From positions 62,001 to 126,000 of the forward strand of contig NZ_JAOTIF010000015.1 in assembly GCF_025628885.1 (NCBI RefSeq): a DNA stretch of 64,000 bases, in the 5' to 3' direction. The translations under genes were made by a program, and so were the position numbers. Below the pieces are notes generated by a model, which saw only the letters and a list, made by a program, of their open reading frames with translations, was not told where the DNA came from and searched no databases. The DNA is from Paraflavisolibacter caeni (GTDB lineage: Bacteria > Bacteroidota > Bacteroidia > Chitinophagales > Chitinophagaceae). This document shows positions 1 to 64,000 of the stretch, piece by piece. Each line of letters starts with the position of its first letter. The first letter of the stretch is position 1.

Positions 1-1463
1 ATCATTTATTCCCGGTTTTTCTAAAATTGGAAAGTTTAAAACTTCTGATCGTTGGGGGAGGAAATGTTGGTCTTGAAAAACTAAATGCAGTACTTGTTAA
101 TGCTCCTGCTACAAAGATTAAATTAGTGGCTATAGACATTAGTGATTCCATAAAGGAGTTAGCAGGAACCCATCATAACCTTGATTTGCATGAAAGGGCT
201 TTTGAAGAATCAGATCTGGAAGCGACAGACCTTGTGATCATTGCTATCAATGATAAGGACGAAAGCCAACGGATCAGGAACCTGGCTAAAGATCGTGAAA
301 AGCTGGTCAATGTTGCAGACAAGCCTGAATTATGTGATTTCTATTTGAGCTCAATTGTAAAAAAGGGGAATCTGAAAATTGCAATTTCTACCAATGGCAA
401 ATCTCCAACCATTGCCAAACGACTCAAAGAAACATTTGATGAGGTATTACCTGGCGAACTTGATGCAGTCCTGGATAATATGCAGTCTATACGCAACAAG
501 TTGAATGGAGATTTCTCGGCTAAAGTCAATAAATTAAATAAAATTACCCACGTATTAGCTACAGGTAAAGAACTTAGAGTGGAGCATGGAGAAAAATGGT
601 GGAAGAAAGTAGCTACCTGGTCGCTCTTTGCTTTCCTGTTTATGATTATTGGCCATGGAATTCTTTCTTATGTTCCTCTTAGTGAACTCTGGCAGGAAAT
701 TAAAACGATTGAGTTGGGCTCAAACTTTTTATGGCTGGTGGGTGCAGGTTTCCTGGCTCAGTTGGTAGATGGTGCTTTGGGTATGGGATATGGGGTTACA
801 TGTACCACAATCTTACTATCTCAGGGCGTTGCATTGCCCGCTATTAGCGGTAGCATCCACACGGCAGAAATGTTTTCCAGCGGCGTATCTGGTTATAGTC
901 ACTATAAATTTGGCAATGTCAACAAAAAGCTATTCAAAGTCTTATTGATCCCCGGTATCATTGGCGCTGTAATCGGTGCATTTATGCTTTCAAAATTGGG
1001 CGATCAATATGCAGACTACATAAAGCCAATATTGGCTACTTATACATTTATATTAGGTATAAGAATTTTGTTCACTGCATTCCGTAAAAAAACCAAGCCT
1101 AAAAAAGTAAAGCACGCAGGCTGGCTTGCTGGTGCTGGTGGATTTTTAGACTCATTTGGCGGTGGCGGATGGGGACCATTGGTGACCAGCACACTGATTT
1201 CTAAGGGACGAACTCCCCGCTATGTGATTGGATCAGTAAGTATTACTGAGTTTTTTGTAACATTGGCTAGTGCCCTTACTTTCTTCTCACTCATCGGGCT
1301 AAGCCACTGGCAGGTAATTGCTGGTTTGATAGTAGGAGGTATGCTGGGTGCTCCTTTAGCAGCAAAGCTATCTGGTAAATTGCCGGTTAAAACCATGTTT
1401 ATTTGTGTAGGAGCTATGGTAATTTTCTGGAGTTTAAGGATTCTAATCAAAGCTCTGTTCTAG
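1..1463 (+). CDS. Siroheme-synthase-like / TauE sulfite exporter fusion (5' partial)
   Basis: Two domains fused in one frame. The first ~170 residues look like a Met8/CysG N-terminal domain: an NAD-binding loop IVGGGNVGLEKL, then NVADKPELCDFY, where the Asp matches the position of the CysG catalytic Asp, then the STNGKSPTIAKRLKE segment. After a linker comes a TSUP/TauE-SafE permease with about eight membrane segments and glycine-rich loops (VDGALGMGYG; LDSFGGGGWGP). The reading frame is open back to base 3 and reads HLFPVFLKLESLKLL, a normal start region for this family, so the gene begins outside the window and the TTG at 27 is not the start. The siroheme half would oxidise precorrin-2 and load iron; the permease half would move sulfite or a related anion. 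With metX and metZ next door it fits sulfate assimilation. Substrate and enzyme activity are inferred. Confidence 0.88.
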   Translation, partial: HLFPVFLKLESLKLLIVGGGNVGLEKLNAVLVNAPATKIKLVAIDISDSIKELAGTHHNLDLHERAFEESDLEATDLVIIAINDKDESQRIRNLAKDREKLVNVADKPELCDFYLSSIVKKGNLKIAISTNGKSPTIAKRLKETFDEVLPGELDAVLDNMQSIRNKLNGDFSAKVNKLNKITHVLATGKELRVEHGEKWWKKVATWSLFAFLFMIIGHGILSYVPLSELWQEIKTIELGSNFLWLVGAGFLAQLVDGALGMGYGVTCTTILLSQGVALPAISGSIHTAEMFSSGVSGYSHYKFGNVNKKLFKVLLIPGIIGAVIGAFMLSKLGDQYADYIKPILATYTFILGIRILFTAFRKKTKPKKVKHAGWLAGAGGFLDSFGGGGWGPLVTSTLISKGRTPRYVIGSVSITEFFVTLASALTFFSLIGLSHWQVIAGLIVGGMLGAPLAAKLSGKLPVKTMFICVGAMVIFWSLRILIKALF

Positions 1464-1490
1464 AATCTTTTATGAAACATTAAAACTATA

Positions 1491-1523
1491 AAAAGCCCCG
1501 GTAATGAATACTCCGGGGCTTTT
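1491..1523. terminator. Bidirectional terminator between the fusion gene and metX
   Basis: Inverted repeat AAAAGCCCCGG / CCGGGGCTTTT with an 11-nt loop. It lies between two converging genes, with A-runs on one side and T-runs on the other, so it can serve both. Confidence 0.85.
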
Positions 1524-1572
1524 AACATTATTTATAAATCGCCTGCTTGTCTTTTTAAAAAATGGCAATTCT

Positions 1573-2586
1573 TTACCGTTCCAACCATTTGATCAGGTGC
1601 TGCGAAATCACAGGTGTTTCAACAAGAAAACCATCATGACCGTATGCGGAATTAATCTCAATGTATTGGGTATGTTGAATATTTTCAGCCATGAACTCTT
1701 GTTCATGAACGGGACAAAGAATGTCACTGCTGATCCCTATGATCAATGTGTTTTGCTTTATTTGTTGAAGTGCCTCTTGAACGTTATTGGTGCGTCCCCT
1801 TGCAATGTTATGACTATCCATAGCCTTGGTTATAGTAAAATAACTATAAGCGTTGAATCTGTTTACCAGTTTGTCTCCCTGGTAAGTAATATAGGATGAT
1901 GCTTTGAAATTGTCAGTCTTGTTAATATCAGAATCACTTTGCTTTTGAACCAGTATTTCATAATTGCGATATGTAAGTAAGGCAACCGCTCTGGCTGCTT
2001 TCATGCCCTTTAATCCAGATTCTGGCCCGTCTTTTTCCCAGGTGCAATCAGCTTCAATGGCAAGCCGCTGAGCTGTATGAACAGCAATTCCCCATGCGCT
2101 TTCGGCTGATGACGTGGCGAGCAGGAAGAGATTCTGAGGAACGTCTTTTTCCATTAAACACCATTCCAATGCCTGGTACCCGCCAATGCTACCACCAATG
2201 AGCAGGTGTATCTTTTCGATACCCAAGTGTTGCCTAAGCAGAATATGCGCGTTCACAATATCACGGATGGTGATAAATGGAAAATCCTTATAATAAGGCT
2301 TACCCGTTTGCGGATTGGTGCTCAAAGGACCTGTGGTTCCGTAACAGGAGCCAAGGATATTTGCACAGATAATAAAATATCTTTCAGGGTCAAGTGGTAA
2401 ACCGGGGCCAATCATTTGCGGCCACCAGTCGGACGCATTTGAATTGGCTGTAAAGGCATGACAGATCCATACAACATTGTCCTTTGCTGCATTTAATGTA
2501 CCATAAGTATGATAGCTAATGGTGATTTCCGGTAATTGATTTCCGCTTTCTAAAACAAAGGGATGCGCGTAGTGAAAAGACTCCAT
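1573..2586 (-). CDS. metX: Homoserine O-acetyltransferase
   Basis: An alpha/beta-hydrolase-fold acyltransferase that activates homoserine with acetyl-CoA (or succinyl-CoA) for methionine synthesis. The nucleophile elbow GGSIGG supplies the Ser (about residue 133 from the chosen start). The later SSDILCPVHEQ and YGHDGFL segments supply Asp and His of the triad. Length (337 aa) is normal for MetX. The frame extends to a TTG at 2598, but that codon lies in a TAcaTTTTG promoter-like stretch, so the ATG at 2586 (MESFHYAHPF) is preferred. It is divergent from the OsmC gene, with only 57 bp between starts, and sits one gene away from a PLP sulfhydrylase that would use its product. Acetyl versus succinyl specificity cannot be read by eye. 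Confidence 0.92.
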   Translation of the reverse strand: MESFHYAHPFVLESGNQLPEITISYHTYGTLNAAKDNVVWICHAFTANSNASDWWPQMIGPGLPLDPERYFIICANILGSCYGTTGPLSTNPQTGKPYYKDFPFITIRDIVNAHILLRQHLGIEKIHLLIGGSIGGYQALEWCLMEKDVPQNLFLLATSSAESAWGIAVHTAQRLAIEADCTWEKDGPESGLKGMKAARAVALLTYRNYEILVQKQSDSDINKTDNFKASSYITYQGDKLVNRFNAYSYFTITKAMDSHNIARGRTNNVQEALQQIKQNTLIIGISSDILCPVHEQEFMAENIQHTQYIEINSAYGHDGFLVETPVISQHLIKWLER

Positions 2587-2623
2587 TCTCGATTTCAAAA
2601 TGTAAAGTAAAAGCTTAGGAAGT

Positions 2624-2631
2624 TACTTTTG
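2624..2631 (+). promoter_or_regulatory. -7 promoter element (TACTTTTG) of the OsmC gene
   Basis: A perfect TAnnTTTG, 12 nt before the ATG at 2644. No convincing -33 TTTG. It overlaps the TTG that would start a longer frame, which rules out the longer start. Confidence 0.6.
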
Positions 2632-2643
2632 CAAAAAAAATTA

Positions 2644-3066
2644 ATGATTGAAATAGAAATTGAAAGGAAAATAGGTGATTTTGGGTTCGAAGCCCTGGAC
2701 CAACAAGGTCACAAAGTGCTGACAGATGCAAGTTCAGACATTGGTGGGCAAAACACCGGAGCACGCCCTATGCAGTTGATGCTCATGGCGCTTGGCACTT
2801 GCAGCGCCATCGATGTTGTGAATATTTTGAAAAAGCAACGCCAGACAATTGATAGTTTCAAAATGAAGGTAAGTGGTGAACGGGAGCAAGATGTTGAACC
2901 ATCCTTGTGGAAGAAAGCTCACATTAATTTTGAACTAAAAGGGCCTATCGACCAGCAGAAAGCCGAACGTGCCTGTGCACTATCTATTGAAAAATACTGC
3001 TCCGTAGCAGAAACCATGCGTAGAGCAGGGGCTGAAATAAGCTGGGAAGTAAAGGTTATATCCTGA
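2644..3066 (+). CDS. OsmC/Ohr family protein
   Basis: About 140 residues of the OsmC fold: TGARPMQLMLMALGTC holds the first conserved Cys, and the second lies in IEKYCSVAETM. In OsmC/Ohr proteins these two cysteines reduce organic hydroperoxides. The fold also includes YhfA-like proteins of unknown substrate, and this one looks closer to that YhfA branch than to true Ohr. The ATG at 2644 (MIEIEIERKIG) is chosen because an upstream TTG lies inside the promoter element. It sits between metX and the sulfhydrylase, so a role linked to thiol or sulfur chemistry is plausible but inferred. Confidence 0.85.
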   Translation: MIEIEIERKIGDFGFEALDQQGHKVLTDASSDIGGQNTGARPMQLMLMALGTCSAIDVVNILKKQRQTIDSFKMKVSGEREQDVEPSLWKKAHINFELKGPIDQQKAERACALSIEKYCSVAETMRRAGAEISWEVKVIS

Positions 3067-3194
3067 CCTTATTCCAAAAGAGAATCACTAGGCAGGAAGC
3101 TTCTCATCAGTAAAGATTTTAGAAATATTTTTTATAAATCATCTCATCCTATGTTGTCATAGACCTATATTAGAGATGAAGAAAACAAATCCTT

Positions 3195-4361
3195 ATGCAT
3201 CCAACTACAAAAGCTATTCGCACGCAAATAGAACGGACAGAACAGATGGAACATTCCTCACCAATGTTCCTAACCAGTTCGTTTGTTTATGAAGATGCCG
3301 AACACATGAGGGCGGCTTTTGCCGATGAAATTGACGCGAACATTTATACGCGCTTCAGCAATCCTACAGTTCAGGAGTTTATTGATAAAATCTGCATTTT
3401 AGAGGGTGCAGAAAGTGGCTTTGCTACCGCTTCTGGTATGAGTGCCATCTTTGCTTCCTTCATGGCTTTGATGAAACAGGGAGATCACCTGTTGGTGTGC
3501 AGGTCAATTTTTGGAAGTACTCATACTGTCATCACTAAGTTTTTGCCCAAATACGGAATTGATTATACCTATGTGGACGCTAATGCAAAACCAGAGGAAT
3601 GGGAAGCAGCCATCCGTCCAAATACGAAAATGATATTCCTGGAAACACCAACAAATCCTGCGTTGGATGTGATTGATCTTGAATTAATTGGGCAGCTTGG
3701 GAAGAAACATAATCTCATTGTCAATGTAGATAATTGTTTCGCAACTCCTATAGGACAACGCCCCATCGATTTCGGAGCGGACCTGGTGGTTCATTCCGCA
3801 ACAAAGTGGATTGATGGTCAGGGAAGAGTGCTTGGGGGAATTGTTGTAGGTAAACCTGATCTGATTCATGAAATTTACCTGTTTTGCAGGAGCACCGGCC
3901 CATCGCTTTCTCCTTTCAATGCCTGGGTACTGAGTAAAGCTGTTGACACCTTGGATGTTCGTATGCAGCGTCACGCCTCCAGTGCTTTGTATCTGGCAGA
4001 AAAATTGCAAAATCATCCTCAGTTATCTTGGGTTAAATATCCTTTCCTGCCTTCTCACCCGCAGTATAAGATTGCTCAAAAGCAAATGAAAAATGGAGGA
4101 GGGCTGGTTTGTTTTGATTTGAAAGGAGGGCTGGAAAGTGGAAGAAAGTTCCTAAACAACCTGAAACTTCTTTCTTTAACAGCCAATTTAGGAGATGCCC
4201 GTACCATAGCATCGCATCCTGCAAGTACAACTCACGCAAAGTTGACAGATGCAGAGCGGCAGGCTGTAGGCATTACCCCCGGTTTGATCAGGATTTCTGT
4301 AGGCCTTGAGCATCCGGAAGATATACTACAGGATATCCTGCAGGCCCTGGAAGAGAAGTAA
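3195..4361 (+). CDS. metZ: Cys/Met metabolism PLP enzyme, probable O-succinyl/acetylhomoserine sulfhydrylase
   Basis: A 388-residue fold-type I PLP enzyme of the MetB/MetC/MetZ family. HSATKWIDGQGRVLGG carries the PLP-binding Lys (K204). VNVDN(C)FATP has the Asp that contacts the pyridine nitrogen, but with Cys181 where many members have Thr. YTRFSNPTV is the subunit-contact loop that binds the PLP phosphate. It probably joins sulfide to the acylated homoserine made by MetX to give homocysteine. Cystathionine gamma-synthase or lyase activity cannot be excluded by inspection. The ATG at 3195 gives a normal N-terminus. A strong terminator follows. Confidence 0.88.
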   Translation: MHPTTKAIRTQIERTEQMEHSSPMFLTSSFVYEDAEHMRAAFADEIDANIYTRFSNPTVQEFIDKICILEGAESGFATASGMSAIFASFMALMKQGDHLLVCRSIFGSTHTVITKFLPKYGIDYTYVDANAKPEEWEAAIRPNTKMIFLETPTNPALDVIDLELIGQLGKKHNLIVNVDNCFATPIGQRPIDFGADLVVHSATKWIDGQGRVLGGIVVGKPDLIHEIYLFCRSTGPSLSPFNAWVLSKAVDTLDVRMQRHASSALYLAEKLQNHPQLSWVKYPFLPSHPQYKIAQKQMKNGGGLVCFDLKGGLESGRKFLNNLKLLSLTANLGDARTIASHPASTTHAKLTDAERQAVGITPGLIRISVGLEHPEDILQDILQALEEK

Positions 4362-4380
4362 ATTTCTACTGTATAAAAAA

Positions 4381-4412
4381 GCCCTCACTTTATATTGAAG
4401 TGGGGGCTTTGT
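4381..4412 (+). terminator. Terminator after metZ
   Basis: GCCCTCACTT / AAGTGGGGGC stem (one T-G pair), 7-nt loop, preceded by an A-run and followed by TTTG. Confidence 0.8.
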
Positions 4413-4488
4413 ATTTAAATATTTTTAGAGTCATGGCCTTGCCGCATTGCCTTCTGCTCCTCAGGCGGACCAGGAGGCTGTTGCAGGT

Positions 4489-4824
4489 TTAGGCCGCCTC
4501 TGCTTGCTCTTCAATCTCGTCCATTGAAATACCTAAGTGGCTTTCATCATAAATACACTTACCTTCTTTAATTAAAAGTACCTGTGGAGATTCATGCTGA
4601 ATTTTAAAAATCTCAGCAATTTGATTGGAAATATTTCTGTGCGCAATTAAATCCAGGTAATAAAAGTCAATTTGCTCGGTAAAGCCAGCTTTCTGAAGCC
4701 TGTTCAAGGCAACAGAGCTAACAGAGCAACGGGTACTGTGCTTAAAAATAACCTGCGGCTTTTGACTTGACTTCTGAATGATGTCTCCCAGTTGATTTTC
4801 ATTATTGATATGAATCCACTGCAT
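4489..4824 (-). CDS. ytxJ: Bacilliredoxin-like YtxJ (monothiol)
   Basis: A 111-residue thioredoxin-fold protein with the YtxJ signature KHSTRCSVSS. Cys33 is the only Cys at the CXXC position; the resolving Cys is Ser, the monothiol pattern. In Firmicutes and in Bacteroidota that make bacillithiol, YtxJ is assigned to bacillithiol-protein disulfide reduction. This suggests the organism makes bacillithiol, although no bsh genes are in the window. The start is ATG with the typical MxWIxIN opening. A small lipoprotein gene lies 94 bp upstream on the same strand and may be co-transcribed. Confidence 0.88.
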   Translation of the reverse strand: MQWIHINNENQLGDIIQKSSQKPQVIFKHSTRCSVSSVALNRLQKAGFTEQIDFYYLDLIAHRNISNQIAEIFKIQHESPQVLLIKEGKCIYDESHLGISMDEIEEQAEAA

Positions 4825-4918
4825 TTTATTAGAGATTTAAGGGTAAAATGAAAATAGCCCTTGCAGGAAACTGTCTAACTTCCTGGCAATTAATTATTTA
4901 CAATATTAGTTAGGTAAA

Positions 4919-5047
4919 TTAGCCTTTGAATCTGGCAGAGTAAGTAGGATTACCTGGGCAGCCATATTTGCTGCGGGAGGTAAAACATGAAGATAAACTC
5001 ACAACTGTTATCATAAGGAGAATAAACGTAGCAACTTTGCTTTTCAT
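4919..5047 (-). CDS. Small lipoprotein, 42 aa
   Basis: A short gene translated by hand on the minus strand. It starts ATG (MKSKVATFILLMITVV), has a lipobox-like LSSC with Cys at residue 21, then a short mature part ending CFTSRSKYGCPGNPTYSARFKG and TAA. The signal sequence is a classical lysine plus hydrophobic core, and the mature peptide is only about 22 residues with a second Cys in a KYGCP motif. A perfect -7 element on the minus strand (CAAAGATA at 5093-5100 read on plus) lies about 45 bp upstream, supporting expression. I recall similar tiny KYGCP lipoproteins in Bacteroidota but know no function. Confidence 0.7.
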   Translation of the reverse strand: MKSKVATFILLMITVVSLSSCFTSRSKYGCPGNPTYSARFKG

Positions 5048-5092
5048 TTGTAAAGATTTTTGTTTGTCGGTTTAGAATGATTGGATATATAG

Positions 5093-5100
5093 CAAAGATA
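5093..5100 (-). promoter_or_regulatory. -7 promoter element (TATCTTTG) of the small lipoprotein gene
   Basis: Perfect TAnnTTTG on the minus strand, predicted leader about 40 nt. Confidence 0.55.
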
Positions 5101-5588
5101 TATCAAATCTCCCCGCTTTAAAAGGCTTGGGTGCATGGTTTACAGGGTTTTAACATTCAAAACGGTTTTTATACAGATAAAACTAATATTTTAATATATA
5201 AAAACACTTATATATGGCGGCCTCTAAGCTCTGCAGACCCGCTTCAGGAACTGATCCTTTCACCATTGGATGCCGTAATCCGCCGAAAGAATCAATGTTA
5301 TATGAGTGGTAATGGTATTGGATCAAAAAAATGCGAGGGTTGACCACGAAATTTTATCATTCTTACAAATTGCTGTACATACTGCTTTCATTTGAAAAAC
5401 TGGTAATTGCATTAAGCTTCAACCATAGATAAAATTTAAATATAACCATAACTTAAAGTTTATTCTTAAAACATTGAACGTGTTTGAAACTTTCTCAAAA
5501 AAATCACACAAACACTAGTTTAATATTTTCTAATATTGCCTTTCAGAAAAGCAATGCCTTACCTTTACGCCTTTTAAGAATTCTGGTA
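5101..5588. other. Gene-poor stretch with one GC-rich element (5216-5284)
   Basis: AT-rich DNA between divergent genes. The only notable part is 5216-5284: GGCGG at its left edge can pair with CCGCC at its right edge, and TCAG/CTGA and ATCC/GGAT can pair inside. This could be a small structured RNA or a remnant of a decayed gene; neither strand gives a recognisable protein. From 5285 on I see nothing until a TACCTTTA promoter-like element at 5560-5567. Confidence 0.35.
5560..5567 (+). promoter_or_regulatory. -7-like element (TACCTTTA) before the exonuclease gene
   Basis: Matches TAnnTTTG except the last base; a TTG lies 21 nt upstream as a possible -33. It is 21 nt before the ATG at 5589 and argues against the longer TTG-started frame. 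Confidence 0.45.
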
Positions 5589-6359
5589 ATGTTACAACTA
5601 ACCAAACCTATTGCATTTATTGATATCGAAGCAACCGGTTCAAATCCGGCGAGTGACAGGATTGTAGAAATTGCAATCATTAAATATTTGCCTGATGGTA
5701 ATCGTTCTGTAAAGCGCAAGCTTCTTAATCCGCAAATGCCTATTCCTAAGGTTTGTGTTGATATTCATGGCATAACTGATGAAATGGTGAAAGATGCACC
5801 AACTTTCAAACAAGTTGCCCATGAAATCAAGCAATTCCTTGACAATTGTGATTTGTCTTGCTATAATGCCTTTCGTCTTGATATTCCAATGCTGGTAGAA
5901 GAATTTATTCGTGCTGGTATTGAATTCGATATGAAGAGTAGAAAATTGGTAGATGTACAGAAGATATTTCACCAAATGGAGCAACGCACTTTATCAGCTG
6001 CTTATAAGTTTTATTGTAATAAAACATTAGATAAAGCCCATAGTGCAGAAGATGATGCAGCAGCAACTGCTGATATCTTGAATGCACAGTTGGAGCGCTA
6101 CCCGCAACTGGGAAATACCGTTGACTCTGTTTTAAAAGTAATTGGCGAAGATAATCTGATTGACTTTGCCCGCCGGTTTGTCTTTGATGATAAAGGTGTC
6201 GAAGTGTTTAACTTCGGCAAACATAAGGGCCGTCCTGTAGCGGATGTATTGAAATCGGAGCCTCAATACTATGACTGGATGATGAAAGGGGACTTCCCTA
6301 TGAATACGAAACAAAAGCTAACGGAAATTTATACACGCTCAATGCTCAAAAAGTCTTAA
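5589..6359 (+). CDS. DnaQ-like 3'-5' exonuclease with C-terminal FGKHKG domain
   Basis: A DEDDh-family exonuclease. FIDIEATG (Exo I, with D and E metal ligands), a YNAFRLDIPML segment (Exo II; family consensus is N..FD, here N..LD) and HSAEDDAAAT (Exo III, H and D) are all present in the first ~170 residues. The C-terminal part has NFGKHKGRPVADVL...YYDWM, a small domain often attached to such exonucleases and of uncertain role. It probably removes nucleotides in DNA repair or proofreading, or trims RNA. The frame extends upstream to a TTG, but the ATG at 5589 gives the family-like MLQLTKPIAFIDIE start and leaves the promoter element outside. The next gene starts 12 bp after the stop. Confidence 0.88.
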   Translation: MLQLTKPIAFIDIEATGSNPASDRIVEIAIIKYLPDGNRSVKRKLLNPQMPIPKVCVDIHGITDEMVKDAPTFKQVAHEIKQFLDNCDLSCYNAFRLDIPMLVEEFIRAGIEFDMKSRKLVDVQKIFHQMEQRTLSAAYKFYCNKTLDKAHSAEDDAAATADILNAQLERYPQLGNTVDSVLKVIGEDNLIDFARRFVFDDKGVEVFNFGKHKGRPVADVLKSEPQYYDWMMKGDFPMNTKQKLTEIYTRSMLKKS

Positions 6360-6371
6360 GCTGAACTACCG

Positions 6372-7136
6372 GTGGAAAAACTTGTAATTATACCAACATA
6401 CAACGAGAAAGAAAATATTGAAGCCATCTTACAGGCCATTTTTGACTTAAAGCAGGATTTTCATGTCCTGGTAATAGATGATGGTTCTCCTGATGGTACG
6501 GCTGAAATTGTGCGCCAACTCCAACCGCGCTACGACTATAAGGTTTTCCTGGAGGAAAGAAGAGGAAAGCTGGGATTGGGTACTGCCTATATTCATGGAT
6601 TCAAATGGGCTGTAAATAAAGGCTATGCCTATATTTTCGAAATGGATGCTGATTTTTCACACAATCCAAAGGACTTGCCGCGTCTATACGATGCTTGCAA
6701 ATTTGGAGGCGCCGATGTGGCTATTGGCTCAAGATATGTAAAAGGTGGGGGTGTTCGAAATTGGCCGGCTGACCGTATATTTTTATCTAAGGGCGCATCT
6801 TTATATACCCGCATCATTACTTTCATGCCTATATGGGATCCTACTGCAGGTTTCATTTGCTATAGTAAAAAAGTATTGGAAACAATAAATCTGGATGAAA
6901 TTCATTTTGTAGGATATGCTTTCCAGATAGAAATGAAGTTTGCTGCCTGGAAATTAGGCTTTAAAATCAAAGAAGTTCCCATCCAGTTTGAAGACAGAAA
7001 ACATGGCGAATCGAAGATGAGTCATAATATTGTGAAAGAAGGAATTTTAGGCGTCCTGAAATTACGATGGTATGGACTATTTACCAATTACCGTAAGCGG
7101 GTAAAAACCGGGAAAGCCAATTTTACAGAAGTATAA
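6372..7136 (+). CDS. Polyprenol monophosphomannose synthase-type GT2
   Basis: A soluble GT-A fold glycosyltransferase of 254 residues, like Dpm1/Ppm. IPTYNEKENI is the nucleotide-binding start, VIDDGSPDGTAEIV the first Asp motif, MDADFSHNP the DXD metal site, and EDRKHGESKMS the conserved C-terminal basic motif. It probably transfers mannose (or glucose) from a nucleotide sugar to polyprenyl phosphate at the inner membrane. It has no C-terminal membrane domain, as is normal for this subfamily. Start is GTG, 12 bp after the exonuclease stop. The stop TAA shares one base with the next ATG (TAATG), so translation is probably coupled. Confidence 0.9.
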   Translation: MEKLVIIPTYNEKENIEAILQAIFDLKQDFHVLVIDDGSPDGTAEIVRQLQPRYDYKVFLEERRGKLGLGTAYIHGFKWAVNKGYAYIFEMDADFSHNPKDLPRLYDACKFGGADVAIGSRYVKGGGVRNWPADRIFLSKGASLYTRIITFMPIWDPTAGFICYSKKVLETINLDEIHFVGYAFQIEMKFAAWKLGFKIKEVPIQFEDRKHGESKMSHNIVKEGILGVLKLRWYGLFTNYRKRVKTGKANFTEV

Positions 7137-8029
7137 TGAAAAAGGCTTTACTTCAGCTACATGGTGCTGTTTTTTTATGGGGGTTTACAGGGGTGCTTGG
7201 AAGGGCTATTTCTTTAGATGCGGTTCTTTTGGTATGGTATCGATTGCTGATCACTGTGCTTTCTCTTTGGATACTTTTTTATTTCAGAAAGAAAATTTCC
7301 AGGATCAGTAAAGCCTCTGTTCTTAAGATCAGTTTATTGGGTTTTATCTTGTCCTTGCATTGGGTATGCTTTTATGCAAGTATCAAGTATGCGAACGTAA
7401 CGATTGCGCTTACATGTCTTTCAACAGCTGCATTACTTTCATCCATTCTCGAGCCTCTGGTTCTTGGCAGGCGCTTCGATTCATTTGAAATTCTATTAGG
7501 ATTATTTGCAATTGCTGGTATCGTTGTTATTTATAATACCCATCTGCAGTTTTCCATTGGCATTGGTATCGGTTTAATTTCAGCTCTATTAACTGTTCTG
7601 GTTTCTGTATACAATAAAAAAATAATACATGATTATGCACCAGAAGAGATAACTCTTTATCAGTTATCTGGTGGCTTTATAGGGCTCACGCTTTTACTTC
7701 CTCTGAATAATTACCTGGTTGCTCCACAGCAAATGTATCCAACCGTTCCAGATTGGATTTGGCTCCTGATATTGAGTTGGATATGCACGATTTTAACATT
7801 CTACCTGTATATACGCTCTCTGAAAAAGGTTTCTGCTTTTACGATGAACCTTACTCTTACGCTTGAACCTGTATATGGGATCATACTGGCATTTTTCTTT
7901 TACCATGAAAATAAATACCTGAGCAACTGGTTCTATTTGGGCTTCGGATTGATTGCTTTGGCAGTAGTACTCCATACCTGGCGATTGATGAAGCCAATGC
8001 AGGAACTGTCAAACAATCCTACTCATTGA
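7136..8029 (+). CDS. DMT-superfamily (EamA) transporter
   Basis: 297 residues, ten predicted membrane helices in two EamA repeats of five. The first repeat starts HGAVFLWGFTGVLGR and contains the usual WYRLLIT segment; the second contains LEPVYGIILAFFFYHE. Family members export amino acids, nucleotides or metabolites; nothing here identifies the substrate. It overlaps the glycosyltransferase by one base, so the two are one transcript and perhaps act on the same lipid or sugar pathway (inference). It ends 7 bp from the end of a converging gene with no terminator between them. Confidence 0.87.
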   Translation: MKKALLQLHGAVFLWGFTGVLGRAISLDAVLLVWYRLLITVLSLWILFYFRKKISRISKASVLKISLLGFILSLHWVCFYASIKYANVTIALTCLSTAALLSSILEPLVLGRRFDSFEILLGLFAIAGIVVIYNTHLQFSIGIGIGLISALLTVLVSVYNKKIIHDYAPEEITLYQLSGGFIGLTLLLPLNNYLVAPQQMYPTVPDWIWLLILSWICTILTFYLYIRSLKKVSAFTMNLTLTLEPVYGIILAFFFYHENKYLSNWFYLGFGLIALAVVLHTWRLMKPMQELSNNPTH

Positions 8030-8036
8030 TTTTTCA

Positions 8037-8753
8037 CTAGGCTGCAGCAGAAATATACTTTACGAGGCTGCGTTTGGCTATGGGCAGGAGCGTTTCTTCC
8101 ACAGGAAAACTTAATTCAGTTTCAATACAATAGACAGCTGGATTGGGTAATTCAGTCCTGGTTTTGATCAATTCTCGTTTTATATTTTCATAGGTATAAA
8201 CCATGCTCCTCTGCTGCATCTGGAGGTAAACTGTTTTGATGCTCCTGTATTTTTCTTCATATTTTTCAAAAAACGACAGACGGTATTGATATACCCTTGT
8301 ATTTCGTGATTTGCCGGCGCTTAAAAAGAAATAACCTTCCTGCACATCCAATGGGATCAGGCCAACGGGGCTAATAAACATCTTGCCTTCTACAAATTCA
8401 TAGATCTCGGTGCCACTGCTAATTGTGGTTTTCATTTCTCCTGTAGAATAATTGATAATGTCTTCTAGTTCCTGCATCAATTCATCATCTGCAATCATTT
8501 GTTCGTACAACATTTGCAGCTTTTCCATTTGCAGACCTGTCATTTTTTTGGGAAACTGTTCTTGTAAAAAACGCTTATTTTCCCGGAAAGCAACAAGATT
8601 ATTATAATGAAATATGAGATCAGCAAGTTGAGGATATAATTTGTTTTGGTTAAAATATTTAATTATTTCTTGCAAGTAAGCTAATAATACATATTTTTTT
8701 AGCTCGAAGTCGATGAAACCTTCTGCAAACCATGTTTCTGATAACTGTTTCAT
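8037..8753 (-). CDS. Conserved hypothetical protein, 238 aa
   Basis: No recognised domain. The sequence is mixed alpha/beta, cytoplasmic by composition, with aromatic-rich segments (AEGFIDFELKKYVLLAYLQ; EEKYRSIKTVYLQMQQRS) and no signal peptide or membrane segment. It resembles uncharacterised proteins I associate with Bacteroidota. Start is ATG. It is convergent with the DMT transporter and stands alone on its strand. Confidence 0.75.
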   Translation of the reverse strand: MKQLSETWFAEGFIDFELKKYVLLAYLQEIIKYFNQNKLYPQLADLIFHYNNLVAFRENKRFLQEQFPKKMTGLQMEKLQMLYEQMIADDELMQELEDIINYSTGEMKTTISSGTEIYEFVEGKMFISPVGLIPLDVQEGYFFLSAGKSRNTRVYQYRLSFFEKYEEKYRSIKTVYLQMQQRSMVYTYENIKRELIKTRTELPNPAVYCIETELSFPVEETLLPIAKRSLVKYISAAA

Positions 8754-8904
8754 AGTCGTAAGATTTAATATATCCTAATTTAATATAAATTGACCATTCT
8801 TGTACATCTTAATTCTGTCAATCTTTTATCACTTTTTTCTTAATTACAATGAAACTTGATAAGTAATAGGACAACTGATGTGCCATAATTTTCAAAGACT
8901 ATCA

Positions 8905-8946
8905 GAAAAAAGGCACCCAATCAATTATTGATTGGGTGCCTTTTTG
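8905..8946 (-). terminator. Terminator downstream of the E2 gene
   Basis: A 14-bp stem AGGCACCCAATCAA / TTGATTGGGTGCCT with a 3-nt loop, flanked by A and T runs on both sides. It lies just after the end of the minus-strand E2 gene. Confidence 0.85.
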
Positions 8947-8995
8947 TTTCCCTGACCACAGATGCCACTGTGAGGGTTTCCGATATTATTGGTTA

Positions 8996-10372
8996 TTAAC
9001 CTTCCCTGTTTGGATTAAAGTTTTCCAGTTCATTTGCAACAGCAGTTAAAAAAGTGGCACCTAAGCTGCCGTCAATAATACGATGGTCATAACTCATAGA
9101 TAAATACATCATGTGGCGGATTGCTATGCTGTCACCCATTGGAGTTTCTACAACTACAGGCCGTTTTTTAATGGTACCTGCCGCTAAAATGGCTACTTGC
9201 GGTTGATTGATGATAGGTGTTCCCATAAGGCTGCCAAATGTGCCAACATTGGTAAAAGTAAAAGTTCCTTCAGCAATGTCTTCTGGTTTCAGCCTGTTGT
9301 TTCGTGCATTATCTGCTAATGCATTAACCTGTTTGGCTAAACCCGAAAGGTTTAACTGACCTGCATTACGAATGACAGGTACAATTAAATTACCTGAGGG
9401 TAGGGCCGTTGCCATACCTATATTGATATCTTTCTTTACAATGATACGATTCCCATCTACAGAACTGTTTACTAAGGGGAACTTTTTGATGCAGCGAACG
9501 ATGGCTTCAATCAGTAGGGGGGTGAACGTTAGTTTTGTTCCTTCTCTTTTTTCAAAATCCTTTTTCACCTTTTCTCGCCACAGTACAAGATTGGTCACAT
9601 CTGCTTCCGTAAAGCTGGTCACATGTGCACTGATTTCGAGGCTTCGTACCATATGGTCAGCGATCAGCCTTCTCATACGATCCATTTCAATGATTTCAAC
9701 ATTGCCGGATGGAAGAGATGTCGTTGCAACTAATGCATTGTTTTCAGCCTCAACTCTGTTCATGGGTATGACCATTGGCTGATCTTGTCTTGTTATTGTA
9801 GATTCCGGTTGCCTCTTTAGTTTTCCTTCTTTTTTATCATTAACATATTGAAGAATGTCTTTCTTGGTGACACGTCCTTCATTGCCTGTACCAGGAATGT
9901 GTTCCAACTCTGTCATGCTAATGCCTTCCTGGGCAGCTATATTTAACACAAGAGGAGAGTAAAACCTGCCTGCAGTTTGTGGTTTATGATTATTTGTTAG
10001 CGATGATGTAAATGAACTTTCATCCTGTGAATGATAGCTGACTTCAGTTGTTGTTTCTATTGTTTCCACCTTTTCAGCTCTTCCGGGATGTATTGTTCCT
10101 TGTCCTCCATTCCCATTTTCCTCCTTTGCAACATCGGTTTTGATGCGTGCAATGACATTCCCGATGGGAACAACATCGTTTTCCTGGAACAGCACCTCTT
10201 CAATCACACCTTCTGCTGTTGATGGTACTTCACTATCCACTTTATCAGTAGCGATTTCCAAAACGGTTTCATCCATTTTAACGGCATCACCAGGTTTTTT
10301 ATGCCATTTCAAAATGGTTGCTTCCATAATACTTTCGCCCATTTTTGGCATTACCAGGTCAACTATAGCCAT
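8996..10372 (-). CDS. Dihydrolipoamide acyltransferase, E2 of a 2-oxoacid dehydrogenase
   Basis: Three modules in order: a lipoyl domain (ATDKVDSEV, lipoyl Lys44), a peripheral-subunit-binding domain around residues 140-180 (YSPLVLNIAAQEGISM...GNEGRVTKKDIL), and the catalytic acyltransferase core ending DHRIIDGS (His430, Asp434). Flexible Glu/Ser/Thr-rich linkers separate them. The long, branched-chain-like lipoyl start (VDLVMPKMGESIMEATILKW) suggests a branched-chain or pyruvate complex rather than 2-oxoglutarate, but this is only a leaning. No E1 gene is adjacent; an E3 gene lies at 25998-27401. ATG start, 458 aa. Confidence 0.9.
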   Translation of the reverse strand: MAIVDLVMPKMGESIMEATILKWHKKPGDAVKMDETVLEIATDKVDSEVPSTAEGVIEEVLFQENDVVPIGNVIARIKTDVAKEENGNGGQGTIHPGRAEKVETIETTTEVSYHSQDESSFTSSLTNNHKPQTAGRFYSPLVLNIAAQEGISMTELEHIPGTGNEGRVTKKDILQYVNDKKEGKLKRQPESTITRQDQPMVIPMNRVEAENNALVATTSLPSGNVEIIEMDRMRRLIADHMVRSLEISAHVTSFTEADVTNLVLWREKVKKDFEKREGTKLTFTPLLIEAIVRCIKKFPLVNSSVDGNRIIVKKDINIGMATALPSGNLIVPVIRNAGQLNLSGLAKQVNALADNARNNRLKPEDIAEGTFTFTNVGTFGSLMGTPIINQPQVAILAAGTIKKRPVVVETPMGDSIAIRHMMYLSMSYDHRIIDGSLGATFLTAVANELENFNPNREG

Positions 10373-10566
10373 AAAAAAATTACAGTTTTTGATTTACGAT
10401 TAACAATTTGTATTTACAAACATCACCAGCTTGCTCCTAAAACTATTTGCAAACTTACACATTCAATTGAAGCTCAGGTTATGATATTAAAATTTTCATA
10501 ACCTATATCCATATTTGGTTTAATGGCTGATAAATATAACGAATGGCTCTAACCTCGCTTTTTCAA

Positions 10567-11814
10567 TCAATTCCCGGTAAGGATAAATAAACGCATCATG
10601 TTGAGGGCAGCATTTGCCGCCAGTTGTATATTCCTTTTGCGATCAAAACGGAACTGGAACTTTTGCGTTTTTGTTTGAACCCCATTAGTCACGGCAATCC
10701 AAACTGTTCCTACAGGTTTTTCAGGTGTGCCGCCATCAGGGCCCATAATGCCCGAGGTTGCCAGACCATATGTGGTTTTTATCTTTTGTAATACACCTTT
10801 ACTCATTTCAATGACCGTCTGTTCACTCACAGCTCCAAATTGCTCCAGCGTGGCTTTCTGTACGCCCAGAATAGCTTCTTTTGCTTCATTTGCATAGCTA
10901 ACAACCCCTCCGTTGAATACAGATGAAGATCCGGGAACAGAGGTAATAAGGTGTGCAATATACCCACCGGTACAACTTTCAGCCGTAGCTATGGTTTTGT
11001 TCATTTGCTTCAGCAGTTGGTGCAAGGCCTCCTGTAAACTAATGTCTTCATCAGCCACTAACCATTCTGATACAATTGATTTTAATTCATTGACAAAAAC
11101 AGATACTTCTTGTTCTAATTGAATTTGGTCATTACTTTTTCCGGTAAGCCTAAGTTTTACCATTCCAAAGGAAGGTAGGTAAGCCAGTTTAATATATTCA
11201 GGTAACTTATTTTCAAATTCAATCAGCAGCTCAGCAATTTCAGACTCTCCTTTTCCGGCTGTAAATAAAGTTTTATGTACGATTGCTGGCATTTGGAAGT
11301 GTTCTTTCAGTTTTGGAAGTACGCTATTGAGCATTAACCCTTCCATTTCATGGGGCACACCAGGCAGGGACGCATAAACTACCCCCTCTTTTTCAAACCA
11401 CATTCCGGGCGCGGTTCCGCGCAGATTAGGCAGTACGGTACATTTATCAGGTACTTCAGCTTGCTTGAGATTGCGTTCAATCAATGGGCGATTGATACGA
11501 ATAAAAATATTTTTCACATTCTCTAGCGCGCCCTCGTCCACCACTATTTTGGCGTCAAAGAATTCGCACAAAGTAGGTTTGGTAATATCATCGGCAGTGG
11601 GCCCAAGGCCACCTGTGATAATCACAATGTTGCATTCCTTACTTTCGGTTTCAAGCGCATCCAGAATGTCTTCGCGTTTATCTCCTATGGCAATACGACG
11701 TTTTACCCAAATTCCTAATTTATTTAACTCTTGTGCAATAAAGGCGCTGTTGGTGTCAATGGTTTGTCCGATCAGCAACTCGTCACCTATTGTAATTATT
11801 GATGCCTGAACCAC
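10567..11814 (-). CDS. cinA: CinA-family nicotinamide mononucleotide deamidase
   Basis: Two domains. The N-terminal ~170 residues form a MoaB/MogA-like molybdopterin-binding fold (IITIGDELLIGQTIDTNS; VIITGGLGPTADDITK). The C-terminal ~160 residues form the PncC deamidase (IATAESCTGGYIAHLITSVPGSS; GPDGGTPEKPVGTVWIA), which hydrolyses NMN to nicotinate mononucleotide in pyridine-nucleotide recycling. Length 415 is normal for full-length CinA. The start is GTG (MVQASIITIGDE); there is no nearby in-frame ATG and the N-terminus aligns well. Competence linkage is historical and not shown here. Confidence 0.92.
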   Translation of the reverse strand: MVQASIITIGDELLIGQTIDTNSAFIAQELNKLGIWVKRRIAIGDKREDILDALETESKECNIVIITGGLGPTADDITKPTLCEFFDAKIVVDEGALENVKNIFIRINRPLIERNLKQAEVPDKCTVLPNLRGTAPGMWFEKEGVVYASLPGVPHEMEGLMLNSVLPKLKEHFQMPAIVHKTLFTAGKGESEIAELLIEFENKLPEYIKLAYLPSFGMVKLRLTGKSNDQIQLEQEVSVFVNELKSIVSEWLVADEDISLQEALHQLLKQMNKTIATAESCTGGYIAHLITSVPGSSSVFNGGVVSYANEAKEAILGVQKATLEQFGAVSEQTVIEMSKGVLQKIKTTYGLATSGIMGPDGGTPEKPVGTVWIAVTNGVQTKTQKFQFRFDRKRNIQLAANAALNMMRLFILTGN

Positions 11815-11870
11815 TTTTAAAAATTTAAAATGAATGGAACTACTAATTTCGATGCAATGTTACTTCTTGT

Positions 11871-13265
11871 ATGAAAAATGGCCTTCTAATTTTTGTCACC
11901 TTTTGTTTTTTCGTAATTGCTGAAGCCCAATCCGTATCCGCCAGGCTTTCAAAATCCTTTCAGCAATTCGAAAGTGATCTTCAGTTACGCAATGGCATTT
12001 CTTCCTTATATGTTTTGGATGGAGTAACCGGAGAAGTAATATTCGAAAAAAATGCATCTGTAGGATTGATGCCTGCTTCCACTCAAAAGATCATAACCAG
12101 TGCTACTGCATATGAGTTGCTGGGTAAAGATTATAGATATATAACAGACATTTCATTTTCTGGTAATAAGGCTTCAGGTAAGCTTAAAATAAAGGCATCA
12201 GGCGATCCTGCTTTGGGCAGCTGGCGTTGGCCTTTTACAAAAGAAAGCGTTATTGTCGATCAGATTGTGAAATCTGTGGGTAGGCAATCCATTCAGAATA
12301 TAGAGGAAATTGTAGTGGACGTATCTGGTTGGGAGATCGAAACAATTCCGGATGGCTGGATTGTTCAAGATATTGGTAACTATTATGGAGCTGGCAGTGA
12401 AGCATTGAATTGGAGAGAAAATCAATTTGACCTTGTATTGAGGTCTGGTACCAATGTCGGAGATTCTGTTCAGATCATAGAGAGCAACCCTAAGTTAATA
12501 GGATACAATCTAGAGTCATATGTAAGCACTGCGCCTAAAGGTAGTGGCGATAATGCATATATTTATTTTCCACTCCAAAGTGGACCTGGAATGGTACGAG
12601 GCACAATCCCGGTTGGTGAAAACAGGTTTGTCATATCTGGGGCTTTCCCTTCAGCAGGAAAACAGTTTACCGGAACTTTAAAAGAAGAATTAAAGAAAAG
12701 TGGCAAGGCAAACAACGCAGCCGTAGTTTTTATGAATAAGGAATTGAGCCAGTATGCAGGTAAGTCAAATGAGGTTTTAATTTGGACGCATGTTTCTCCT
12801 ACACTAGATAGTCTAATTTATTGGTTGAATAAAAAAAGCATCAACCTGTATGCAGAAACTTTACTGAAGACAATTTCCTTACAGAAAAATGGATTGGCAT
12901 CAAGAACAGAAAGTATTGAATTGCTGAAAAAATTCTGGCAGCAAAAGGGTATTCCCGTAACAGAACTGAATATCGTTGATGGCTCTGGCCTTTCTCCATT
13001 GAACAGGGTTACTTCAAAGGCTCAGGTTATTGTATTGCAGTATGCTCAAAAGCAACCCTGGTTTAATGGCTTTTATAATTCCCTGCCTGAATACAACGAT
13101 ATGAGAATGAAGAGCGGAACAATGAGTGGTGTCAAAGGGTTTACAGGTTACCACAAGTCTAAAGATGGCAGAACTTACATTTTTTCATTTTTAGTCAATA
13201 ATTTCAATGGCCCATCTTCCTCTTTGGTTCAGAAAATGTATAAAGTGCTTAATGAATTAAAGTGA
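11871..13265 (+). CDS. dacB: D-Ala-D-Ala carboxypeptidase / endopeptidase (PBP4 type)
   Basis: A periplasmic class-C penicillin-binding protein that trims or cleaves peptidoglycan cross-links. It has a signal peptide (LLIFVTFCFFVIAEAQ, cut near residue 20). The active-site motifs are PASTQK (Ser70, Lys73), KKSINLYAE (SxN near residue 322) and MKSGTM (K-S-G near 413). The insert between the first two motifs is typical of PBP4/DacB. 464 aa, ATG start 57 bp from the divergent cinA start. It is followed by 82 bp and DUF6526, which may belong to the same transcript. Confidence 0.9.
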   Translation: MKNGLLIFVTFCFFVIAEAQSVSARLSKSFQQFESDLQLRNGISSLYVLDGVTGEVIFEKNASVGLMPASTQKIITSATAYELLGKDYRYITDISFSGNKASGKLKIKASGDPALGSWRWPFTKESVIVDQIVKSVGRQSIQNIEEIVVDVSGWEIETIPDGWIVQDIGNYYGAGSEALNWRENQFDLVLRSGTNVGDSVQIIESNPKLIGYNLESYVSTAPKGSGDNAYIYFPLQSGPGMVRGTIPVGENRFVISGAFPSAGKQFTGTLKEELKKSGKANNAAVVFMNKELSQYAGKSNEVLIWTHVSPTLDSLIYWLNKKSINLYAETLLKTISLQKNGLASRTESIELLKKFWQQKGIPVTELNIVDGSGLSPLNRVTSKAQVIVLQYAQKQPWFNGFYNSLPEYNDMRMKSGTMSGVKGFTGYHKSKDGRTYIFSFLVNNFNGPSSSLVQKMYKVLNELK

Positions 13266-13347
13266 ATGTATGGTGTCTCATTAAGAACCACTTACTTCAT
13301 AAATAACTAACTTCAATTATAAACTACAAACAATAAACGATCTCGTC

Positions 13348-13776
13348 ATGCTTGAACAAAATTATAAAAACCATCGTCGGTATGTTTTAACTTACCATAT
13401 TCTGACGCTGCTGGCAATCATAGCATTATTGATAGGATCCATAAGGAATGTCATTTACAGCAACAGGGAAAATCTTTACTCTGCATCTTTATTGGTTTTG
13501 GTATCAATAGTATTATTAAGCCTTTACATTCATAGTCGTGCCTTTGCAATTAAAGCACAGGATAGGGCAATCAGAGCAGAGGAAAGCCTTCGCCATTTTA
13601 TGCTAACCGGTAAGCCATTGGATAGCCGCCTGACATTAAGCCAAATCATTGCACTCCGTTTTGCCTCAGACGAAGAATTTCCTTCCCTCGCTCAAACTGC
13701 TGCCGAAAAAGGACTCAGTAACGATGATATCAAAAAGAAAGTAATGAAATGGCGCGCAGACTGGCACAGAGTCTAA
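13348..13776 (+). CDS. DUF6526 membrane protein
   Basis: 142 residues. Starts LEQNYKNHRRYVLTYH, then two membrane helices (about residues 16-37 and 46-64), then a soluble helical tail rich in Arg/Glu (KAQDRAIRAEESLRHFMLTGKPLD) ending KWRADWHRV. This is the pattern of the DUF6526 family seen in Bacteroidota; function unknown. ATG start. It is convergent with the DoxX gene, 5 bp apart, with no terminator visible. Confidence 0.82.
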   Translation: MLEQNYKNHRRYVLTYHILTLLAIIALLIGSIRNVIYSNRENLYSASLLVLVSIVLLSLYIHSRAFAIKAQDRAIRAEESLRHFMLTGKPLDSRLTLSQIIALRFASDEEFPSLAQTAAEKGLSNDDIKKKVMKWRADWHRV

Positions 13777-13781
13777 TATCA

Positions 13782-14192
13782 CTACTTCCCAATAAACCTG
13801 TCCAGGCTCACCTTTCCGGGACCGGTAAATAATAATGTGATAAAGCAGGTTAGGTAAATGGCTGCTAATTCACCTTTACCAAAAAAATCTCCACTATGTG
13901 CGTAAAACAGGGCGACCGACATAGCAACAATCAATGGAATGCAGGCAAGACGGGTGAATAGTCCTAATATAATAAATACAGCACAGAAGAACTCTGCAAA
14001 CAAAACCATTGACAGTGAGGTTGTTGTGCCTATGCCAAATGGATCGGCAAAGCGGGGGGCTTTCTGGGCAAAGTGCATTAGTTTGTCCAGACCATGATTG
14101 ACCATGATGAGGGACCCTGCACCAATACGTAAGATCAATGCCGCAAATGATAAGGAATTATCTGAACAACGTATACTGAAAAGTTTTTTCAT
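13782..14192 (-). CDS. DoxX family membrane protein
   Basis: A 136-residue protein with four membrane helices. The first contains LRIGAGSLIMVNHGLDKL, and later FAEFFCAVFIILGLFTRLACIPL matches the DoxX core. DoxX proteins are small integral membrane proteins, some linked to quinone or thiosulfate oxidation, most of unknown role. An in-frame ATG exists at 14252, but the ATG at 14192 (MKKLFSIRC) gives the usual family start, and a TAACATTG promoter-like element lies between the two, so the shorter start is used. Confidence 0.82.
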   Translation of the reverse strand: MKKLFSIRCSDNSLSFAALILRIGAGSLIMVNHGLDKLMHFAQKAPRFADPFGIGTTTSLSMVLFAEFFCAVFIILGLFTRLACIPLIVAMSVALFYAHSGDFFGKGELAAIYLTCFITLLFTGPGKVSLDRFIGK

Positions 14193-14419
14193 AGCAGGTT
14201 GGTTTGTTTGGGGGAGCAATGTTACAGAGAAAAATTCAATGGTATAACACATGAAAACCCTTAAACTTTTTAAACTTTCCGGGTAGCACCCCTTCCAAAC
14301 AATCTTTTGTTAAACCTGTTAGGGGATTAACAGTTTCTTTTGATATTGGAACGCTATTTGGCTAAGGCCAAAATAATTTGAATATTTACAGCGTTTACTT
14401 TACGGCTAAAGGAAAGAAT

Positions 14420-17400
14420 ATGAAGAAATCTTGTTTACTCCCCTCTTTCTGTTTTTTACTAACTGTTGCCAATGCGCAACAGACATACTCGAATAAAAAT
14501 CCACAGGAGAAATTTTATGAGGCTAAAGAATATTTTCAAAAAGAGCAATATAGCCTTTCGTATCCTATTTTAAAAGAATTGCAACAGTCACTGCGTGAAA
14601 CGGATAAGATCAACAATACGGTTGTAATTCAGGAGGTTAATTACTATACAATTGTCTGTGAGTTAAAGCAGAATGAAGGCCGGGCTGAACAAAATGCAGT
14701 GGAATATATTAACCTGACTAAAAATAACTCCCGCTCACAAATGTTGAGCTATCACCTGGCTGAGTATTATTTTCGCCAGCAACGATTTTCTGATGCCGTT
14801 ACCTTATACGAAAAAGCCAATATTGCCAACTTAAGCAATGAGGAAATATCAGAAATGAAATTTCACCAGGGCTATTCTTATTTTACCCTGCAGCAATTTG
14901 CACAGGCGAAACCCTTGCTTAATAGTATAAGGCAAATGAAAAATGATTCCAATTACATTGATGCAAATTATTATTACGGGTTTATAGCCTTCCGCGACCG
15001 TAATTATTCCGATGCGTTGGAAAGCTTCCGTGTTGTGGAAAACCACCCTGAATACGAAGCGATTGTTCCTTATTATATAGCGCAAATCTATTACGTGCAG
15101 GGCCGCAAGGATGAAGCAGTAGCTTATGCCGAGAAAAAAATGAAACAAGGCAAATCTCAATATTACGACCTGGAGTTAAAACAACTATTAGGACATGCCT
15201 ACTTTGAAAAACATCAATATGATAAAGCGTTGCCTTTTCTGGACGATTATGTAACCCGCTCAAAGAAGGTACGCAGGGAAGACATTTACGAACTTTCATA
15301 TGCTTATTACCAGGCCAATCAGTTTAGTAAAGCCATTGATGGTTTTAAACAATTAAGTGGTAGCCAGGATTCATTGAGCCAGCATGCAATGTATTTGTTG
15401 GGCGATTCTTATCTCCATATCGGTCAGAAGTCAAATGCCCGCAATGCATTTATGTTCAGCGCTGCCAACAACAGCAACCAATCCCAAAGGGAAATCTCAA
15501 AGTTTAATTATGCGAAACTCTCTTATGAGTTAGGCTACCAGGATGAAGCTTTACGGAGCTTACGTTCTTTCTTGAATGATTATCCGAATTCACCCTACAA
15601 GGAAGAAGCTGCAGATTTGTTGGTAGGTGCTTTAGCCAATACAAATAACTACAGAGATGCATTGACGCTCCTGGAAAGTTTAAAAACTCCATCCGTTAAT
15701 GCCAGGCGTTTATATCCAAGGATATTGTATGGTCGTGCAACAGAGTTGATTAATGATGGCCGTTTTGCAGATGCTGAAGCTTTGTTGGATAAAGCTCTTA
15801 AGGATCCTAACAATGCCCCAGTTTTGCCTTTCATTAATTTCTGGAAAGGTGAATTAGCATACCGTACCAATCGTGTGGATGATGCCATTCGATATTACAA
15901 TGCTTACCTCGATGCAGGCGCTCCTTCAAATGGAGAAGCCAATGCAAAAAATGTAAAATATAATTTAGGCTATGCCTACTATAAAAAGGAAAATTATCCG
16001 GTAGCCCAGTCATTCTTTGAACCCATTTCTAAAAATGCAGCCTTGAATGCTGACCCTGTAACACAGGATGCATACGTGCGTACAGCTGACGCTTACTATA
16101 TGAACCGAAGCTTTACACAGGCTCGTACCATGTATGATAATGTCATCCGCTATTCATGGGCTGCTGAAGATTATGCAACATTCCAGAAAGCAATGATAGC
16201 GGGTATCAACAATGCCACAGAGAAGGTGAACTTGATGAATACATTGATCCGCAAATTCCCACAGTCACCATTAGTCATGGATGGTAATATGGAAATCGCC
16301 AATACTTATCTGGCTGATCAGCGTTACCGTGACGCAATTCCTTACCTGAATACCATTACAAAAGCTACAGCCAATACAAGTTTGAAACCACAGGCCTATC
16401 TCAAATTGGGCATTGCTAATTATAACCTGAACAACCAGGGTGAGGCGATCTCACAATATAGGAAAGTGGTGAATGATTATCCGAATTCACCGGAGGCAGA
16501 AACTGCATTGGATAATCTAAAATCAATTTATGTCGAAACTGGTCGTCCAAATGAATATGCCGAAGTAATGCGTCAGGCAGGAAAGCCATTGTCTGTCAGC
16601 GCAGAAGATTCTTTGGCATTTGCCGCAGCTGAAATTCAATATGAAAATGGTAATGTCAATTCAGCTCTCGAAGGTTTTAATTCTTATTTGAACCGGTTCG
16701 CAAATGGTAGCTATGCCACGAACGCCTATTATTTCAGGGGAGAGATCTATAATAGCCGTAAAGATTGGAAGAATGCATTAACGAACTACCAGGCTGTGGC
16801 AGAAAGGGCTCCCAATACTTTTGCTGAAAGAGCCATTCTTCAGGCAGCCCGTATCAATTTCTTCGAGTTGAAGAACTATCCTGATGCCGAGAAGTATTTT
16901 GCTCAATTAAAACAAATTACCTCCAGCCAGGAAAGCCGGTTAGAGGCAATGAGAGGATTGTTACGCAGCCAGTACCAACAGCAGAAATGGGCCGAAGCAG
17001 TGGATAATGCCAAAGACCTTCTGGCTCAAAAAGGAAGTAGTGCAGAAGATAAAGTACTGGCAAATATGGCTATAGGAAAGTCTGCACAGATCAATGGCCA
17101 ATATGATGTAGCAATTTCAAACTTTAAATCTGTTGTTTCTCTTAATAAAGCAGCCCTGGCTGCAGAGGCAAGGTATGAAATTGCAAATACCTGGTTGATG
17201 ACTGATCACCTGGCCGATGCAGAAAAGGCCGCTTTCGAAGTAATTAACAAATCAGGATCCTATGACTGGTGGGTAACAAAAGCTTATATTTTGCTGGGAG
17301 ATATTTATTTCAAACAAAAGGACTACTTCAATGCAAAGGCTACCTTCCAAAGTGTTGTGGAAAACAGCCTGAATGCTGAACTGAAATCAGAAGCACAGGC

Positions 17401-17455
17401 AAAGCTGCAAAAAGTGATTGAAGAGGAAAGTAAGAACAGCAAGGTGAGTAAATAA
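14420..17455 (+). CDS. Large TPR repeat protein, exported
   Basis: 1011 residues. Signal peptide MKKSCLLPSFCFLLTVANA, then tetratricopeptide repeats end to end: pairs of helices with patterns such as AEYYFRQQRFSDAVTLYEKA and GELAYRTNRVDDAIRYYNAYLDAG, at least twenty units. It is probably a periplasmic scaffold for an envelope complex. The frame extends upstream to a TTG at 14378, but the ATG at 14420 begins the signal peptide. Downstream, 70 bp away, come a beta-barrel gene and a HU-CCDC81 gene in the same direction, so this is the first gene of an envelope operon. Exact role unknown. Confidence 0.85.
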   Translation: MKKSCLLPSFCFLLTVANAQQTYSNKNPQEKFYEAKEYFQKEQYSLSYPILKELQQSLRETDKINNTVVIQEVNYYTIVCELKQNEGRAEQNAVEYINLTKNNSRSQMLSYHLAEYYFRQQRFSDAVTLYEKANIANLSNEEISEMKFHQGYSYFTLQQFAQAKPLLNSIRQMKNDSNYIDANYYYGFIAFRDRNYSDALESFRVVENHPEYEAIVPYYIAQIYYVQGRKDEAVAYAEKKMKQGKSQYYDLELKQLLGHAYFEKHQYDKALPFLDDYVTRSKKVRREDIYELSYAYYQANQFSKAIDGFKQLSGSQDSLSQHAMYLLGDSYLHIGQKSNARNAFMFSAANNSNQSQREISKFNYAKLSYELGYQDEALRSLRSFLNDYPNSPYKEEAADLLVGALANTNNYRDALTLLESLKTPSVNARRLYPRILYGRATELINDGRFADAEALLDKALKDPNNAPVLPFINFWKGELAYRTNRVDDAIRYYNAYLDAGAPSNGEANAKNVKYNLGYAYYKKENYPVAQSFFEPISKNAALNADPVTQDAYVRTADAYYMNRSFTQARTMYDNVIRYSWAAEDYATFQKAMIAGINNATEKVNLMNTLIRKFPQSPLVMDGNMEIANTYLADQRYRDAIPYLNTITKATANTSLKPQAYLKLGIANYNLNNQGEAISQYRKVVNDYPNSPEAETALDNLKSIYVETGRPNEYAEVMRQAGKPLSVSAEDSLAFAAAEIQYENGNVNSALEGFNSYLNRFANGSYATNAYYFRGEIYNSRKDWKNALTNYQAVAERAPNTFAERAILQAARINFFELKNYPDAEKYFAQLKQITSSQESRLEAMRGLLRSQYQQQKWAEAVDNAKDLLAQKGSSAEDKVLANMAIGKSAQINGQYDVAISNFKSVVSLNKAALAAEARYEIANTWLMTDHLADAEKAAFEVINKSGSYDWWVTKAYILLGDIYFKQKDYFNAKATFQSVVENSLNAELKSEAQAKLQKVIEEESKNSKVSK

Positions 17456-17525
17456 AGATCAGTAAGAGAGAAGTCAAACTAAATTAATTATTAAAAGTTT
17501 TTAAATCAGAAGTTTCATTTTTCAT

Positions 17526-19154
17526 ATGAAATCATCCTTCATAATTTCCTTTGCGCTTTTGGTGAGTTTTTCAGTTGCGGCACAAGATACCTTACGCAAA
17601 AGAGAAGTCAATATTACTTCTACATATAAGCCAGTTTTAAAAGAATCTGCCAAGATTAATTTTAATGCGACACCACCGACTGCAGATACAATCAAGCCCC
17701 GCTTGCAGTATAATATCCCCAACCAAAACCTGGTATTCGCTTTCCAGCCCGGCTCTTTAAAACCGTTGGCTTTGCATGTTGATACCGGCGGCCGGTGGAA
17801 TAATGATAGTTATATAAAGGCTGGATTTGGTAACCTGACAACACCTTTTTTGCAGGCTGGCTTATCTCTCGGTGATGGCAAAACTGCTGGACTAAATGTT
17901 TATGCAAAACATATTTCATCCAAGGGCAAACAAAACTTTCAGGATTACCGCAACACCAATGTAGACGTAAACGGGTTTTACCAAACAGCTAAAAATATGG
18001 AGTGGACCGCGCGGATAGGAGGCTTTCAGGAGAAATATAATAAATATGGCTACCAGCCAAAAGATCTGGTCTTTCCGGATGATTCACTGGCTGTACACTA
18101 CCAAACATGGCGCGGTCGCGTCGGTGTTCACAATATTAACCGAACACAATACGGTATTTCTTATGCACCTGAAATCAAGGTTGATGTTTTTAACGATGGT
18201 TTAAGCAACTCAGAAAGTAATACTTATATCAAACTGCCCATACAAAAGGAAGTAGGAAAAATATTTGCTGTTGATGTTGCCTTGGAAGCAAGCCTGAACC
18301 GTTACAAACCTGATAACAAGGATGCTGACAATAATAACTTTGTTACCATTGCGCCATCAATATTATTTAAGACTCCAAATGCTAATATCCAGGCTGGTAT
18401 TAGACCTGCATGGAACAATGGTGACTTTAAATTGCTGCCAAACATAATGGCTGAATTTGGATCAGCTGATAAGAGCTTTTCATTTCAATTGGGCTGGGTT
18501 GGTTATTTGAGATATTCTGGATATCAATATTTGGCAGGCTTCAATCCTTGGATCTGGGCGCCTCAGGATGTTTACAATACTACTATTGAAGAGCGCTATG
18601 CAGGATTGAAAGGGTCTGTAGGTGATCACTTTAGCTATGGCGCAAAATTAGGTTTCAATAAGTACAATAACCAACCTCTGTTCCTGAATGATAATATAGA
18701 TGGTAAGTCCTTTGTGATCTTGAACGAGGCAAAAATGAAAGTTGTTCATGTAGGCGGCGAACTTGGTTATAATGTTGGAGAAACCTTTTCTTTGATATCT
18801 AACCTAACATTCAATCAGTATACTACAGATGTGCATGATAAAGCTTGGGGGCTTCTTCCAATGGAGTTTACAACCAAAATGCGCATTCAGGTAATGAAAG
18901 ATCTTTTCATTACTGGTGATCTGTACGCATTCGAAGGATCAAAATATCACAATGAAAATGGCGATTCAAAACGCTTGAACGGTGCTATTGATTTAAGTGG
19001 TGGTGCAGAATTTGCAATTTTGAAAAACATGAAAGTCTGGGCCCAGTTCAATAACATTTTGAACAAAGAATACCAGCGCTGGAACAGATATCCTGTTTAT
19101 GGGTTTAACTTCCTCGGAGGTATCATATTTTCGTTCGCCCAAAACAATAAGTAG
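17526..19154 (+). CDS. Outer-membrane beta-barrel, TonB-receptor-like without plug
   Basis: 542 residues with a signal peptide (SFIISFALLVSFSVAAQ). It lacks a carboxypeptidase-like domain and a plug; instead a short N-terminal segment (REVNITSTYKPVLKESAKINF) leads into alternating amphipathic beta strands up to a C-terminal strand GFNFLGGIIFSFAQ. The end FNNILNKEYQRWNRYPVYG is typical of TonB-dependent receptor barrels. It may be a plug-less barrel that works with the TPR protein before it. The stop shares one base with the GTG of the next gene (TAGTG), so the two are coupled. Confidence 0.8.
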   Translation: MKSSFIISFALLVSFSVAAQDTLRKREVNITSTYKPVLKESAKINFNATPPTADTIKPRLQYNIPNQNLVFAFQPGSLKPLALHVDTGGRWNNDSYIKAGFGNLTTPFLQAGLSLGDGKTAGLNVYAKHISSKGKQNFQDYRNTNVDVNGFYQTAKNMEWTARIGGFQEKYNKYGYQPKDLVFPDDSLAVHYQTWRGRVGVHNINRTQYGISYAPEIKVDVFNDGLSNSESNTYIKLPIQKEVGKIFAVDVALEASLNRYKPDNKDADNNNFVTIAPSILFKTPNANIQAGIRPAWNNGDFKLLPNIMAEFGSADKSFSFQLGWVGYLRYSGYQYLAGFNPWIWAPQDVYNTTIEERYAGLKGSVGDHFSYGAKLGFNKYNNQPLFLNDNIDGKSFVILNEAKMKVVHVGGELGYNVGETFSLISNLTFNQYTTDVHDKAWGLLPMEFTTKMRIQVMKDLFITGDLYAFEGSKYHNENGDSKRLNGAIDLSGGAEFAILKNMKVWAQFNNILNKEYQRWNRYPVYGFNFLGGIIFSFAQNNK

Positions 19155-19765
19155 TGTTCGTAATATTAACAAAATACTTCTTTCAATACAGGGAAATGAA
19201 CATCCCCGGGATTGGTGCTTTTAAATTAATTGAAGTTCCGGCGAGTTTAGATATAGTGAATAAATTGATGCATCCTCCTGGTTATGATATTATGTTTTCT
19301 AACCAACTGGTAGTTAAAGAACATCAGTTGTCTTATCTGGCATCAACCCTGCATTGTGATAAAGCTCAGGCACTTTTTGAACTGGAAAGGTTTGGCGAAT
19401 CTTTAAAAAGTAGTCTTTATAATGATGCTCTTTTATGGAAGGGATTAGGAACCTTGAAGCTTTCAGATGGTATCATCAATTTTCAGGTTGACCCACAAAA
19501 GGATCTGCTGTTACAGCCGGTACCGGCAGAGAGAGTACTTCGAGACAGGAATCAGCAAACTGTTTTGATGGGGGATAAAGAAGTGCAGACCGGCCTGGAT
19601 GAATATGTTGAGGTACCGGAAAAGAAGCGTTCTCCGGTAATGATTATAGCCTGGGTTCTCATTTTGCTTAGTATTGCATTTATTGGTTTTCATTTTTATA
19701 AGCAAGGTATGAAACCATCTTCTTCAGGCAATCAAATGAAAATTAAAATAGAGAAAAGCAGATAA
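19154..19765 (+). CDS. HU-CCDC81-type membrane protein lacking SPOR
   Basis: 203 residues. The first ~70 match the bacterial HU-CCDC81 domain (LTKYFFQYREMNIPGIGAFKL), the next part the second HU-like copy (LQVALSKNI-type helices replaced here by LASTLHCDKAQALFELERF and LWKGLGTLKL). One membrane helix lies at about 165-185 (VMIIAWVLILLSIAFIGFHF), followed by a short basic tail. Homologues usually end in a SPOR peptidoglycan-binding domain; this one stops 18 residues after the helix. Start is GTG, overlapping the barrel gene's stop. It probably links the envelope module to the cell interior; inference. Confidence 0.75.
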   Translation: MFVILTKYFFQYREMNIPGIGAFKLIEVPASLDIVNKLMHPPGYDIMFSNQLVVKEHQLSYLASTLHCDKAQALFELERFGESLKSSLYNDALLWKGLGTLKLSDGIINFQVDPQKDLLLQPVPAERVLRDRNQQTVLMGDKEVQTGLDEYVEVPEKKRSPVMIIAWVLILLSIAFIGFHFYKQGMKPSSSGNQMKIKIEKSR

Positions 19766-19805
19766 TTTATTCGTCATCCCTCATTTGTTTTACTTTGCGC
19801 TCCTT

Positions 19806-20711
19806 ATGAACGGAATAGTGCATTATACATCTTGTCCTGTTTGCAACAGTACAAGTATTCATCCATTACTAACGGTTAAAGATGAATCTGTTAGCGGAGA
19901 ACAATTTGTTATTTGGCAATGTGAGCAATGCTCTTTGCGTTTTACGCAGGATGTTCCGGACGAAACTTCTATTGGTCCCTATTACAAGTCTCCGGACTAT
20001 ATTTCACATACCAACATTAATAAAGGCTTGTTAAATAAGCTTTACCAGGGAGTGAGAAATTTCACTTTGAACCAAAAAGCCAATCTCTTGATACACACAA
20101 CCGGTTTGAAACAGGGTAGCATGTTGGATGTTGGCTGCGGCATTGGAGCTTTTATTAATGTAATGAAAAATAAAGGCTGGCAGGTGGAAGGGGCGGAGCC
20201 TGATGAGGACGCGAGAAGGTTGGCTAAGGAACTTTTTCAACTTTCTATAAAGCAACCATCCGCTCTTTTCGACTTCCGTCCTTCTTCGTTTGATGCTATT
20301 TCCCTTTGGCATGTACTCGAACACGTACATGATCTTCATAATTATGTCGAACAATTGAAGACCTTACTGAAAGAGAATGGGCAGCTTTTCATTGCCGTGC
20401 CCAATTATCAATCACTGGATTCTGAAATATACCGCTTAAAATGGGCTGCCTACGATGTGCCGCGGCATCTGTATCATTTTACACCGCAGGCAATTCAGGT
20501 GTTAATGAAGCAGCATGGAATGAAAGTAACTGCTAAAAAGCCAATGTGGTTCGATTCTTTTTATATCAGCCTTTTAAGTTCCAAGTATCGCAATGGTTAT
20601 ACAAACTGGTTAGGAGCCGCAATCAGCGGACTGAGGTCAAACCTCAAAGCCCTCATGAATAAAGACCGCTGTAGCTCATTGATCTATATAATTACAAAGA
20701 ATACTGATTAA
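19806..20711 (+). CDS. Class I SAM-dependent methyltransferase with N-terminal CxxC pairs
   Basis: 301 residues. Two CxxC pairs near the N-terminus (CPVC and CEQC) form a likely zinc ribbon. The SAM-binding site is MLDVGCGIGAFINVMK, followed by LWHVLEHVHD (motif IV) and the RHLYHFTP segment seen in Methyltransf_23 proteins. Such enzymes often modify lipids or small metabolites; the substrate is unknown. The longer frame begins at a TTG that lies in a TACTTTG promoter-like stretch (19791-19797), so the ATG at 19806 (MNGIVHYTSCPVC) is used. Confidence 0.85.
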   Translation: MNGIVHYTSCPVCNSTSIHPLLTVKDESVSGEQFVIWQCEQCSLRFTQDVPDETSIGPYYKSPDYISHTNINKGLLNKLYQGVRNFTLNQKANLLIHTTGLKQGSMLDVGCGIGAFINVMKNKGWQVEGAEPDEDARRLAKELFQLSIKQPSALFDFRPSSFDAISLWHVLEHVHDLHNYVEQLKTLLKENGQLFIAVPNYQSLDSEIYRLKWAAYDVPRHLYHFTPQAIQVLMKQHGMKVTAKKPMWFDSFYISLLSSKYRNGYTNWLGAAISGLRSNLKALMNKDRCSSLIYIITKNTD

Positions 20712-20734
20712 TTCTTGCAAATCCGCGGTTTGGT

Positions 20735-21550
20735 TTAATGTTCAAACTGTATTTCATACAGTTCAGGCCAATATTTACCGGTTACATAAATCTTATTGGT
20801 CTGCGGGTCATAAGCAATGCCATTCAAAGTGGCAACTGTTCCTGTGTCAATACCTGGAATTTTTGCCTGGACACGATTAACCAATTCAGTTAAATCCATT
20901 TTTGCTACGACAATACCGTTGTTAGGATCAATTTTTAAAATATAATTATACTGCCACTGATTAGCATAAATATACCCATTAATGTATTCCAGCTCATTGA
21001 TGTTCGAAACAGGGCTGCCATCTTCGGTAACACTTTGAGTCCGCAATAATCTGAAAGTGGATGGCTCATAAAAATACAGGTTGCTACTGCCATCACTAAC
21101 AATAAGGTTCTTACCGTCATTGGCGAGCCCCCAGCCATCAGTATTCAATGGAAATTCTTTGATTTTTTTGAGATCCTGGGCAGAGTAAACAAGTACAATA
21201 TTGTTTTTCCATGTAAGTTGGTAAATCGTATCGTTGATTACAGTAACGCCTTCACCAAAGATTGTAGTATCAAGTCGAACTGCTTTTACGGGCTTCCCGG
21301 TTTTGATGTCCATATGCATCAGTTTCGACTTCCCTTCATATCCAGTGCCTTCCAGCAACTGACCCTTGTAAAAAGCTAATCCCTGTGTGAATGAAGAAGT
21401 GTCGTGTGGATAAACACCCGTTATTGAATAGGATATACGCTTTACAGAACTTTCTGGGCTGTTGTCGCTATTGGTATTATCTGTAGAATTAGTACAACTT
21501 ACCATGCATAAAAGACTGAAATATAAAAGAAGAGTTCCAAAGGTTTTCAT
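20735..21550 (-). CDS. Glutaminyl-peptide cyclotransferase, lipoprotein
   Basis: 271 residues with a lipobox (LLCMVSC, Cys at 19) and then the five-bladed propeller of the plant/bacterial glutamine cyclotransferase family: PHDTSSFTQGLAF, LLEGTGYEGKS, TWKNNIVLVYS, INELEYINGYIYANQWQ, LNGIAYDPQTNKIYVTGKYWPELYEI. It would convert N-terminal Gln of secreted proteins to pyroglutamate in the periplasm. In Bacteroidota, T9SS and Sec substrates commonly start with Gln after signal cleavage, so this is a plausible partner of the nearby secreted proteins (for example those cleaved after AQ). Confidence 0.9.
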   Translation of the reverse strand: MKTFGTLLLYFSLLCMVSCTNSTDNTNSDNSPESSVKRISYSITGVYPHDTSSFTQGLAFYKGQLLEGTGYEGKSKLMHMDIKTGKPVKAVRLDTTIFGEGVTVINDTIYQLTWKNNIVLVYSAQDLKKIKEFPLNTDGWGLANDGKNLIVSDGSSNLYFYEPSTFRLLRTQSVTEDGSPVSNINELEYINGYIYANQWQYNYILKIDPNNGIVVAKMDLTELVNRVQAKIPGIDTGTVATLNGIAYDPQTNKIYVTGKYWPELYEIQFEH

Positions 21551-21579
21551 GGAGCAAAAATAATGTTTGCAAATGTCCT

Positions 21580-21596
21580 CATTTGTTAAACAAATG
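21580..21596. promoter_or_regulatory. 17-nt palindrome upstream of the cyclotransferase gene
   Basis: CATTTGT-TAA-ACAAATG, perfect arms of 7, 30-46 bp before the minus-strand start. Possible operator. Confidence 0.3.
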
Positions 21597-21781
21597 TAGT
21601 AGAATGGGTTGCGTTTTTAATGGTAAATATTTAGATTTACGACACAATCATGCATTTATCCTTTAAAAAATCCTCTCTTAAGCCTGTATCCGGATTTTCC
21701 AATTAATATTCCCTTTCTTCCAATATCAGTTTAAAACGCCTCCAATTCTGATTCCTATGCTCACTGCCAACTTTTGGAATA

Positions 21782-23071
21782 ATGAGAGCAATACTGATAG
21801 CGGCAATCGCTTTATTATCATCGCATTTATGGGCCCAAAGAGCGTGTTTCACAGTCGAGTCACTGAATGGGAATTCTATTGTCCTTCCGGTTATGAGTCA
21901 TTTGAAAATAGCGAATAAGATCGTGCAACAGAATGGTCCTTCTTCAGTTTCTGTAATGGGTGAGGCTTCAATATCATCTCTGATCCGCATTCCTGTTGTG
22001 GTACATATTCTATATAATACAGCAACACAGAATATTTCTGATGATCAGGTGAAAAGCCAGATTGACGCTTTGAACCGTGATTTCAGGAAAAGAAATAGTG
22101 ATACGCTAAATATTCCTGAGCGTTTTAAATTATTAGCTGCCGATGTGGAAATTGAATTTCAATTGGCTGTTGTTGATCCCCAGGGGCGTGCCTCTAATGG
22201 CATCGTCCGGAAGCAAACGCAGGTGAAAGAGTGGGCCTTGGATGATAAAATTAAATTTAATGCTCAGGGTGGCGATGATGCATGGGATAGCAAGAGTTAT
22301 TTAAATATCTGGGTAGGGAGTATAAATAAAACGCTGGGTTATTCCAGTGCAATAAATGGCCCGGTAGAAAAAGATGGTATCGTTATTTCCAATAAAGTAT
22401 TTGGTACTATTGGCATTACGGGCGCGTTTAATTTAGGTAGAACTTTGGTACATGAAACTGGTCATTGGCTGGGATTAAAGCACATTTGGGGAGACGCACC
22501 CTGTGGTGACGACGAGGTGGAAGATACCCCTCCCCAAGCTGGATTTACAACAGGATGCCCAACAGGCTTCCGGGCTACCTGCGGATCTTCTGATTTGGGT
22601 GATATGTACATGAACTATATGGACTTTACCAGCGATGCTTGTATGTACCTGTTCACAAAAGGTCAAAAAGAAAAAATGAGAGGTAGCTTCCTGAACAATG
22701 GTTTCCGTTATTCTTTATTGAATAGCAAAGGATTGAATGCTGCAAACATAATTGATACACCGGTTGCTGAAACTACTGAACCCAATTCAGAGACAATTGG
22801 CAATAGTGTAAAAAATACGATTTCAGATGTGCTCTTGTATCCCAATCCTGCGACAAGCGGGTTTACCTTGAAACTAAATGATGAAAGTTGGATCGGAAGC
22901 GAAATAAAGATCATGAATATGAATGGAATCATCTTGCAAAAGATGAGGATTACATCTCTATCACAATTAGTTCAGGTAACAGCATTGAGTCAGGGACTCT
23001 ATTTTGTTCTACTGGAAAAAACGGATAAACGGACATACCTGAAATTTATGAAAACGGCTCCTGCTCACTAG
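21782..23071 (+). CDS. Secreted M43 zinc metalloprotease with T9SS C-terminal signal
   Basis: 429 residues. Signal peptide ILIAAIALLSSHLWAQ, propeptide-like region, then the catalytic domain with HETGHWLGLKH (His224, Glu225, His228, His234) and a Met-turn in YMNYMDF. This is the metzincin pattern of pappalysin/cytophagalysin (M43). The last ~75 residues form a type-A T9SS sorting domain (LYPNPATSGFTLKLND ... GLYFVLLEKTDKRTYLKF), so the enzyme is probably exported by the Por system and released or attached to the surface. Substrate unknown. The 3' end overlaps the converging FAD-oxidoreductase gene by 26 bp. Confidence 0.9.
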   Translation: MRAILIAAIALLSSHLWAQRACFTVESLNGNSIVLPVMSHLKIANKIVQQNGPSSVSVMGEASISSLIRIPVVVHILYNTATQNISDDQVKSQIDALNRDFRKRNSDTLNIPERFKLLAADVEIEFQLAVVDPQGRASNGIVRKQTQVKEWALDDKIKFNAQGGDDAWDSKSYLNIWVGSINKTLGYSSAINGPVEKDGIVISNKVFGTIGITGAFNLGRTLVHETGHWLGLKHIWGDAPCGDDEVEDTPPQAGFTTGCPTGFRATCGSSDLGDMYMNYMDFTSDACMYLFTKGQKEKMRGSFLNNGFRYSLLNSKGLNAANIIDTPVAETTEPNSETIGNSVKNTISDVLLYPNPATSGFTLKLNDESWIGSEIKIMNMNGIILQKMRITSLSQLVQVTALSQGLYFVLLEKTDKRTYLKFMKTAPAH

Positions 23072-24200
23072 CCATCATTTTCGCCATAATCTTCCCAACC
23101 ATCGGTGCAAGTGCTACGCCCATTCCACTCATTCGGATTGCACAGAATACGCCTGGCATTAATTGCTGTATGATAGGCATCTTTTCACTCCCCATAGCCA
23201 TGATGCCGCTCCACCTGTGCTCGATGACATATTGTTTTTTAAAGCGAGGTAACACTACATCTTCTAGATACCTTTCTAGCTCTGATTGAATAAGTTCAGT
23301 TGTTTTTAATTCTGTTGTTTGTTCTTCTGCAAATGCTTTATTCCTGGCTCCGCCTAGTAAGACCCTGTTCCCGAAATTCCGGAAGTAATAATAACCCTGA
23401 TCTGAATGGAAAGTTCCTTTCCATGGCAACCCTTGTATAGGAGATGTCAGCAGAATTTGGCCACGGGCTGGTATAATATCTGTTTCTGGCAAGAGTTCTT
23501 TCGCATAAGCATTGGTGCAGATCAATAATTGTTTGCAGGAAAAGCTGGTTGAGAAATTGGTCTTAAGCTCAATGACGTTTTCATTGGGATGAAAGCTTTT
23601 GACTTCAATATTATTAAGAACCTGGACACCTTTTGAATGTACATGCTGCAACAATGATTGTAATAACTTCCCGGAATGGAGAGAACCTTCCAGGCCATTT
23701 TTTATCAAATGGCTCGTTTCTCCAAATCCAAATAAATGAATATGTTCATCATCAAATCTAAAAGTCCTTTTATTACCGGTAATAGGGTGTAATAACGAAT
23801 TGATACGATCAACCCCGGCTTCTAATTCATTTTTGGACATTCTATCCTTCTCATCGTAAAGTTCATAACCTCCACATCGTTCAAAGTCAATCTTGGAATC
23901 AGGGAAATACTTCTGAATGCGCAATAATCCTTTATACCTCATATCAACCAATTGCAGCATTTTATCAGTACCCATTTGGGTTTCATCTGCAATTAATTCA
24001 CTCAAACTTCCAAAGCAGGCAAATCCCGCATTACGATTACTCGCTCCCGTTGGAATGACGCCTCTCTCAATAATTGTAATTTTTAGGTCAGGAGCTCTTT
24101 TCTTTAAATAGAATGCACACCAAAGTCCTACAAATCCACTTCCGATTATAATGACATCCTGAGGCGCAAAAAAGGTTTCTTTTTCCCAGATACTGATCAT
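23046..24200 (-). CDS. FAD-dependent oxidoreductase (DAO family)
   Basis: 384 residues. N-terminal dinucleotide-binding fold VIIIGSGFVGLWCAFYLKKR, then TGASNRNAGFACFGS as in glycine/D-amino-acid oxidase relatives, and a C-terminal GVALAPMVGKIMAKMM that closes the FAD site. No signal peptide. It probably oxidises a secondary amine or amino acid; the substrate is not apparent. ATG start. The 3' end runs 26 bp into the end of the metalloprotease gene on the other strand. Confidence 0.85.
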   Translation of the reverse strand: MISIWEKETFFAPQDVIIIGSGFVGLWCAFYLKKRAPDLKITIIERGVIPTGASNRNAGFACFGSLSELIADETQMGTDKMLQLVDMRYKGLLRIQKYFPDSKIDFERCGGYELYDEKDRMSKNELEAGVDRINSLLHPITGNKRTFRFDDEHIHLFGFGETSHLIKNGLEGSLHSGKLLQSLLQHVHSKGVQVLNNIEVKSFHPNENVIELKTNFSTSFSCKQLLICTNAYAKELLPETDIIPARGQILLTSPIQGLPWKGTFHSDQGYYYFRNFGNRVLLGGARNKAFAEEQTTELKTTELIQSELERYLEDVVLPRFKKQYVIEHRWSGIMAMGSEKMPIIQQLMPGVFCAIRMSGMGVALAPMVGKIMAKMMASEQEPFS

Positions 24201-24338
24201 AATAGTAAACTAAATTTAAAAAAATAAGTCAATAGATCTATCAAGTTTATAATGCACCACCCGCTCTTACAATTATTAAGATTTCTATGATCAGCCATCT
24301 GTCATCAACCTTTAACCATGCTTTAAATTCTATAACCC

Positions 24339-24346
24339 TACTTTTG
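24339..24346 (+). promoter_or_regulatory. -7 promoter element (TACTTTTG) of the DUF4197 gene
   Basis: Perfect TAnnTTTG 17 nt before the ATG at 24364. Confidence 0.55.
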
Positions 24347-24363
24347 AAACAGAAACTTAATTT

Positions 24364-25122
24364 ATGAAACAATTTTTCTTTATCTGTACCTTATTTACTT
24401 TTTTGACTACCACTTTACACGCTCAAGGATTTAAAGGCCTGGTCAAAAATGTAGTGAAAAAAGACTCCACTGGAAAAATTTCAATTAATAACATTCTAAC
24501 AGCTTCAGGACAAAAAGGAGGATTAACCAATAGTGAAATTATCAGCGGTCTAAAAGAAGCACTTCAGGTAGGGGCGCAAAGAGGCTCTTCTAAACTGTCT
24601 GCAGTTGATGGCTTTTTTAAAGATGCTGCATTAAAAATTTTGATGCCTCCGGATGCAAAAAAAGTAGAAAATACATTGCGCGACTTTGGAATGGGCAAGC
24701 AGGTGGATAATGCCATTCTGGCAATGAACAGGGCTGCGGAAGATGCTGCAAAAAATGCCGCTCCAATTTTTATTAATGCCGTAAAACAAATGAGCTTCGA
24801 AGATGCCTTAAGTATATTGAAAGGCGGTGACTTTGCTGCTACTAATTATCTGAAAGGAAAAACTACACAATCTTTAACGGAAGCCTTCCGCCCGGTTATT
24901 GACAGCTCGTTGAAAAAAGTGAATGCTACTAAATATTGGAATACTCTGTTTACAACTTATAATAAATTCGGAAAGGAAAAAGTAAATACTGACTTGTCTG
25001 CTTATGTTACTGAAAAATCATTGACTGGTATTTTTTATCAATTGGGATTAGAAGAGCAAAAGATCAGGAAAGATCCTTTAGCTAGAACGAGCGATATCCT
25101 GAAGAAAGTATTCGCAAATTGA
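24364..25122 (+). CDS. DUF4197 exported protein
   Basis: 252 residues. Signal peptide FFFICTLFTFLTTTLHAQ; the mature part is helical with the DUF4197 pattern: LTNSEIISGLKEALQVGAQRG, ILMPPDAKKVENTLR, NRAAEDAAKNAAPIFINAVKQM, and a C-terminal SLTGIFYQLGLEEQKIRKDP. Found widely in Proteobacteria and Bacteroidota; function unknown, periplasmic by prediction. Converges with the next gene, 17 bp apart. Confidence 0.87.
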   Translation: MKQFFFICTLFTFLTTTLHAQGFKGLVKNVVKKDSTGKISINNILTASGQKGGLTNSEIISGLKEALQVGAQRGSSKLSAVDGFFKDAALKILMPPDAKKVENTLRDFGMGKQVDNAILAMNRAAEDAAKNAAPIFINAVKQMSFEDALSILKGGDFAATNYLKGKTTQSLTEAFRPVIDSSLKKVNATKYWNTLFTTYNKFGKEKVNTDLSAYVTEKSLTGIFYQLGLEEQKIRKDPLARTSDILKKVFAN

Positions 25123-25139
25123 TGGCTGTTCATTTGGCC

Positions 25140-25871
25140 TTATAGCGCCACGCCCAATGCCAGGCCGATCCGAATGCCAGGGATGGCTCCCTGAAAGTTT
25201 GCTGTTACTGTACGGTTAGTCGCATCAGCCCTTACTATGGTATTGTTTTTTAGGAAAGGAAATTTCTTGATGAAACTGCGGATATCCCATTCTGCATCCT
25301 TTGACTCTGCACTCGTCCAGGACCAGGAACTGTTTGGCGAGTTTTCGATTGCTTTAAAATCATTGGATGCAGAATTAATTTCAGGACCAAGGAAAAAGAA
25401 ATCGATTATGAATCGTTTCCCAATCAAAAATTGACTTCCCAGCTGAATGCCTAAGCCAATGCCATTATATTCATTAGTAAAGTTGAGATACACGTGGCGG
25501 TTGGAAAACTTACCGATTCCTGAGCCCTCACTGGATTGATGTACATATTTAAAATAAGGCTCAAAATACAAGCCTTTTAGTTTTTTTTTTGAAAAATAGG
25601 AGCGGTAACCCGCTAGGAATGATATGGCCTTCATATCAAATTCGGCATCACGACCATCATATTTAAGTGTATGGTGAGAATTGACCGGAATACCAATTTT
25701 CGCAGTCAGGGACTGTTTCCCAAAACTGTATTCTCCCTGTAAACTTATATTCCCTAGAATTAAACCTGAAGGCCCCCATTTTAAAGTAGTATTTAGCGAG
25801 TTTGCTGCTTCTTGTCCTTCCGCAAAGTACATAGTACAAATGGTAAGAAATAGAAGCTGGGCTTTTTTCAT
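25140..25871 (-). CDS. Outer-membrane barrel-like protein (DUF3575-like)
   Basis: 243 residues with a signal peptide (QLLFLTICTMYFAEGQ). Alternating beta-strand pattern: WGPSGLILGNISLQGEY, HVYLNFTNEYNGIGLGIQLGSQFLI, IPGIRIGLALGVAL at the C-terminus ending in a hydrophobic residue. Probably an eight-stranded small barrel of the DUF3575 type; function unknown. ATG start, faces a terminator-separated lpdA gene upstream. Confidence 0.7.
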   Translation of the reverse strand: MKKAQLLFLTICTMYFAEGQEAANSLNTTLKWGPSGLILGNISLQGEYSFGKQSLTAKIGIPVNSHHTLKYDGRDAEFDMKAISFLAGYRSYFSKKKLKGLYFEPYFKYVHQSSEGSGIGKFSNRHVYLNFTNEYNGIGLGIQLGSQFLIGKRFIIDFFFLGPEINSASNDFKAIENSPNSSWSWTSAESKDAEWDIRSFIKKFPFLKNNTIVRADATNRTVTANFQGAIPGIRIGLALGVAL

Positions 25872-25941
25872 GGTTAATTCTTAAAAACGCAGAAAAGGAC
25901 CTATTGATTAAGATTCTATTTCTACAGCGAACGCTGCATCA

Positions 25942-25976
25942 AAAAAGCCCGTCCACAGTAAGCGGACGGGCTTTTT
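25942..25976 (-). terminator. Terminator after lpdA
   Basis: AAAAAGCCCGTCC / GGACGGGCTTTTT, 13-bp stem and 9-nt loop, 22 bp beyond the end of the minus-strand lpdA gene. Confidence 0.88.
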
Positions 25977-25997
25977 ATTGATCAATTTTAATCACAA

Positions 25998-27401
25998 TTA
26001 TAAATGGATCGCCTCACCATAAGCCACCTCAATGGCATCCTTAATGCTTTCGCTGATAGTGGGGTGCGGGTGAATGCTGTTTAATACCTCGTGGTAAGTA
26101 GTTTCTAGTTTACGGGCAGTAACTGTTTCTGCGATCAATTCAGTTACGTTATAACCAATCATGTGGGTACCTAACCATTCACCATATTTGGCATCAAAGA
26201 TTACCTTCACGAAGCCTTCAGTGTGTCCGGCAGCTGACGCTTTACCTGATGCACTTAATGGGAATTTACCAACTTTGATCTCATATCCAGCTTCTTTTGC
26301 TTTCTTCTCTGTTAAACCAACAGACGCTACTTCTGGAGAGCAATAAGTACAACCTGGTACATTTCCATAATCCAGTGGTTCAGGCTGGTGGTTGTATTTC
26401 TTTTCATTATAGGCAATGTTTTCTACGCAAATAATACCTTCTTTGGAAGCTACGTGAGCCAGTGCTTGGCCAGGCACGCAGTCACCAATGGCATAGATAC
26501 CTGGTACATTGGTCTGGTAATACTTATCAACAGTGATTAACCCTCTTTCTGTTTTGATGCCCAGTTCTTCTAGCCCGATACCTTCAATATTGGCTGTAAC
26601 ACCAACAGCACTCAAAAGTATATCTGCTTCAAGAGTAACTTCCCCATTAGCAGTTTTTACAGTGGCTTTTACACCTGCACCTGAAGTATCCACCTTGGTT
26701 ACTTCGCTGCTGGTCATAATGTCAATACCTTGTTTTTTGAGGCTCTTTTCCAATTCTTTGGAAATATCCTCGTCTTCTACAGGCACAACACTTGGCATAA
26801 ACTCAACAATGGTAACCTTTGTTCCAAGGGTATTATAGAAATAGCCGAATTCAACGCCGATAGCACCGCTGCCAACAACGATCATGGATTTAGGCTGCTG
26901 CGGAAGAACCATGGCTTCACGGTAGCCAATGATCTTTTTACCATCAATTGGCATTGAGGGCAATTTACGGCTGCGTCCGCCTGTGGCAAGAATGATATGC
27001 TTGGCTTCAACGGTTTGCTTTTGGCCATCAGCAGCTGAAACTTCAATTTTTCCTTTTGCTACAACTTTACCAAAGCCATTGATAACGTCAATTTTGTTTT
27101 TCCTCATCAAAAACTGAACACCCTTACTCATCTTGTCGGCTACACCGCGACTACGTTTGATAACCGCTTCAAAGTTGTGTTGTCCGGTAGCTTCAATACC
27201 AAAATCTTTGGCATGTTTGATATAATCATAAACCTGTGCGCTCTTTAATAATGCTTTAGTGGGAATGCAACCCCAGTTCAAACAAACGCCGCCTAAACTT
27301 TCTTTTTCGATTACAGCCGTTTTTAAGCCTAATTGAGCAGCGCGGATGGCAGCTACATAACCACCAGGACCGCTACCAATAACAACTACATCGTAAGCCA
27401 T
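25998..27401 (-). CDS. lpdA: Dihydrolipoyl dehydrogenase (E3)
   Basis: 467 residues. FAD loop VVVIGSGPGGYVAAIRAAQLG; redox disulfide GGVCLNWGCIPTK (Cys40, Cys45); NAD loop MIVVGSGAIGVEFGYFY; the C-terminal catalytic HPHPTISE (His446, Glu451). It reoxidises lipoyl groups of 2-oxoacid dehydrogenase complexes and the glycine cleavage system. No E1 or E2 gene is adjacent; an E2 gene lies 15.6 kb upstream at 8996-10372. ATG start, single gene with its own terminator. Confidence 0.95.
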   Translation of the reverse strand: MAYDVVVIGSGPGGYVAAIRAAQLGLKTAVIEKESLGGVCLNWGCIPTKALLKSAQVYDYIKHAKDFGIEATGQHNFEAVIKRSRGVADKMSKGVQFLMRKNKIDVINGFGKVVAKGKIEVSAADGQKQTVEAKHIILATGGRSRKLPSMPIDGKKIIGYREAMVLPQQPKSMIVVGSGAIGVEFGYFYNTLGTKVTIVEFMPSVVPVEDEDISKELEKSLKKQGIDIMTSSEVTKVDTSGAGVKATVKTANGEVTLEADILLSAVGVTANIEGIGLEELGIKTERGLITVDKYYQTNVPGIYAIGDCVPGQALAHVASKEGIICVENIAYNEKKYNHQPEPLDYGNVPGCTYCSPEVASVGLTEKKAKEAGYEIKVGKFPLSASGKASAAGHTEGFVKVIFDAKYGEWLGTHMIGYNVTELIAETVTARKLETTYHEVLNSIHPHPTISESIKDAIEVAYGEAIHL

Positions 27402-27610
27402 GATTGTGATTTTTGATTTTTAATTTGCGCATGCCAGTTTGAACCTTCTAAAATATTGGCTATCGTTGGCATTGAGCAATTGATAATTAGAATGCGGGGG
27501 CGAAACTAAATGAAATTATAGAAAACACAAAGGACGGCCATACTTAGATAACCCTTTTACCGTGTTTCTACATTATTTTTAGTTCAACTATAAGTAAAAA
27601 GGGCCATTCT

Positions 27611-27618
27611 TACCTTTG
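27611..27618 (+). promoter_or_regulatory. -7 promoter element (TACCTTTG) of the 80-residue gene
   Basis: Perfect TAnnTTTG 23 nt before the ATG at 27642. Confidence 0.55.
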
Positions 27619-27641
27619 TAGAACTAATTAAAAAAAATAAT

Positions 27642-27884
27642 ATGGATGAATTTAAACCGATAAATAATGAAATTCTTGAAGAATTAGAAGTTCTGGCCGC
27701 AATGAAAAAGCTCTGTTACATTAAATTTGAAGCAGAAAACGGCGGAACTCCGGAAATTAAGGCAAGAATAACCGGGATTTATTTAATAGGGGATGAGCAA
27801 TATCTGAAAACTGAAGAAGGTTTATCCATCCGTTTGGATAAATTACTCCAGGTAGACGATAAGCCTTTGAAAAAGAATTGCTAA
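27642..27884 (+). CDS. Small hypothetical protein, 80 aa
   Basis: Starts [20 protein letters not shown], then a compact beta-rich part ([36 protein letters not shown]) ending [16 protein letters not shown]. Acidic, soluble, no signal peptide. The pattern of short strands suggests a small Sm-like or SH3-like barrel, but I do not recognise a family. It has its own promoter element and precedes rpmB by 86 bp, so it may be read into the ribosomal genes. Confidence 0.7.
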
Positions 27885-27970
27885 TATTATCAGAATACAA
27901 AAAAAACTCTCGTCTAAGTTACCAAATATTAATTTTTCCCTTACCTTCGCCGTCCAAAATTTTCCAAGTC

Positions 27971-28207
27971 ATGGCTCGAGTATGTCAGGTGACGGGCAAA
28001 ACACCAATTGGCGGTAATTATGTTTCCCATTCAAACATTAAAACTAAACGCCGTTTTTTGCCCAATTTGCAAACAAAGCGTTTCTTTTTAGCTGAAGAAA
28101 ACAAATGGGTTACTTTAAAATTGTCCGCGGATGGCATTCGCACAATTAATAAGAGAGGATTGTATAATGTTGTAAAAGAGCTTAGAGCTCAAGGTCAACA
28201 TATTTAA
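27971..28207 (+). CDS. rpmB: 50S ribosomal protein bL28
   Basis: 78 residues, [25 protein letters not shown]-type start and KRRFLPNLQ core, the standard bL28 sequence. A longer open frame begins at an upstream TTG, but the ATG at 27971 is the family start. A TACCTTCG element at 27942-27949 is promoter-like. It is followed by rpmG, DUF4295 and ftsY in the order usual for Bacteroidota. Confidence 0.96.
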
Positions 28208-28253
28208 TTAAAAAGGCTGATATAAGAATCAGCTAATTATCAAATTAATTATC

Positions 28254-28436
28254 ATGGCAAAGAAAGGTAATCGTGTTCAGGTAATCTTAGAATGCACTGA
28301 ACAAAAAAATACAGATGTTCCAGGCACCAGCCGTTACATTACTGAAAAAAATAAAAAGAACAATCCTGAGCGTTTGGAGTTGAAAAAATACAATCCTAAC
28401 CTGAAAAAGGTAACTGTTCACAAAGAAATTAAATAA
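28254..28436 (+). CDS. rpmG: 50S ribosomal protein bL33
   Basis: 60 residues, [17 protein letters not shown] start and [16 protein letters not shown] end. It lacks the CxxC zinc pairs of C+ type bL33, so it is the C-minus form. Located 46 bp after rpmB. Confidence 0.95.
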
Positions 28437-28442
28437 CAATCT

Positions 28443-28504
28443 GAAAATTAGCAAATATGAGAACCTGTAAATCATTCTCACATTTGCTAATTTGCTAATT
28501 TTCA
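28443..28504 (+). repeat. Long hairpin between rpmG and the DUF4295 gene
   Basis: GAAAATTAGCAAATATGAGAA pairs with TTCTCACATTTGCTAATTTTC (one mismatch) across an 11-nt loop, but the right arm contains an extra copy of TTTGCTAA in tandem. It starts 6 bp after the rpmG stop and ends 13 bp before the next ATG. It has no T-run, so it is not a classical terminator; an RNA processing or stability element is more likely. Confidence 0.7.
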
Positions 28505-28517
28505 AAATAATATTACC

Positions 28518-28691
28518 ATGGCAAAAGCAGCAAAAACCGCGATCAAAACTAAAGACCAGAAAGCAGCCGCCGAAGCTAAAAACTGGAGCAAAGTAATTAA
28601 AGCTGTGCGTAGCCCTAAAACTGGTGCCTACACTTTTAAAGAGGCTATCGTGCACAAGGATAAAGTAAAAGACTTCTTAGCACAGAAATAA
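28518..28691 (+). CDS. DUF4295 protein, probable ribosomal protein bL38
   Basis: A 57-residue basic protein found by translating the gap after rpmG: begins MAKAAKTAIKTKDQKAAAEA, then KNWSKVIKAVRSPKTGAYTF and ends KDKVKDFLAQK. The KMVKSPKTGAYTF-like core is the DUF4295 signature. In Bacteroidota this family sits beside rpmG and ftsY; I recall it being seen as an additional large-subunit protein (bL38) in the Flavobacterium johnsoniae ribosome, and I state that link from memory. ATG start, followed by a terminator-like hairpin before ftsY. Confidence 0.9.
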   Translation: MAKAAKTAIKTKDQKAAAEAKNWSKVIKAVRSPKTGAYTFKEAIVHKDKVKDFLAQK

Positions 28692-28713
28692 TTTTTTTAA
28701 GGTTAACAATTCA

Positions 28714-28747
28714 AGAAAAAGCTGTCTCCCAGAGGCAGCTTTTTCTT
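28714..28747 (+). terminator. Terminator between the DUF4295 gene and ftsY
   Basis: Stem AGCTGTCTC / GAGGCAGCT flanked by AAGAAAA and TTTTCTTT. It may limit ribosomal-gene transcription into ftsY, which has a TATCTTTA promoter-like element at 28789-28796. Confidence 0.75.
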
Positions 28748-28830
28748 TGGCCATATACCTCTTTTTAAAACAATATCTGTCTGATTCCTATCTTTAAATC
28801 TTAATCGTACTTCATAAATCATTAATTTTT

Positions 28831-29799
28831 ATGGGCTTTTTTGATAAAATATTCGGTAAAAAAGAAAAACAAAGTCTGGATGAAGGGCTGCAGAAGACAA
28901 AAGAGAACTTCTTAACGAAAGTATCTAAAGCCATAGCTGGTAAAAGTACGGTGGATGAAGAGGTGCTGGATGACCTGGAAGAAGCGTTGGTTTCTGCAGA
29001 TGTAGGTATTGAAACGACTGTGCAGATCATTGAACGCATAGAAAAAAGAGTTGCCAGGGATAAGTACCTGGATAGCAAAGAATTGAATAGTATTTTGCAG
29101 CAAGAGATTGAAGAAACCCTCGTAGATGCTCCTTCTGCAAATTCATACGATTTCCATACAGACCTGCCTTCTAAACCTTATGTCATCCTTGTCGTTGGCG
29201 TTAATGGCGTGGGTAAAACAACAACCATAGGTAAACTGGCTTATAATTTTAAAAAAGCAGGAAAATCCGTTTTATTGGGAGCTGCAGATACTTTCAGAGC
29301 TGCTGCTGTTGATCAATTGACCATTTGGAGCGAAAGGGCTGATGTGCCTATTATCAAACAGGCTATGGGTTCCGACCCTGCTGCTGTGGCGTTTGATACT
29401 GTGCAAAGCGCTGTTTCGCGCCAAGCTGACGTAGTTTTGATTGATACAGCTGGTCGTTTACATAATAAGATACACCTGATGGATGAACTCAGCAAAATCA
29501 GAAGAGTGATCCAAAAAGTAATTCCTGAAGCGCCTCATGAAGTGTTGTTGGTGCTTGACGGCTCAACTGGCCAAAACGCTTTGGAACAGGCAAAACATTT
29601 TACAGCAGCAACTGACGTTACCGCAATGGCGATTACCAAACTGGATGGTACGGCGAAAGGTGGTGTGGTTTTAGCCATTGCCAATCAGTTCAAAATACCA
29701 GTAAAGTTTATCGGTGTGGGCGAAAAAATGGAAGATTTGCTCGTTTTTGACAAACATGAGTTTGTCGACAGTTTATTCAGTCTTGAAAAAGAAAAATAA
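28831..29799 (+). CDS. ftsY: Signal recognition particle receptor FtsY
   Basis: 322 residues. A short acidic/helical N domain follows MGFFDKIFGKKEKQ, then the SRP GTPase G domain: GVNGVGKTTTIGKLA (P-loop, near residue 125), DTFRAAAVDQL, DTAGRLHNKIHLM, TKLDGTAKGGVVLAI and the C-terminal GVGEKMEDLLVFD. It docks SRP-ribosome complexes at the membrane for co-translational insertion. The A domain is nearly absent, as in many Bacteroidota. The ECF sigma factor gene begins 17 bp after its stop. Confidence 0.96.
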   Translation: MGFFDKIFGKKEKQSLDEGLQKTKENFLTKVSKAIAGKSTVDEEVLDDLEEALVSADVGIETTVQIIERIEKRVARDKYLDSKELNSILQQEIEETLVDAPSANSYDFHTDLPSKPYVILVVGVNGVGKTTTIGKLAYNFKKAGKSVLLGAADTFRAAAVDQLTIWSERADVPIIKQAMGSDPAAVAFDTVQSAVSRQADVVLIDTAGRLHNKIHLMDELSKIRRVIQKVIPEAPHEVLLVLDGSTGQNALEQAKHFTAATDVTAMAITKLDGTAKGGVVLAIANQFKIPVKFIGVGEKMEDLLVFDKHEFVDSLFSLEKEK

Positions 29800-29816
29800 T
29801 ACACCCTTTTTCAAAG

Positions 29817-30365
29817 TTGCCTCCTTCTCAAAACTATACGGAAACCAGTCTGATACAAGGCCTGCTGGCACATGACGAGCAGGCTTATAGTTATTTATAC
29901 GACCATTACTCGAAGGCTTTATTCAATATTATCTATCAGATCATTCCACAACAGGAAGTCGCCGAAGACGTCTTGCAGGAGGTTTTTATCAGGCTATGGC
30001 AGAATATCACTTCTTATGATGCTTCAAGGGGACGTTTATTTACATGGATGTTGAACATTACACGCAATCTGGCGATTGATCGTATCCGTTCAAAAGATTA
30101 TAACAAACAAACGAAAACTACTGAGCTGAAAGAAGACGTATATGAAAAAAGAAGTGAGCAGGCGATCATCAATGATATAGGCCTGAAAAATACAATGAAC
30201 CAACTGCCGGATGAGAATAGAAAATTACTGGAACTGGCTTATTTTCAAGGGTATACTCAGGAAGAGATCTCAAAATTGCTGAACTTGCCTTTAGGAACGG
30301 TCAAAACAAGAATACGCTCAACTTTGATTCAATTACGGACACTCATTGGAAAAAATAACTCATAA
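29817..30365 (+). CDS. ECF-family RNA polymerase sigma factor
   Basis: 182 residues with sigma region 2 (ALFNIIYQIIPQQEVAEDVLQEVFIRLWQN, then FTWMLNITRNLAIDRIR) and region 4 (QEEISKLLNLPLGTVKTRIRS). No region 3, so an ECF sigma. Start is TTG at 29817; no in-frame ATG lies nearby and the preceding frame has no better start, so this is uncertain by a few codons. It lies 17 bp after ftsY and is immediately followed by its anti-sigma gene, with no bases between, the usual pairing for RskA-type systems. Confidence 0.88.
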   Translation: MPPSQNYTETSLIQGLLAHDEQAYSYLYDHYSKALFNIIYQIIPQQEVAEDVLQEVFIRLWQNITSYDASRGRLFTWMLNITRNLAIDRIRSKDYNKQTKTTELKEDVYEKRSEQAIINDIGLKNTMNQLPDENRKLLELAYFQGYTQEEISKLLNLPLGTVKTRIRSTLIQLRTLIGKNNS

Positions 30366-31220
30366 GTGGATTTAAGTTGTATCATATCATCAGGAGATTT
30401 GGAGCTTTACCTTTTGGGTATGTTGCCCGAAGAGGAAGCTTACAAAATAGAGCAATTGGCTGTGCTCCTCCCGGAAGTACGACTGGAATTGGACAGGATT
30501 TCCGGAACTATAGAAGATTTTGCCCGTACCTCTGAAAGAAATCCTTCTGCTGGTGTGAAAGCTAATTTAATGGAAAGGCTGAGAAGTCTAAATGTAGATG
30601 ATCACAACGCTGGTGCTGAAATTGTTTCTTTACCTGTCAATGAAGCGGCGGAAGCTAATAATACCTCAACGGATTCTGCTATTATTAGGCCTATGAAAAG
30701 ATATAACTGGTTACAGGCTGCCTCTATGATTGGGTTGCTACTTGCTTTGGGCATTGTTATTCTTCTAGCCTCACAGAATCGTGAAAATAAAAAAGAGCTT
30801 GTTTCTTTGGAGCAAAGGGTAAATTCCATCAATAGGAATCTGGTGGAGCAACAAAGGCTAAACCTGGCGGCTTCGGAAATGCTTAAAATGTATGAAAACG
30901 ATAAATACATAAAAATAAGACTGCTCAGTGTTCCTGGAAAGCCCAAAGCCGCCGCTCAAGTGTTCTGGGACACAGATACAAAGGAAGTTTATATTGCAGA
31001 TATTTCTTTACCTCAAACGCCTTCTCATAAACAATACCAGCTATGGGCAATAGTTGGTGGCAAACCAGTTGACGCAGGTGTGATGGATATCCCCAAACAT
31101 GGCGTTCAAAAAATGAAAGTATTTCAAAAGGCAGACGCCTTTGCAATTACCTTGGAACGTAAAGGAGGAAGCCCAACACCAACATTGGAAGAAATGTACG
31201 TGATGGGTAAACCATCTTAA
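30366..31220 (+). CDS. Anti-sigma factor, RskA-like
   Basis: 284 residues. A cytoplasmic N-terminal segment (SSGDLELYLLGMLPEEEAYKIEQLAVLLPEV) fits an anti-sigma-binding helix bundle without the zinc HxxxCxxC motif. One membrane helix lies near residues 116-135 (AASMIGLLLALGIVILLAS), then a coiled-coil stretch, then the extracytoplasmic RskA domain (AAQVFWDTDTKEVYIADISL; YQLWAIVGGKPVDAGVMDIP). It would hold the preceding sigma factor at the membrane until a signal triggers release. GTG start directly abuts the sigma-gene stop. Confidence 0.88.
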   Translation: MDLSCIISSGDLELYLLGMLPEEEAYKIEQLAVLLPEVRLELDRISGTIEDFARTSERNPSAGVKANLMERLRSLNVDDHNAGAEIVSLPVNEAAEANNTSTDSAIIRPMKRYNWLQAASMIGLLLALGIVILLASQNRENKKELVSLEQRVNSINRNLVEQQRLNLAASEMLKMYENDKYIKIRLLSVPGKPKAAAQVFWDTDTKEVYIADISLPQTPSHKQYQLWAIVGGKPVDAGVMDIPKHGVQKMKVFQKADAFAITLERKGGSPTPTLEEMYVMGKPS

Positions 31221-31314
31221 TTTCCGGTTATTTGGTTTTTTTAACACTATTCCCGCTCCTTTTAGCGAACTTTGCGCCTCACAAAATCATTCCGCAACAA
31301 GCGGAATTGGGATT

Positions 31315-32622
31315 ATGAAGGCAAAAACTCTTAAAAAGGATAAAGTCAATATCATTACGCTGGGTTGCAGCAAAAACATGGTCGACAGTGAAGTGCTGAG
31401 TGGGCAACTGCTGGCCAATGAAATTGACGTAGTGCATGAAAGCAATAAGCGCGATCACAATATTGTGATTGTAAACACCTGTGGATTCATTGATAAAGCT
31501 AAAGAAGAATCTGTAAATACCATTTTACAGCAGGTTGAATTAAAGCAGAAGGGAAAACTGGACAAGGTGTACGTGACAGGTTGTTTAAGCCAGCGCTACC
31601 GGGAGGACCTGGAACAAAGTATTCCTGAGGTGGATGCCTTTTTTGGCACCATGGAACTCCCCCTGATCCTGAAGAAGTTTGAAGCTGATTACAAGAGCGA
31701 ACTCCTGGGTGAACGCCTCCTGGCTACGCCTCAGCACTATGCTTATTTGAAGATTTCAGAGGGTTGTAATCGTACTTGTTCTTTCTGTGCCATCCCTCTA
31801 ATGCGTGGTGGGCACCTAAGCCGCTCAATCGAAGACTTGGTAAAAGAGGCTGAATCCCTGGCAAGGCGTGGTGTTAAAGAGATCATGCTCATAGCTCAGG
31901 AATTGACCTATTACGGTCTGGACCTGTATAAAAAACGTATGCTGTCCGATCTGCTTAAACGCTTAAGTGATGTGCCCGGAATCGAATGGATACGTTTACA
32001 TTATGCTTATCCTCATAAATTCCCAATGGACATACTGGATGTAATGCGCGAACGTCCTAATATCTGTAATTACCTGGATATGCCTTTGCAGCACGCCGCA
32101 GATAATATGCTGAAGGCAATGAAACGGCAGATTACAAGGGTGGAAATGGAAGAATTGGTACAGCAAATAAGAGAGACAGTACCTGGTATCTGTTTGCGTA
32201 CGACACTTATTACAGGTTTCCCTGGTGAAACCTTGGACGATGTGGAAGAACTGAAAACGTTCCTGGAAAAACAACGCTTCGACAGGGTGGGAATTTTTAC
32301 CTACTCGCACGAGGAAAATACTTCTGCATTTGACTTGAAAGACAACATTTCTGCTGAGGAAAAGCAACGACGTGCCGAAGACATTATGTCCGTTCAACAG
32401 GAAATCAGTTATGAAAAGAACCAGGATAGGGTAGGACAGACCTACAAGGTTTTAGTTGATAAAAAGGAAGCAGGAAGGTATATTGGGCGAACAGAATTTG
32501 ATAGTGTTGAAGTAGATAACGAGGTAATTATCCAGAGCGATAAGAAACTACAAGCTGGTAATTTTTATAATGTGAAAATTACAAAGGCTTATGACTATGA
32601 TTTGGAAGGAGAAGTGATCTAA
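31315..32622 (+). CDS. rimO: Ribosomal protein uS12 methylthiotransferase
   Basis: 435 residues. Three modules: an N-terminal UPF0004 domain with Cys18, Cys56 and Cys90 binding one Fe-S cluster; a radical-SAM domain with EGCNRTCSFC (Cys151, Cys155, Cys158); and a C-terminal TRAM domain (GQTYKVLVDKKEAGRYIGRTE). RimO adds a methylthio group to an Asp of uS12. The MxxxxVNIITLGCSKNMVDSE opening separates it from MiaB. ATG start, followed by a terminator. Confidence 0.95.
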   Translation: MKAKTLKKDKVNIITLGCSKNMVDSEVLSGQLLANEIDVVHESNKRDHNIVIVNTCGFIDKAKEESVNTILQQVELKQKGKLDKVYVTGCLSQRYREDLEQSIPEVDAFFGTMELPLILKKFEADYKSELLGERLLATPQHYAYLKISEGCNRTCSFCAIPLMRGGHLSRSIEDLVKEAESLARRGVKEIMLIAQELTYYGLDLYKKRMLSDLLKRLSDVPGIEWIRLHYAYPHKFPMDILDVMRERPNICNYLDMPLQHAADNMLKAMKRQITRVEMEELVQQIRETVPGICLRTTLITGFPGETLDDVEELKTFLEKQRFDRVGIFTYSHEENTSAFDLKDNISAEEKQRRAEDIMSVQQEISYEKNQDRVGQTYKVLVDKKEAGRYIGRTEFDSVEVDNEVIIQSDKKLQAGNFYNVKITKAYDYDLEGEVI

Positions 32623-32642
32623 ATCATTTGTCGAAAAGAACA

Positions 32643-32678
32643 AGGCCCCAATCTTATAAGGTTGGGGCTTTGTTTTTG
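32643..32678 (+). terminator. Terminator after rimO
   Basis: GGCCCCAATCTT / AAGGTTGGGGCTT with a 4-nt loop and a following TTTGTTTTT. Confidence 0.85.
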
Positions 32679-32774
32679 GTGTGTACACAAATAAAATTAA
32701 TATTTTATTAGAAACGGCTTCATTATTGATCCTGAAAGTAAACTCAATTATATTTATAGAAATAATTGCTTGCT

Positions 32775-33929
32775 ATGGATTTTAAATTAAGTGAAGAGCA
32801 TTTAATGATTCAACAGGCTGCGCGTGATTTCGCTCAGAATGAATGTTTGCCAGGTGTTATCGAACGAGATGAAAAGATGAAATTCCCTTATGAACAGATT
32901 GTAAAGTTAGCCGATCTGGGTTTTCTGGGAATGATGGTTGATCCCAATTATGGTGGTAGTGGTCTCGATACCATAAGTTATGTACTAGCCATGGAGGAGA
33001 TCAGCAAAGTGGATGCATCTGTTAGTGTATGCATGAGCGTGAACAATAGCCTGGTATGCTGGGGAATAGAAAAGTATGGTACGGAAGAACAAAAACAAAA
33101 ATACCTCATCCCTTTGGCCCAGGGTAAAAAAGATGAAGCTCTTTTTACAGGCGCCTTTCTGCTTAGTGAACCGGAAGCCGGAAGTGATGCTACCTCACAA
33201 CGTACTACAGCTGAAGACAAAGGTGATTATTACCTGCTGAATGGTACCAAAAATTGGATTACAAATGGTGGAACAGCTTCTGTTTACCTGGTAATGGCAC
33301 AAACAGACTATTCAAAGGGGGCTAAAGGCATTACTACGTTTATCGTAGAAAAAAACTGGCCAGGCGTTGTTGTGGGGGGTAAGGAAAACAAGCTGGGTAT
33401 CCGTGCGTCAGATACTCATACAATCATGTTCAACGATGTTAGAGTTCCCAAGGAAAATAGGATTGGTGAGGAAGGCTTCGGCTTTAAGTTCGCTATGAAA
33501 ACCCTTGCCGGCGGGCGTATCGGTATTGCTTCACAGGCTTTAGGCATAGCATCTGGCGCATATGAAAGAGCCCTGAATTATTCAAAGACCCGAAAGGCTT
33601 TTGGTACTGAGATCATGAACCACCAAACCATTGCTTTCAAACTAGCAGACATGGCTACTCGCATCGAAGCCGCAAGATCTCTTTGTTTGAAAGCTGCCTG
33701 GGATAAAGACCAGGATCGTGATTACACTTTCAGTTCTTCTATGGCAAAGGTGTACGCATCCGAAACCGCCATGTGGACGACAATTGAGGCCGTTCAGATT
33801 CATGGTGGCTATGGCTACGTAAAAGAATACCATGTGGAGCGACTAATGCGTGATGCCAAGATCACCCAGATTTATGAAGGCACCAGTGAAGTTCAACGCA
33901 TTGTCATAAGTAGGGAGATTCTGAAATAA
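32775..33929 (+). CDS. Acyl-CoA dehydrogenase
   Basis: 384 residues, three-domain ACAD fold. MDFKLSEEHLMIQQAARDFA start; FTGAFLLSEPEAGSDAT (FAD/acyl contact); the ITNGGTASVYLVMAQ core; DAKITQIYEGTSEVQRIVISR near the end, where the Glu preceding GTSE is the catalytic base position of many short-chain members. It takes part in beta-oxidation or branched-chain degradation; the chain length preference cannot be told by eye, though the sequence resembles butyryl-CoA type. The longer frame starts at a TTG three codons upstream; ATG 32775 is preferred. Confidence 0.92.
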   Translation: MDFKLSEEHLMIQQAARDFAQNECLPGVIERDEKMKFPYEQIVKLADLGFLGMMVDPNYGGSGLDTISYVLAMEEISKVDASVSVCMSVNNSLVCWGIEKYGTEEQKQKYLIPLAQGKKDEALFTGAFLLSEPEAGSDATSQRTTAEDKGDYYLLNGTKNWITNGGTASVYLVMAQTDYSKGAKGITTFIVEKNWPGVVVGGKENKLGIRASDTHTIMFNDVRVPKENRIGEEGFGFKFAMKTLAGGRIGIASQALGIASGAYERALNYSKTRKAFGTEIMNHQTIAFKLADMATRIEAARSLCLKAAWDKDQDRDYTFSSSMAKVYASETAMWTTIEAVQIHGGYGYVKEYHVERLMRDAKITQIYEGTSEVQRIVISREILK

Positions 33930-33951
33930 TATATTTGTACCAATCGCCTCC

Positions 33952-34569
33952 TCACTTCTTACAATTCATATATTCATCAATAATTCTTTTCCAGATGGAA
34001 ACACACTGTTCATCCGTAGCTCCCTTTTTAAACCAATAGCCATCCTGCTCTGCTTTCATTTTTTGGTATAAAGCATCACAATCTTTAAAATATACAAAGG
34101 CTGTATACATGTTTGTTCCATCGGTAAAAAAAGGATGTTGCACATAATAGGGGTCTCGCCTTGGTAAACCAATATAAATTCTCTTGACACCCTCTTTAGA
34201 AGTATACTGATATAAAGCCACAATGTCATTACCATATACTTTTCGAACCAGGTAATAAGGCCTTACTTTTTCTTCATCGTCAACAAGGTTTTTAACATAA
34301 AATGTATCCTTGTCAATAATAAAAGACAGGACAGCTTCCATATCATACTGTACACGATGAATTGTTTTTTTGGTACTGTCTGGCGAAATCTCAGTCCATT
34401 CCATTTTGACAAGTGATGGATTTTGTCCATACAAGTTGAGGTCTACATCTCCTTCATAAACATTGTCGAGAGCTACAAGCTTTGCATGGTACTTACTGGT
34501 TGGCTGTGCATTGGTTAACTGAATGTTCAGGGCAATTAAAATGAGTAGGAGCAGGAAAATGGTTTTCAT
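33952..34569 (-). CDS. Exported hypothetical protein, 205 aa
   Basis: Signal peptide MKTIFLLLLILIALNIQLTN, cut after AQ, then a mature part rich in beta strands (YHAKLVALDNVYEGDVDLNLYG; YMNCKK end). Two late cysteines (DCDAL and EQCVSIW) may form a disulfide, and there is a third at the C-terminus. No family recognised. The frame extends to a GTG at 34608, but the ATG at 34569 begins the signal peptide. Convergent with the acyl-CoA dehydrogenase. Confidence 0.75.
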   Translation of the reverse strand: MKTIFLLLLILIALNIQLTNAQPTSKYHAKLVALDNVYEGDVDLNLYGQNPSLVKMEWTEISPDSTKKTIHRVQYDMEAVLSFIIDKDTFYVKNLVDDEEKVRPYYLVRKVYGNDIVALYQYTSKEGVKRIYIGLPRRDPYYVQHPFFTDGTNMYTAFVYFKDCDALYQKMKAEQDGYWFKKGATDEQCVSIWKRIIDEYMNCKK

Positions 34570-34664
34570 GGTGGTGTCTTTCTTCTTGAACAGCAAATTC
34601 AAAACCACTTTTTAAATCCCACCAGTCCCAAAATCAATATCCCTTACCAGAACCTTTTACCCTT

Positions 34665-34672
34665 TACTTTTG
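34665..34672 (+). promoter_or_regulatory. -7 promoter element (TACTTTTG) of the YggS-like gene
   Basis: Perfect TAnnTTTG 22 nt before the ATG at 34695, downstream of a G-poor tract. Confidence 0.55.
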
Positions 34673-34694
34673 CAAAAATTCACTGGAAAAACTG

Positions 34695-35375
34695 ATGATC
34701 AAAAAGAATACTTACACGGCTATTATTAAAGATTTAACAGAAAAAGGAGTAACTCTGGTTGCAGTAAGCAAAACAAAACCGCAAGAAAGCATCAAAGAAT
34801 TATATGACCTGGGGCAGCGCGACTTTGGAGAGAATTATGTTCAGGAACTAGTGGACAAGCAGGCGCAACTGCCACAGGAAATACATTGGCATTTTATAGG
34901 GCATTTGCAATCAAATAAAGTAAAATATATAGCATCTTTTGTTCATTTGATACATGGTGTGGATAGCTATAAGCTGCTGGTTGAGATCAATAAACAGGCT
35001 GCAAAAAACAATAGGGTCATCCATGTATTGTTGCAGGTGCATATAGCGCAGGAGGAGACAAAATTCGGTTTGGACGAAAATGAACTGGACCAGATGTTCA
35101 ATGCAAACCAAAATCAGCTGTCAGCATTGCAAAATATCATGGTCGAAGGCTTCATGGGAATGGCTTCTTTTACAGACAATAAAGAACAAGTACGAAAAGA
35201 ATTTAAATACCTGAAATCAATCTTCGAAAAATATAAGCACGTTCAAATTGCAAACTGTAAAATACAGACATTGTCAATGGGAATGAGTGGCGATTATTTA
35301 ATCGCAATAGAAGAGGGTAGCAACATGGTGCGCATCGGAAGCTTGATCTTTGGCGAAAGAAACTATATAAGCTAA
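34695..35375 (+). CDS. YggS-family PLP homeostasis protein
   Basis: 226 residues, one TIM-barrel domain like the N-terminal part of alanine racemase. TLVAVSKTKPQESIKELYDLG carries the PLP Lys, IHWHFIGHLQSNKVKYI is the family hallmark, and LSMGMSGDYLIAIEEGSNMVRIGSLIFG binds the phosphate. YggS/PLPBP buffers pyridoxal phosphate and has no known enzymatic turnover. ATG start with a clear promoter element. Confidence 0.93.
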   Translation: MIKKNTYTAIIKDLTEKGVTLVAVSKTKPQESIKELYDLGQRDFGENYVQELVDKQAQLPQEIHWHFIGHLQSNKVKYIASFVHLIHGVDSYKLLVEINKQAAKNNRVIHVLLQVHIAQEETKFGLDENELDQMFNANQNQLSALQNIMVEGFMGMASFTDNKEQVRKEFKYLKSIFEKYKHVQIANCKIQTLSMGMSGDYLIAIEEGSNMVRIGSLIFGERNYIS

Positions 35376-35399
35376 TACAGACTGTGGAAATTTGGGAGG

Positions 35400-36044
35400 C
35401 TAATAGTGCTCAATGTTTTTTCCTAGTATAATATCGCGCTGACCAATTAATAGATTTCCTTTTTTGACGAGATGCAGAATGCCGGAGCCTCCTTTGTTTT
35501 GAGCTTGTGAACGTTGCCCCGCCCTAAGAAGTGGATCGTTATCAAATAAATACTCATCAATCCAGTAAGGCGTTTTACCAGGTTCTTTGATGATAATATG
35601 GATATGAGCCGCTATGCTTCCTCCGGGATATGGGGCTGGCTTCAGTGTATAAAATGAGTAATGTCCGTCTGGGCCGGTCTTAGCCCAACCCCGAATATAC
35701 CCGTGCCTCTTAGCCCAACCTGTTTCATTACCCTTTTTAGGGTAAATTCCTTTTTGATCAGTATGGTATATATATAAGACAACATCGGAGGCAGGTGTTC
35801 TACCATCATTTTTGAATACAGTTCCATGAATTAATAACTGAGGGCCTTTTTCGTTGATGTCAGGCAACGTATCTGTTGAGTGAAGTTTCGTAAAAGGAAC
35901 AGGCGATTCATATATCGCTTCACAGCCCTCACAAGGCCCCCCTACAACTTTATCCTGGTTAATTTGAGGAGCATTGGGTGTGTTTTGTGTGCAACCTGTA
36001 TTGTAAAGAAAAAAAGTGGCAGCCACAAGAAACAGGAACCTCAT
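35400..36044 (-). CDS. Intradiol dioxygenase-fold lipoprotein
   Basis: 214 residues. Lipobox near LYNTGC (Cys18), then a beta-sandwich like protocatechuate 3,4-dioxygenase: LLIHGTVFKNDGRTPASDVVLYIYHTD, then the Fe(III) ligand pattern Tyr in GIYPKKGN, a second Tyr in YSFYTLKPAPYPGG, and two His in SIAAHIHIIIKEPG. These fit the 2 Tyr, 2 His site. Secreted and lipid-anchored members are known in several phyla, acting on aromatics. The physiological substrate is unknown. ATG start. Confidence 0.82.
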   Translation of the reverse strand: MRFLFLVAATFFLYNTGCTQNTPNAPQINQDKVVGGPCEGCEAIYESPVPFTKLHSTDTLPDINEKGPQLLIHGTVFKNDGRTPASDVVLYIYHTDQKGIYPKKGNETGWAKRHGYIRGWAKTGPDGHYSFYTLKPAPYPGGSIAAHIHIIIKEPGKTPYWIDEYLFDNDPLLRAGQRSQAQNKGGSGILHLVKKGNLLIGQRDIILGKNIEHY

Positions 36045-36122
36045 ATTACTGTTTCTTAAAAATTAAAAAATTTTATTGAGACTGCCACCGAAATTGTGTC
36101 GAGTGGTAATTCCTCTACTTTC

Positions 36123-36371
36123 TTAACTATCATCATCAATATCATCTACGACTTCATCAAAATCAGGATCTGCATCAGCTCCGAAATCCTTTTCTCTGAA
36201 GTTGTCAGAAGCTGTTCTGCTGAGTTTTCTGTTTAATTCCTCATCATGTTCACTCTCGCTCATGGTACTCGCACCAGGTCGCTGTCCGGAATCATCCCTG
36301 GTGTAGGGGTCATTATTTCTTCCTTTATCAGCAGGACGGTTACGGTCGGGGTTTACTTGATTCTTTTCCAT
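36123..36371 (-). CDS. Acidic disordered small protein, 82 aa
   Basis: Begins MEKNQVNPDRNRPADKGRNN, is rich in Asp/Glu/Arg/Asn throughout and ends VVDDIDDDS. No hydrophobic core, no signal peptide: predicted disordered. Similar short acidic genes occur in relatives, from memory. It sits between a dioxygenase lipoprotein and a DUF2911-TPR gene on the same strand. Function unknown. Confidence 0.65.
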   Translation of the reverse strand: MEKNQVNPDRNRPADKGRNNDPYTRDDSGQRPGASTMSESEHDEELNRKLSRTASDNFREKDFGADADPDFDEVVDDIDDDS

Positions 36372-36409
36372 AAAAGAGCTTTGGAATAGATATCAAAATG
36401 TTATGCCAA

Positions 36410-37246
36410 CTACTTCAAACCCGCAATCAGCTTTTCATTTAAGCTTATGTAATCATTATTGTTCTGCTGTTTGGCCAGTTCCAAAGATTTCATAGCGGCA
36501 GTTTTGGCTTCTACTTTACGGCCAAGCTTTGCCAGTGCATTGGCTCTTTGGTAATGTATCCAGAAGGCATTAGGGTTTTGTTCTATAGCTTTATCAAACC
36601 ATGCAAGCGCCTGTTTCAGGTCTTTGCCCGATTCCATATAATACATGGCAGACTGAAAATAGGGGCGATTGTCTTTATTCATAGCATTATTGATCTGGGC
36701 CATCACTTTTGAATCAACATCCATTGTAATGGGGACCTGGACAGCTGTCTTATCCCAAATAATGCGCAGGTCTGTACTGGAAGGCATCACATTGACAAAC
36801 TGCATGGTAAATGTCTCTGTCTGCATAGGTGCATTCATGGTCTTAACCTTAAAACGGGCTACGTCATCACTTTCCTTATATCCATCGATACCCCAGTTAT
36901 TAATGCCTTTGTTGAGAATTACTTCCCACTCGTTAGGATTAGGAATGGTATATAAAACATAGTCCCCAGCTTTTACAGGAACGCCACCAACACTTACATC
37001 ATCTGCAAACTTAATACGTGTTGCCGCATTAGCACCCGTGCGCCATAACTTCCCATAAGGTACCAGGTCTCCAAATATGGTTCGGCCGCGCATATTGGGG
37101 CGGGAATAAGTTAACTCAATCGTAGAAATCCCAAAATCTTGTTTGATAGTTTGAGTAGGGCTTGGAGCTGGAATTTTGATTTGTTGTGCATCTGCAATAA
37201 TCATAAGGCAAACTGCAGCAAGACAGAAAAGGGTTCTCTTCAACAT
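36410..37246 (-). CDS. DUF2911 protein with C-terminal TPR
   Basis: 278 residues. Signal peptide LFCLAAVCLMIIADAQ, then a DUF2911 beta domain (TIELTYSRPNMRGRTIFGDLVPYGKLWRTGANAATRIKF is characteristic, here split to keep to short quotes: SRPNMRGRTIFG and KLWRTGANAAT), followed by a short tetratricopeptide segment (ALAWFDKAIEQNPNAFWIHY). DUF2911 proteins are exported and of unknown function. ATG start; the upstream region is the 11-bp repeat array. Confidence 0.87.
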   Translation of the reverse strand: MLKRTLFCLAAVCLMIIADAQQIKIPAPSPTQTIKQDFGISTIELTYSRPNMRGRTIFGDLVPYGKLWRTGANAATRIKFADDVSVGGVPVKAGDYVLYTIPNPNEWEVILNKGINNWGIDGYKESDDVARFKVKTMNAPMQTETFTMQFVNVMPSSTDLRIIWDKTAVQVPITMDVDSKVMAQINNAMNKDNRPYFQSAMYYMESGKDLKQALAWFDKAIEQNPNAFWIHYQRANALAKLGRKVEAKTAAMKSLELAKQQNNNDYISLNEKLIAGLK

Positions 37247-37390
37247 AAAAAAATTATTTTGGTAGCAAATCTAATAGGAATATCCGAACCTGATTGATCC
37301 AAATCAGTATAGCACCTTTCTCCTTCATTTCGCATCTTTCCATTCCCCCAACCCCAGTAATATTATACTTTTTGATGCCAATTTTACATT
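37247..37390. other. Non-coding start of the repeat-bearing gap
   Basis: AT- and C-rich DNA upstream of the DUF2911 gene with no gene or clear motif. I see no promoter match in it beyond a generic AT stretch. Confidence 0.4.
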
Positions 37391-37665
37391 TCTACCCCCG
37401 ATCTATAGAGAAATTATTGTACCCTTATAGTAATCTTATAGAAAACTTACAGTAAAGTTATAGTAAACTTATAGTAGAGTTATAGTAAACATCCTCTGTA
37501 CATCCTCCCTAGATACTCCATATATAGTCCGTATCTACTCCGTACCTAAGGCATATCTACCATATACTTACGGCCTACTATCCCCCTTATCTAACCGACC
37601 ATACCTTCAGGATAGATCAAGTATAGCTGAAGCACACCTGAAGCATACCTGAAGCATACTTCAAG
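37391..37665. repeat. Array of 25 consecutive 11-bp units, TA-phased
   Basis: Read in steps of 11 from 37391, TA falls at unit positions 3-4 in 20 of 25 units. Three successive families are visible: CTTATAGTAAA-like (37424-37489, six units), TCTACTCCGTA-like (about 37490-37577), and CATACCTGAAG-like (37600-37665). There is no spacing between units and no shift in register over 275 bp. Frequent stops in every frame rule out a protein repeat. Units differ from each other, so it is an old, diverged minisatellite or a phased DNA element. Confidence 0.85.
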
Positions 37666-37675
37666 CACGAAACAG

Positions 37676-37744
37676 ATTTTTACTACTCCAACTCCAAACT
37701 TCAAACTCCAAACTCATCCCTCATCTATCATCTCTCATCAATTC
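37676..37744 (+). other. G-free tract upstream of the DUF423 gene
   Basis: 69 bases with no G on the plus strand, including an ACTCCAAACTTCAAACTCCA-type imperfect repeat. It immediately precedes the promoter region of the next gene. Confidence 0.6.
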
Positions 37745-37768
37745 GTATTTTTATCGCCTTAAAATGCA

Positions 37769-38164
37769 ATGGTAATGGCAAAAATTTATATGATTCTAGG
37801 CACAGTGTTAGGTGGATTGGCAGTGATTTTAGGTGCTTTTGGAGCACATGGCCTTAAACAACTCGTACCGCCGGAAACTGTTTCCTCTTATCAGACGGGT
37901 GTGCAATACCAGATGTATCATGCATTTGCACTCCTGTTAATTGGCATTCTGGCCGAACGTACCGCAAATGCCTCATTCCTGAATTACGCCGGTATGTCCT
38001 TTGTTACAGGTGTCGTTTTGTTTTCTGGTTCCCTGTACTTGATGGCATCCTTAAAAGCTGTGAATAAAGTAGGCATCTCTGGGATGGGAATTATAACACC
38101 TATCGGCGGACTTTTCTTTATCCTTGGCTGGTGCTTGTTTCTAATAGCATTAGCGAAAAGATAA
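37769..38164 (+). CDS. DUF423 membrane protein
   Basis: 131 residues, four membrane helices. LGGLAVILGAFGAHGLK, YQTGVQYQMYHAFALLLIG, FVTGVVLFSGSLYLMA and GMGIITPIGGLFFILGW match the DUF423 family (YwdK-like), small inner membrane proteins of unknown function. Start ATG at 37769; a second ATG two codons later is also possible. Confidence 0.9.
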   Translation: MVMAKIYMILGTVLGGLAVILGAFGAHGLKQLVPPETVSSYQTGVQYQMYHAFALLLIGILAERTANASFLNYAGMSFVTGVVLFSGSLYLMASLKAVNKVGISGMGIITPIGGLFFILGWCLFLIALAKR

Positions 38165-38237
38165 AAGCTTTTCTACCTTTCTAATATATTACAGCTTTTT
38201 GCCTTGACTTCAAAATCAAACTTCAAAATCCAAATTA

Positions 38238-38245
38238 TATCTTTG
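38238..38245 (+). promoter_or_regulatory. -7 promoter element (TATCTTTG) of ftsK, near-leaderless
   Basis: Perfect TAnnTTTG ending 5 bases before the ftsK ATG at 38251, so the transcript should begin within a few bases of the start codon. Confidence 0.55.
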
Positions 38246-38250
38246 TCGAT

Positions 38251-40956
38251 ATGGCTAACAAGCTGAAAAAACCTGTACCACCTAAGGTTGAGGAGAAGGA
38301 AGTGAAAAAGGCAAAACCGGATCCGGAAAAATTGAAACAGGACCGGGAAGAGAAGGTTGATTTCAAACAACTGGCAAAAGATGAACGTACCTGGAAAATC
38401 ATGGGTACTGTGTCCCTTTTGCTATCAGTTTTCCTTTTTATTGCATTTATATCTTATCTGTTTACCTGGAAAGAAGACCAGGATAAAGTACTCAACAATG
38501 AAGCATCCTTTTTGTGGGATGATGAAATCAAAGTAAGCAATCTCTTGGGCCGCCTGGGAGCCTATATATCGCATTTCTTTATTTATAGAGGTTTTGGCAT
38601 TGCTTCTTTATTATTTTGTTCCTTCTTCTTCATCACAGGAATAAACCTGTTAACGAATCAAAAAATCTTTTCTGTTAAAAGAAACCTGCGTTATATTACG
38701 TTTGGCCTTCTGATTACTTCTGTTTCGTTCTCTTTTCTATTCTCCAGCGCAGCTTTCCCGTTCGGCGGTAGAGTGGGCGACATGATTAGTTCCTGGCTAA
38801 ATAGTTTTCTGGGTATTGCAGGAACTGCAGCTTTATTATTGGTGGTCGGTCTTAGTTATATCATCTGGCAATTCAATCCAACTTTTAGATTGCCTGAAAA
38901 ACCAATTAAACCAGTTAAAGTGGAGGAAGAAGTTGATGATGAGGTGTTAACAGTTGATCAAGATTATTCGAAGGCTCAGCCCGAAATGGCTCCAGTTTCT
39001 GATGCTAAACTTTTTGTAGAAGAAGATGTGAAACCTGTGGTGCCAGAAAAGGGAAATATTCTGAAGGGTGATGGGGAAATGATCGTAAACATTCCTGTGC
39101 AGGAAACTCCTAAGAATGTTTTTGAACTGGTGGAAAAGAACATACCTGAAGAAGAAAGGTTGATTATCAATCAAACGGTTGAAGAACCTGAACCTCTTAT
39201 AGAGGAACAGGAACTTGATGAAGTAGAACCCTTAACTTATAATGAAACTGAAAGGACTCATTTTAGCAGCATGGAATCTGGTAATGAATCAGAACATGAT
39301 GATGCGATTCCTACTCTTGTTCTGCAGACACCGGTTGTTCATGTGGAAAGGCCAAGATTTCCTTCTGCTGCTACTGATTTAAAACTTGAGATCAATAGGG
39401 TAGAAGATAAACCCATCGATGAAGAGCGGGAAAAGGATTACAGCGACCTTCCTCCATACGAACCTACACTGGATTTGAGAGATTATAAGTATCCATCGCT
39501 TGATATCCTCGAATCTCACGGTAGTGAAAAGATTGTTCAGGATGCTTCTGAGTTGGAAATGCACAAAAACCAGATCATCACTACCCTGAAAAACTACGAC
39601 ATTACGATTCAGAGAATAAGCGCCACAGTTGGTCCAACTGTAACTCTATATGAAATCGTACCCGCAGCAGGTGTTCGTATCTCACGTATCAAAAATCTGG
39701 AAGATGATATCGCACTGAGCCTTGCAGCTTTAGGTATCCGTATTATTGCACCAATCCCTGGTAAGGGCACGATCGGTATTGAGGTGCCGAATGTGAAAAA
39801 GACCGTGGTAAGCATGCGTACGCTCTTATCATCTGAAAAATTCCAGCACAATACTTTTAGTCTGCCCATCGCCATTGGTAAAAAGATTGACAATGACAAC
39901 TTCATAGTCGATTTGGCAGCCATGCCGCACTTGCTGATGGCCGGTGCAACTGGTCAGGGTAAATCGGTTGGTTTGAACGCGATCTTGGTTTCTTTACTGT
40001 ATAAAAAGCACCCTTCCCAGTTAAAGCTGGTTCTGATCGATCCCAAGAAAGTGGAACTTAGCATTTACCGGCATATAGAGAAGCACTTCTTAGCCAAACT
40101 CCCCGGTGAAGAAGAAGCGATCATTACCGATACGAAAAAAGTGATCAATACACTCAATGCCCTGTGTATTGAGATGGATAACCGGTACGATCTTCTGAAA
40201 GAAGCTGGTGCAAGGAACATCAAAGAATACAACGATAAGTTTATTAAGCGCAGACTCAATCCACAAAAGGGGCATCAGTACTTACCTTTTATAGTATTGG
40301 TAGTCGACGAGTTTGCCGACTTGATCATGACCGCAGGTAAGGAGGTGGAAATGCCGATAGCGCGTCTGGCTCAGCTGGCTCGTGCGGTTGGTATTCACCT
40401 GATCATTGCTACCCAGCGCCCATCGGTAAACATTATTACAGGTACCATCAAGGCCAACTTCCCTGCACGTATTGCCTTTAAGGTGTCATCTAAGATCGAC
40501 TCCCGTACCATCTTGGATGCAGGAGGTGCTGAGCAGTTGATAGGTAAAGGTGATATGCTGATTTCCTACAACGGAGAGATTGTCCGGTTGCAGTGTGCCT
40601 TTGTAGATACTCCGGAAGTTGAAGAAGTGGTGGATAGCATTGCAAGACAACGTGGCTATTCCCAGGCATTTATGCTTCCCGAATATGTTGATGAAAAAGA
40701 ACTGGAAAGTAAAGATTTTGACGTTGCCGACCGTGATCCGCTTTTTGAAGAAGCGGCCCGCTTGATTGTACAAAATCAGGTAGGATCTACTTCCCTGATC
40801 CAGCGCAGAATGAAGCTTGGGTATAACCGGGCTGGCCGACTTATGGACCAGTTGGAAGCCGCCGGCGTAGTGGGACCAAACCTTGGCAGTAAGGCCAGAG
40901 AGGTAATGATAAAAACGGAAGCTGAATTGTTAGAATATTTAGAAAATATGCCGTAA
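38251..40956 (+). CDS. ftsK: DNA translocase FtsK
   Basis: 901 residues. Four N-terminal membrane helices (about residues 50-210), an acidic Pro/Glu-rich linker (~215-420), then the motor: an FtsK alpha region (IKNLEDDIALSLAALGIRI), Walker A GATGQGKS (near residue 565), Walker B IVLVVDEFADL, and a C-terminal winged-helix gamma domain (SLIQRRMKLGYNRAGRLMDQLE) that reads KOPS-like sites. It moves chromosome DNA and coordinates dimer resolution at the division septum. ATG start. A LolA-like gene follows in the same direction. Confidence 0.96.
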   Translation: MANKLKKPVPPKVEEKEVKKAKPDPEKLKQDREEKVDFKQLAKDERTWKIMGTVSLLLSVFLFIAFISYLFTWKEDQDKVLNNEASFLWDDEIKVSNLLGRLGAYISHFFIYRGFGIASLLFCSFFFITGINLLTNQKIFSVKRNLRYITFGLLITSVSFSFLFSSAAFPFGGRVGDMISSWLNSFLGIAGTAALLLVVGLSYIIWQFNPTFRLPEKPIKPVKVEEEVDDEVLTVDQDYSKAQPEMAPVSDAKLFVEEDVKPVVPEKGNILKGDGEMIVNIPVQETPKNVFELVEKNIPEEERLIINQTVEEPEPLIEEQELDEVEPLTYNETERTHFSSMESGNESEHDDAIPTLVLQTPVVHVERPRFPSAATDLKLEINRVEDKPIDEEREKDYSDLPPYEPTLDLRDYKYPSLDILESHGSEKIVQDASELEMHKNQIITTLKNYDITIQRISATVGPTVTLYEIVPAAGVRISRIKNLEDDIALSLAALGIRIIAPIPGKGTIGIEVPNVKKTVVSMRTLLSSEKFQHNTFSLPIAIGKKIDNDNFIVDLAAMPHLLMAGATGQGKSVGLNAILVSLLYKKHPSQLKLVLIDPKKVELSIYRHIEKHFLAKLPGEEEAIITDTKKVINTLNALCIEMDNRYDLLKEAGARNIKEYNDKFIKRRLNPQKGHQYLPFIVLVVDEFADLIMTAGKEVEMPIARLAQLARAVGIHLIIATQRPSVNIITGTIKANFPARIAFKVSSKIDSRTILDAGGAEQLIGKGDMLISYNGEIVRLQCAFVDTPEVEEVVDSIARQRGYSQAFMLPEYVDEKELESKDFDVADRDPLFEEAARLIVQNQVGSTSLIQRRMKLGYNRAGRLMDQLEAAGVVGPNLGSKAREVMIKTEAELLEYLENMP

Positions 40957-41099
40957 ATACATATACACAATTGATGAATTAAAGATCGAATCTTTCGAAT
41001 TCCGCAGTTTTATTATTTCATACAGTTAGACTATTGTTAAGATGCCCTTCAATATATAATCCGGTACATTAGTTGAATTTTTATTCACGTACCCGGGAC

Positions 41100-41107
41100 T
41101 ATATTTG
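41100..41107 (+). promoter_or_regulatory. -7 promoter element (TATATTTG) of the LolA-like gene
   Basis: Perfect TAnnTTTG 33 nt before the ATG at 41141. Confidence 0.55.
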
Positions 41108-41140
41108 TCGCGGAATTTTTGAAAACTCAATAAATAAATA

Positions 41141-41791
41141 ATGAAAAAGATTTACTCTTTATTAGTATTTGCCTTTGCAGTGCTTGTGACCAATGCCCAG
41201 ACGAAAAGTGACCCGGAGGCAAAAAAGATTCTCGATGGAGTTAGTTCAAATTTTAAAACATTCAAATCACCTCAGGCTTCTTTTACTTATCAGGTTGAAA
41301 ATGCACAAGGCAAGGTGCTTTCTTCCCGTAAAGGTTCAGTTAGTATGAAAGGAAACAAGTACCATGTAACGATGGGTGACCTGGAAATATTTTCTGATGG
41401 CAGAACTTCATGGAATTATGATAAAGCAGCTAATGAGGTAACCGTAAATGGCGTAGATGTTTCCGGAAGTGCAATGACTCCTCAAAAGTTATTTACTAAC
41501 TTTTACGATAAAGACTTTTTATACAAATTGAATGGAGAGAATAAAGTAGCAGGTAAAACAGTTCAGGAAATTGAAATGACACCTACTGACAAATCTCGTC
41601 CTTTCCATAAAGTATATGTGCTTATCGACAAAGCTGCAAAAAGCATTTACAGTGCTAGGTTCCTGGAGAAAAATGGTAACCGTTACAGCTATACCATCAC
41701 CAAGTTGACTCCAAATGCTGCTCTTGCTGATGCAAGCTTTATATTCGATAAAAAGAGATATCCTGGAGTAGAAGTGGTGGATCTGAGATAA
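41141..41791 (+). CDS. LolA-like outer-membrane lipoprotein carrier
   Basis: 216 residues. Signal peptide MKKIYSLLVFAFAVLVTNAQ, then an open beta-barrel fold: ILDGVSSNFKTFKSPQASFTY, GSVSMKGNKYHVTMGDLEIFSDGRTSW (split: GNKYHVTMGDLEIFSDG), and a basic C-terminal strand IVDLR-type end (GVEVVDLR). LolA ferries lipoproteins from inner to outer membrane. The ftsK-lolA order is common in Bacteroidota. ATG start; a strong terminator follows. Confidence 0.9.
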   Translation: MKKIYSLLVFAFAVLVTNAQTKSDPEAKKILDGVSSNFKTFKSPQASFTYQVENAQGKVLSSRKGSVSMKGNKYHVTMGDLEIFSDGRTSWNYDKAANEVTVNGVDVSGSAMTPQKLFTNFYDKDFLYKLNGENKVAGKTVQEIEMTPTDKSRPFHKVYVLIDKAAKSIYSARFLEKNGNRYSYTITKLTPNAALADASFIFDKKRYPGVEVVDLR

Positions 41792-41827
41792 AACACTATC
41801 ACCTGATTATCGTGAACTACGCGAAAT

Positions 41828-41869
41828 AAAGATGCCCAATCAAACCAAAGATTGGGCATCTTTATTTTT
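41828..41869 (+). terminator. Terminator after the LolA-like gene
   Basis: AAAGATGCCCAATC / GATTGGGCATCTTT, 14-bp stem, 8-nt loop, followed by ATTTTTG. Confidence 0.87.
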
Positions 41870-41900
41870 GATCATGTGCCTATTTTGTAGCTTCTCCTCT

Positions 41901-43067
41901 TTAATTGCAGGTTGGCAATGTTTGGGGGAAGCCTGTATTATAATTGTTTTTCAACCAACAGTTATCTACCCCTAAACCATCCCAAAGAAGATCCTCACCA
42001 GGCAATGGAAGACCTGTAGGAGGGGCTTCTCCGTTTTTCATAACAACATTGCTGGTAACTTTTACTTGATTCGCTAAAGGTTCAATATCGGCAAAAGCTT
42101 CAGGTGGTATATTACCCAATTGACCAAGGACGAGCGTACTGACAACTGCTATCCCTACAAAATTATTTCCTTTAACATTGTTGTCCTCGATCGTTGAGTT
42201 GTCTCCTCCCACAAACAAAATCCCAGAGCCACTGGGGACAAGAGCTTCAAAACCACCTTCCTCATCGGCAAAGTTTGGAAGATTGTTGTCGTAAACATGA
42301 TTGTGAACGATCTGAATATTTTTTAATTCTTTTACTGTTAATCCAGGTAATAAGACGGCTAATATCCCTGCTGTATTATTATAACATTGATTCTTGGTTA
42401 CAATAATATCTGAGCAGTTTTCTACCTCTATTCCGTTTACATTTTCATAAACTTTATTGAACCTTACCTCTGCTCCATCAGATTGTCCTATGTAGATGCC
42501 TGTATCCGAATGGCCTATAGCTACACAATGTTCGATAACCCCGTTTTGACTGCGGATTGGGAAAATGCCGTATTCACCATTGTGAATCGTAGTTACATGG
42601 GATATTAAATAATTGGTAACTCTTATAAGGATAACGCCATTTCTTTCAAATCCTCTGATCGTGACATTTGAAAGCGTGAAATCATCTCCTTCGTCAGTTA
42701 CTCTGATGCCATTATTCTCTCCTCCTGGATCTTCAATAATAACTTCACTTTCTGACCTTCCAACGAGCTTGATTCCTGGTTTGCTAATAACTATAGCTTC
42801 TTTATATGTCCCTGGTTCAATAAAAATCACTGCACCATTTTGAGCATTATTAATAGCAGCCTGTATAGAACTACCTTCATGAACAACAATATCCGGCGGT
42901 CCAAATTTGCTTAGAGAAGTTTCTTCTGTTACCATTGTAGTATTACTGGTTTGTTGTTCCTCTTTCTGGCAACTATATAATAGGAATGTGATAACTAAAA
43001 TGGTAAGGGCCTGAACAGTATTAATACCTGTCAACCTTCTGGCTGGAATTGAATTGATTGGTCTCAT
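41901..43067 (-). CDS. Right-handed parallel beta-helix lipoprotein
   Basis: 388 residues. Lipobox in LLYSC (Cys about residue 33), then a pectate-lyase/NosD-like helix: IVVHEGSSIQAAINNAQNGAVIFIEPGTY, then repeated strands with NGI, TGIYIG, NGIEVEN and AGILAVL turns. Such proteins bind or cut polysaccharides, or act as surface scaffolds; no catalytic residues can be assigned with confidence. ATG start. Confidence 0.85.
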   Translation of the reverse strand: MRPINSIPARRLTGINTVQALTILVITFLLYSCQKEEQQTSNTTMVTEETSLSKFGPPDIVVHEGSSIQAAINNAQNGAVIFIEPGTYKEAIVISKPGIKLVGRSESEVIIEDPGGENNGIRVTDEGDDFTLSNVTIRGFERNGVILIRVTNYLISHVTTIHNGEYGIFPIRSQNGVIEHCVAIGHSDTGIYIGQSDGAEVRFNKVYENVNGIEVENCSDIIVTKNQCYNNTAGILAVLLPGLTVKELKNIQIVHNHVYDNNLPNFADEEGGFEALVPSGSGILFVGGDNSTIEDNNVKGNNFVGIAVVSTLVLGQLGNIPPEAFADIEPLANQVKVTSNVVMKNGEAPPTGLPLPGEDLLWDGLGVDNCWLKNNYNTGFPQTLPTCN

Positions 43068-43139
43068 ATAGCCTCCGTTTTATTTTTAGAAGAATTAGGT
43101 TCTGTTGTCTAAACAATTCTCAAGGCTTCGGATACTATT

Positions 43140-43694
43140 TCAATAATGAATCTGCCGGCTTGCTAAAACACTTATTTTCATAGCATCATGCTTTTCTTTC
43201 TTTTCATGTAGGGCAGAGACCTTTTTGTTTGTTGCGCCAATAATTCCCCCTATTAACGCTCCGGTCAGAGCGCCAACAATTCCTCCTCCAAGTGCACTGT
43301 AACTAGGTCCTAAATCAATGCAAACCCAGGCACCTGTACCGCAATTAGGTTTTTGATATGCGATTAATCCTACGAATGCTCCAAATAAGCTTCCGCTAAT
43401 TGTTCCAATAAGAATCCCTCTCCCTATACTGCCTTTTTGCCTTAGACTTACTTGGGACATTTCTGTGTAGGAAAACTTCTTTTGAGCGTTCAGGTTCGGA
43501 TGCTCCCCGTATGAGATTTGGTTATTTGAAATATAAATTTTGCTATCAGTCAAGTTGCTGAGATATCCCATACAGGTCCGATCATACAGTGTAACAAGCT
43601 TTGACTTATAGGTGAGCGGTTGATGAGGAATGCTGTCTGAAGAGATCGCATGAAGAGAAAATAGTGCAAAAGCCACAATTATGATTGCTTTCAT
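43140..43694 (-). CDS. Exported glycine-zipper membrane protein, 184 aa
   Basis: Signal peptide IIIVAFALFSLHAISS, a soluble middle part (SKIYISNNQISYGEHP), then two glycine-rich hydrophobic segments with GxxxG spacing (GRGILIGTISGSLFGAFVGLIA and ALGGGIVGALTGALIGGIIGA) that look like a glycine-zipper hairpin. A cysteine pair (NCGTGAWVC) lies between the two segments. No named family recognised. ATG start. Confidence 0.72.
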   Translation of the reverse strand: MKAIIIVAFALFSLHAISSDSIPHQPLTYKSKLVTLYDRTCMGYLSNLTDSKIYISNNQISYGEHPNLNAQKKFSYTEMSQVSLRQKGSIGRGILIGTISGSLFGAFVGLIAYQKPNCGTGAWVCIDLGPSYSALGGGIVGALTGALIGGIIGATNKKVSALHEKKEKHDAMKISVLASRQIHY

Positions 43695-43847
43695 AACAAA
43701 GAATTTGATGCTTGATTATTATTTCAAGCATTCTTATACAAACCTACTTAGGCAAGAAAGGGAAACGAAATTGATAATTACTTGGCAAAAAAAAATAATA
43801 AGAATTTGTCCTATTTATTATAAAATATCTTTATAAAAAGGTTGGCA

Positions 43848-43925
43848 TTTGCAAAAAATGCAAGTATTTTTAGATCACTGCAGAAAATTTGCAAAAATTA
43901 GGTAATGCCATTTGCAATTTTTGCC
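43848..43925. promoter_or_regulatory. Three TTTGCAA repeats upstream of the HTH regulator gene
   Basis: TTTGCAAAAA at 43848-43857 and 43888-43897 (40 bp apart) and TTTGCAATTTTTGCC at 43911-43925, 14 bp before the ATG. Repeated sites like these fit operators for the adjacent regulator. Confidence 0.4.
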
Positions 43926-43938
43926 AAAACCGTTGACA

Positions 43939-44931
43939 ATGGAACCACAAAACGCACAGGTATCATTCTTCCATCATATAAAGAATAGCCTGCCCCCGCA
44001 TCTGTCACTGGTCGATGAGGTGGCAGACCTGTTAAAAATTAGCAATGACAGTGCTTACAGGCGTATAAGAGGAGAGAAGCCTATAACTCTGGAGGAAATT
44101 GAAAAGTTGGCCACTCATTTTAAAATTTCGCTCGATCAATTCCTGCATCTCCAGTCCGACTCTTTTTTGTTTACAGGAAAATTGGCAAATGCAACAGATC
44201 ATGCCTTTGATAAATGGTTGGATGCAACTTTACAGCAAGTCGCATTCATGAACAGTTTTCCTCAAAAGCATGTCTATTACCTGGCAAAAGATATTCCACT
44301 GATGCAACAGTTTCAGGTGCCGGAATTGATTGCCTTTAAGTCCTTTTTCTGGCGCAAGTCCATATTGCATTACGAAGATTTGAGAGGTCAGAAATTTTCC
44401 TTCCAAAATATTGATCCCAGGCATATTGAGTTAGGCAAAAAGATAGCGGCTGTATATGAGCAGATTCCTTCAACGGAAATATGGAACATTGAAAGCATCA
44501 ATACCACCATTCGTCAGATCGAGTTTTATCGGGATGCTAAAAGCTTTGAATCTGAAGAAGACGTGGCAAAGTTGTATAAAACATTGATCAAATTGATAGA
44601 TCATATTGAGAGGCAGGCAGATTTAGGTGTGAAATTCTCCATCGAAGGAACGCCCAAGCCTGGAGCAGTGAACTTCAATTTATATAATAATGAATTGATC
44701 CTGGGGGATAATTCTGTTTTGGCCGACCTGGGAACAATGAAAGTCGTTTATTTGAATCATAGCGTAATAAATTTTATCGGCACTCGCGATGAACGTTTCA
44801 CAACTTATATGTATGATGCCTTCCAAAACCTGATTAAAAAGTCAACGCAATTGAGTCATGCCGGAGAAAGAGAGCGTATGCGTTTCTTCAACCGTATCAG
44901 GGATAAAATGAAACTCGCTGCAAGGTTATAA
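43939..44931 (+). CDS. Helix-turn-helix transcriptional regulator
   Basis: 330 residues. A Xre-type HTH lies near the N-terminus (HLSLVDEVADLLKISNDSAYRRIRGEKPITLEEIEKLA, quoted in parts: VADLLKISNDSAYRRIRG), then a long helical C-terminal part of unknown ligand (LILGDNSVLADLGTMKVVY). The longer frame starts at a TTG that lies in one of the TTTGCAA repeats; the ATG at 43939 (MEPQNAQVSF) is preferred. Only 20 bp separate it from the HMG-CoA lyase gene, so they form an operon and the regulator may control that pathway. Confidence 0.83.
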   Translation: MEPQNAQVSFFHHIKNSLPPHLSLVDEVADLLKISNDSAYRRIRGEKPITLEEIEKLATHFKISLDQFLHLQSDSFLFTGKLANATDHAFDKWLDATLQQVAFMNSFPQKHVYYLAKDIPLMQQFQVPELIAFKSFFWRKSILHYEDLRGQKFSFQNIDPRHIELGKKIAAVYEQIPSTEIWNIESINTTIRQIEFYRDAKSFESEEDVAKLYKTLIKLIDHIERQADLGVKFSIEGTPKPGAVNFNLYNNELILGDNSVLADLGTMKVVYLNHSVINFIGTRDERFTTYMYDAFQNLIKKSTQLSHAGERERMRFFNRIRDKMKLAARL

Positions 44932-44951
44932 TTAATAATAAGCTTCTATCA

Positions 44952-45812
44952 ATGACAGTTAAATTGGTCGAATGCCCGCGCGATGCAATGCAAGGATGGA
45001 AACACTTCATCCCGACAGAGCAAAAGATACGTTATATAAATTCTTTATTGCAAGTTGGATTTGATACCATCGACTTTGGAAGCTTTGTCTCTCCCAAAGC
45101 AATTCCTCAAATGGCTGATACAAAGGAAGTGGTTCAGAAACTAAATCTTAATGCAGGTAAAACAAAGCTGCTGGCTATTGTTGCAAATGCTCGTGGTGCA
45201 GAAGAAGCTGCAATTTTTGAAGAAATTTCTTTTTTGGGTTTTCCTTTTTCCATTTCTCAAACCTTTCAGAAACGCAATACAAATAGTTCAATGGAAGAAA
45301 GTCTCAAAAGGGTGGAGGATATTCAGGAACTCTGTTTGAGACAAAATAAGAACCTGGTTATTTATTTAAGTATGGGTTTTGGTAATCCTTATGGAGATGA
45401 TTACAGCCAGGAGATCCTGTTACACTGGGCAGGGGAAATGGTAAAAAGAGGGGTTACCATCATTGCTCTTTCCGATACAGTGGGTGTGGCTACTCCCCAA
45501 CAAATTAGTTTTGCCCTGGACACTTTAATTCCGCAATATCCCCATATCGAATTTGGTGTTCATCTTCATTCTACAATCGAAAACTGGCAGGCTAAAACTG
45601 CAGCGGCTCTAAATGCAGGTTGCCTAAGATTTGATGGTGCCCTGAAAGGAATTGGCGGGTGCCCGATGGCAAATGATGAATTGGTGGGGAATATGAATAC
45701 AGAATGGATGATCGATTATTTTAAGAGTCAAAATGTTTTGCCACAATTGAATTTTGACGCTTTGCAAAACAGTCTTACCATTGCGGCTGAAATATTTGGT
45801 AAAGACCTGTAG
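44952..45812 (+). CDS. Hydroxymethylglutaryl-CoA lyase
   Basis: 286 residues, TIM barrel. VECPRDAMQGW has the catalytic Arg10 and Asp11; GVHLHSTIENW supplies the two metal-binding His; GIGGCPMA carries the conserved active-site loop Cys. It splits HMG-CoA into acetoacetate and acetyl-CoA at the end of leucine breakdown. ATG start. It follows the HTH regulator by 20 bp and precedes a GSCFA gene by 37 bp. Confidence 0.92.
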   Translation: MTVKLVECPRDAMQGWKHFIPTEQKIRYINSLLQVGFDTIDFGSFVSPKAIPQMADTKEVVQKLNLNAGKTKLLAIVANARGAEEAAIFEEISFLGFPFSISQTFQKRNTNSSMEESLKRVEDIQELCLRQNKNLVIYLSMGFGNPYGDDYSQEILLHWAGEMVKRGVTIIALSDTVGVATPQQISFALDTLIPQYPHIEFGVHLHSTIENWQAKTAAALNAGCLRFDGALKGIGGCPMANDELVGNMNTEWMIDYFKSQNVLPQLNFDALQNSLTIAAEIFGKDL

Positions 45813-45849
45813 AATTTTTGAACTCTTATAGGTTTTAAAAAGAAGTGTA

Positions 45850-46884
45850 ATGGAGTTCATGCTCAATATCAACCTGCCCAAGGCAGAAAAGTTGATTCAT
45901 CATCAGCATCATATTTTATCTGTAGGATCCTGTTTTACAGAGCATATTGGTAATGCATTAACCAATATGAAATTTCAGGTCTTGCAAAATCCAAATGGTA
46001 TTTTATTTGACCCGGTTTCTGTTTGCAGTAGCCTTGTTTCTTATATAAGGAATAAACAATACTCTGGCGAAGACCTTTTTTACCTGAATGAACTTTGGCA
46101 AAGCTGGCAGCATCATAGCCGTTTCTCAGGAATGGATAAGGATCGTGTCCTGGAAAAAATTAACAGGTCCCAAAATCATGCTCACCATTTTTTAAAGGAG
46201 GCCGATTGGCTCATTATTACACTGGGGTCTGCTTTTAACTACAGGTTGAAGGACGACGAATCAAGATCTGTCGGTATCCCCCAGATCTCTGTCTTAACAA
46301 ATGGAGGGGCTGTAGCCAATTGCCACCGTGCTCCATCTCAATTCTTTCAGAAAAACCTGTTGTCCATTACTGAGATTATTGAAAATCTGGATAATACCAT
46401 ACACCAATTGTTTCATTTTAATAAAAAGCTCAACATCATTTTTACCATAAGTCCTGTCCGTCATATAAGGGATGGGGTAGTGGAAAACAACAGAAGTAAA
46501 GCGCGATTGATAGAAGCGGTGCACCATATGGTCAACAAGTTCAACCGGTTATACTACTTCCCATCCTATGAATTGGTGATCGACGTACTCCGCGATTACC
46601 GCTTCTATGATATCGACATGGTACACCCCAACTACCCGGCTACCGAATTTGTTTTACAAAAGTTCCAGCAAACATTCATGAGCGAGGAAACCATCGCACT
46701 GAGTGAAGAAGTCAAAAAAATTGTAATTGCCTGTAAGCACAGGTCCGCAAACCCGGCAACGGAGGGACATAAGAAATTTTTAAGAAGCTATCTTGAGAAA
46801 GTTGAAAATTTTAAAAAGCTCTATCCGTACATGGATTTTGAAAAAGAGATCAAGTATTTTTCAAACGTATCGGATGAAGGCTAG
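45850..46884 (+). CDS. GSCFA-domain protein
   Basis: 344 residues. HILSVGSCFTEHIGNAL is the GSCFA motif (here SVGSCF), then NPNGILFDPVSV, ADWLIITLGSAFNYR, TISPVRHIRDG, and MVHPNYPATEFV, an SGNH/GDSL-like arrangement in which Ser, Asp and His can form a hydrolase triad. Possibly an acylhydrolase; substrate unknown. ATG start. The stop codon TAG (46882-46884) sits at the base of a hairpin. Confidence 0.88.
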   Translation: MEFMLNINLPKAEKLIHHQHHILSVGSCFTEHIGNALTNMKFQVLQNPNGILFDPVSVCSSLVSYIRNKQYSGEDLFYLNELWQSWQHHSRFSGMDKDRVLEKINRSQNHAHHFLKEADWLIITLGSAFNYRLKDDESRSVGIPQISVLTNGGAVANCHRAPSQFFQKNLLSITEIIENLDNTIHQLFHFNKKLNIIFTISPVRHIRDGVVENNRSKARLIEAVHHMVNKFNRLYYFPSYELVIDVLRDYRFYDIDMVHPNYPATEFVLQKFQQTFMSEETIALSEEVKKIVIACKHRSANPATEGHKKFLRSYLEKVENFKKLYPYMDFEKEIKYFSNVSDEG

Positions 46885-46919
46885 GTTCAGGAAACAAAGA
46901 AGGTGGTTTCCTGAACCTA
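46883..46919 (+). terminator. Hairpin at the GSCFA stop codon
   Basis: AGGTTCAGGAAAC / GTTTCCTGAACCT, perfect 13-bp stem with the stop codon at its 5' base; no T-run follows, so it is an atypical terminator or mRNA-stability hairpin. Confidence 0.6.
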
Positions 46920-46950
46920 ATTCCCGGAATCTAAAAATATCGCAATCTTC

Positions 46951-47571
46951 CTAATGCATTCTATCCCCCCTTACACCTAAACTTTTGATGACTCCAGCTT
47001 CATATTCCAGCCAATCTTTCCAGCGTTTCCTTACTTTTTCTTTGTCTATATAGGTTTCAGCCAGGTCAATAAATAAGGTATAATGACCGGCTTCACTTTC
47101 CATAAAACGCCGGTAAAAATTCCGAAGGTAGGTATCTTCCAGTCTCTCACTCAGGCGTTTAAAACGCTCGCAGCTACGAGCTTCGATCAGGGCGCAGATC
47201 AGGAGTTTGTCCAATAGCCTGCCTTCCTCACTGCCACCTTTAGCCTCAAAAGACAGCAGCTGGTTCACATATTCATCCTTCCTTTGCCTGCCAAGCTTCA
47301 GTTTCCGCTTTTGCAATTCAGCTAGCACCAATCTGAAGTGGCCCCATTCTTCTGTAACAATTGGCGCAAGTGCGGTTACAAGTTTTTCCTTCTCACTATA
47401 CCTTTGAATTAAAGAAATGCATGAAGTGGCTGCCTTTTGCTCGCAGTAGGCATGATCTGTTAATATATCTTGGAGTGATTTTTCAGCCAGGTTGACCCAA
47501 CGGGGGTCAGTAGGTAATTGCAATCCCAGGATAGCTTTGGTATCTAGGGAAAGTTCATCTATTGGTTCCAT
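46951..47571 (-). CDS. miaE: tRNA-(ms2io6A)-hydroxylase
   Basis: 206 residues, a ferritin-like di-iron fold. Ligand helices: DHAYCEQKAATS, EEWGHFRLVLAELQKRK, IEARSCERFKRLSERL and FMESEAGHYTLFIDLAETY provide the Glu and His ligands. MiaE hydroxylates the isopentenyl side chain of ms2i6A-37 in tRNA, using O2. ATG start; the upstream region toward rpsO holds a G-free tract. Confidence 0.92.
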   Translation of the reverse strand: MEPIDELSLDTKAILGLQLPTDPRWVNLAEKSLQDILTDHAYCEQKAATSCISLIQRYSEKEKLVTALAPIVTEEWGHFRLVLAELQKRKLKLGRQRKDEYVNQLLSFEAKGGSEEGRLLDKLLICALIEARSCERFKRLSERLEDTYLRNFYRRFMESEAGHYTLFIDLAETYIDKEKVRKRWKDWLEYEAGVIKSLGVRGDRMH

Positions 47572-47693
47572 ATGGCAAAAATAAGATCCCCTCTTCCAAA
47601 ATCTAACAACCCATTATCCCAATATCTTAATATCCTATTAACATCCAATTGCTAAAAAATGTAAATCTAAACTTATAAATCGCAAATTTCTCT

Positions 47694-47701
47694 TACCTTT
47701 G
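47694..47701 (+). promoter_or_regulatory. -7 promoter element (TACCTTTG) of rpsO
   Basis: Perfect TAnnTTTG 50 nt before the rpsO ATG; a G-free tract at 47586-47650 lies just upstream. Confidence 0.55.
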
Positions 47702-47751
47702 CCGCCAAAATTATCGGGTATCTAATCGGATGTCTTTATAAAAAAACTACG

Positions 47752-48021
47752 ATGTCATTAACTACAGAAAAAAAAGCCGGCATATTTGCCAACTTTGGAG
47801 GTAAAGAAACCAATACTGGTTCAATTGAAGGACAAATTGCATTATTAACAGAACGCATCAGCCAGATTTCTGCTCACCTGCAGCAAAATAAAAAAGATTT
47901 TTCCACACACCGTGGATTGATGCAACTGGTAGGTAAACGTAGAAGATTGCTGAACTACCTGCAAAAGCACAACCTTCAGGGATACCGCGAACTGATTGAA
48001 AAATTAGGACTCAGAAAATAA
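47752..48021 (+). CDS. rpsO: 30S ribosomal protein uS15
   Basis: 89 residues. TNTGSIEGQIALLTERI and FSTHRGLMQLVGKRRRLLNYL are the uS15 hallmarks; the helical end QGYRELIEKLGLRK is standard. ATG start. A terminator separates it from pnp, the usual neighbour. Confidence 0.97.
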   Translation: MSLTTEKKAGIFANFGGKETNTGSIEGQIALLTERISQISAHLQQNKKDFSTHRGLMQLVGKRRRLLNYLQKHNLQGYRELIEKLGLRK

Positions 48022-48041
48022 ATAAAGTTTGTGTAAACGAT

Positions 48042-48073
48042 ATATTCCCAACTGCGGTTGGGAATAGTTTTTT
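48042..48073 (+). terminator. Terminator or attenuator between rpsO and pnp
   Basis: ATTCCCAAC / GTTGGGAATA with a 4-nt loop (TGCG) followed by TTTTTT. pnp starts 47 bp later, and no strong promoter element is visible between, so some read-through is likely. Confidence 0.85.
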
Positions 48074-48119
48074 ATGCACAAACTTTTTTGGCATTAAATT
48101 ACCATCTAAACCATAAGGT

Positions 48120-50309
48120 ATGTTACGGCAAAAATTCAGTAAAACATTTGAAATAGGCGATGGCAGACAGGTTACTATTGAGACCGGTAGATTGGCACGC
48201 CAGGCCGATGGTGCTGTTACAGTAACAATGGGCAATTGTATTTTGTTGGCTACTGCTGTGGCCAGCGAAGAACCAAAGGAAGGCCAGGACTTTTTTCCAT
48301 TGAGTGTTGACTATATGGAAAAATTCTCTTCAGCAGGCCGTATTCCGGGTTCTTTCTTTAAACGTGAAGGAAGGCTTAGTGATTATGAAGTTTTAATCTC
48401 CCGCCTTATTGATAGGGCATTACGTCCTCTTTTCCCTGAAGATTATCTTTGTGATGTTCAGGTGATCGTTACATTGATCTCCAGCGATCCGGAAGTTATG
48501 CCTGATGCGCTGGCCTGCCTTGCAGCTTCCGCGGCACTGGCAGTTTCTACAATCCCCATCAAAGAAGTGATCTCCGAAGTGCGCATCAGCCGCATTGATG
48601 GTGAATATAAAATAAACCCTTCCCGCTCTGAAATGCAAAAATCCGATATGGATTTTATGATCGGAGCTACAGAGAAGAACATCATGATGGTGGAAGGTGA
48701 AGCTAAAGAATGTAGTGAAGAAGAGCTGGTTAAAGCTCTGGAAATCGCTCATGAAGCCATCAGAGTACAGATCAAAGCACAGCAGGAACTGAGGGACTTG
48801 GTTGGTGTGAAAGAAAAAAGGGATTACCCCAAACCTGCACAAGATGAGGCTTTGCGCAAGAAAGTTGAAGAATTTGCTACAGCAAAGATTGCCGAGCAAT
48901 CAAAAGCAAACCTTCCAAAAGCAGAACGCAAGGATGCTTACAAAAAGGTTTACGAAGAATTGAAAGAAATAGTTCGTCAAGAGGCTAACCTGTCGGAAGG
49001 AGAAGAAATATCTGATGGTACAAAGAAACTGATTAAAAATTACTTGGCTGATGTTCAGTACAACGTCGTGCGCGATATGATCTTAAATGATCATGTTCGC
49101 TTGGACGGTAGGGGTTTGGAACAGGTTCGCCCGTTGGATATGGAAGTGGATGTCCTGCCTACGCCACACGGCTCGGCTCTGTTTACTCGAGGTGAAACTC
49201 AATCTCTGACCACAGTTACATTAGGTACACCATTAGATGAACTCCTGATTGAAAGTGCTGCCAAATCAGAATATTCCAAATTCATCCTACACTATAACTT
49301 TCCTCCATTTTCAACTGGTGAGGTTAAGTTCTTAAGAGGACCTGGCCGCCGAGAGGTAGGTCATGGAAACCTGGCGCTACGCTCATTGAAACAAATGATG
49401 CCAGGAGAAGATTTTGCTTATACCGTCCGTGTGGTAAGTGATATCCTGGAAAGTAATGGTTCCTCTTCAATGGCAACTGTTTGTGCTGGCTCCCTTGCTC
49501 TGATGGATGCTGGTATTGCTTTCCCTAAACACGTAGCCGGTGTAGCAATGGGTTTGATCACTAAAGAAGGTAAATACGCCGTATTAACCGATATCTTAGG
49601 TGATGAAGACCACCTCGGTGATATGGATTTTAAAGTAACTGGTACGCGCGAAGGTATCTGTGGTATCCAGATGGATATCAAAGTAGATGGCCTTCCCATG
49701 GAAATCATGCGCAATGCGCTCGAGCAAGCTCGCCGCGGTCGCATGCATATTCTGGATGCAATGTATAATTGTATTGCAGAGGCAAGATCTGATGTGAAAC
49801 CTCATGCACCACGCACTGTGAAAATGTTTATCGACCGTGAATTTATTGGTGCAGTGATCGGGCCTGGTGGTAAAGTGATCCAGGAAATTCAACGTGAGAC
49901 TGGTACTACTATCAATATCGAAGAGAAAAATAATATGGGCGAGGTGAGCATCTTTGGTACGGTAAAAGAAGGCGTTGAGAAAGCTCATAACTGGGTGAAA
50001 GGTATCGTTGCTGTTCCAACAGTTGGCGACGTTTACGAAGCTACAGTGAAATCGATACAGCCCTACGGTGCTTTTGTTGAGTTCCTGCCTGGTAAACAAG
50101 GGTTGCTGCATATCTCTGAAGTAAGCTGGAAGCGCCTGGAAAGCCTTGAAGGTGTTCTGAATGAAGGAGATGTGGTAAAAGTAAAACTGACAGGTACAGA
50201 TCCAAAGACTGGCAAATTCAAGCTTTCCCGTAAAATATTGCTGCCAAAGCCTGAAGGCCAGCAGCCACAACAACGCGGCGGTAACGGTCAGTCTGAAAAA
50301 CAATCTTAA
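48120..50309 (+). CDS. pnp: Polynucleotide phosphorylase
   Basis: 729 residues. Two RNase PH core domains (the second with the active loop GETQSLTTVTLGTPLDE and GDEDHLGDMDFKVTGT), an alpha-helical linker, then a KH domain (IGAVIGPGGKVIQEIQRETGTTINIEE, partly: VIGPGGKVIQEIQ) and an S1 domain (GDVYEATVKSIQPYGAFVEFLPGKQGLLHISE, partly: QPYGAFVEFLPGKQGLLHIS). It phosphorolyses mRNA 3' ends. ATG start. Confidence 0.97.
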   Translation: MLRQKFSKTFEIGDGRQVTIETGRLARQADGAVTVTMGNCILLATAVASEEPKEGQDFFPLSVDYMEKFSSAGRIPGSFFKREGRLSDYEVLISRLIDRALRPLFPEDYLCDVQVIVTLISSDPEVMPDALACLAASAALAVSTIPIKEVISEVRISRIDGEYKINPSRSEMQKSDMDFMIGATEKNIMMVEGEAKECSEEELVKALEIAHEAIRVQIKAQQELRDLVGVKEKRDYPKPAQDEALRKKVEEFATAKIAEQSKANLPKAERKDAYKKVYEELKEIVRQEANLSEGEEISDGTKKLIKNYLADVQYNVVRDMILNDHVRLDGRGLEQVRPLDMEVDVLPTPHGSALFTRGETQSLTTVTLGTPLDELLIESAAKSEYSKFILHYNFPPFSTGEVKFLRGPGRREVGHGNLALRSLKQMMPGEDFAYTVRVVSDILESNGSSSMATVCAGSLALMDAGIAFPKHVAGVAMGLITKEGKYAVLTDILGDEDHLGDMDFKVTGTREGICGIQMDIKVDGLPMEIMRNALEQARRGRMHILDAMYNCIAEARSDVKPHAPRTVKMFIDREFIGAVIGPGGKVIQEIQRETGTTINIEEKNNMGEVSIFGTVKEGVEKAHNWVKGIVAVPTVGDVYEATVKSIQPYGAFVEFLPGKQGLLHISEVSWKRLESLEGVLNEGDVVKVKLTGTDPKTGKFKLSRKILLPKPEGQQPQQRGGNGQSEKQS

Positions 50310-50336
50310 TAGCTAAATAAGTCCCCAAGACTGTAA

Positions 50337-50399
50337 GTCCGAAGGTTGGAAAGTATGTTCATGATACATGAATTATCTTTCTGGCTTCCGGACTTTTTG
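50337..50399 (+). terminator. Long-stem terminator after pnp
   Basis: A 17-bp outer stem (GTCCG... with G-T pairs) around an inner TTCATG / CATGAA hairpin, followed by TTTTTG. Confidence 0.78.
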
Positions 50400-50440
50400 T
50401 TTCTTTGAAGTTGCGTAACGCTCATTTATTAAAATAAGTA

Positions 50441-51250
50441 ATGGACTCAATCAAACTCTCTATTAAAGCTTCCCAGGAGGCCCAGGAATTGTTAATCGCT
50501 ACCTTAAGTGATTTGAATGCAACAGGATTTGAACAACAGGAAGATGTTTTGATTGCCTGGTTTTATGCTGATGATTTCAACGAAGTGGAGATACTGCCTT
50601 TGCTGAGCTCTTATGAATATGATGTAGAAACTGTAAAAGAGCAAAACTGGAACGAGATGTGGGAGAAAGATTTCCAGCCTGTCATAGTTGAGGATTTTTG
50701 TGCCATTCGTGCTCACTTTCATGAACCTATAACAACTGTCCAACATGAAATCATTATTACTCCCAAGATGAGTTTCGGTACAGGACATCATGCTACCACC
50801 TACATGATGGTTCAGCAAATGAAGGATATTGATTTTAGAAATAAATCAGTTTTTGATTTTGGAACAGGTACTGGAATTTTAGCAATCCTTGCAGAAAAGC
50901 TGGGCGCACGAGAAATTACAGCTATTGATGTGGACGATTGGAGTATTGAAAATGCTGCCGAAAATATAGCAAGAAATCAGTGTCAGGCAATCGAATTGTA
51001 TCAATCATCAAGCGTCCCTGTCACCAAAACTTTTGATATCATTCTGGCAAATATTAACAAAAACGTCATTTTGCAACATCTGGCATCAATAATAGATGCT
51101 ATAGGTGAGGAAGGAAAAGTATTGTTTAGTGGTTTGTTGATCGAAGACGAACAGGATATAATTTCAGCTTGTAAAGGTTTTCCATTATCATTATTGAGAA
51201 AAGTCAGTAGAGGTAATTGGATTTCCTTATACTTTAGCAAAACAAGCTGA
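50441..51250 (+). CDS. prmA: 50S ribosomal protein L11 methyltransferase
   Basis: 269 residues. N-terminal substrate-recognition domain, then KSVFDFGTGTGILAILAEKLGA (SAM motif I), MSFGTGHHATTYMMVQQM, and DIILANINKNVI (motif IV, NxN). PrmA trimethylates L11. ATG start, with the usual two-domain length. The plsY gene follows on the same strand with its own promoter. Confidence 0.94.
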   Translation: MDSIKLSIKASQEAQELLIATLSDLNATGFEQQEDVLIAWFYADDFNEVEILPLLSSYEYDVETVKEQNWNEMWEKDFQPVIVEDFCAIRAHFHEPITTVQHEIIITPKMSFGTGHHATTYMMVQQMKDIDFRNKSVFDFGTGTGILAILAEKLGAREITAIDVDDWSIENAAENIARNQCQAIELYQSSSVPVTKTFDIILANINKNVILQHLASIIDAIGEEGKVLFSGLLIEDEQDIISACKGFPLSLLRKVSRGNWISLYFSKTS

Positions 51251-51290
51251 GCAATTATTACTTTAACTTTAAATCTCAATGCTTTATAAG

Positions 51291-51298
51291 TAATTTTG
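51291..51298 (+). promoter_or_regulatory. -7 promoter element (TAATTTTG) of plsY
   Basis: Perfect TAnnTTTG 20 nt before the ATG at 51319. Confidence 0.55.
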
Positions 51299-51318
51299 CA
51301 CTGTATTAACAGCTTTCT

Positions 51319-51972
51319 ATGAATGAAATTTTGTTGATTGTTTTGGCATATTTAATAGGAAGTATTCCAACCTCCGTGTGGGTAAGTAAATCCTATTTCG
51401 GAATAGATATTAGGGACTACGGTAGTGGGAATGCCGGAGCTACTAATACTTATCGCATTTTAGGTTCTAAATGGGGTACTTTCGTTATGGTCGTTGATAT
51501 GCTGAAAGCTGTTATTGCTGTTAAGCTTGCTTTCATGCTGCCGGAAGTTTACGACAACGAGTTATACCTTATTAATCTACAATTAGGACTAGGCCTTGCT
51601 GCCGTAGTCGGTCATATTTTTCCAATTTGGGCAAATTTTAAAGGAGGAAAGGGGGTGGCTTCTCTCTTTGGTATGGTGCTCGGTATCCAGCCAAATGTCG
51701 CTTTATGCTGTGTAGGAGTTTTTATCTTGGTATTATACCTTACCCGTTGGGTTTCATTAAGCTCTATTCTGGCAAGTATAGCTTTCCCCATTTTTATTCT
51801 ATATATTTTCAACGAGCCTGAATATTTCTACCGTGTTTTTGCAATCATCGTCGCATTAATGGTATTATTCACACATCAAAAAAATATAGGCCGTCTGATT
51901 AAAGGCGGTGAAAGCAAAGTCCCGATCCTAAAGTACAGGGATAGACGCAAACAACGGCGTAGACATGAATAA
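51319..51972 (+). CDS. plsY: Acyl-phosphate:glycerol-3-phosphate acyltransferase
   Basis: 217 residues, about five membrane helices. IGSIPTSVWVSK and DIRDYGSGNAGATNTYRILG (motif 1), HIFPIWANFKGGKGVAS (motif 2) and the QKNIGRLIKGGESK end (motif 3) are the PlsY set. It makes lysophosphatidic acid from acyl phosphate, the first step of phospholipid synthesis. ATG start; ends just before a palindromic terminator. Confidence 0.95.
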   Translation: MNEILLIVLAYLIGSIPTSVWVSKSYFGIDIRDYGSGNAGATNTYRILGSKWGTFVMVVDMLKAVIAVKLAFMLPEVYDNELYLINLQLGLGLAAVVGHIFPIWANFKGGKGVASLFGMVLGIQPNVALCCVGVFILVLYLTRWVSLSSILASIAFPIFILYIFNEPEYFYRVFAIIVALMVLFTHQKNIGRLIKGGESKVPILKYRDRRKQRRRHE

Positions 51973-51990
51973 ACTTTATTTATATTCAAT

Positions 51991-52020
51991 AAAAACGCAC
52001 AGGATATCCTGTGCGTTTTT
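51991..52020. terminator. 30-nt perfect palindromic terminator
   Basis: AAAAACGCACAGGAT followed by its exact reverse complement, no spacer. It follows plsY and works equally on either strand. Confidence 0.85.
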
Positions 52021-52047
52021 ATTAACAATCCTTTAGTAATTCTTCAT

Positions 52048-52067
52048 AGTACTAATTAATTAGTACT
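52048..52067. promoter_or_regulatory. 20-nt perfect palindrome upstream of the M48 gene
   Basis: AGTACTAATTAATTAGTACT, symmetric over its full length. It lies about 42 bp upstream of the -7 element of the M48 peptidase gene, a position that suits a dimeric regulator. Confidence 0.45.
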
Positions 52068-52108
52068 CATTAACTATTTTCCTTTCACTTTTCACCACTC
52101 CCAATTCT

Positions 52109-52116
52109 TATTTTTG
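52109..52116 (+). promoter_or_regulatory. -7 promoter element (TATTTTTG) of the M48 peptidase gene
   Basis: Fits TAnnTTTG; 86 nt before the ATG, downstream of a 52-base G-free tract (52064-52115). Confidence 0.45.
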
Positions 52117-52202
52117 CATTTCCTTTCTTAAACCATTTTAAGGTAGATAGGTCATTGTAATATTTGGTATAACTATTGGAATTATTATAAAAAAGCAAGA
52201 AA

Positions 52203-53015
52203 ATGGTACGGAACATTCTTACCCTATTTATTGTTGCAGCAACGGTGATATCCTGCTCAACAAATCCTGTAACAGGTAGAAGTCAATTTAAGTTGGTATC
52301 TGAATCTGAACTTCAGGCAATGGCTACTCAGGAATATCGTCAGTTTCTATCACAAAACAAAACAGTAAGTCCATCAGCAGATAAAGATGCAGAAATGGTT
52401 CGTCGTGTTGGCCAGCGTCTCGCCAACGCTTTGCAATCTTATTACAAACAGCAGGGATTAAGTGAAGTATTGAACGGTTATCAATGGGAGTTCAATCTTG
52501 TAAATAACAAAGAAGCAAATGCATGGGCTATGCCAGGGGGAAAAGTGGTTGTATACACAGGTTTATTGCCAATAACCCAAAATGAAGCAGCTCTGGCAAA
52601 TGTACTGGGACATGAAATTTCTCATGCAATTTTTCAGCATGGTAATGAGCGGATGAGTCAGGGGTTGGCTCAACAGTTAGGTGGAGCAGCTTTATCCGTT
52701 GCATTATCTTCAAAACCCGCAGAAACGCAAAGTCTTTTTATGCAAGCTTATGGCCTGGGTAGTCAGGTTGGCGTGCTTTTACCATTTTCCCGTAAACACG
52801 AATTGGAGGCTGATAGGTATGGAATGCGCTGGGCTGCTTTAGCGGGTTATAACCCTAGAGAAGCTATCGCCTTGTGGCAAAGAATGGAAAAAATGTCAAC
52901 AGGCAGCAGACCTCCTGAATTCTTGAGTACGCACCCGGCAGAAGAAAACAGGATAGCATACTTACAAAAGTATTTAGATGAAGCTCTACAATATTATAAA
53001 CCAATTAGTAAATAA
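52203..53015 (+). CDS. M48-family metallopeptidase, lipoprotein
   Basis: 270 residues. Lipobox VISC (Cys18), then an M48 catalytic region: GHEISHAIFQHGNERM (HEXXH at His137 to His141) and the third ligand in HELEADRYGMRWAALAGYNP. It resembles periplasmic LoiP/BepA-like proteases that handle misfolded outer-membrane proteins; the role is inferred. The Cys18 lipid anchor would place it on the envelope. ATG start. Confidence 0.9.
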   Translation: MVRNILTLFIVAATVISCSTNPVTGRSQFKLVSESELQAMATQEYRQFLSQNKTVSPSADKDAEMVRRVGQRLANALQSYYKQQGLSEVLNGYQWEFNLVNNKEANAWAMPGGKVVVYTGLLPITQNEAALANVLGHEISHAIFQHGNERMSQGLAQQLGGAALSVALSSKPAETQSLFMQAYGLGSQVGVLLPFSRKHELEADRYGMRWAALAGYNPREAIALWQRMEKMSTGSRPPEFLSTHPAEENRIAYLQKYLDEALQYYKPISK

Positions 53016-53090
53016 CTATATTAGTTTATTACCAAATTAGTATAATTAAATATAATATAAAATATAGAGATAAATACTTCTGGATCCTTT

Positions 53091-53127
53091 AAAAAGCCCG
53101 TTAATATTGGTTATTAACGGGCTTTTT
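53091..53127 (+). terminator. Terminator after the M48 gene
   Basis: AAAAAGCCCGTTAATA / TATTAACGGGCTTTTT, 16-bp stem. Confidence 0.87.
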
Positions 53128-53162
53128 ATTACTTAATGTGTGGTAGTTACAGCAAACTTTTG

Positions 53163-53170
53163 TAATTTTG
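53163..53170 (+). promoter_or_regulatory. -7 promoter element (TAATTTTG) of the 150-residue gene
   Basis: Perfect TAnnTTTG 69 nt before the ATG at 53240. Confidence 0.45.
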
Positions 53171-53239
53171 CCTGCTGTTTATTAGAAAAAAGCTGTCAAT
53201 TTATATAACTGCTTCGTTTTAAACAAATTTAAACAAAAT

Positions 53240-53692
53240 ATGTCTCAAACAATTTTTGAAAAATTACAGCTAAAAAACGAAAAGAATTTATTAATTCAAG
53301 GTTTGCCTTCCTCAATCGAAAAGCAGTTCACAAAGCTTTCCTTCGCAAAAAATCTCACTCCTTTATTGAGAAGCAGAAAAATTGAGTTTGCACTGATATT
53401 TTCAGTTAGTGAATACCAGTTGAATTGTATTCTGCAAGATATTATGCCCGCATTAAAGGAAGAATCCAAGCTTTGGATAGCTTATCCAAAAGCTACTTCC
53501 AAAATAGTAACAGATCTTAATCGCGAAAGCAGTTGGAATAAACTGTTTAGCGCTGGATATGAAAACATAGAGCAAGTTTCTTTAGATCATGTTTGGGATG
53601 CTGCTCAATTTAAAAAGCTGGAAGCTGTAGAAATGGAAGTTGAAGAAACTGAAGTAAAAGTACTACCAAAAAGAAAAGCAGTTAAAGTATAA
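53240..53692 (+). CDS. Hypothetical protein, DUF3052-like, 150 aa
   Basis: Soluble alpha/beta protein. Short conserved-looking pieces (KEESKLWIAYPKATSKIVTDLNRESSW; LDHVWDAAQFKKLE) resemble DUF3052-type small proteins, in which an NAD- or nucleotide-like fold is suspected. The C-terminal 20 residues are lysine/glutamate rich. Function unknown. ATG start with its own promoter element. Nothing coding is visible downstream until the converging ATP-grasp gene. Confidence 0.65.
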   Translation: MSQTIFEKLQLKNEKNLLIQGLPSSIEKQFTKLSFAKNLTPLLRSRKIEFALIFSVSEYQLNCILQDIMPALKEESKLWIAYPKATSKIVTDLNRESSWNKLFSAGYENIEQVSLDHVWDAAQFKKLEAVEMEVEETEVKVLPKRKAVKV

Positions 53693-53971
53693 GCCTGTTT
53701 GACAACTCAGTGCCGTTTCACAATTTGGAAATAGTAAGCTCTTAAAACTATTTTCTATGAATGCGTATGTCTGTAACTCATGAGATAATCATCTTATATA
53801 GGCTCGCATTAATACTACAATCATTTTTCAATTTTTAATGTAACCTATAGTAATTGTTTCTTGCTAAATACCAGTTTTCTATAGTAGAATCCTTTCTCCT
53901 TAAGTCTTTTTATTCTTGCTAAACATTCGAACATACATCCTTTATATAATAAGTTACTCTTCACCAATCTG

Positions 53972-55168
53972 TCATTGCTCAAACAGACAAAAACTCCCTC
54001 CAACCCAACTTTTATCTTTATTATAATCGACTCCAATCATTTTTCCTTTACTAAGCCTGGCTAAGTTATTAGTGGCTAAAGGCCTGGGTGTTCCCGGCTC
54101 CCAGAAATAAAAAAGACGGATCTCCACCTTTGCTTTTTCATCAGGCGTTTCAATTATAGGAGCATAGGTAACCTTCCGTTGTAAGATCCAGTTTTCTTTA
54201 TCTTCTATATTGTTAAGAGCTTCGTTTGTAACATCAATGATGACTCCATGGCCAGCAAATGAAAAAAGCGGTTTGGCAACATAGTTATGTAAATCAGTTG
54301 GAAATGTATTCAATTCATGTAAGAATACTGTTTTCGGTACTAAGGGATGTTTGATGAATGGCAGGCTGAATTTACTGATACGGTAAAACCAGTTAGGGTG
54401 AGGTACCCACTCTACATCGACTTCTTCTTGAAAGAACTTTCCCTTTTCCTGGACTTCCTTGGGTTGTTGAAGCAGTTCATCGAAAATAACTCGGTTATAG
54501 ATTCTCTTGATAATTATTTTCTTTTCATCTTTTATATAAAAGAGATGTTTACCTTCTTGGATGATTTCTGTGATGCAAACTATGTTAATGCCTAGAAGAT
54601 CCCGGGTTGCATAAAAGTCAACCTTGGTTTTCTGCCGGTGAGGAAATAGCTCTAATAGTATAACATGCTCAGGATCTTCTCCATCCAAAATAACTTTCTT
54701 CAAGAGTTCAAAATAGCTTTCTTGATTGAATCCATTAAGGTATATACTAAAGTTTTCTGGCCAGGTAAAATGATGGTGTGCAATTTCAGGCAGTAAAGCA
54801 TGCCATGCAAATAGTGATGGAAAGCCTTGCATTTCTATCAACTGTGGTTCTAGGTCACCTGTCTTATTATGACAAACTGCAAAGTCAAAGATCAGGAAGT
54901 GTGGCCTTGCATCCTGAGCCGGTACTTTCAAGTGTTTGGGGATTGCTGCATCACTTTTCGCTATATAGTTTGGATCCGTGATCACATCAATGATATTTTC
55001 ACAAGTATCCAGCATCTTTTGTGTGAAGTCTTTCGGAACAAAAACAGGTGTTTCGGCGATTCTGAAATCCATATGGCCGGGATAAACATTTTTAAGCTCC
55101 TGGATATAGGATTGGTATTTTTCGTCACTGAACTGTTCATTGAAAATCTTTCTTAATTCCGGTATCAT
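53972..55168 (-). CDS. Uncharacterised ATP-grasp-like protein, 398 aa
   Basis: The C-terminal half shows an ATP-grasp-like series: AKPLFSFAGHGVIIDV (Lys plus glycine-rich loop), WILQRKVTYAPIIET (hinge), EIRLFYFWEPG (Glu/Arg metal-binding strand), and NNLARLSKGKMIGVDYN. The N-terminal half (HFLIFDFAVCHNKTGDLEPQLIEMQGFPSLFAW) has no recognised domain. A peptide- or amide-ligase activity is plausible but the two substrates are unknown. It stands alone on its strand. ATG start, no signal peptide. Confidence 0.72.
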   Translation of the reverse strand: MIPELRKIFNEQFSDEKYQSYIQELKNVYPGHMDFRIAETPVFVPKDFTQKMLDTCENIIDVITDPNYIAKSDAAIPKHLKVPAQDARPHFLIFDFAVCHNKTGDLEPQLIEMQGFPSLFAWHALLPEIAHHHFTWPENFSIYLNGFNQESYFELLKKVILDGEDPEHVILLELFPHRQKTKVDFYATRDLLGINIVCITEIIQEGKHLFYIKDEKKIIIKRIYNRVIFDELLQQPKEVQEKGKFFQEEVDVEWVPHPNWFYRISKFSLPFIKHPLVPKTVFLHELNTFPTDLHNYVAKPLFSFAGHGVIIDVTNEALNNIEDKENWILQRKVTYAPIIETPDEKAKVEIRLFYFWEPGTPRPLATNNLARLSKGKMIGVDYNKDKSWVGGSFCLFEQ

Positions 55169-55249
55169 ATACGAAAGATAATTTTTTCATTGAAAATTTT
55201 AACCGTTCGTGTTCAATTTAATATTTTAGCGGCCAACTCAAAAAACCAT

Positions 55250-56020
55250 ATGAAATACTTAATTGCCATTCTTTTATGCTGTATAGTGTGTTTGCATTCT
55301 TCTGCTAAAGACAAACAAGAATTTTATGAAATAAGAGTTTATCACCTGCAAAATAAAGAACAGGAAAATCGTGTCGACCGCTACCTCAAAGATGCATTGC
55401 TTCCAGCCTTACACAGGCAAGGTTATGAAAGGGTAGGGGTATTTAAACCTGTGGGCAATGATACAAGTAGCAATAAGCGTGTATATGTTCTGATCCCTTA
55501 CAAAAAGTTAGAACACTTCCTCTCTTTAGAAAAAGATATTCAAAAAGATAAGGTCTATTTGGAAAAAGGTGCCGATTATATTAATACTGCATATAATAAT
55601 CCTGCTTATGCACGTATCGAAAGCATCCTTCTTCAGGCATTTGAGGGTATGCCTTTGGGAAGCAAACCTGGATTAAAGTCCCCTTGTTCAGAACGTATAT
55701 ATGAACTTCGTAGCTATGAAAGCGCTTCGGAAAAGATCTATGCAAATAAAGTAGAAATGTTCAATAAAGGGGATGAAATTGGCATATTTAATAAACTAGG
55801 CTTTAACGCTGTGTTTTATGGTGAGGTGTTGGCAGGTTGCACCAAACCAAACTTGATGTATATGACTTCATTTGAAAACATGGAGGAGCGAGACAAACAC
55901 TGGAAAACTTTTGGGAGTGATCCCGCCTGGAAGGCATTATCTTCAAAACCTGAGTATAAGAACAATGTGTCTAAACATATCATCACGTTTCTCCAGGCTA
56001 CAGACTATTCCGACTTATAA
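55250..56020 (+). CDS. NIPSNAP-family exported protein
   Basis: 257 codons including stop (256 residues). Signal peptide MKYLIAILLCCIVCLHSSAK, then two tandem ferredoxin-like NIPSNAP domains: EFYEIRVYHLQNKEQENRVDRYLK and RIYELRSYESASEKIYANKVEMF. NIPSNAP domains are small stress- or metabolite-linked folds with no settled bacterial function. The longer frame starts at a TTG; the ATG at 55250 begins the signal peptide. The stop lies in the loop of a hairpin. Confidence 0.85.
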   Translation: MKYLIAILLCCIVCLHSSAKDKQEFYEIRVYHLQNKEQENRVDRYLKDALLPALHRQGYERVGVFKPVGNDTSSNKRVYVLIPYKKLEHFLSLEKDIQKDKVYLEKGADYINTAYNNPAYARIESILLQAFEGMPLGSKPGLKSPCSERIYELRSYESASEKIYANKVEMFNKGDEIGIFNKLGFNAVFYGEVLAGCTKPNLMYMTSFENMEERDKHWKTFGSDPAWKALSSKPEYKNNVSKHIITFLQATDYSDL

Positions 56021-56035
56021 CCTAAGTCGGAATAG
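56005..56035 (+). terminator. Hairpin spanning the NIPSNAP stop codon
   Basis: CTATTCCGACTTA / TAAGTCGGAATAG, perfect 13-bp stem; the TAA stop is in the 5-nt loop. No T-run follows. Confidence 0.6.
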
Positions 56036-56088
56036 TTGATGAATCCATAACTACTACTGATCCTTAAAACTCCTCAAAAGATCTTAGT

Positions 56089-58440
56089 TTAAAATTTGAA
56101 ATTCCACGTTACTGATGGTAATATGGGGAAAAGGGAAACCTGCACGGCTTCGACTTTTAAAGAACCATTATAAGGACTGCCCTCTTGATCAAAATAGATG
56201 AAATATGGGTTTTTCCTGCTATAAACATTATAAACACTAAATACCCAATTGCTCTGAACTTTTCTCTTCTTTTTAGGAATAGGAGTATACGTTGCGGAAA
56301 GGTCCAATCGGTGATAGGATGGTAGCCTGTATTTATTGATACGGCTGTACTCCTGTGTTAATACGCCTTCGATGATGTAAAACCTTTCAGGAAGAGATGT
56401 TGCATTGCCTGTACCATAGACAAATACGCTTCCAATATGCCATTTGGGGTTAAGCTCATAGGTAGAAACTACCGACAGGTCATGTCTGCGGTCATACTTT
56501 GCTGGGAACACTTTGCCTTCGTTTAATTGTGGAAACTTCCGCCATGTCCAGGATAAAGTGTATCCAATCCATCCTGTAAGCTTACCTCTTATTTTATTGA
56601 TCAGTAATTCAGCGCCATAACTCCATCCATTACCAAATACAAAATCTTCTTCAGGATCCTGCAATCCAGGGGTGTATCCTTCTTTGTATTCGATCTGGTT
56701 CTGCATGTCCTTGTAATAAAGTTCTAGCGACGTTTCATATTTGTTGTTTTGAAAGTTCTTAAAGAATCCTGCTGCATATTGCCAGCTAATTTGAGGCTGA
56801 ACACGGAAAGTACTGGGTGCCCACAGATCAGTTGGTAGAGTAGTGCCGGCATTGCTGACCAGGTGAATAAACTGGAAATTGCGGGTTACTGATGCTTTAA
56901 GTGAAGTTTCTTCATCGATGGAATATCTGGCAGTGATCCTTGGTTCAATGCCATTATAGGTTTTGATGCGTTCAAAACTGGAATATACAGTACTATCCAG
57001 TTTATTACGGTCAGCATCACGGACATATTTGGTATAAGGGCCAATTTGAGAAAAGGAACTCCACCGCAAACCATAATTCAACTTGAACTTTTCGTTGATA
57101 TCCCAGTCATCCTGTATATACAATGCTTTCTCTACGGCATACTTATCTCCTTCATTACTTGGCTCAAATACTGTAGAGTCCTGCTTGCCGGTCACCACAT
57201 TCGGAATAAACTTATGGTAGGTGAGTAGTCCTCCAAACTTTATCCTGTGTTGTGTTGCAGGATAAAAATCAAAATCCATCTTTGCATTTCCATCTCTGAT
57301 ACCCGAAGAAAGCGCAAGTTCAAAATTGTCCTGAGCCGCAGCAAAACGGAATTTATAATTGTTATAAACAAGAGTTGTATTGGCGAATAGCTTTGGACTG
57401 AACACATGGTTCCACCTCAAGGTTGCTGTTGAATTGCCCCAGGGGATATTTGCATTGAAAGAACGTTTCAAATTATTATAATCAAATACATCCTTGCCTA
57501 GATAGCCACTTAAATAAAGCCTGTCTTTTGCTGAAAACCTGTAATTCACTTTTGCATTGAGATCATAAAAATAATAACCCGACCCATGAAATTCTGAGTT
57601 GCTGTTAATGAAAGGTCTGGCTAAAACATCTACATAAGTCCTTCTGGCAGATACTATGAATGATGCTTTTTCCTTTTGTAATGGACCTTGTAGCGATAGG
57701 CGAGATGCAATCAACCCAATACCTCCTTCTGCCTGGAATTTATTATCATTACCATCCTTCATGGTAATATCTAGCACAGAAGAAAGCCTGCCTCCATATT
57801 GCGCAGGCATGCCTCCTTTGATCAAGGATGCATTTTTTATAGCGTCCGAATTGAAGATGGAAAAGAATCCAAACAAGTGTCCGGTATTATAAACAATAGC
57901 GTCATCCAGCATGATCAGGTTTTGGTCCGGCCCGCCACCCCGCACATAAAATCCCGCATTGCCTTCACCCGCATTCCGTACACCAGGAAGTAGTTGAAGC
58001 GATTTCAAAATATCAACTTCTCCTAAAAATGCTGGTATTTTTTTAATTTGATTAATAGACAGGTCTATCCTGCCCATTTGTGCATTTTCTACATTGGCAT
58101 CACTCCTTTTACTATATACAAGTACCTCGCTTAGTGCGGCAGATTTGGAAGCAAGTAAAAAGTTGACCTGTAGGTTTTTATGCAGAGCGATTTGTTCAGT
58201 TTGCGAAAAATAAGAAATATGCGAAATGGTAATGCTATACGTCCCGCTGTCAAGTGTTAAGGAATAAAAGCCATATTGATTGCTGCTGACAGATTTGGAT
58301 CCGTTGGCAACAGAGATTGTGGCTCCAATAATGGATTCTCCGGTCGCACTGTCTTTTACAAAACCATTAAATGTATATTTTTCTTGGGCTGCTGTTGCTA
58401 AAGACAACAGAAGGACGAAAAAGCAAAACCATGCGCGCAT
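56089..58440 (-). CDS. TonB-dependent receptor with carboxypeptidase-like domain
   Basis: 783 residues. Signal peptide AWFCFFVLLLSLATAAQ, a CarboxypepD-reg-like domain (residues ~25-105: FVKDSATGESIIGATISVANGSKS), a plug (IPAFLGEVDILKSLQLLPGVRNAGEGNAGFYVRGGG, partly: LPGVRNAGEGNAGFYVRGG), and a 22-strand-type barrel ending LPSVTWNFKF. No SusD-like partner is adjacent, so it is not a typical polysaccharide pair. The gene upstream on the same strand encodes a DUF3347 protein, 6 bp away, suggesting a shared metal-related role. ATG start. Confidence 0.9.
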   Translation of the reverse strand: MRAWFCFFVLLLSLATAAQEKYTFNGFVKDSATGESIIGATISVANGSKSVSSNQYGFYSLTLDSGTYSITISHISYFSQTEQIALHKNLQVNFLLASKSAALSEVLVYSKRSDANVENAQMGRIDLSINQIKKIPAFLGEVDILKSLQLLPGVRNAGEGNAGFYVRGGGPDQNLIMLDDAIVYNTGHLFGFFSIFNSDAIKNASLIKGGMPAQYGGRLSSVLDITMKDGNDNKFQAEGGIGLIASRLSLQGPLQKEKASFIVSARRTYVDVLARPFINSNSEFHGSGYYFYDLNAKVNYRFSAKDRLYLSGYLGKDVFDYNNLKRSFNANIPWGNSTATLRWNHVFSPKLFANTTLVYNNYKFRFAAAQDNFELALSSGIRDGNAKMDFDFYPATQHRIKFGGLLTYHKFIPNVVTGKQDSTVFEPSNEGDKYAVEKALYIQDDWDINEKFKLNYGLRWSSFSQIGPYTKYVRDADRNKLDSTVYSSFERIKTYNGIEPRITARYSIDEETSLKASVTRNFQFIHLVSNAGTTLPTDLWAPSTFRVQPQISWQYAAGFFKNFQNNKYETSLELYYKDMQNQIEYKEGYTPGLQDPEEDFVFGNGWSYGAELLINKIRGKLTGWIGYTLSWTWRKFPQLNEGKVFPAKYDRRHDLSVVSTYELNPKWHIGSVFVYGTGNATSLPERFYIIEGVLTQEYSRINKYRLPSYHRLDLSATYTPIPKKKRKVQSNWVFSVYNVYSRKNPYFIYFDQEGSPYNGSLKVEAVQVSLFPILPSVTWNFKF

Positions 58441-58446
58441 TTTTAC

Positions 58447-59067
58447 TTATTGGTGCTGCATAAAATCGAGTGTGTCTTTAGTTTCTCCGCATTCCACCAT
58501 GCCTCCTTTATACTTAGGATGATGTAGGCCTAAATACGGATTGCGGATATCTTCTTTACTACTCAACCAGATGCCGGGTTCGTTATCATTAAAAGCCATG
58601 GGGCATTCCTGCAAATAGATCTTTGATTCATCATAACGTATGGTACGCATGAGATTGTACATGTTGTCTGAAAGTTGATTGAATGACACCCGTTTTTCAC
58701 TTAGATTGACACCAGGTTTGGAAATTGTAGCCAATTGCTCCTTTGTACCATCAATAAAACTAATAGCTGTCTGATAAATAGGAGTGTCTTTTTTTATTTC
58801 ATTGAAATTAACTGCTTCTATACTGTTTTTAAGCTTGTTTGCATGTAGGGTAACGGATGAGCTGTCCCAATTAACAAAGGCCTCAGTAAGAGCATAATAA
58901 TCGTTAAGGGCTCCTTTTACAGATGTATTGAAACTATCACTATGCTGGCTAACAGCAAGAGGTTTTATTTGAGGCGTTTCGTCATTGGGTTTCGGTTTGG
59001 TCTCCCAAAAATACCATGTGATAACACCAGCTAATCCTAAAATGATCAATAAAGCCAATTTTTTCAT
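58447..59067 (-). CDS. DUF3347 membrane-anchored protein
   Basis: 206 residues. One N-terminal helix (ALLIILGLAGVITWYFW) serves as an anchor, then a helical DUF3347 domain: ALNDYYALTEAFVNWDSSSVTLHA and QECPMAFNDNEPGIW...NPYLG...MVECGE. The Cys-Met pairs (CPMA; VECG) are the usual likely copper ligands of this family. The longest frame runs to 59148, but the ATG at 59067 (MKKLALLIILG) is a better start. It lies head to head with the alpha-toroid gene, 70 bp between starts, and its stop is 6 bp from the TonB receptor start. Confidence 0.85.
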   Translation of the reverse strand: MKKLALLIILGLAGVITWYFWETKPKPNDETPQIKPLAVSQHSDSFNTSVKGALNDYYALTEAFVNWDSSSVTLHANKLKNSIEAVNFNEIKKDTPIYQTAISFIDGTKEQLATISKPGVNLSEKRVSFNQLSDNMYNLMRTIRYDESKIYLQECPMAFNDNEPGIWLSSKEDIRNPYLGLHHPKYKGGMVECGETKDTLDFMQHQ

Positions 59068-59124
59068 GAATCGGAATGTTTTTTGCAAAGTTAAACCTCT
59101 CCTCCAATATCCCTCTTCACACAT

Positions 59125-59132
59125 TAGCTTTG
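59125..59132 (+). promoter_or_regulatory. -7 promoter element (TAGCTTTG), near-leaderless
   Basis: Perfect TAnnTTTG ending 5 bases before the ATG at 59138. Confidence 0.55.
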
Positions 59133-59137
59133 CTTCC

Positions 59138-60298
59138 ATGGATAACAACTTTGAATTAAGCTTTAAACGGTTAAGTGATTACTGTGAAAAAGAAAATTAT
59201 AAAGGATGGGACCCTTTTGATGGTTTGTCAAGCAAAGTATTTAAATCCATACCCTTGATCCGCGGTAATCGTTTTTTTAGATTGGCATGGATTCAATTTT
59301 TTAAGCTGAGCCCTATTAATTTTCGTCGCTTTGCTTTGGTGCCAAAAGAGCATAATGCCAAAGGACTGGCATTATTTTTAACGGGCTACTACAACTTGTA
59401 TAAGCATCAGCCGAAAGAGGAATATAAAAAAAAGATCATATTTTTTGCCGATAAGCTCATCAATTTGCAAAATCCAAACTTTTCAGGAAGTTGCTGGGGT
59501 TATTATTTTGATTGGCAGGCAAGGGCTTTTTTTCAACCTGCAAATACGCCAACCGTTGTGGCAACTTCTTTTGTTGCCGATGCATTATGGAATGCTTATG
59601 AAATTACAGGTAATAACATTTACTTCGAAACGGCTTTGTCAAGTGTGAACTTTGTTCTTCATGACTTGAACAGGACATATGATAAGCAGGGCAACTTTGC
59701 GTTTTCTTATTCGCCAATGGATCAAACGCAGGTTTTTAATGCTTCTTTATTAGGTGCCAGGCTACTGGCAAGGGCTTACAGTTTTACAAAAGAGGAACAC
59801 CTGAAAGAAGAGGCTCGCAAAGCTGTACAGTTCGTCTGCAACTATCAGCAGCCAAATGGTGCATGGGCATATGGCACATTGCCCTTCCATGATTGGATCG
59901 ACAATTTCCATACTGGGTTCAATTTGGAATGCATCTATGAATATGGCCAGTATACAGGCGATCACTCTTTTAATGGCAATGTTGATAAAGGTTTTGATTA
60001 TTATATCAATACATTCTTTTGTAATGATGGTTCCGCTAAATATTATAGTAACAGATTATACCCTATTGATATTCACGCTCCTGCACAACTGATCGCAACC
60101 TTGGTACGGCTCAATCGTTTTGATGAATACAAAAATCTTGCAGAGAAAGTAATGAACTGGACAATTAACAACATGCAGGATAAAGCTGGCTATTTCTATT
60201 ACCAGGTAAAAAGACGGTTAAGTTCAAACGTTCCTTATATGCGCTGGGCACAGGCATGGATGTTCTACGCCATGTGTTTTTACAAGAATAATATTTGA
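59138..60298 (+). CDS. Alpha/alpha-toroid protein of an EPS locus
   Basis: 386 residues, no signal peptide. A repeated helical-hairpin pattern (GLALFLTGYYNLYKHQPKEE; GSCWGYYFDWQARAFFQPANTPTVVAT; FHDWIDNFHTGFNLECIYEYG) matches six-hairpin toroids such as glycoside-hydrolase or epimerase relatives. Members of this family are often labelled delta-aminolevulinic acid dehydratase, which this sequence does not support (no ALAD barrel or active Lys pair). Possible role: sugar-chain processing or recognition in exopolysaccharide assembly. The frame extends upstream, but ATG 59138 follows the promoter element directly. Confidence 0.75.
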   Translation: MDNNFELSFKRLSDYCEKENYKGWDPFDGLSSKVFKSIPLIRGNRFFRLAWIQFFKLSPINFRRFALVPKEHNAKGLALFLTGYYNLYKHQPKEEYKKKIIFFADKLINLQNPNFSGSCWGYYFDWQARAFFQPANTPTVVATSFVADALWNAYEITGNNIYFETALSSVNFVLHDLNRTYDKQGNFAFSYSPMDQTQVFNASLLGARLLARAYSFTKEEHLKEEARKAVQFVCNYQQPNGAWAYGTLPFHDWIDNFHTGFNLECIYEYGQYTGDHSFNGNVDKGFDYYINTFFCNDGSAKYYSNRLYPIDIHAPAQLIATLVRLNRFDEYKNLAEKVMNWTINNMQDKAGYFYYQVKRRLSSNVPYMRWAQAWMFYAMCFYKNNI

Positions 60299-60333
60299 TC
60301 CAACTTTTTCATATTTTACTAACTCTGCGGCAC

Positions 60334-60357
60334 AATTGTTGTTTCCTAAAAACAATT
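60334..60357. promoter_or_regulatory. Inverted repeat upstream of the sigma-54 promoter
   Basis: AATTGTT (60334-60340) and AACAATT (60351-60357), 7-bp perfect arms, 10-bp spacer, centred about 82 bp upstream of the predicted start. It fits an enhancer-binding site. Confidence 0.4.
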
Positions 60358-60400
60358 TTAAAAGTTAAATGCGTTAATTACAAAAGAAAAATCTAAGTAA

Positions 60401-60417
60401 TTGGCACTATACATGCA
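60401..60417 (+). promoter_or_regulatory. Sigma-54 (RpoN) -24/-12 promoter
   Basis: TTGGCACTATACATGCA: GG and GC elements spaced by exactly 10 bases, with 12 of 13 fixed consensus positions matched. The ATG of the transferase gene is at 60543, giving a leader of about 115 nt. Confidence 0.65.
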
Positions 60418-60542
60418 ACGCTTTATTTAATGTGATGCTCAATAAGATAGGAATTTTCATTTTTCTAGGAGAAATAGAGTATACCTGATCTGAATTGACA
60501 ACATTTTGAAACATCGAAAGTGTAGAAGATTAAAGCTAAATT

Positions 60543-61409
60543 ATGAAAGACCGAGTGTATGTATTGGGCACACCTGTGCATAATTTAACGATGCAGGAAA
60601 CGATAAATTTGGTGGATGACGCAATTGCTGGTAATCAGCACATACATCATTCCGTTGTGAATGCAGGGAAGATCGTAGCGATGCATGAAAATATGGAATT
60701 AAGAGAAAGTGTAATTAATGCAGATATCATTAATGCTGATGGGCAGGCCGTCATTTGGATTTCAAAAATTTTTGGGCAACCATTAAAAGAACGTGTGACC
60801 GGCATTGATCTGATGGGTAAAGTAGTTGAATTAGCACATCGTAAAAATTATAAGATATTCCTCCTGGGGGCTCAGGAGGAAGTGTTGCAAAAAGTGATTG
60901 AAAAATTCAGCCGGCAATATTCACCGGAAATAATTGCGGGTTACCGTAATGGTTATTTTCGAAAGGAAGATGAACAGGAAGTTGTGCAACAAATTGCTGA
61001 CAGCAAGGCAAATATTTTATTTGTAGCCATCTCTTCGCCAGTAAAGGAAAATTTGCTCTACCAAAACAGAGATGTTTTGAGAAATGTAAACTTTATAATG
61101 GGTGTTGGTGGAAGTTTCGATGTAGTGTCCGGTATAGTTAAACGGGCTCCTTTATGGATGCAGGGATTAGGCCTGGAATGGTTTTTCCGTGTATTACAAG
61201 AACCTAGAAGAATGTTTAAAAGATATCTTATAGGGAATTTGAAATTCATAGCATTAGTATTCAGGTACATCTTAAATGATTACAAATTCGAACCCTTGGC
61301 AAAAAATACCACAAACGGCCAACTTGAAATGGAAGTTGTCACTTCCGCGGTTGCTGAGCCTAAAAACAAGAAAACCCGCCGAAATAACTTGACTAAAATT
61401 GTTGATTAA
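60543..61409 (+). CDS. WecB/TagA/CpsF-family glycosyltransferase
   Basis: 288 residues, GT26. HHSVVNAGKIVAMHEN and VINADIINADGQAVIWISKI (catalytic Asp in the NADG stretch), AHRKNYKIFLLGAQEEVLQK, IIAGYRNGYF and FIMGVGGSFDVVSG are the GT26 set. It adds an N-acetylmannosaminuronyl-type or similar sugar onto a lipid-linked acceptor in the inner membrane for polysaccharide assembly. ATG start. Its 3' end overlaps the converging O-antigen ligase gene by 17 bp. Confidence 0.92.
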   Translation: MKDRVYVLGTPVHNLTMQETINLVDDAIAGNQHIHHSVVNAGKIVAMHENMELRESVINADIINADGQAVIWISKIFGQPLKERVTGIDLMGKVVELAHRKNYKIFLLGAQEEVLQKVIEKFSRQYSPEIIAGYRNGYFRKEDEQEVVQQIADSKANILFVAISSPVKENLLYQNRDVLRNVNFIMGVGGSFDVVSGIVKRAPLWMQGLGLEWFFRVLQEPRRMFKRYLIGNLKFIALVFRYILNDYKFEPLAKNTTNGQLEMEVVTSAVAEPKNKKTRRNNLTKIVD

Positions 61410-62658
61410 TTGTTGAGCATTGATCTTGTTGTGTGTCCTTGAAGCCTCTATGAGTATAGAGCGCATAAAAGAACATAAAAAACAAAATGCCTTGCTGCCT
61501 CACTAAAATAGATTCAGTCAGAAAAGTGATCGACACAATAAACAGGAATGGTATAAATAACGGGTATTTGTTGCTCTGAAAAATGGGCGATAATAATAAC
61601 CCCAGAAAAATAAATACTCCAACGATACCATAAGTTGCAAGCACTTCCAGGTATTGATTATGTGCATTGTAGTTATAATGGGCTAAATCCTGATACCCTT
61701 TAGCTATATAGGTATCTTTTCTGATGTAATTAATATCACCAAAAGTAGTGCCGCCTAACCAATGTTCCTTAAATATATCAATATGAGTTTCCCACTTAGC
61801 CAGGCGCATAGTCAGCAGATTTCGCTGTTCCTGATTATCTGTAATAATAAATGCTTTGTTTTTTAAACTATCAATTTTTTCATTTTGAAATGGATTGAAA
61901 AAAAATAGGGAAAGCAATCCTAAAAAGGCAGCTATTAAAACTCCGGATTTAACTCTTTTATTGATATGCAATCGGCTGGAGACCTTGTTAAAATAATAAA
62001 AACCAATCAGAACAAAACATGCAATGCCCGTCAATGAGTTTAATAGTACCAGGCAAATACCTAAAAACAGTACAACAAGAGTTGAAAGAATGATTTGCTT
62101 CTTACTGAATGCTTCCAGGCAATAATGTAGTTGAATCGCAATTCCTAAATTTGCAAACATCGCAACATAGGTAGGATGCCAGTTGCGAAAAACGCTTGTT
62201 AGTCCAAAAGACCTGAACTTAGAGTAAAGGGATTCTTCAATCATTATACTCCTTTCGCCTGTTCTTACAGTATCAAAAAGAGCATAGCATATTGAAATAA
62301 AAAGAAAAAAACTTAAAGAAACAAGGAACATTTGCCCCGATGCTTTAATCAACCTTTTATTGATGATTGAAGATGATCCAATGACAAGCGGAAATAGGGC
62401 AAATGCAATTTGTGTAGATAGTCCACTGAATACTTTACTGGGATGCGCTGTGTACAACAATCCTGCTGCCAAAAACAAATAAAAAGCAAATGGGAAAAAT
62501 ACTTGTGGCTGCTTGATGATCTTGGGAATGTTTTTATAATCTCCAGCATGAAGCCAACAAACAAATACTATTGCAAGTAATGCAAGTGTCAAACCACAGT
62601 ATGGGCTCGGCAATATAAATGCAATGAGCAAAATGCTGTAATAATAAATCCTTTCCAT
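61393..62658 (-). CDS. O-antigen ligase / polymerase (Wzy/WaaL-like)
   Basis: 421 residues, about eleven membrane helices. The periplasmic loop with the O-antigen ligase signature sits around AHYNYNAHNQYLEVLATYGIVG (NxxH-Y-E pattern), after ITDNQEQRNLLTMRLAKW. This family either polymerises repeat units or joins chains to a carrier; which one cannot be told by sequence reading. ATG start, upstream gene 17 bp away on the same strand. Confidence 0.85.
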   Translation of the reverse strand: MERIYYYSILLIAFILPSPYCGLTLALLAIVFVCWLHAGDYKNIPKIIKQPQVFFPFAFYLFLAAGLLYTAHPSKVFSGLSTQIAFALFPLVIGSSSIINKRLIKASGQMFLVSLSFFLFISICYALFDTVRTGERSIMIEESLYSKFRSFGLTSVFRNWHPTYVAMFANLGIAIQLHYCLEAFSKKQIILSTLVVLFLGICLVLLNSLTGIACFVLIGFYYFNKVSSRLHINKRVKSGVLIAAFLGLLSLFFFNPFQNEKIDSLKNKAFIITDNQEQRNLLTMRLAKWETHIDIFKEHWLGGTTFGDINYIRKDTYIAKGYQDLAHYNYNAHNQYLEVLATYGIVGVFIFLGLLLSPIFQSNKYPLFIPFLFIVSITFLTESILVRQQGILFFMFFYALYTHRGFKDTQQDQCSTINQQF

Positions 62659-62675
62659 GTATTCTTCTCCTGCGA

Positions 62676-64000
62676 TTATAACTTCTGCGGCAATCCTGTA
62701 TGCAAACTATCCAGAATTTTAAATGTAGCCTTAGTTGTAGCATAAATGGATTCTATAGGAATAGGATAGTCCTTACCATGCTTTACAGCTTCTAAGAAGC
62801 GCTGCACTTCTTGTGCATGTCCCTTCCCTTCCAGCTTCAATAATTTGCTTTTATTACCAGAAAATAATTCACCTCCTCTGAAATCATTGATAATACCAAC
62901 TTTGCCGCCGCCAAAGATCTCCATCCTTTCCTTGGGTAAAGACTTGTCACCATTGGCAACGTAAACAATAGTACCTACAGAACCATCGGAAAAAGTAATG
63001 GTAATAACAATATTATCCTCATTCTTAATTTGCTCGTTATGAGTATTCAAACATTGAGCATATACTGTTTGAGGTAATGCTCCCGTGAAGAATTGCATAA
63101 GATCAACAAAATGACATACTTCTCCTACAATCCTTCCTCCGCCAATACGTTCGTTTTGTGTCCAATGCTCCTTAGGTATGATGCCTGCATTTACCCTGTA
63201 ATTCATGACTACTGGCTCAACTGTATTATGAAAAACCTTCTTTAATTCTTCTGCAATGGGCGAAAAGCGGCGGTTAAAGCCTACCATTACGTTCCTTCCA
63301 TTTTGCAAGCAATATTCATTGATCTCTTCTAGTTCCTCTTCCGTCATAGCCAAAGGCTTTTCCACAAAAACATGTTTGCCCATTTGTAAAGCTTTAAGAA
63401 CATACTGTGCGTGTGAGTTATGTGGAGTTGCAATGAAAACGGCATTAATTTCCGGCTTGCTCAATACATCTTCGCTATTGGACGAAGCAAAATTAAACCC
63501 GAACTTTTGAGCTACATTGTTTGCAGTGATTCCTTTAGAAGTAACCACCGTATCCAATGAAGCGCCATGGCCTTTGATATTAGGAATCAGGTAACTCTGG
63601 GCAAAACTGCCAGCGCCTATAAATCCGATATTGATTTGTTGAACAGGTTTCGATTTGATGGCAAACTTTGTTGCAAATTTTTCTTTATTTTCAGGGTAAT
63701 GTAGCAGGATTCCAATATGGTGTTCCTGTTTCTCTCCCATAACAATCTCATAAGCAGTTTCTGCATCCTCGATATTGAAAGTATGGGTAATGAGTGGTTG
63801 TATATTGACCTTTCTCTGTGAGATCAGTTGCAGGAAAGCTTCCATATTTCTTTGCTCAGTCCACCGAACATATGCATAGGGATAATCACTGCCGTTTTCT
63901 TCATAAGTTACATCGTAACGGCCGGGACCGTACGAGCAGGACATCCTGAGATCCAGTTCCTTCCTGTAAAAATGAGGATCCCTTGGTACATGAAGCTGAA
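62676..64000 (-). CDS. Bi-domain zinc-alcohol-dehydrogenase-like / Gfo-Idh-MocA oxidoreductase (5' partial)
   Basis: The frame is open through the window edge, reading QLHVPRDPHFYRKELDLRMSC... before the first internal ATG at 63944, so the real start is outside. The visible N-terminal part (SYGPGRYDVTYEENGSDYPYAYVRWTEQRNM, partly quoted) is the C-terminal end of an MDR dehydrogenase domain, then a Gfo/Idh/MocA domain: INIGFIGAGSFAQSYLIP (NAD loop), AVFIATPHNSHAQYV, EKPLAMTEEE and GGGRIVGEVCHFVDLMQFFTG. This architecture is common in LPS and capsule loci for sugar oxidation or epimerisation. Substrate unknown. Confidence 0.88.
   Translation of the reverse strand, partial: QLHVPRDPHFYRKELDLRMSCSYGPGRYDVTYEENGSDYPYAYVRWTEQRNMEAFLQLISQRKVNIQPLITHTFNIEDAETAYEIVMGEKQEHHIGILLHYPENKEKFATKFAIKSKPVQQINIGFIGAGSFAQSYLIPNIKGHGASLDTVVTSKGITANNVAQKFGFNFASSNSEDVLSKPEINAVFIATPHNSHAQYVLKALQMGKHVFVEKPLAMTEEELEEINEYCLQNGRNVMVGFNRRFSPIAEELKKVFHNTVEPVVMNYRVNAGIIPKEHWTQNERIGGGRIVGEVCHFVDLMQFFTGALPQTVYAQCLNTHNEQIKNEDNIVITITFSDGSVGTIVYVANGDKSLPKERMEIFGGGKVGIINDFRGGELFSGNKSKLLKLEGKGHAQEVQRFLEAVKHGKDYPIPIESIYATTKATFKILDSLHTGLPQKL

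Follow-up and report, generated by a model that had tools for sequence, protein, structure and literature searches.

Satellite-like DNA is generally considered scarce in bacteria. The short tandemly repeated repetitive (STRR) sequences of heterocystous cyanobacteria are tandem repeats dispersed between genes, as are the 11-bp arrays analysed in this work, and they are heptamers with near-identical units, unlike the degenerate 11-bp units found here. The available sections of MacGregor 2015 (PMC4679880) describe TAACTGA and other heptamers from the Beggiatoaceae, the Cyanobacteria and five Bacteroidetes, as direct repeats that are mostly intergenic and strain-specific, some species having numerous sets in one genome. 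The same sections report that length differences between the heptamer repeats of two Cyanothece strains are mostly 7-nt increments. For the TAACTGA heptamers of Beggiatoaceae, it has been proposed that they tune how the gene downstream is transcribed or translated. The ~11-bp nucleotide periodicity of bacteria is, in those parts of PMC4132750 and PMC7537859 drawn upon here, a genome-wide bias in nucleotide frequency. According to the available text of PMC9426499, ParR of plasmid R1 binds the 11-bp direct repeats of parC, a minimum of two repeats being required.

The array considered in this work lies at 37391-37665 of the window, which is the whole 64,000-nucleotide stretch of DNA that was analysed. 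It is probably one copy of a dispersed, intergenic and modular family of minisatellite-like repeats with an 11-bp unit, which grows locally and is copied between loci.

Structure and extent of the array

The initial annotation described 25 eleven-base units over 275 bp, and these are recovered without insertion or deletion when the sequence is cut at every eleventh base from 37391. TA occupies unit positions 3-4, in one register, in 20 of the 25 units, compared with a best-phase maximum of 12 among the 2000 dinucleotide-preserving shuffles of 37391-37665 that served as the control for periodicity. Self-identity at lag 11 lies above the shuffles, as the periodicity claim needed it to (0.633, against a mean of 0.271, sd of 0.028 and maximum of 0.371), and stands at 0.561 and 0.483 for lags 22 and 33, respectively. 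The printed units also bear out the reported grading from CTTATAGTAAA through TCTACTCCGTA to CATACCTGAAG. Tandem Repeats Finder (TRF) returned the expected period of 11, but split the array into pieces, rather than reporting about 25 copies in one. The units are contiguous and free of spacers, in agreement with the view that this is not a CRISPR array, and Pfam confirmed that the neighbours are genes encoding DUF2911 and DUF423, which are divergent around the array. The features of the locus are as follows:

36410..37246, minus strand: gene encoding DUF2911 plus TPR (Pfam PF11138)
37391..37423, plus strand: left edge, three in-register units (TCTACCCCCGA TCTATAGAGAA ATTATTGTACC) shared by few other copies
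37424..37489, plus strand: module A, six CTTATAGTAAA-type units
37424-37490: TRF piece, period 11, 6.1 copies
37490..37599, plus strand: module B, ten TCTACTCCGTA-type units, differing among copies
37505-37541, 37514-37548 and 37627-37668: further TRF pieces of the 11-bp array
37600..37665, plus strand: module C, six CATACCTGAAG-type units
37617-37667: TRF piece, period 22
37666..37680, plus strand: conserved end of module C, CACGAAACAGATTTT
37685..37740 (TRF 37685-37739), plus strand: low-complexity tail of 7-bp period, with ACTCCAA units followed by CTCATCT units
37769..38164, plus strand: DUF423 protein gene (Pfam PF04241)
38251-40956: ftsK, after the DUF423 gene (Pfam PF01580)

The repeated element is wider than the 275 bp first described. 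Among the stretches of the same genome that were examined, coverage by other copies increases at ~37416-37424, where many copies start and module A has its left boundary, and reaches zero by ~37761; the left edge of this profile is steep, the right edge gradual, and depth is zero within both flanking genes. Only ~6-9 other copies extend over 37391..37423. As copy depth reaches zero only by ~37761, the 7-bp-period tail belongs with the repeated element, and further repeats of the tail's sequence occur elsewhere in the genome. When scored separately, a 7-bp array at 37665-37761 adjoins the 11-bp array, and the window holds a second 7-bp-period array at 52028-52123.

The phasing of TA could signify curved or easily unwound DNA, in which helically phased TA steps or A-tracts would produce a bend or sensitivity to supercoiling. 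The 20 phased units of 25 favour such an explanation, as does the period of ~11 bp, which the available part of PMC4132750 treats as general in bacteria and as often associated with negative supercoiling. However, the array would make 26.2 turns at the 10.5 bp per turn of relaxed DNA, on which a strict period of 11.0 bp falls ~1.2 turns out of phase along the array; the core periodic motif set is not involved in DNA bending, in the portion of PMC7537859 drawn upon; and TA is without marked conservation between copies, as detailed below. The probability of this explanation is correspondingly slim, and the idea that TA is read on one face of the DNA, through curvature or by a nucleoid protein, is a prediction that finds little support in the comparisons made here.

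Copies across the genome and their variation

BLAST of 37381-37700 identified at least 18 other places in the same genome, with 79-95% identity and E <= 2.4e-41, giving 19 places including the query among the 19 candidates scored of the 116 from a first look. The doubled CTTATAGTAAA unit has 107 matches with up to three mismatches, several per array, and the end-module pattern CTGAAGCACGAAACAGATTTT has 25 at the same tolerance, while neither pattern has any match when reversed. The genome-wide search of 11-mer families suggested by the initial annotation thus identifies the array as one among many copies, rather than an isolated one. Module order was read in 33 stretches containing matching sites: the family is non-coding, and the ordered modules recur at many intergenic sites, with full copies running from A (CTTATAGTAAA type) through B (TCTACTCCGTA type) and C (CATACCTGAAG type) to the end CACGAAACAGATTTT. 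Further arrays join C-like units to additional families of 11-bp period, GTACTTAAGCC and ATCCTTCGACC being examples. Arrays of the ATCCTTCGACC type, forming a second 11-bp family, were seen at C1:8716-8898, C1:273458-273705 and C12:299832-300029; next to each lies a similar stretch that lacks periodicity, around TTTATGAGCATTTGCTCAATTCAGATCGAAGC, perhaps another module end.

A census of 864 kb (C1:1-400000, C12:1-400000 and the window), in contiguous stretches that nevertheless come from contigs already known to carry copies, found 26 period-11 arrays above threshold. One is coding and the other 25, non-coding, sit at 22 intergenic loci; a coding origin was rejected on this evidence. Non-coding arrays at periods 7 to 13 number 23, 6, 0, 1, 25, 3 and 0, hence two periods, 7 and 11, stand out, and a 7-bp array is also present at ten of the 22 loci. 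By extrapolation to 7.01 Mb, there would be ~200 period-11 arrays.

The positions of these loci bear on whether the arrays are cis-regulatory or 5' untranslated elements that tune the transcription or translation of a downstream gene. With genes called by a simple codon-score caller, the 22 loci comprise 10 divergent, 11 tandem and one convergent gene pair, where random placement predicts 5.7, 11.7 and 4.6, respectively; the divergent excess and the convergent scarcity, each with a one-sided P of ~0.03, count in favour of a cis-regulatory element, and the scarcity hints at a regulatory or positional bias. Against this, module A has no clear orientation relative to the gene on its 3' side: it lies on the same strand in 12 cases and on the opposite strand in eight, one of 21 having no such gene, and a fixed strand was accordingly discarded. 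Distances to genes are also broadly spread, and RNA folding is only slightly better than in control intergenic DNA, with a mean z of -0.76 over 25 arrays and -0.31 in 40 control segments (two values, both from 7-bp arrays, were lost to zero variance). A cis-regulatory role for the family is therefore unlikely.

A structured RNA was also considered and rejected, as folding only slightly exceeds that of controls, yields no consistent structure, and Rfam has no match in the array. The fold z of the window array is -0.39 and -2.06 on its two strands, and three of the 25 arrays fall below -3 on one strand. The single Rfam match in 36900-38300 at E values up to 5 is to mir-316, outside the array at 38098-38185, and scores 28.5 bits where the gathering threshold is 80.

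The differences between copies are informative about how the arrays change. Start-to-end distance is a multiple of 11 in nine of 13 full copies, with five distinct lengths from 209 to 253, and the register is broken in the other four, by 4, 5, 5 and 8 bp. Alignment of 12 of the 13 (L066 being excluded) gives a mean identity of 88% and 139 pairwise gaps, of which 86 are of 11 and nine of 22, together 95, the remainder being 20 of 4, 13 of 15, nine of 5 and two of 1; these count pairs, not independent events. As gaps are chiefly of 11 or 22, length changes mostly preserve the phase. Divergence per unit position ranges from 0.069 to 0.179 in these 12 copies, and the two TA positions, at 0.104 and 0.113, are so near the mean of 0.126 for the other nine that TA is at most slightly protected.

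Little variation is seen in the 66 bp of module A: among 18 in-register copies, 58 columns are the same in every copy and pairs differ on average by 0.027. Recent spread, conversion and purifying selection would each account for this. In a four-gamete test of 21 copies, 13 of 21 informative site pairs show all four combinations, a count inflated by three copies that are out of register through an extra or missing unit. With the 18 in-register copies alone, seven of ten pairs do so, involving three separate places (columns 19, 46 and 70-72), and all four combinations are seen for each pairing of these places. Such reshuffled variants imply either exchange between copies, by recombination or gene conversion, or mutations that recurred, which could also produce the four combinations.

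Within arrays, the similarity of units depends on their separation. Across 59 arrays of this genome, which include loci chosen through their match to the array family, in-phase identity falls from 0.553 to 0.504 and 0.441 at successive unit distances, and then to 0.346 at 4-7 units, 0.297 at 8-14 and 0.300 at 15-25, against a background of ~0.26. This decay is a trace of local duplication, whereas one uniform binding motif would not decay, and it sustains the original suggestion of local tandem duplication followed by divergence. A weak TA register persists at long range in the same arrays, at 0.18 in phase compared with 0.087 for units 15-25 apart. Selection for 11-bp spacing could lie behind this weak register, the register shared by modules A, B and C, and the phase-keeping length changes.

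By analogy with ParR on parC, a protein might assemble on the arrays with an 11-bp step, such as a ribbon-helix-helix or other nucleoid or partition protein, in which case they would be scattered anchoring or regulatory sites. Such a binding platform would account for the exact 11-bp period across 25 units, the preponderance of length changes in multiples of 11, the one register kept by unlike modules, and the retention of the period in a relative, G015, where the sequence has largely changed. It sits less well with TA being conserved at most slightly better than other positions between copies, with a unit similarity that decays towards background while no single common motif is held, with the register broken in four full copies, and with the several unlike unit families in many arrays. 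We regard this reading, the chief alternative to the repeat-family explanation, as unlikely. The more far-reaching version, in which ~200 intergenic 11-bp-phased platforms are selected for spacing, not sequence, and read by a protein with one subunit per 11 bp, is unlikely too; if true, the platforms would amount to a chromosomal equivalent of the parC centromere, or to a bacterial repeat that organises chromatin.

The favoured explanation remains a modular repeat family that grows locally and is copied between loci, and would involve three processes. Firstly, slippage or unequal exchange within an array would add and remove units, the outcome of which is observed. Secondly, modules may be spread and homogenised by copying between sites, through ectopic gene conversion or a mobility route, the observed outcome being copies that are dispersed and reshuffled. 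Thirdly, and more tentatively, most arrays may need no sequence-specific function, persisting as they sit between genes. It is also possible that the arrays affect the DNA of long intergenic regions, for example through spacing or insulation. As to external origins, plasmids and phages were rejected after 37416-37740 had no match at E <= 0.01 in 72,556 plasmid records or in 50,697 phage records, with the BLAST low-complexity filter on in both searches.

Relatives and the rearranged locus

BLAST of 37381-37700 had no match at E <= 0.001 in 37 relatives (17 of the same genus), in a search over 38 genomes that scored only 19 of a larger number of candidates in each of three relatives (G021, G022 and G023). 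The locus itself is equally bare in relatives, as no 11-bp array was detected in the 500 bp upstream of DUF423 in any of 16 relatives, or in the 500 bp upstream of DUF2911 in any of 13 readable relatives (of 14, the L193 locus being truncated). The initial annotation had proposed periodic sequence at this locus in relatives as a test; no 11-bp array is present there, but non-coding 11-bp arrays occur elsewhere in four of the 20 relatives sampled (G015, G007, G019 and G022), with between 3 kb and 760 kb covered in each, and 3 to 140 kb in those where none was seen. Hence the array is neither chance nor a single-site accident. One of these, in the DUF423 region of G007 (L108 2798-2993), is clean and built of GCCGTACGAGT/AATACGAATGA-type units, with a combined lag-11/22 identity of 0.85. 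A wide species range for module A was rejected, as a 22-mer of the module had no exact match in genome_contigs, a contig collection from which this genome is itself possibly absent.

In G015, non-coding 11-bp arrays number 13 over 380 kb and 24 over 760 kb, and within those 760 kb the window array has no DNA-level match at E <= 1. The units of these arrays are mostly unlike those of the genome studied here, with the CTCCGTA units of module B common to both. Relative to 20 control samples of other intergenic DNA, the arrays of the two genomes share 16 k-mers at k=13 (control mean 4.4, maximum 9), 10 at k=14 (mean 2.6, maximum 13), six at k=15 (mean 0.5, maximum 2) and three at k=16 (none in controls). 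This is modest evidence that their B-type units share ancestry.

No 11-bp arrays were found in 140 kb of G003 or 120 kb of G012, which contain three and ten period-7 arrays, respectively. Likewise, 80 named FtsK-centred loci across the family (644 kb) have no period-11 array and 20 period-7 arrays, at 13 of the loci. As 11-bp arrays occur in few relatives and at none of these 80 loci, richness in them looks lineage-specific, judging by the sequences sampled. By eye, 7-bp-period intergenic sequences that look self-complementary, for instance with TTAGCTG runs facing CAGCTAA, were noticed in G012 (L126 10912-18870, many within one 10-kb stretch), G014 (L145 15690), G005 (L144 653) and G003 (L118 5488). 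Also by eye, such sequences precede the shikimate kinase gene at the same place in three relatives, though the letters differ among them, resembling hairpins of which the place and period are kept while the sequence changes.

The flanking genes raise the separate question of chromosome rearrangement, in which the arrays would be recombination sites and the window copy would mark a breakpoint. The gene order in G015 is shikimate kinase-DUF423-ftsK, with a TonB-like gene before DUF2911, and in the genome studied here the shikimate kinase and TonB-like genes face each other on contig C34. This arrangement is consistent with the window junction being an inversion breakpoint relative to G015, or a translocation given the draft contigs, and that resemblance is what speaks for rearrangement. 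The suggested breakpoints would have separated shikimate kinase from DUF423, and the TonB-like gene from DUF2911; the two junctions in the genome studied here are 37247-37768 of the window and G000:C34:38367-38434. However, no array is present at the second junction, where the lag-11 maximum is 0.32. Synteny is also generally poor: in a small comparison of 57 reciprocal best hits, none of four array gaps with a mapped flank was conserved, compared with four of 28 among the remaining gaps that reach 200 bp or more. These counts give no sign of enrichment, and no array gap among the stretches examined had both flanks conserved. Rearrangement as the role of the arrays is hence very improbable, and we make no claim that they cause it.

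The significance of the dispersed modular family lies in one lineage holding a large set of intergenic arrays, in which a unit length is preferred while the sequence turns over between species. It poses the testable question of whether the 11-bp step is selected, through the helical turn or a protein filament, or is a by-product of repeat formation, for which the 7-bp arrays, more widespread in the family, offer a natural comparison.

Comparison with described repeats

No description of 11-bp arrays in this bacterial group was found in the open-licence literature searched. Similarity to the genome-wide ~11-bp periodicity, as characterised in the available parts of its literature, lies in a period near one helical turn; the arrays differ from it in being discrete tandem structures with an exact register and dispersed homologous copies. 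With the parC of R1, as far as the accessible text of PMC9426499 describes it, the arrays have in common 11-bp direct repeats, which in parC are bound by a repeat-reading protein. Unlike that plasmid site near parM, they are many, dispersed and degenerate, and the adjacent parM/parR genes of a parC-type centromere are absent at the window locus, the one checked, where the neighbours are DUF2911, DUF423 and ftsK. R1 ParR demonstrates that reading of 11-bp repeats by a protein exists, and no result on the arrays demands it.

The closest resemblance is to the dispersed short tandem repeats. The arrays have a single short unit length, occupy many intergenic loci and change in length by whole units, and their unit is 11 bp, not the 7 bp of the STRR/heptamer type. 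As with the heptamers in the sections of PMC4679880 consulted, they are intergenic, present at many loci, mixed in unit type and altered by whole units. They differ in their 11-bp unit, in the high degeneracy and grading of these units, and in the recurrence of modules A-B-C as a block, and they do not have the start-codon-proximal, same-strand placement that those sections attribute to the heptamers of the Guaymas 'Maribeggiatoa'. Hence the 11-bp family matches the heptamer repeats in kind, and is set apart as a variant by its unit length, degeneracy and modular order.
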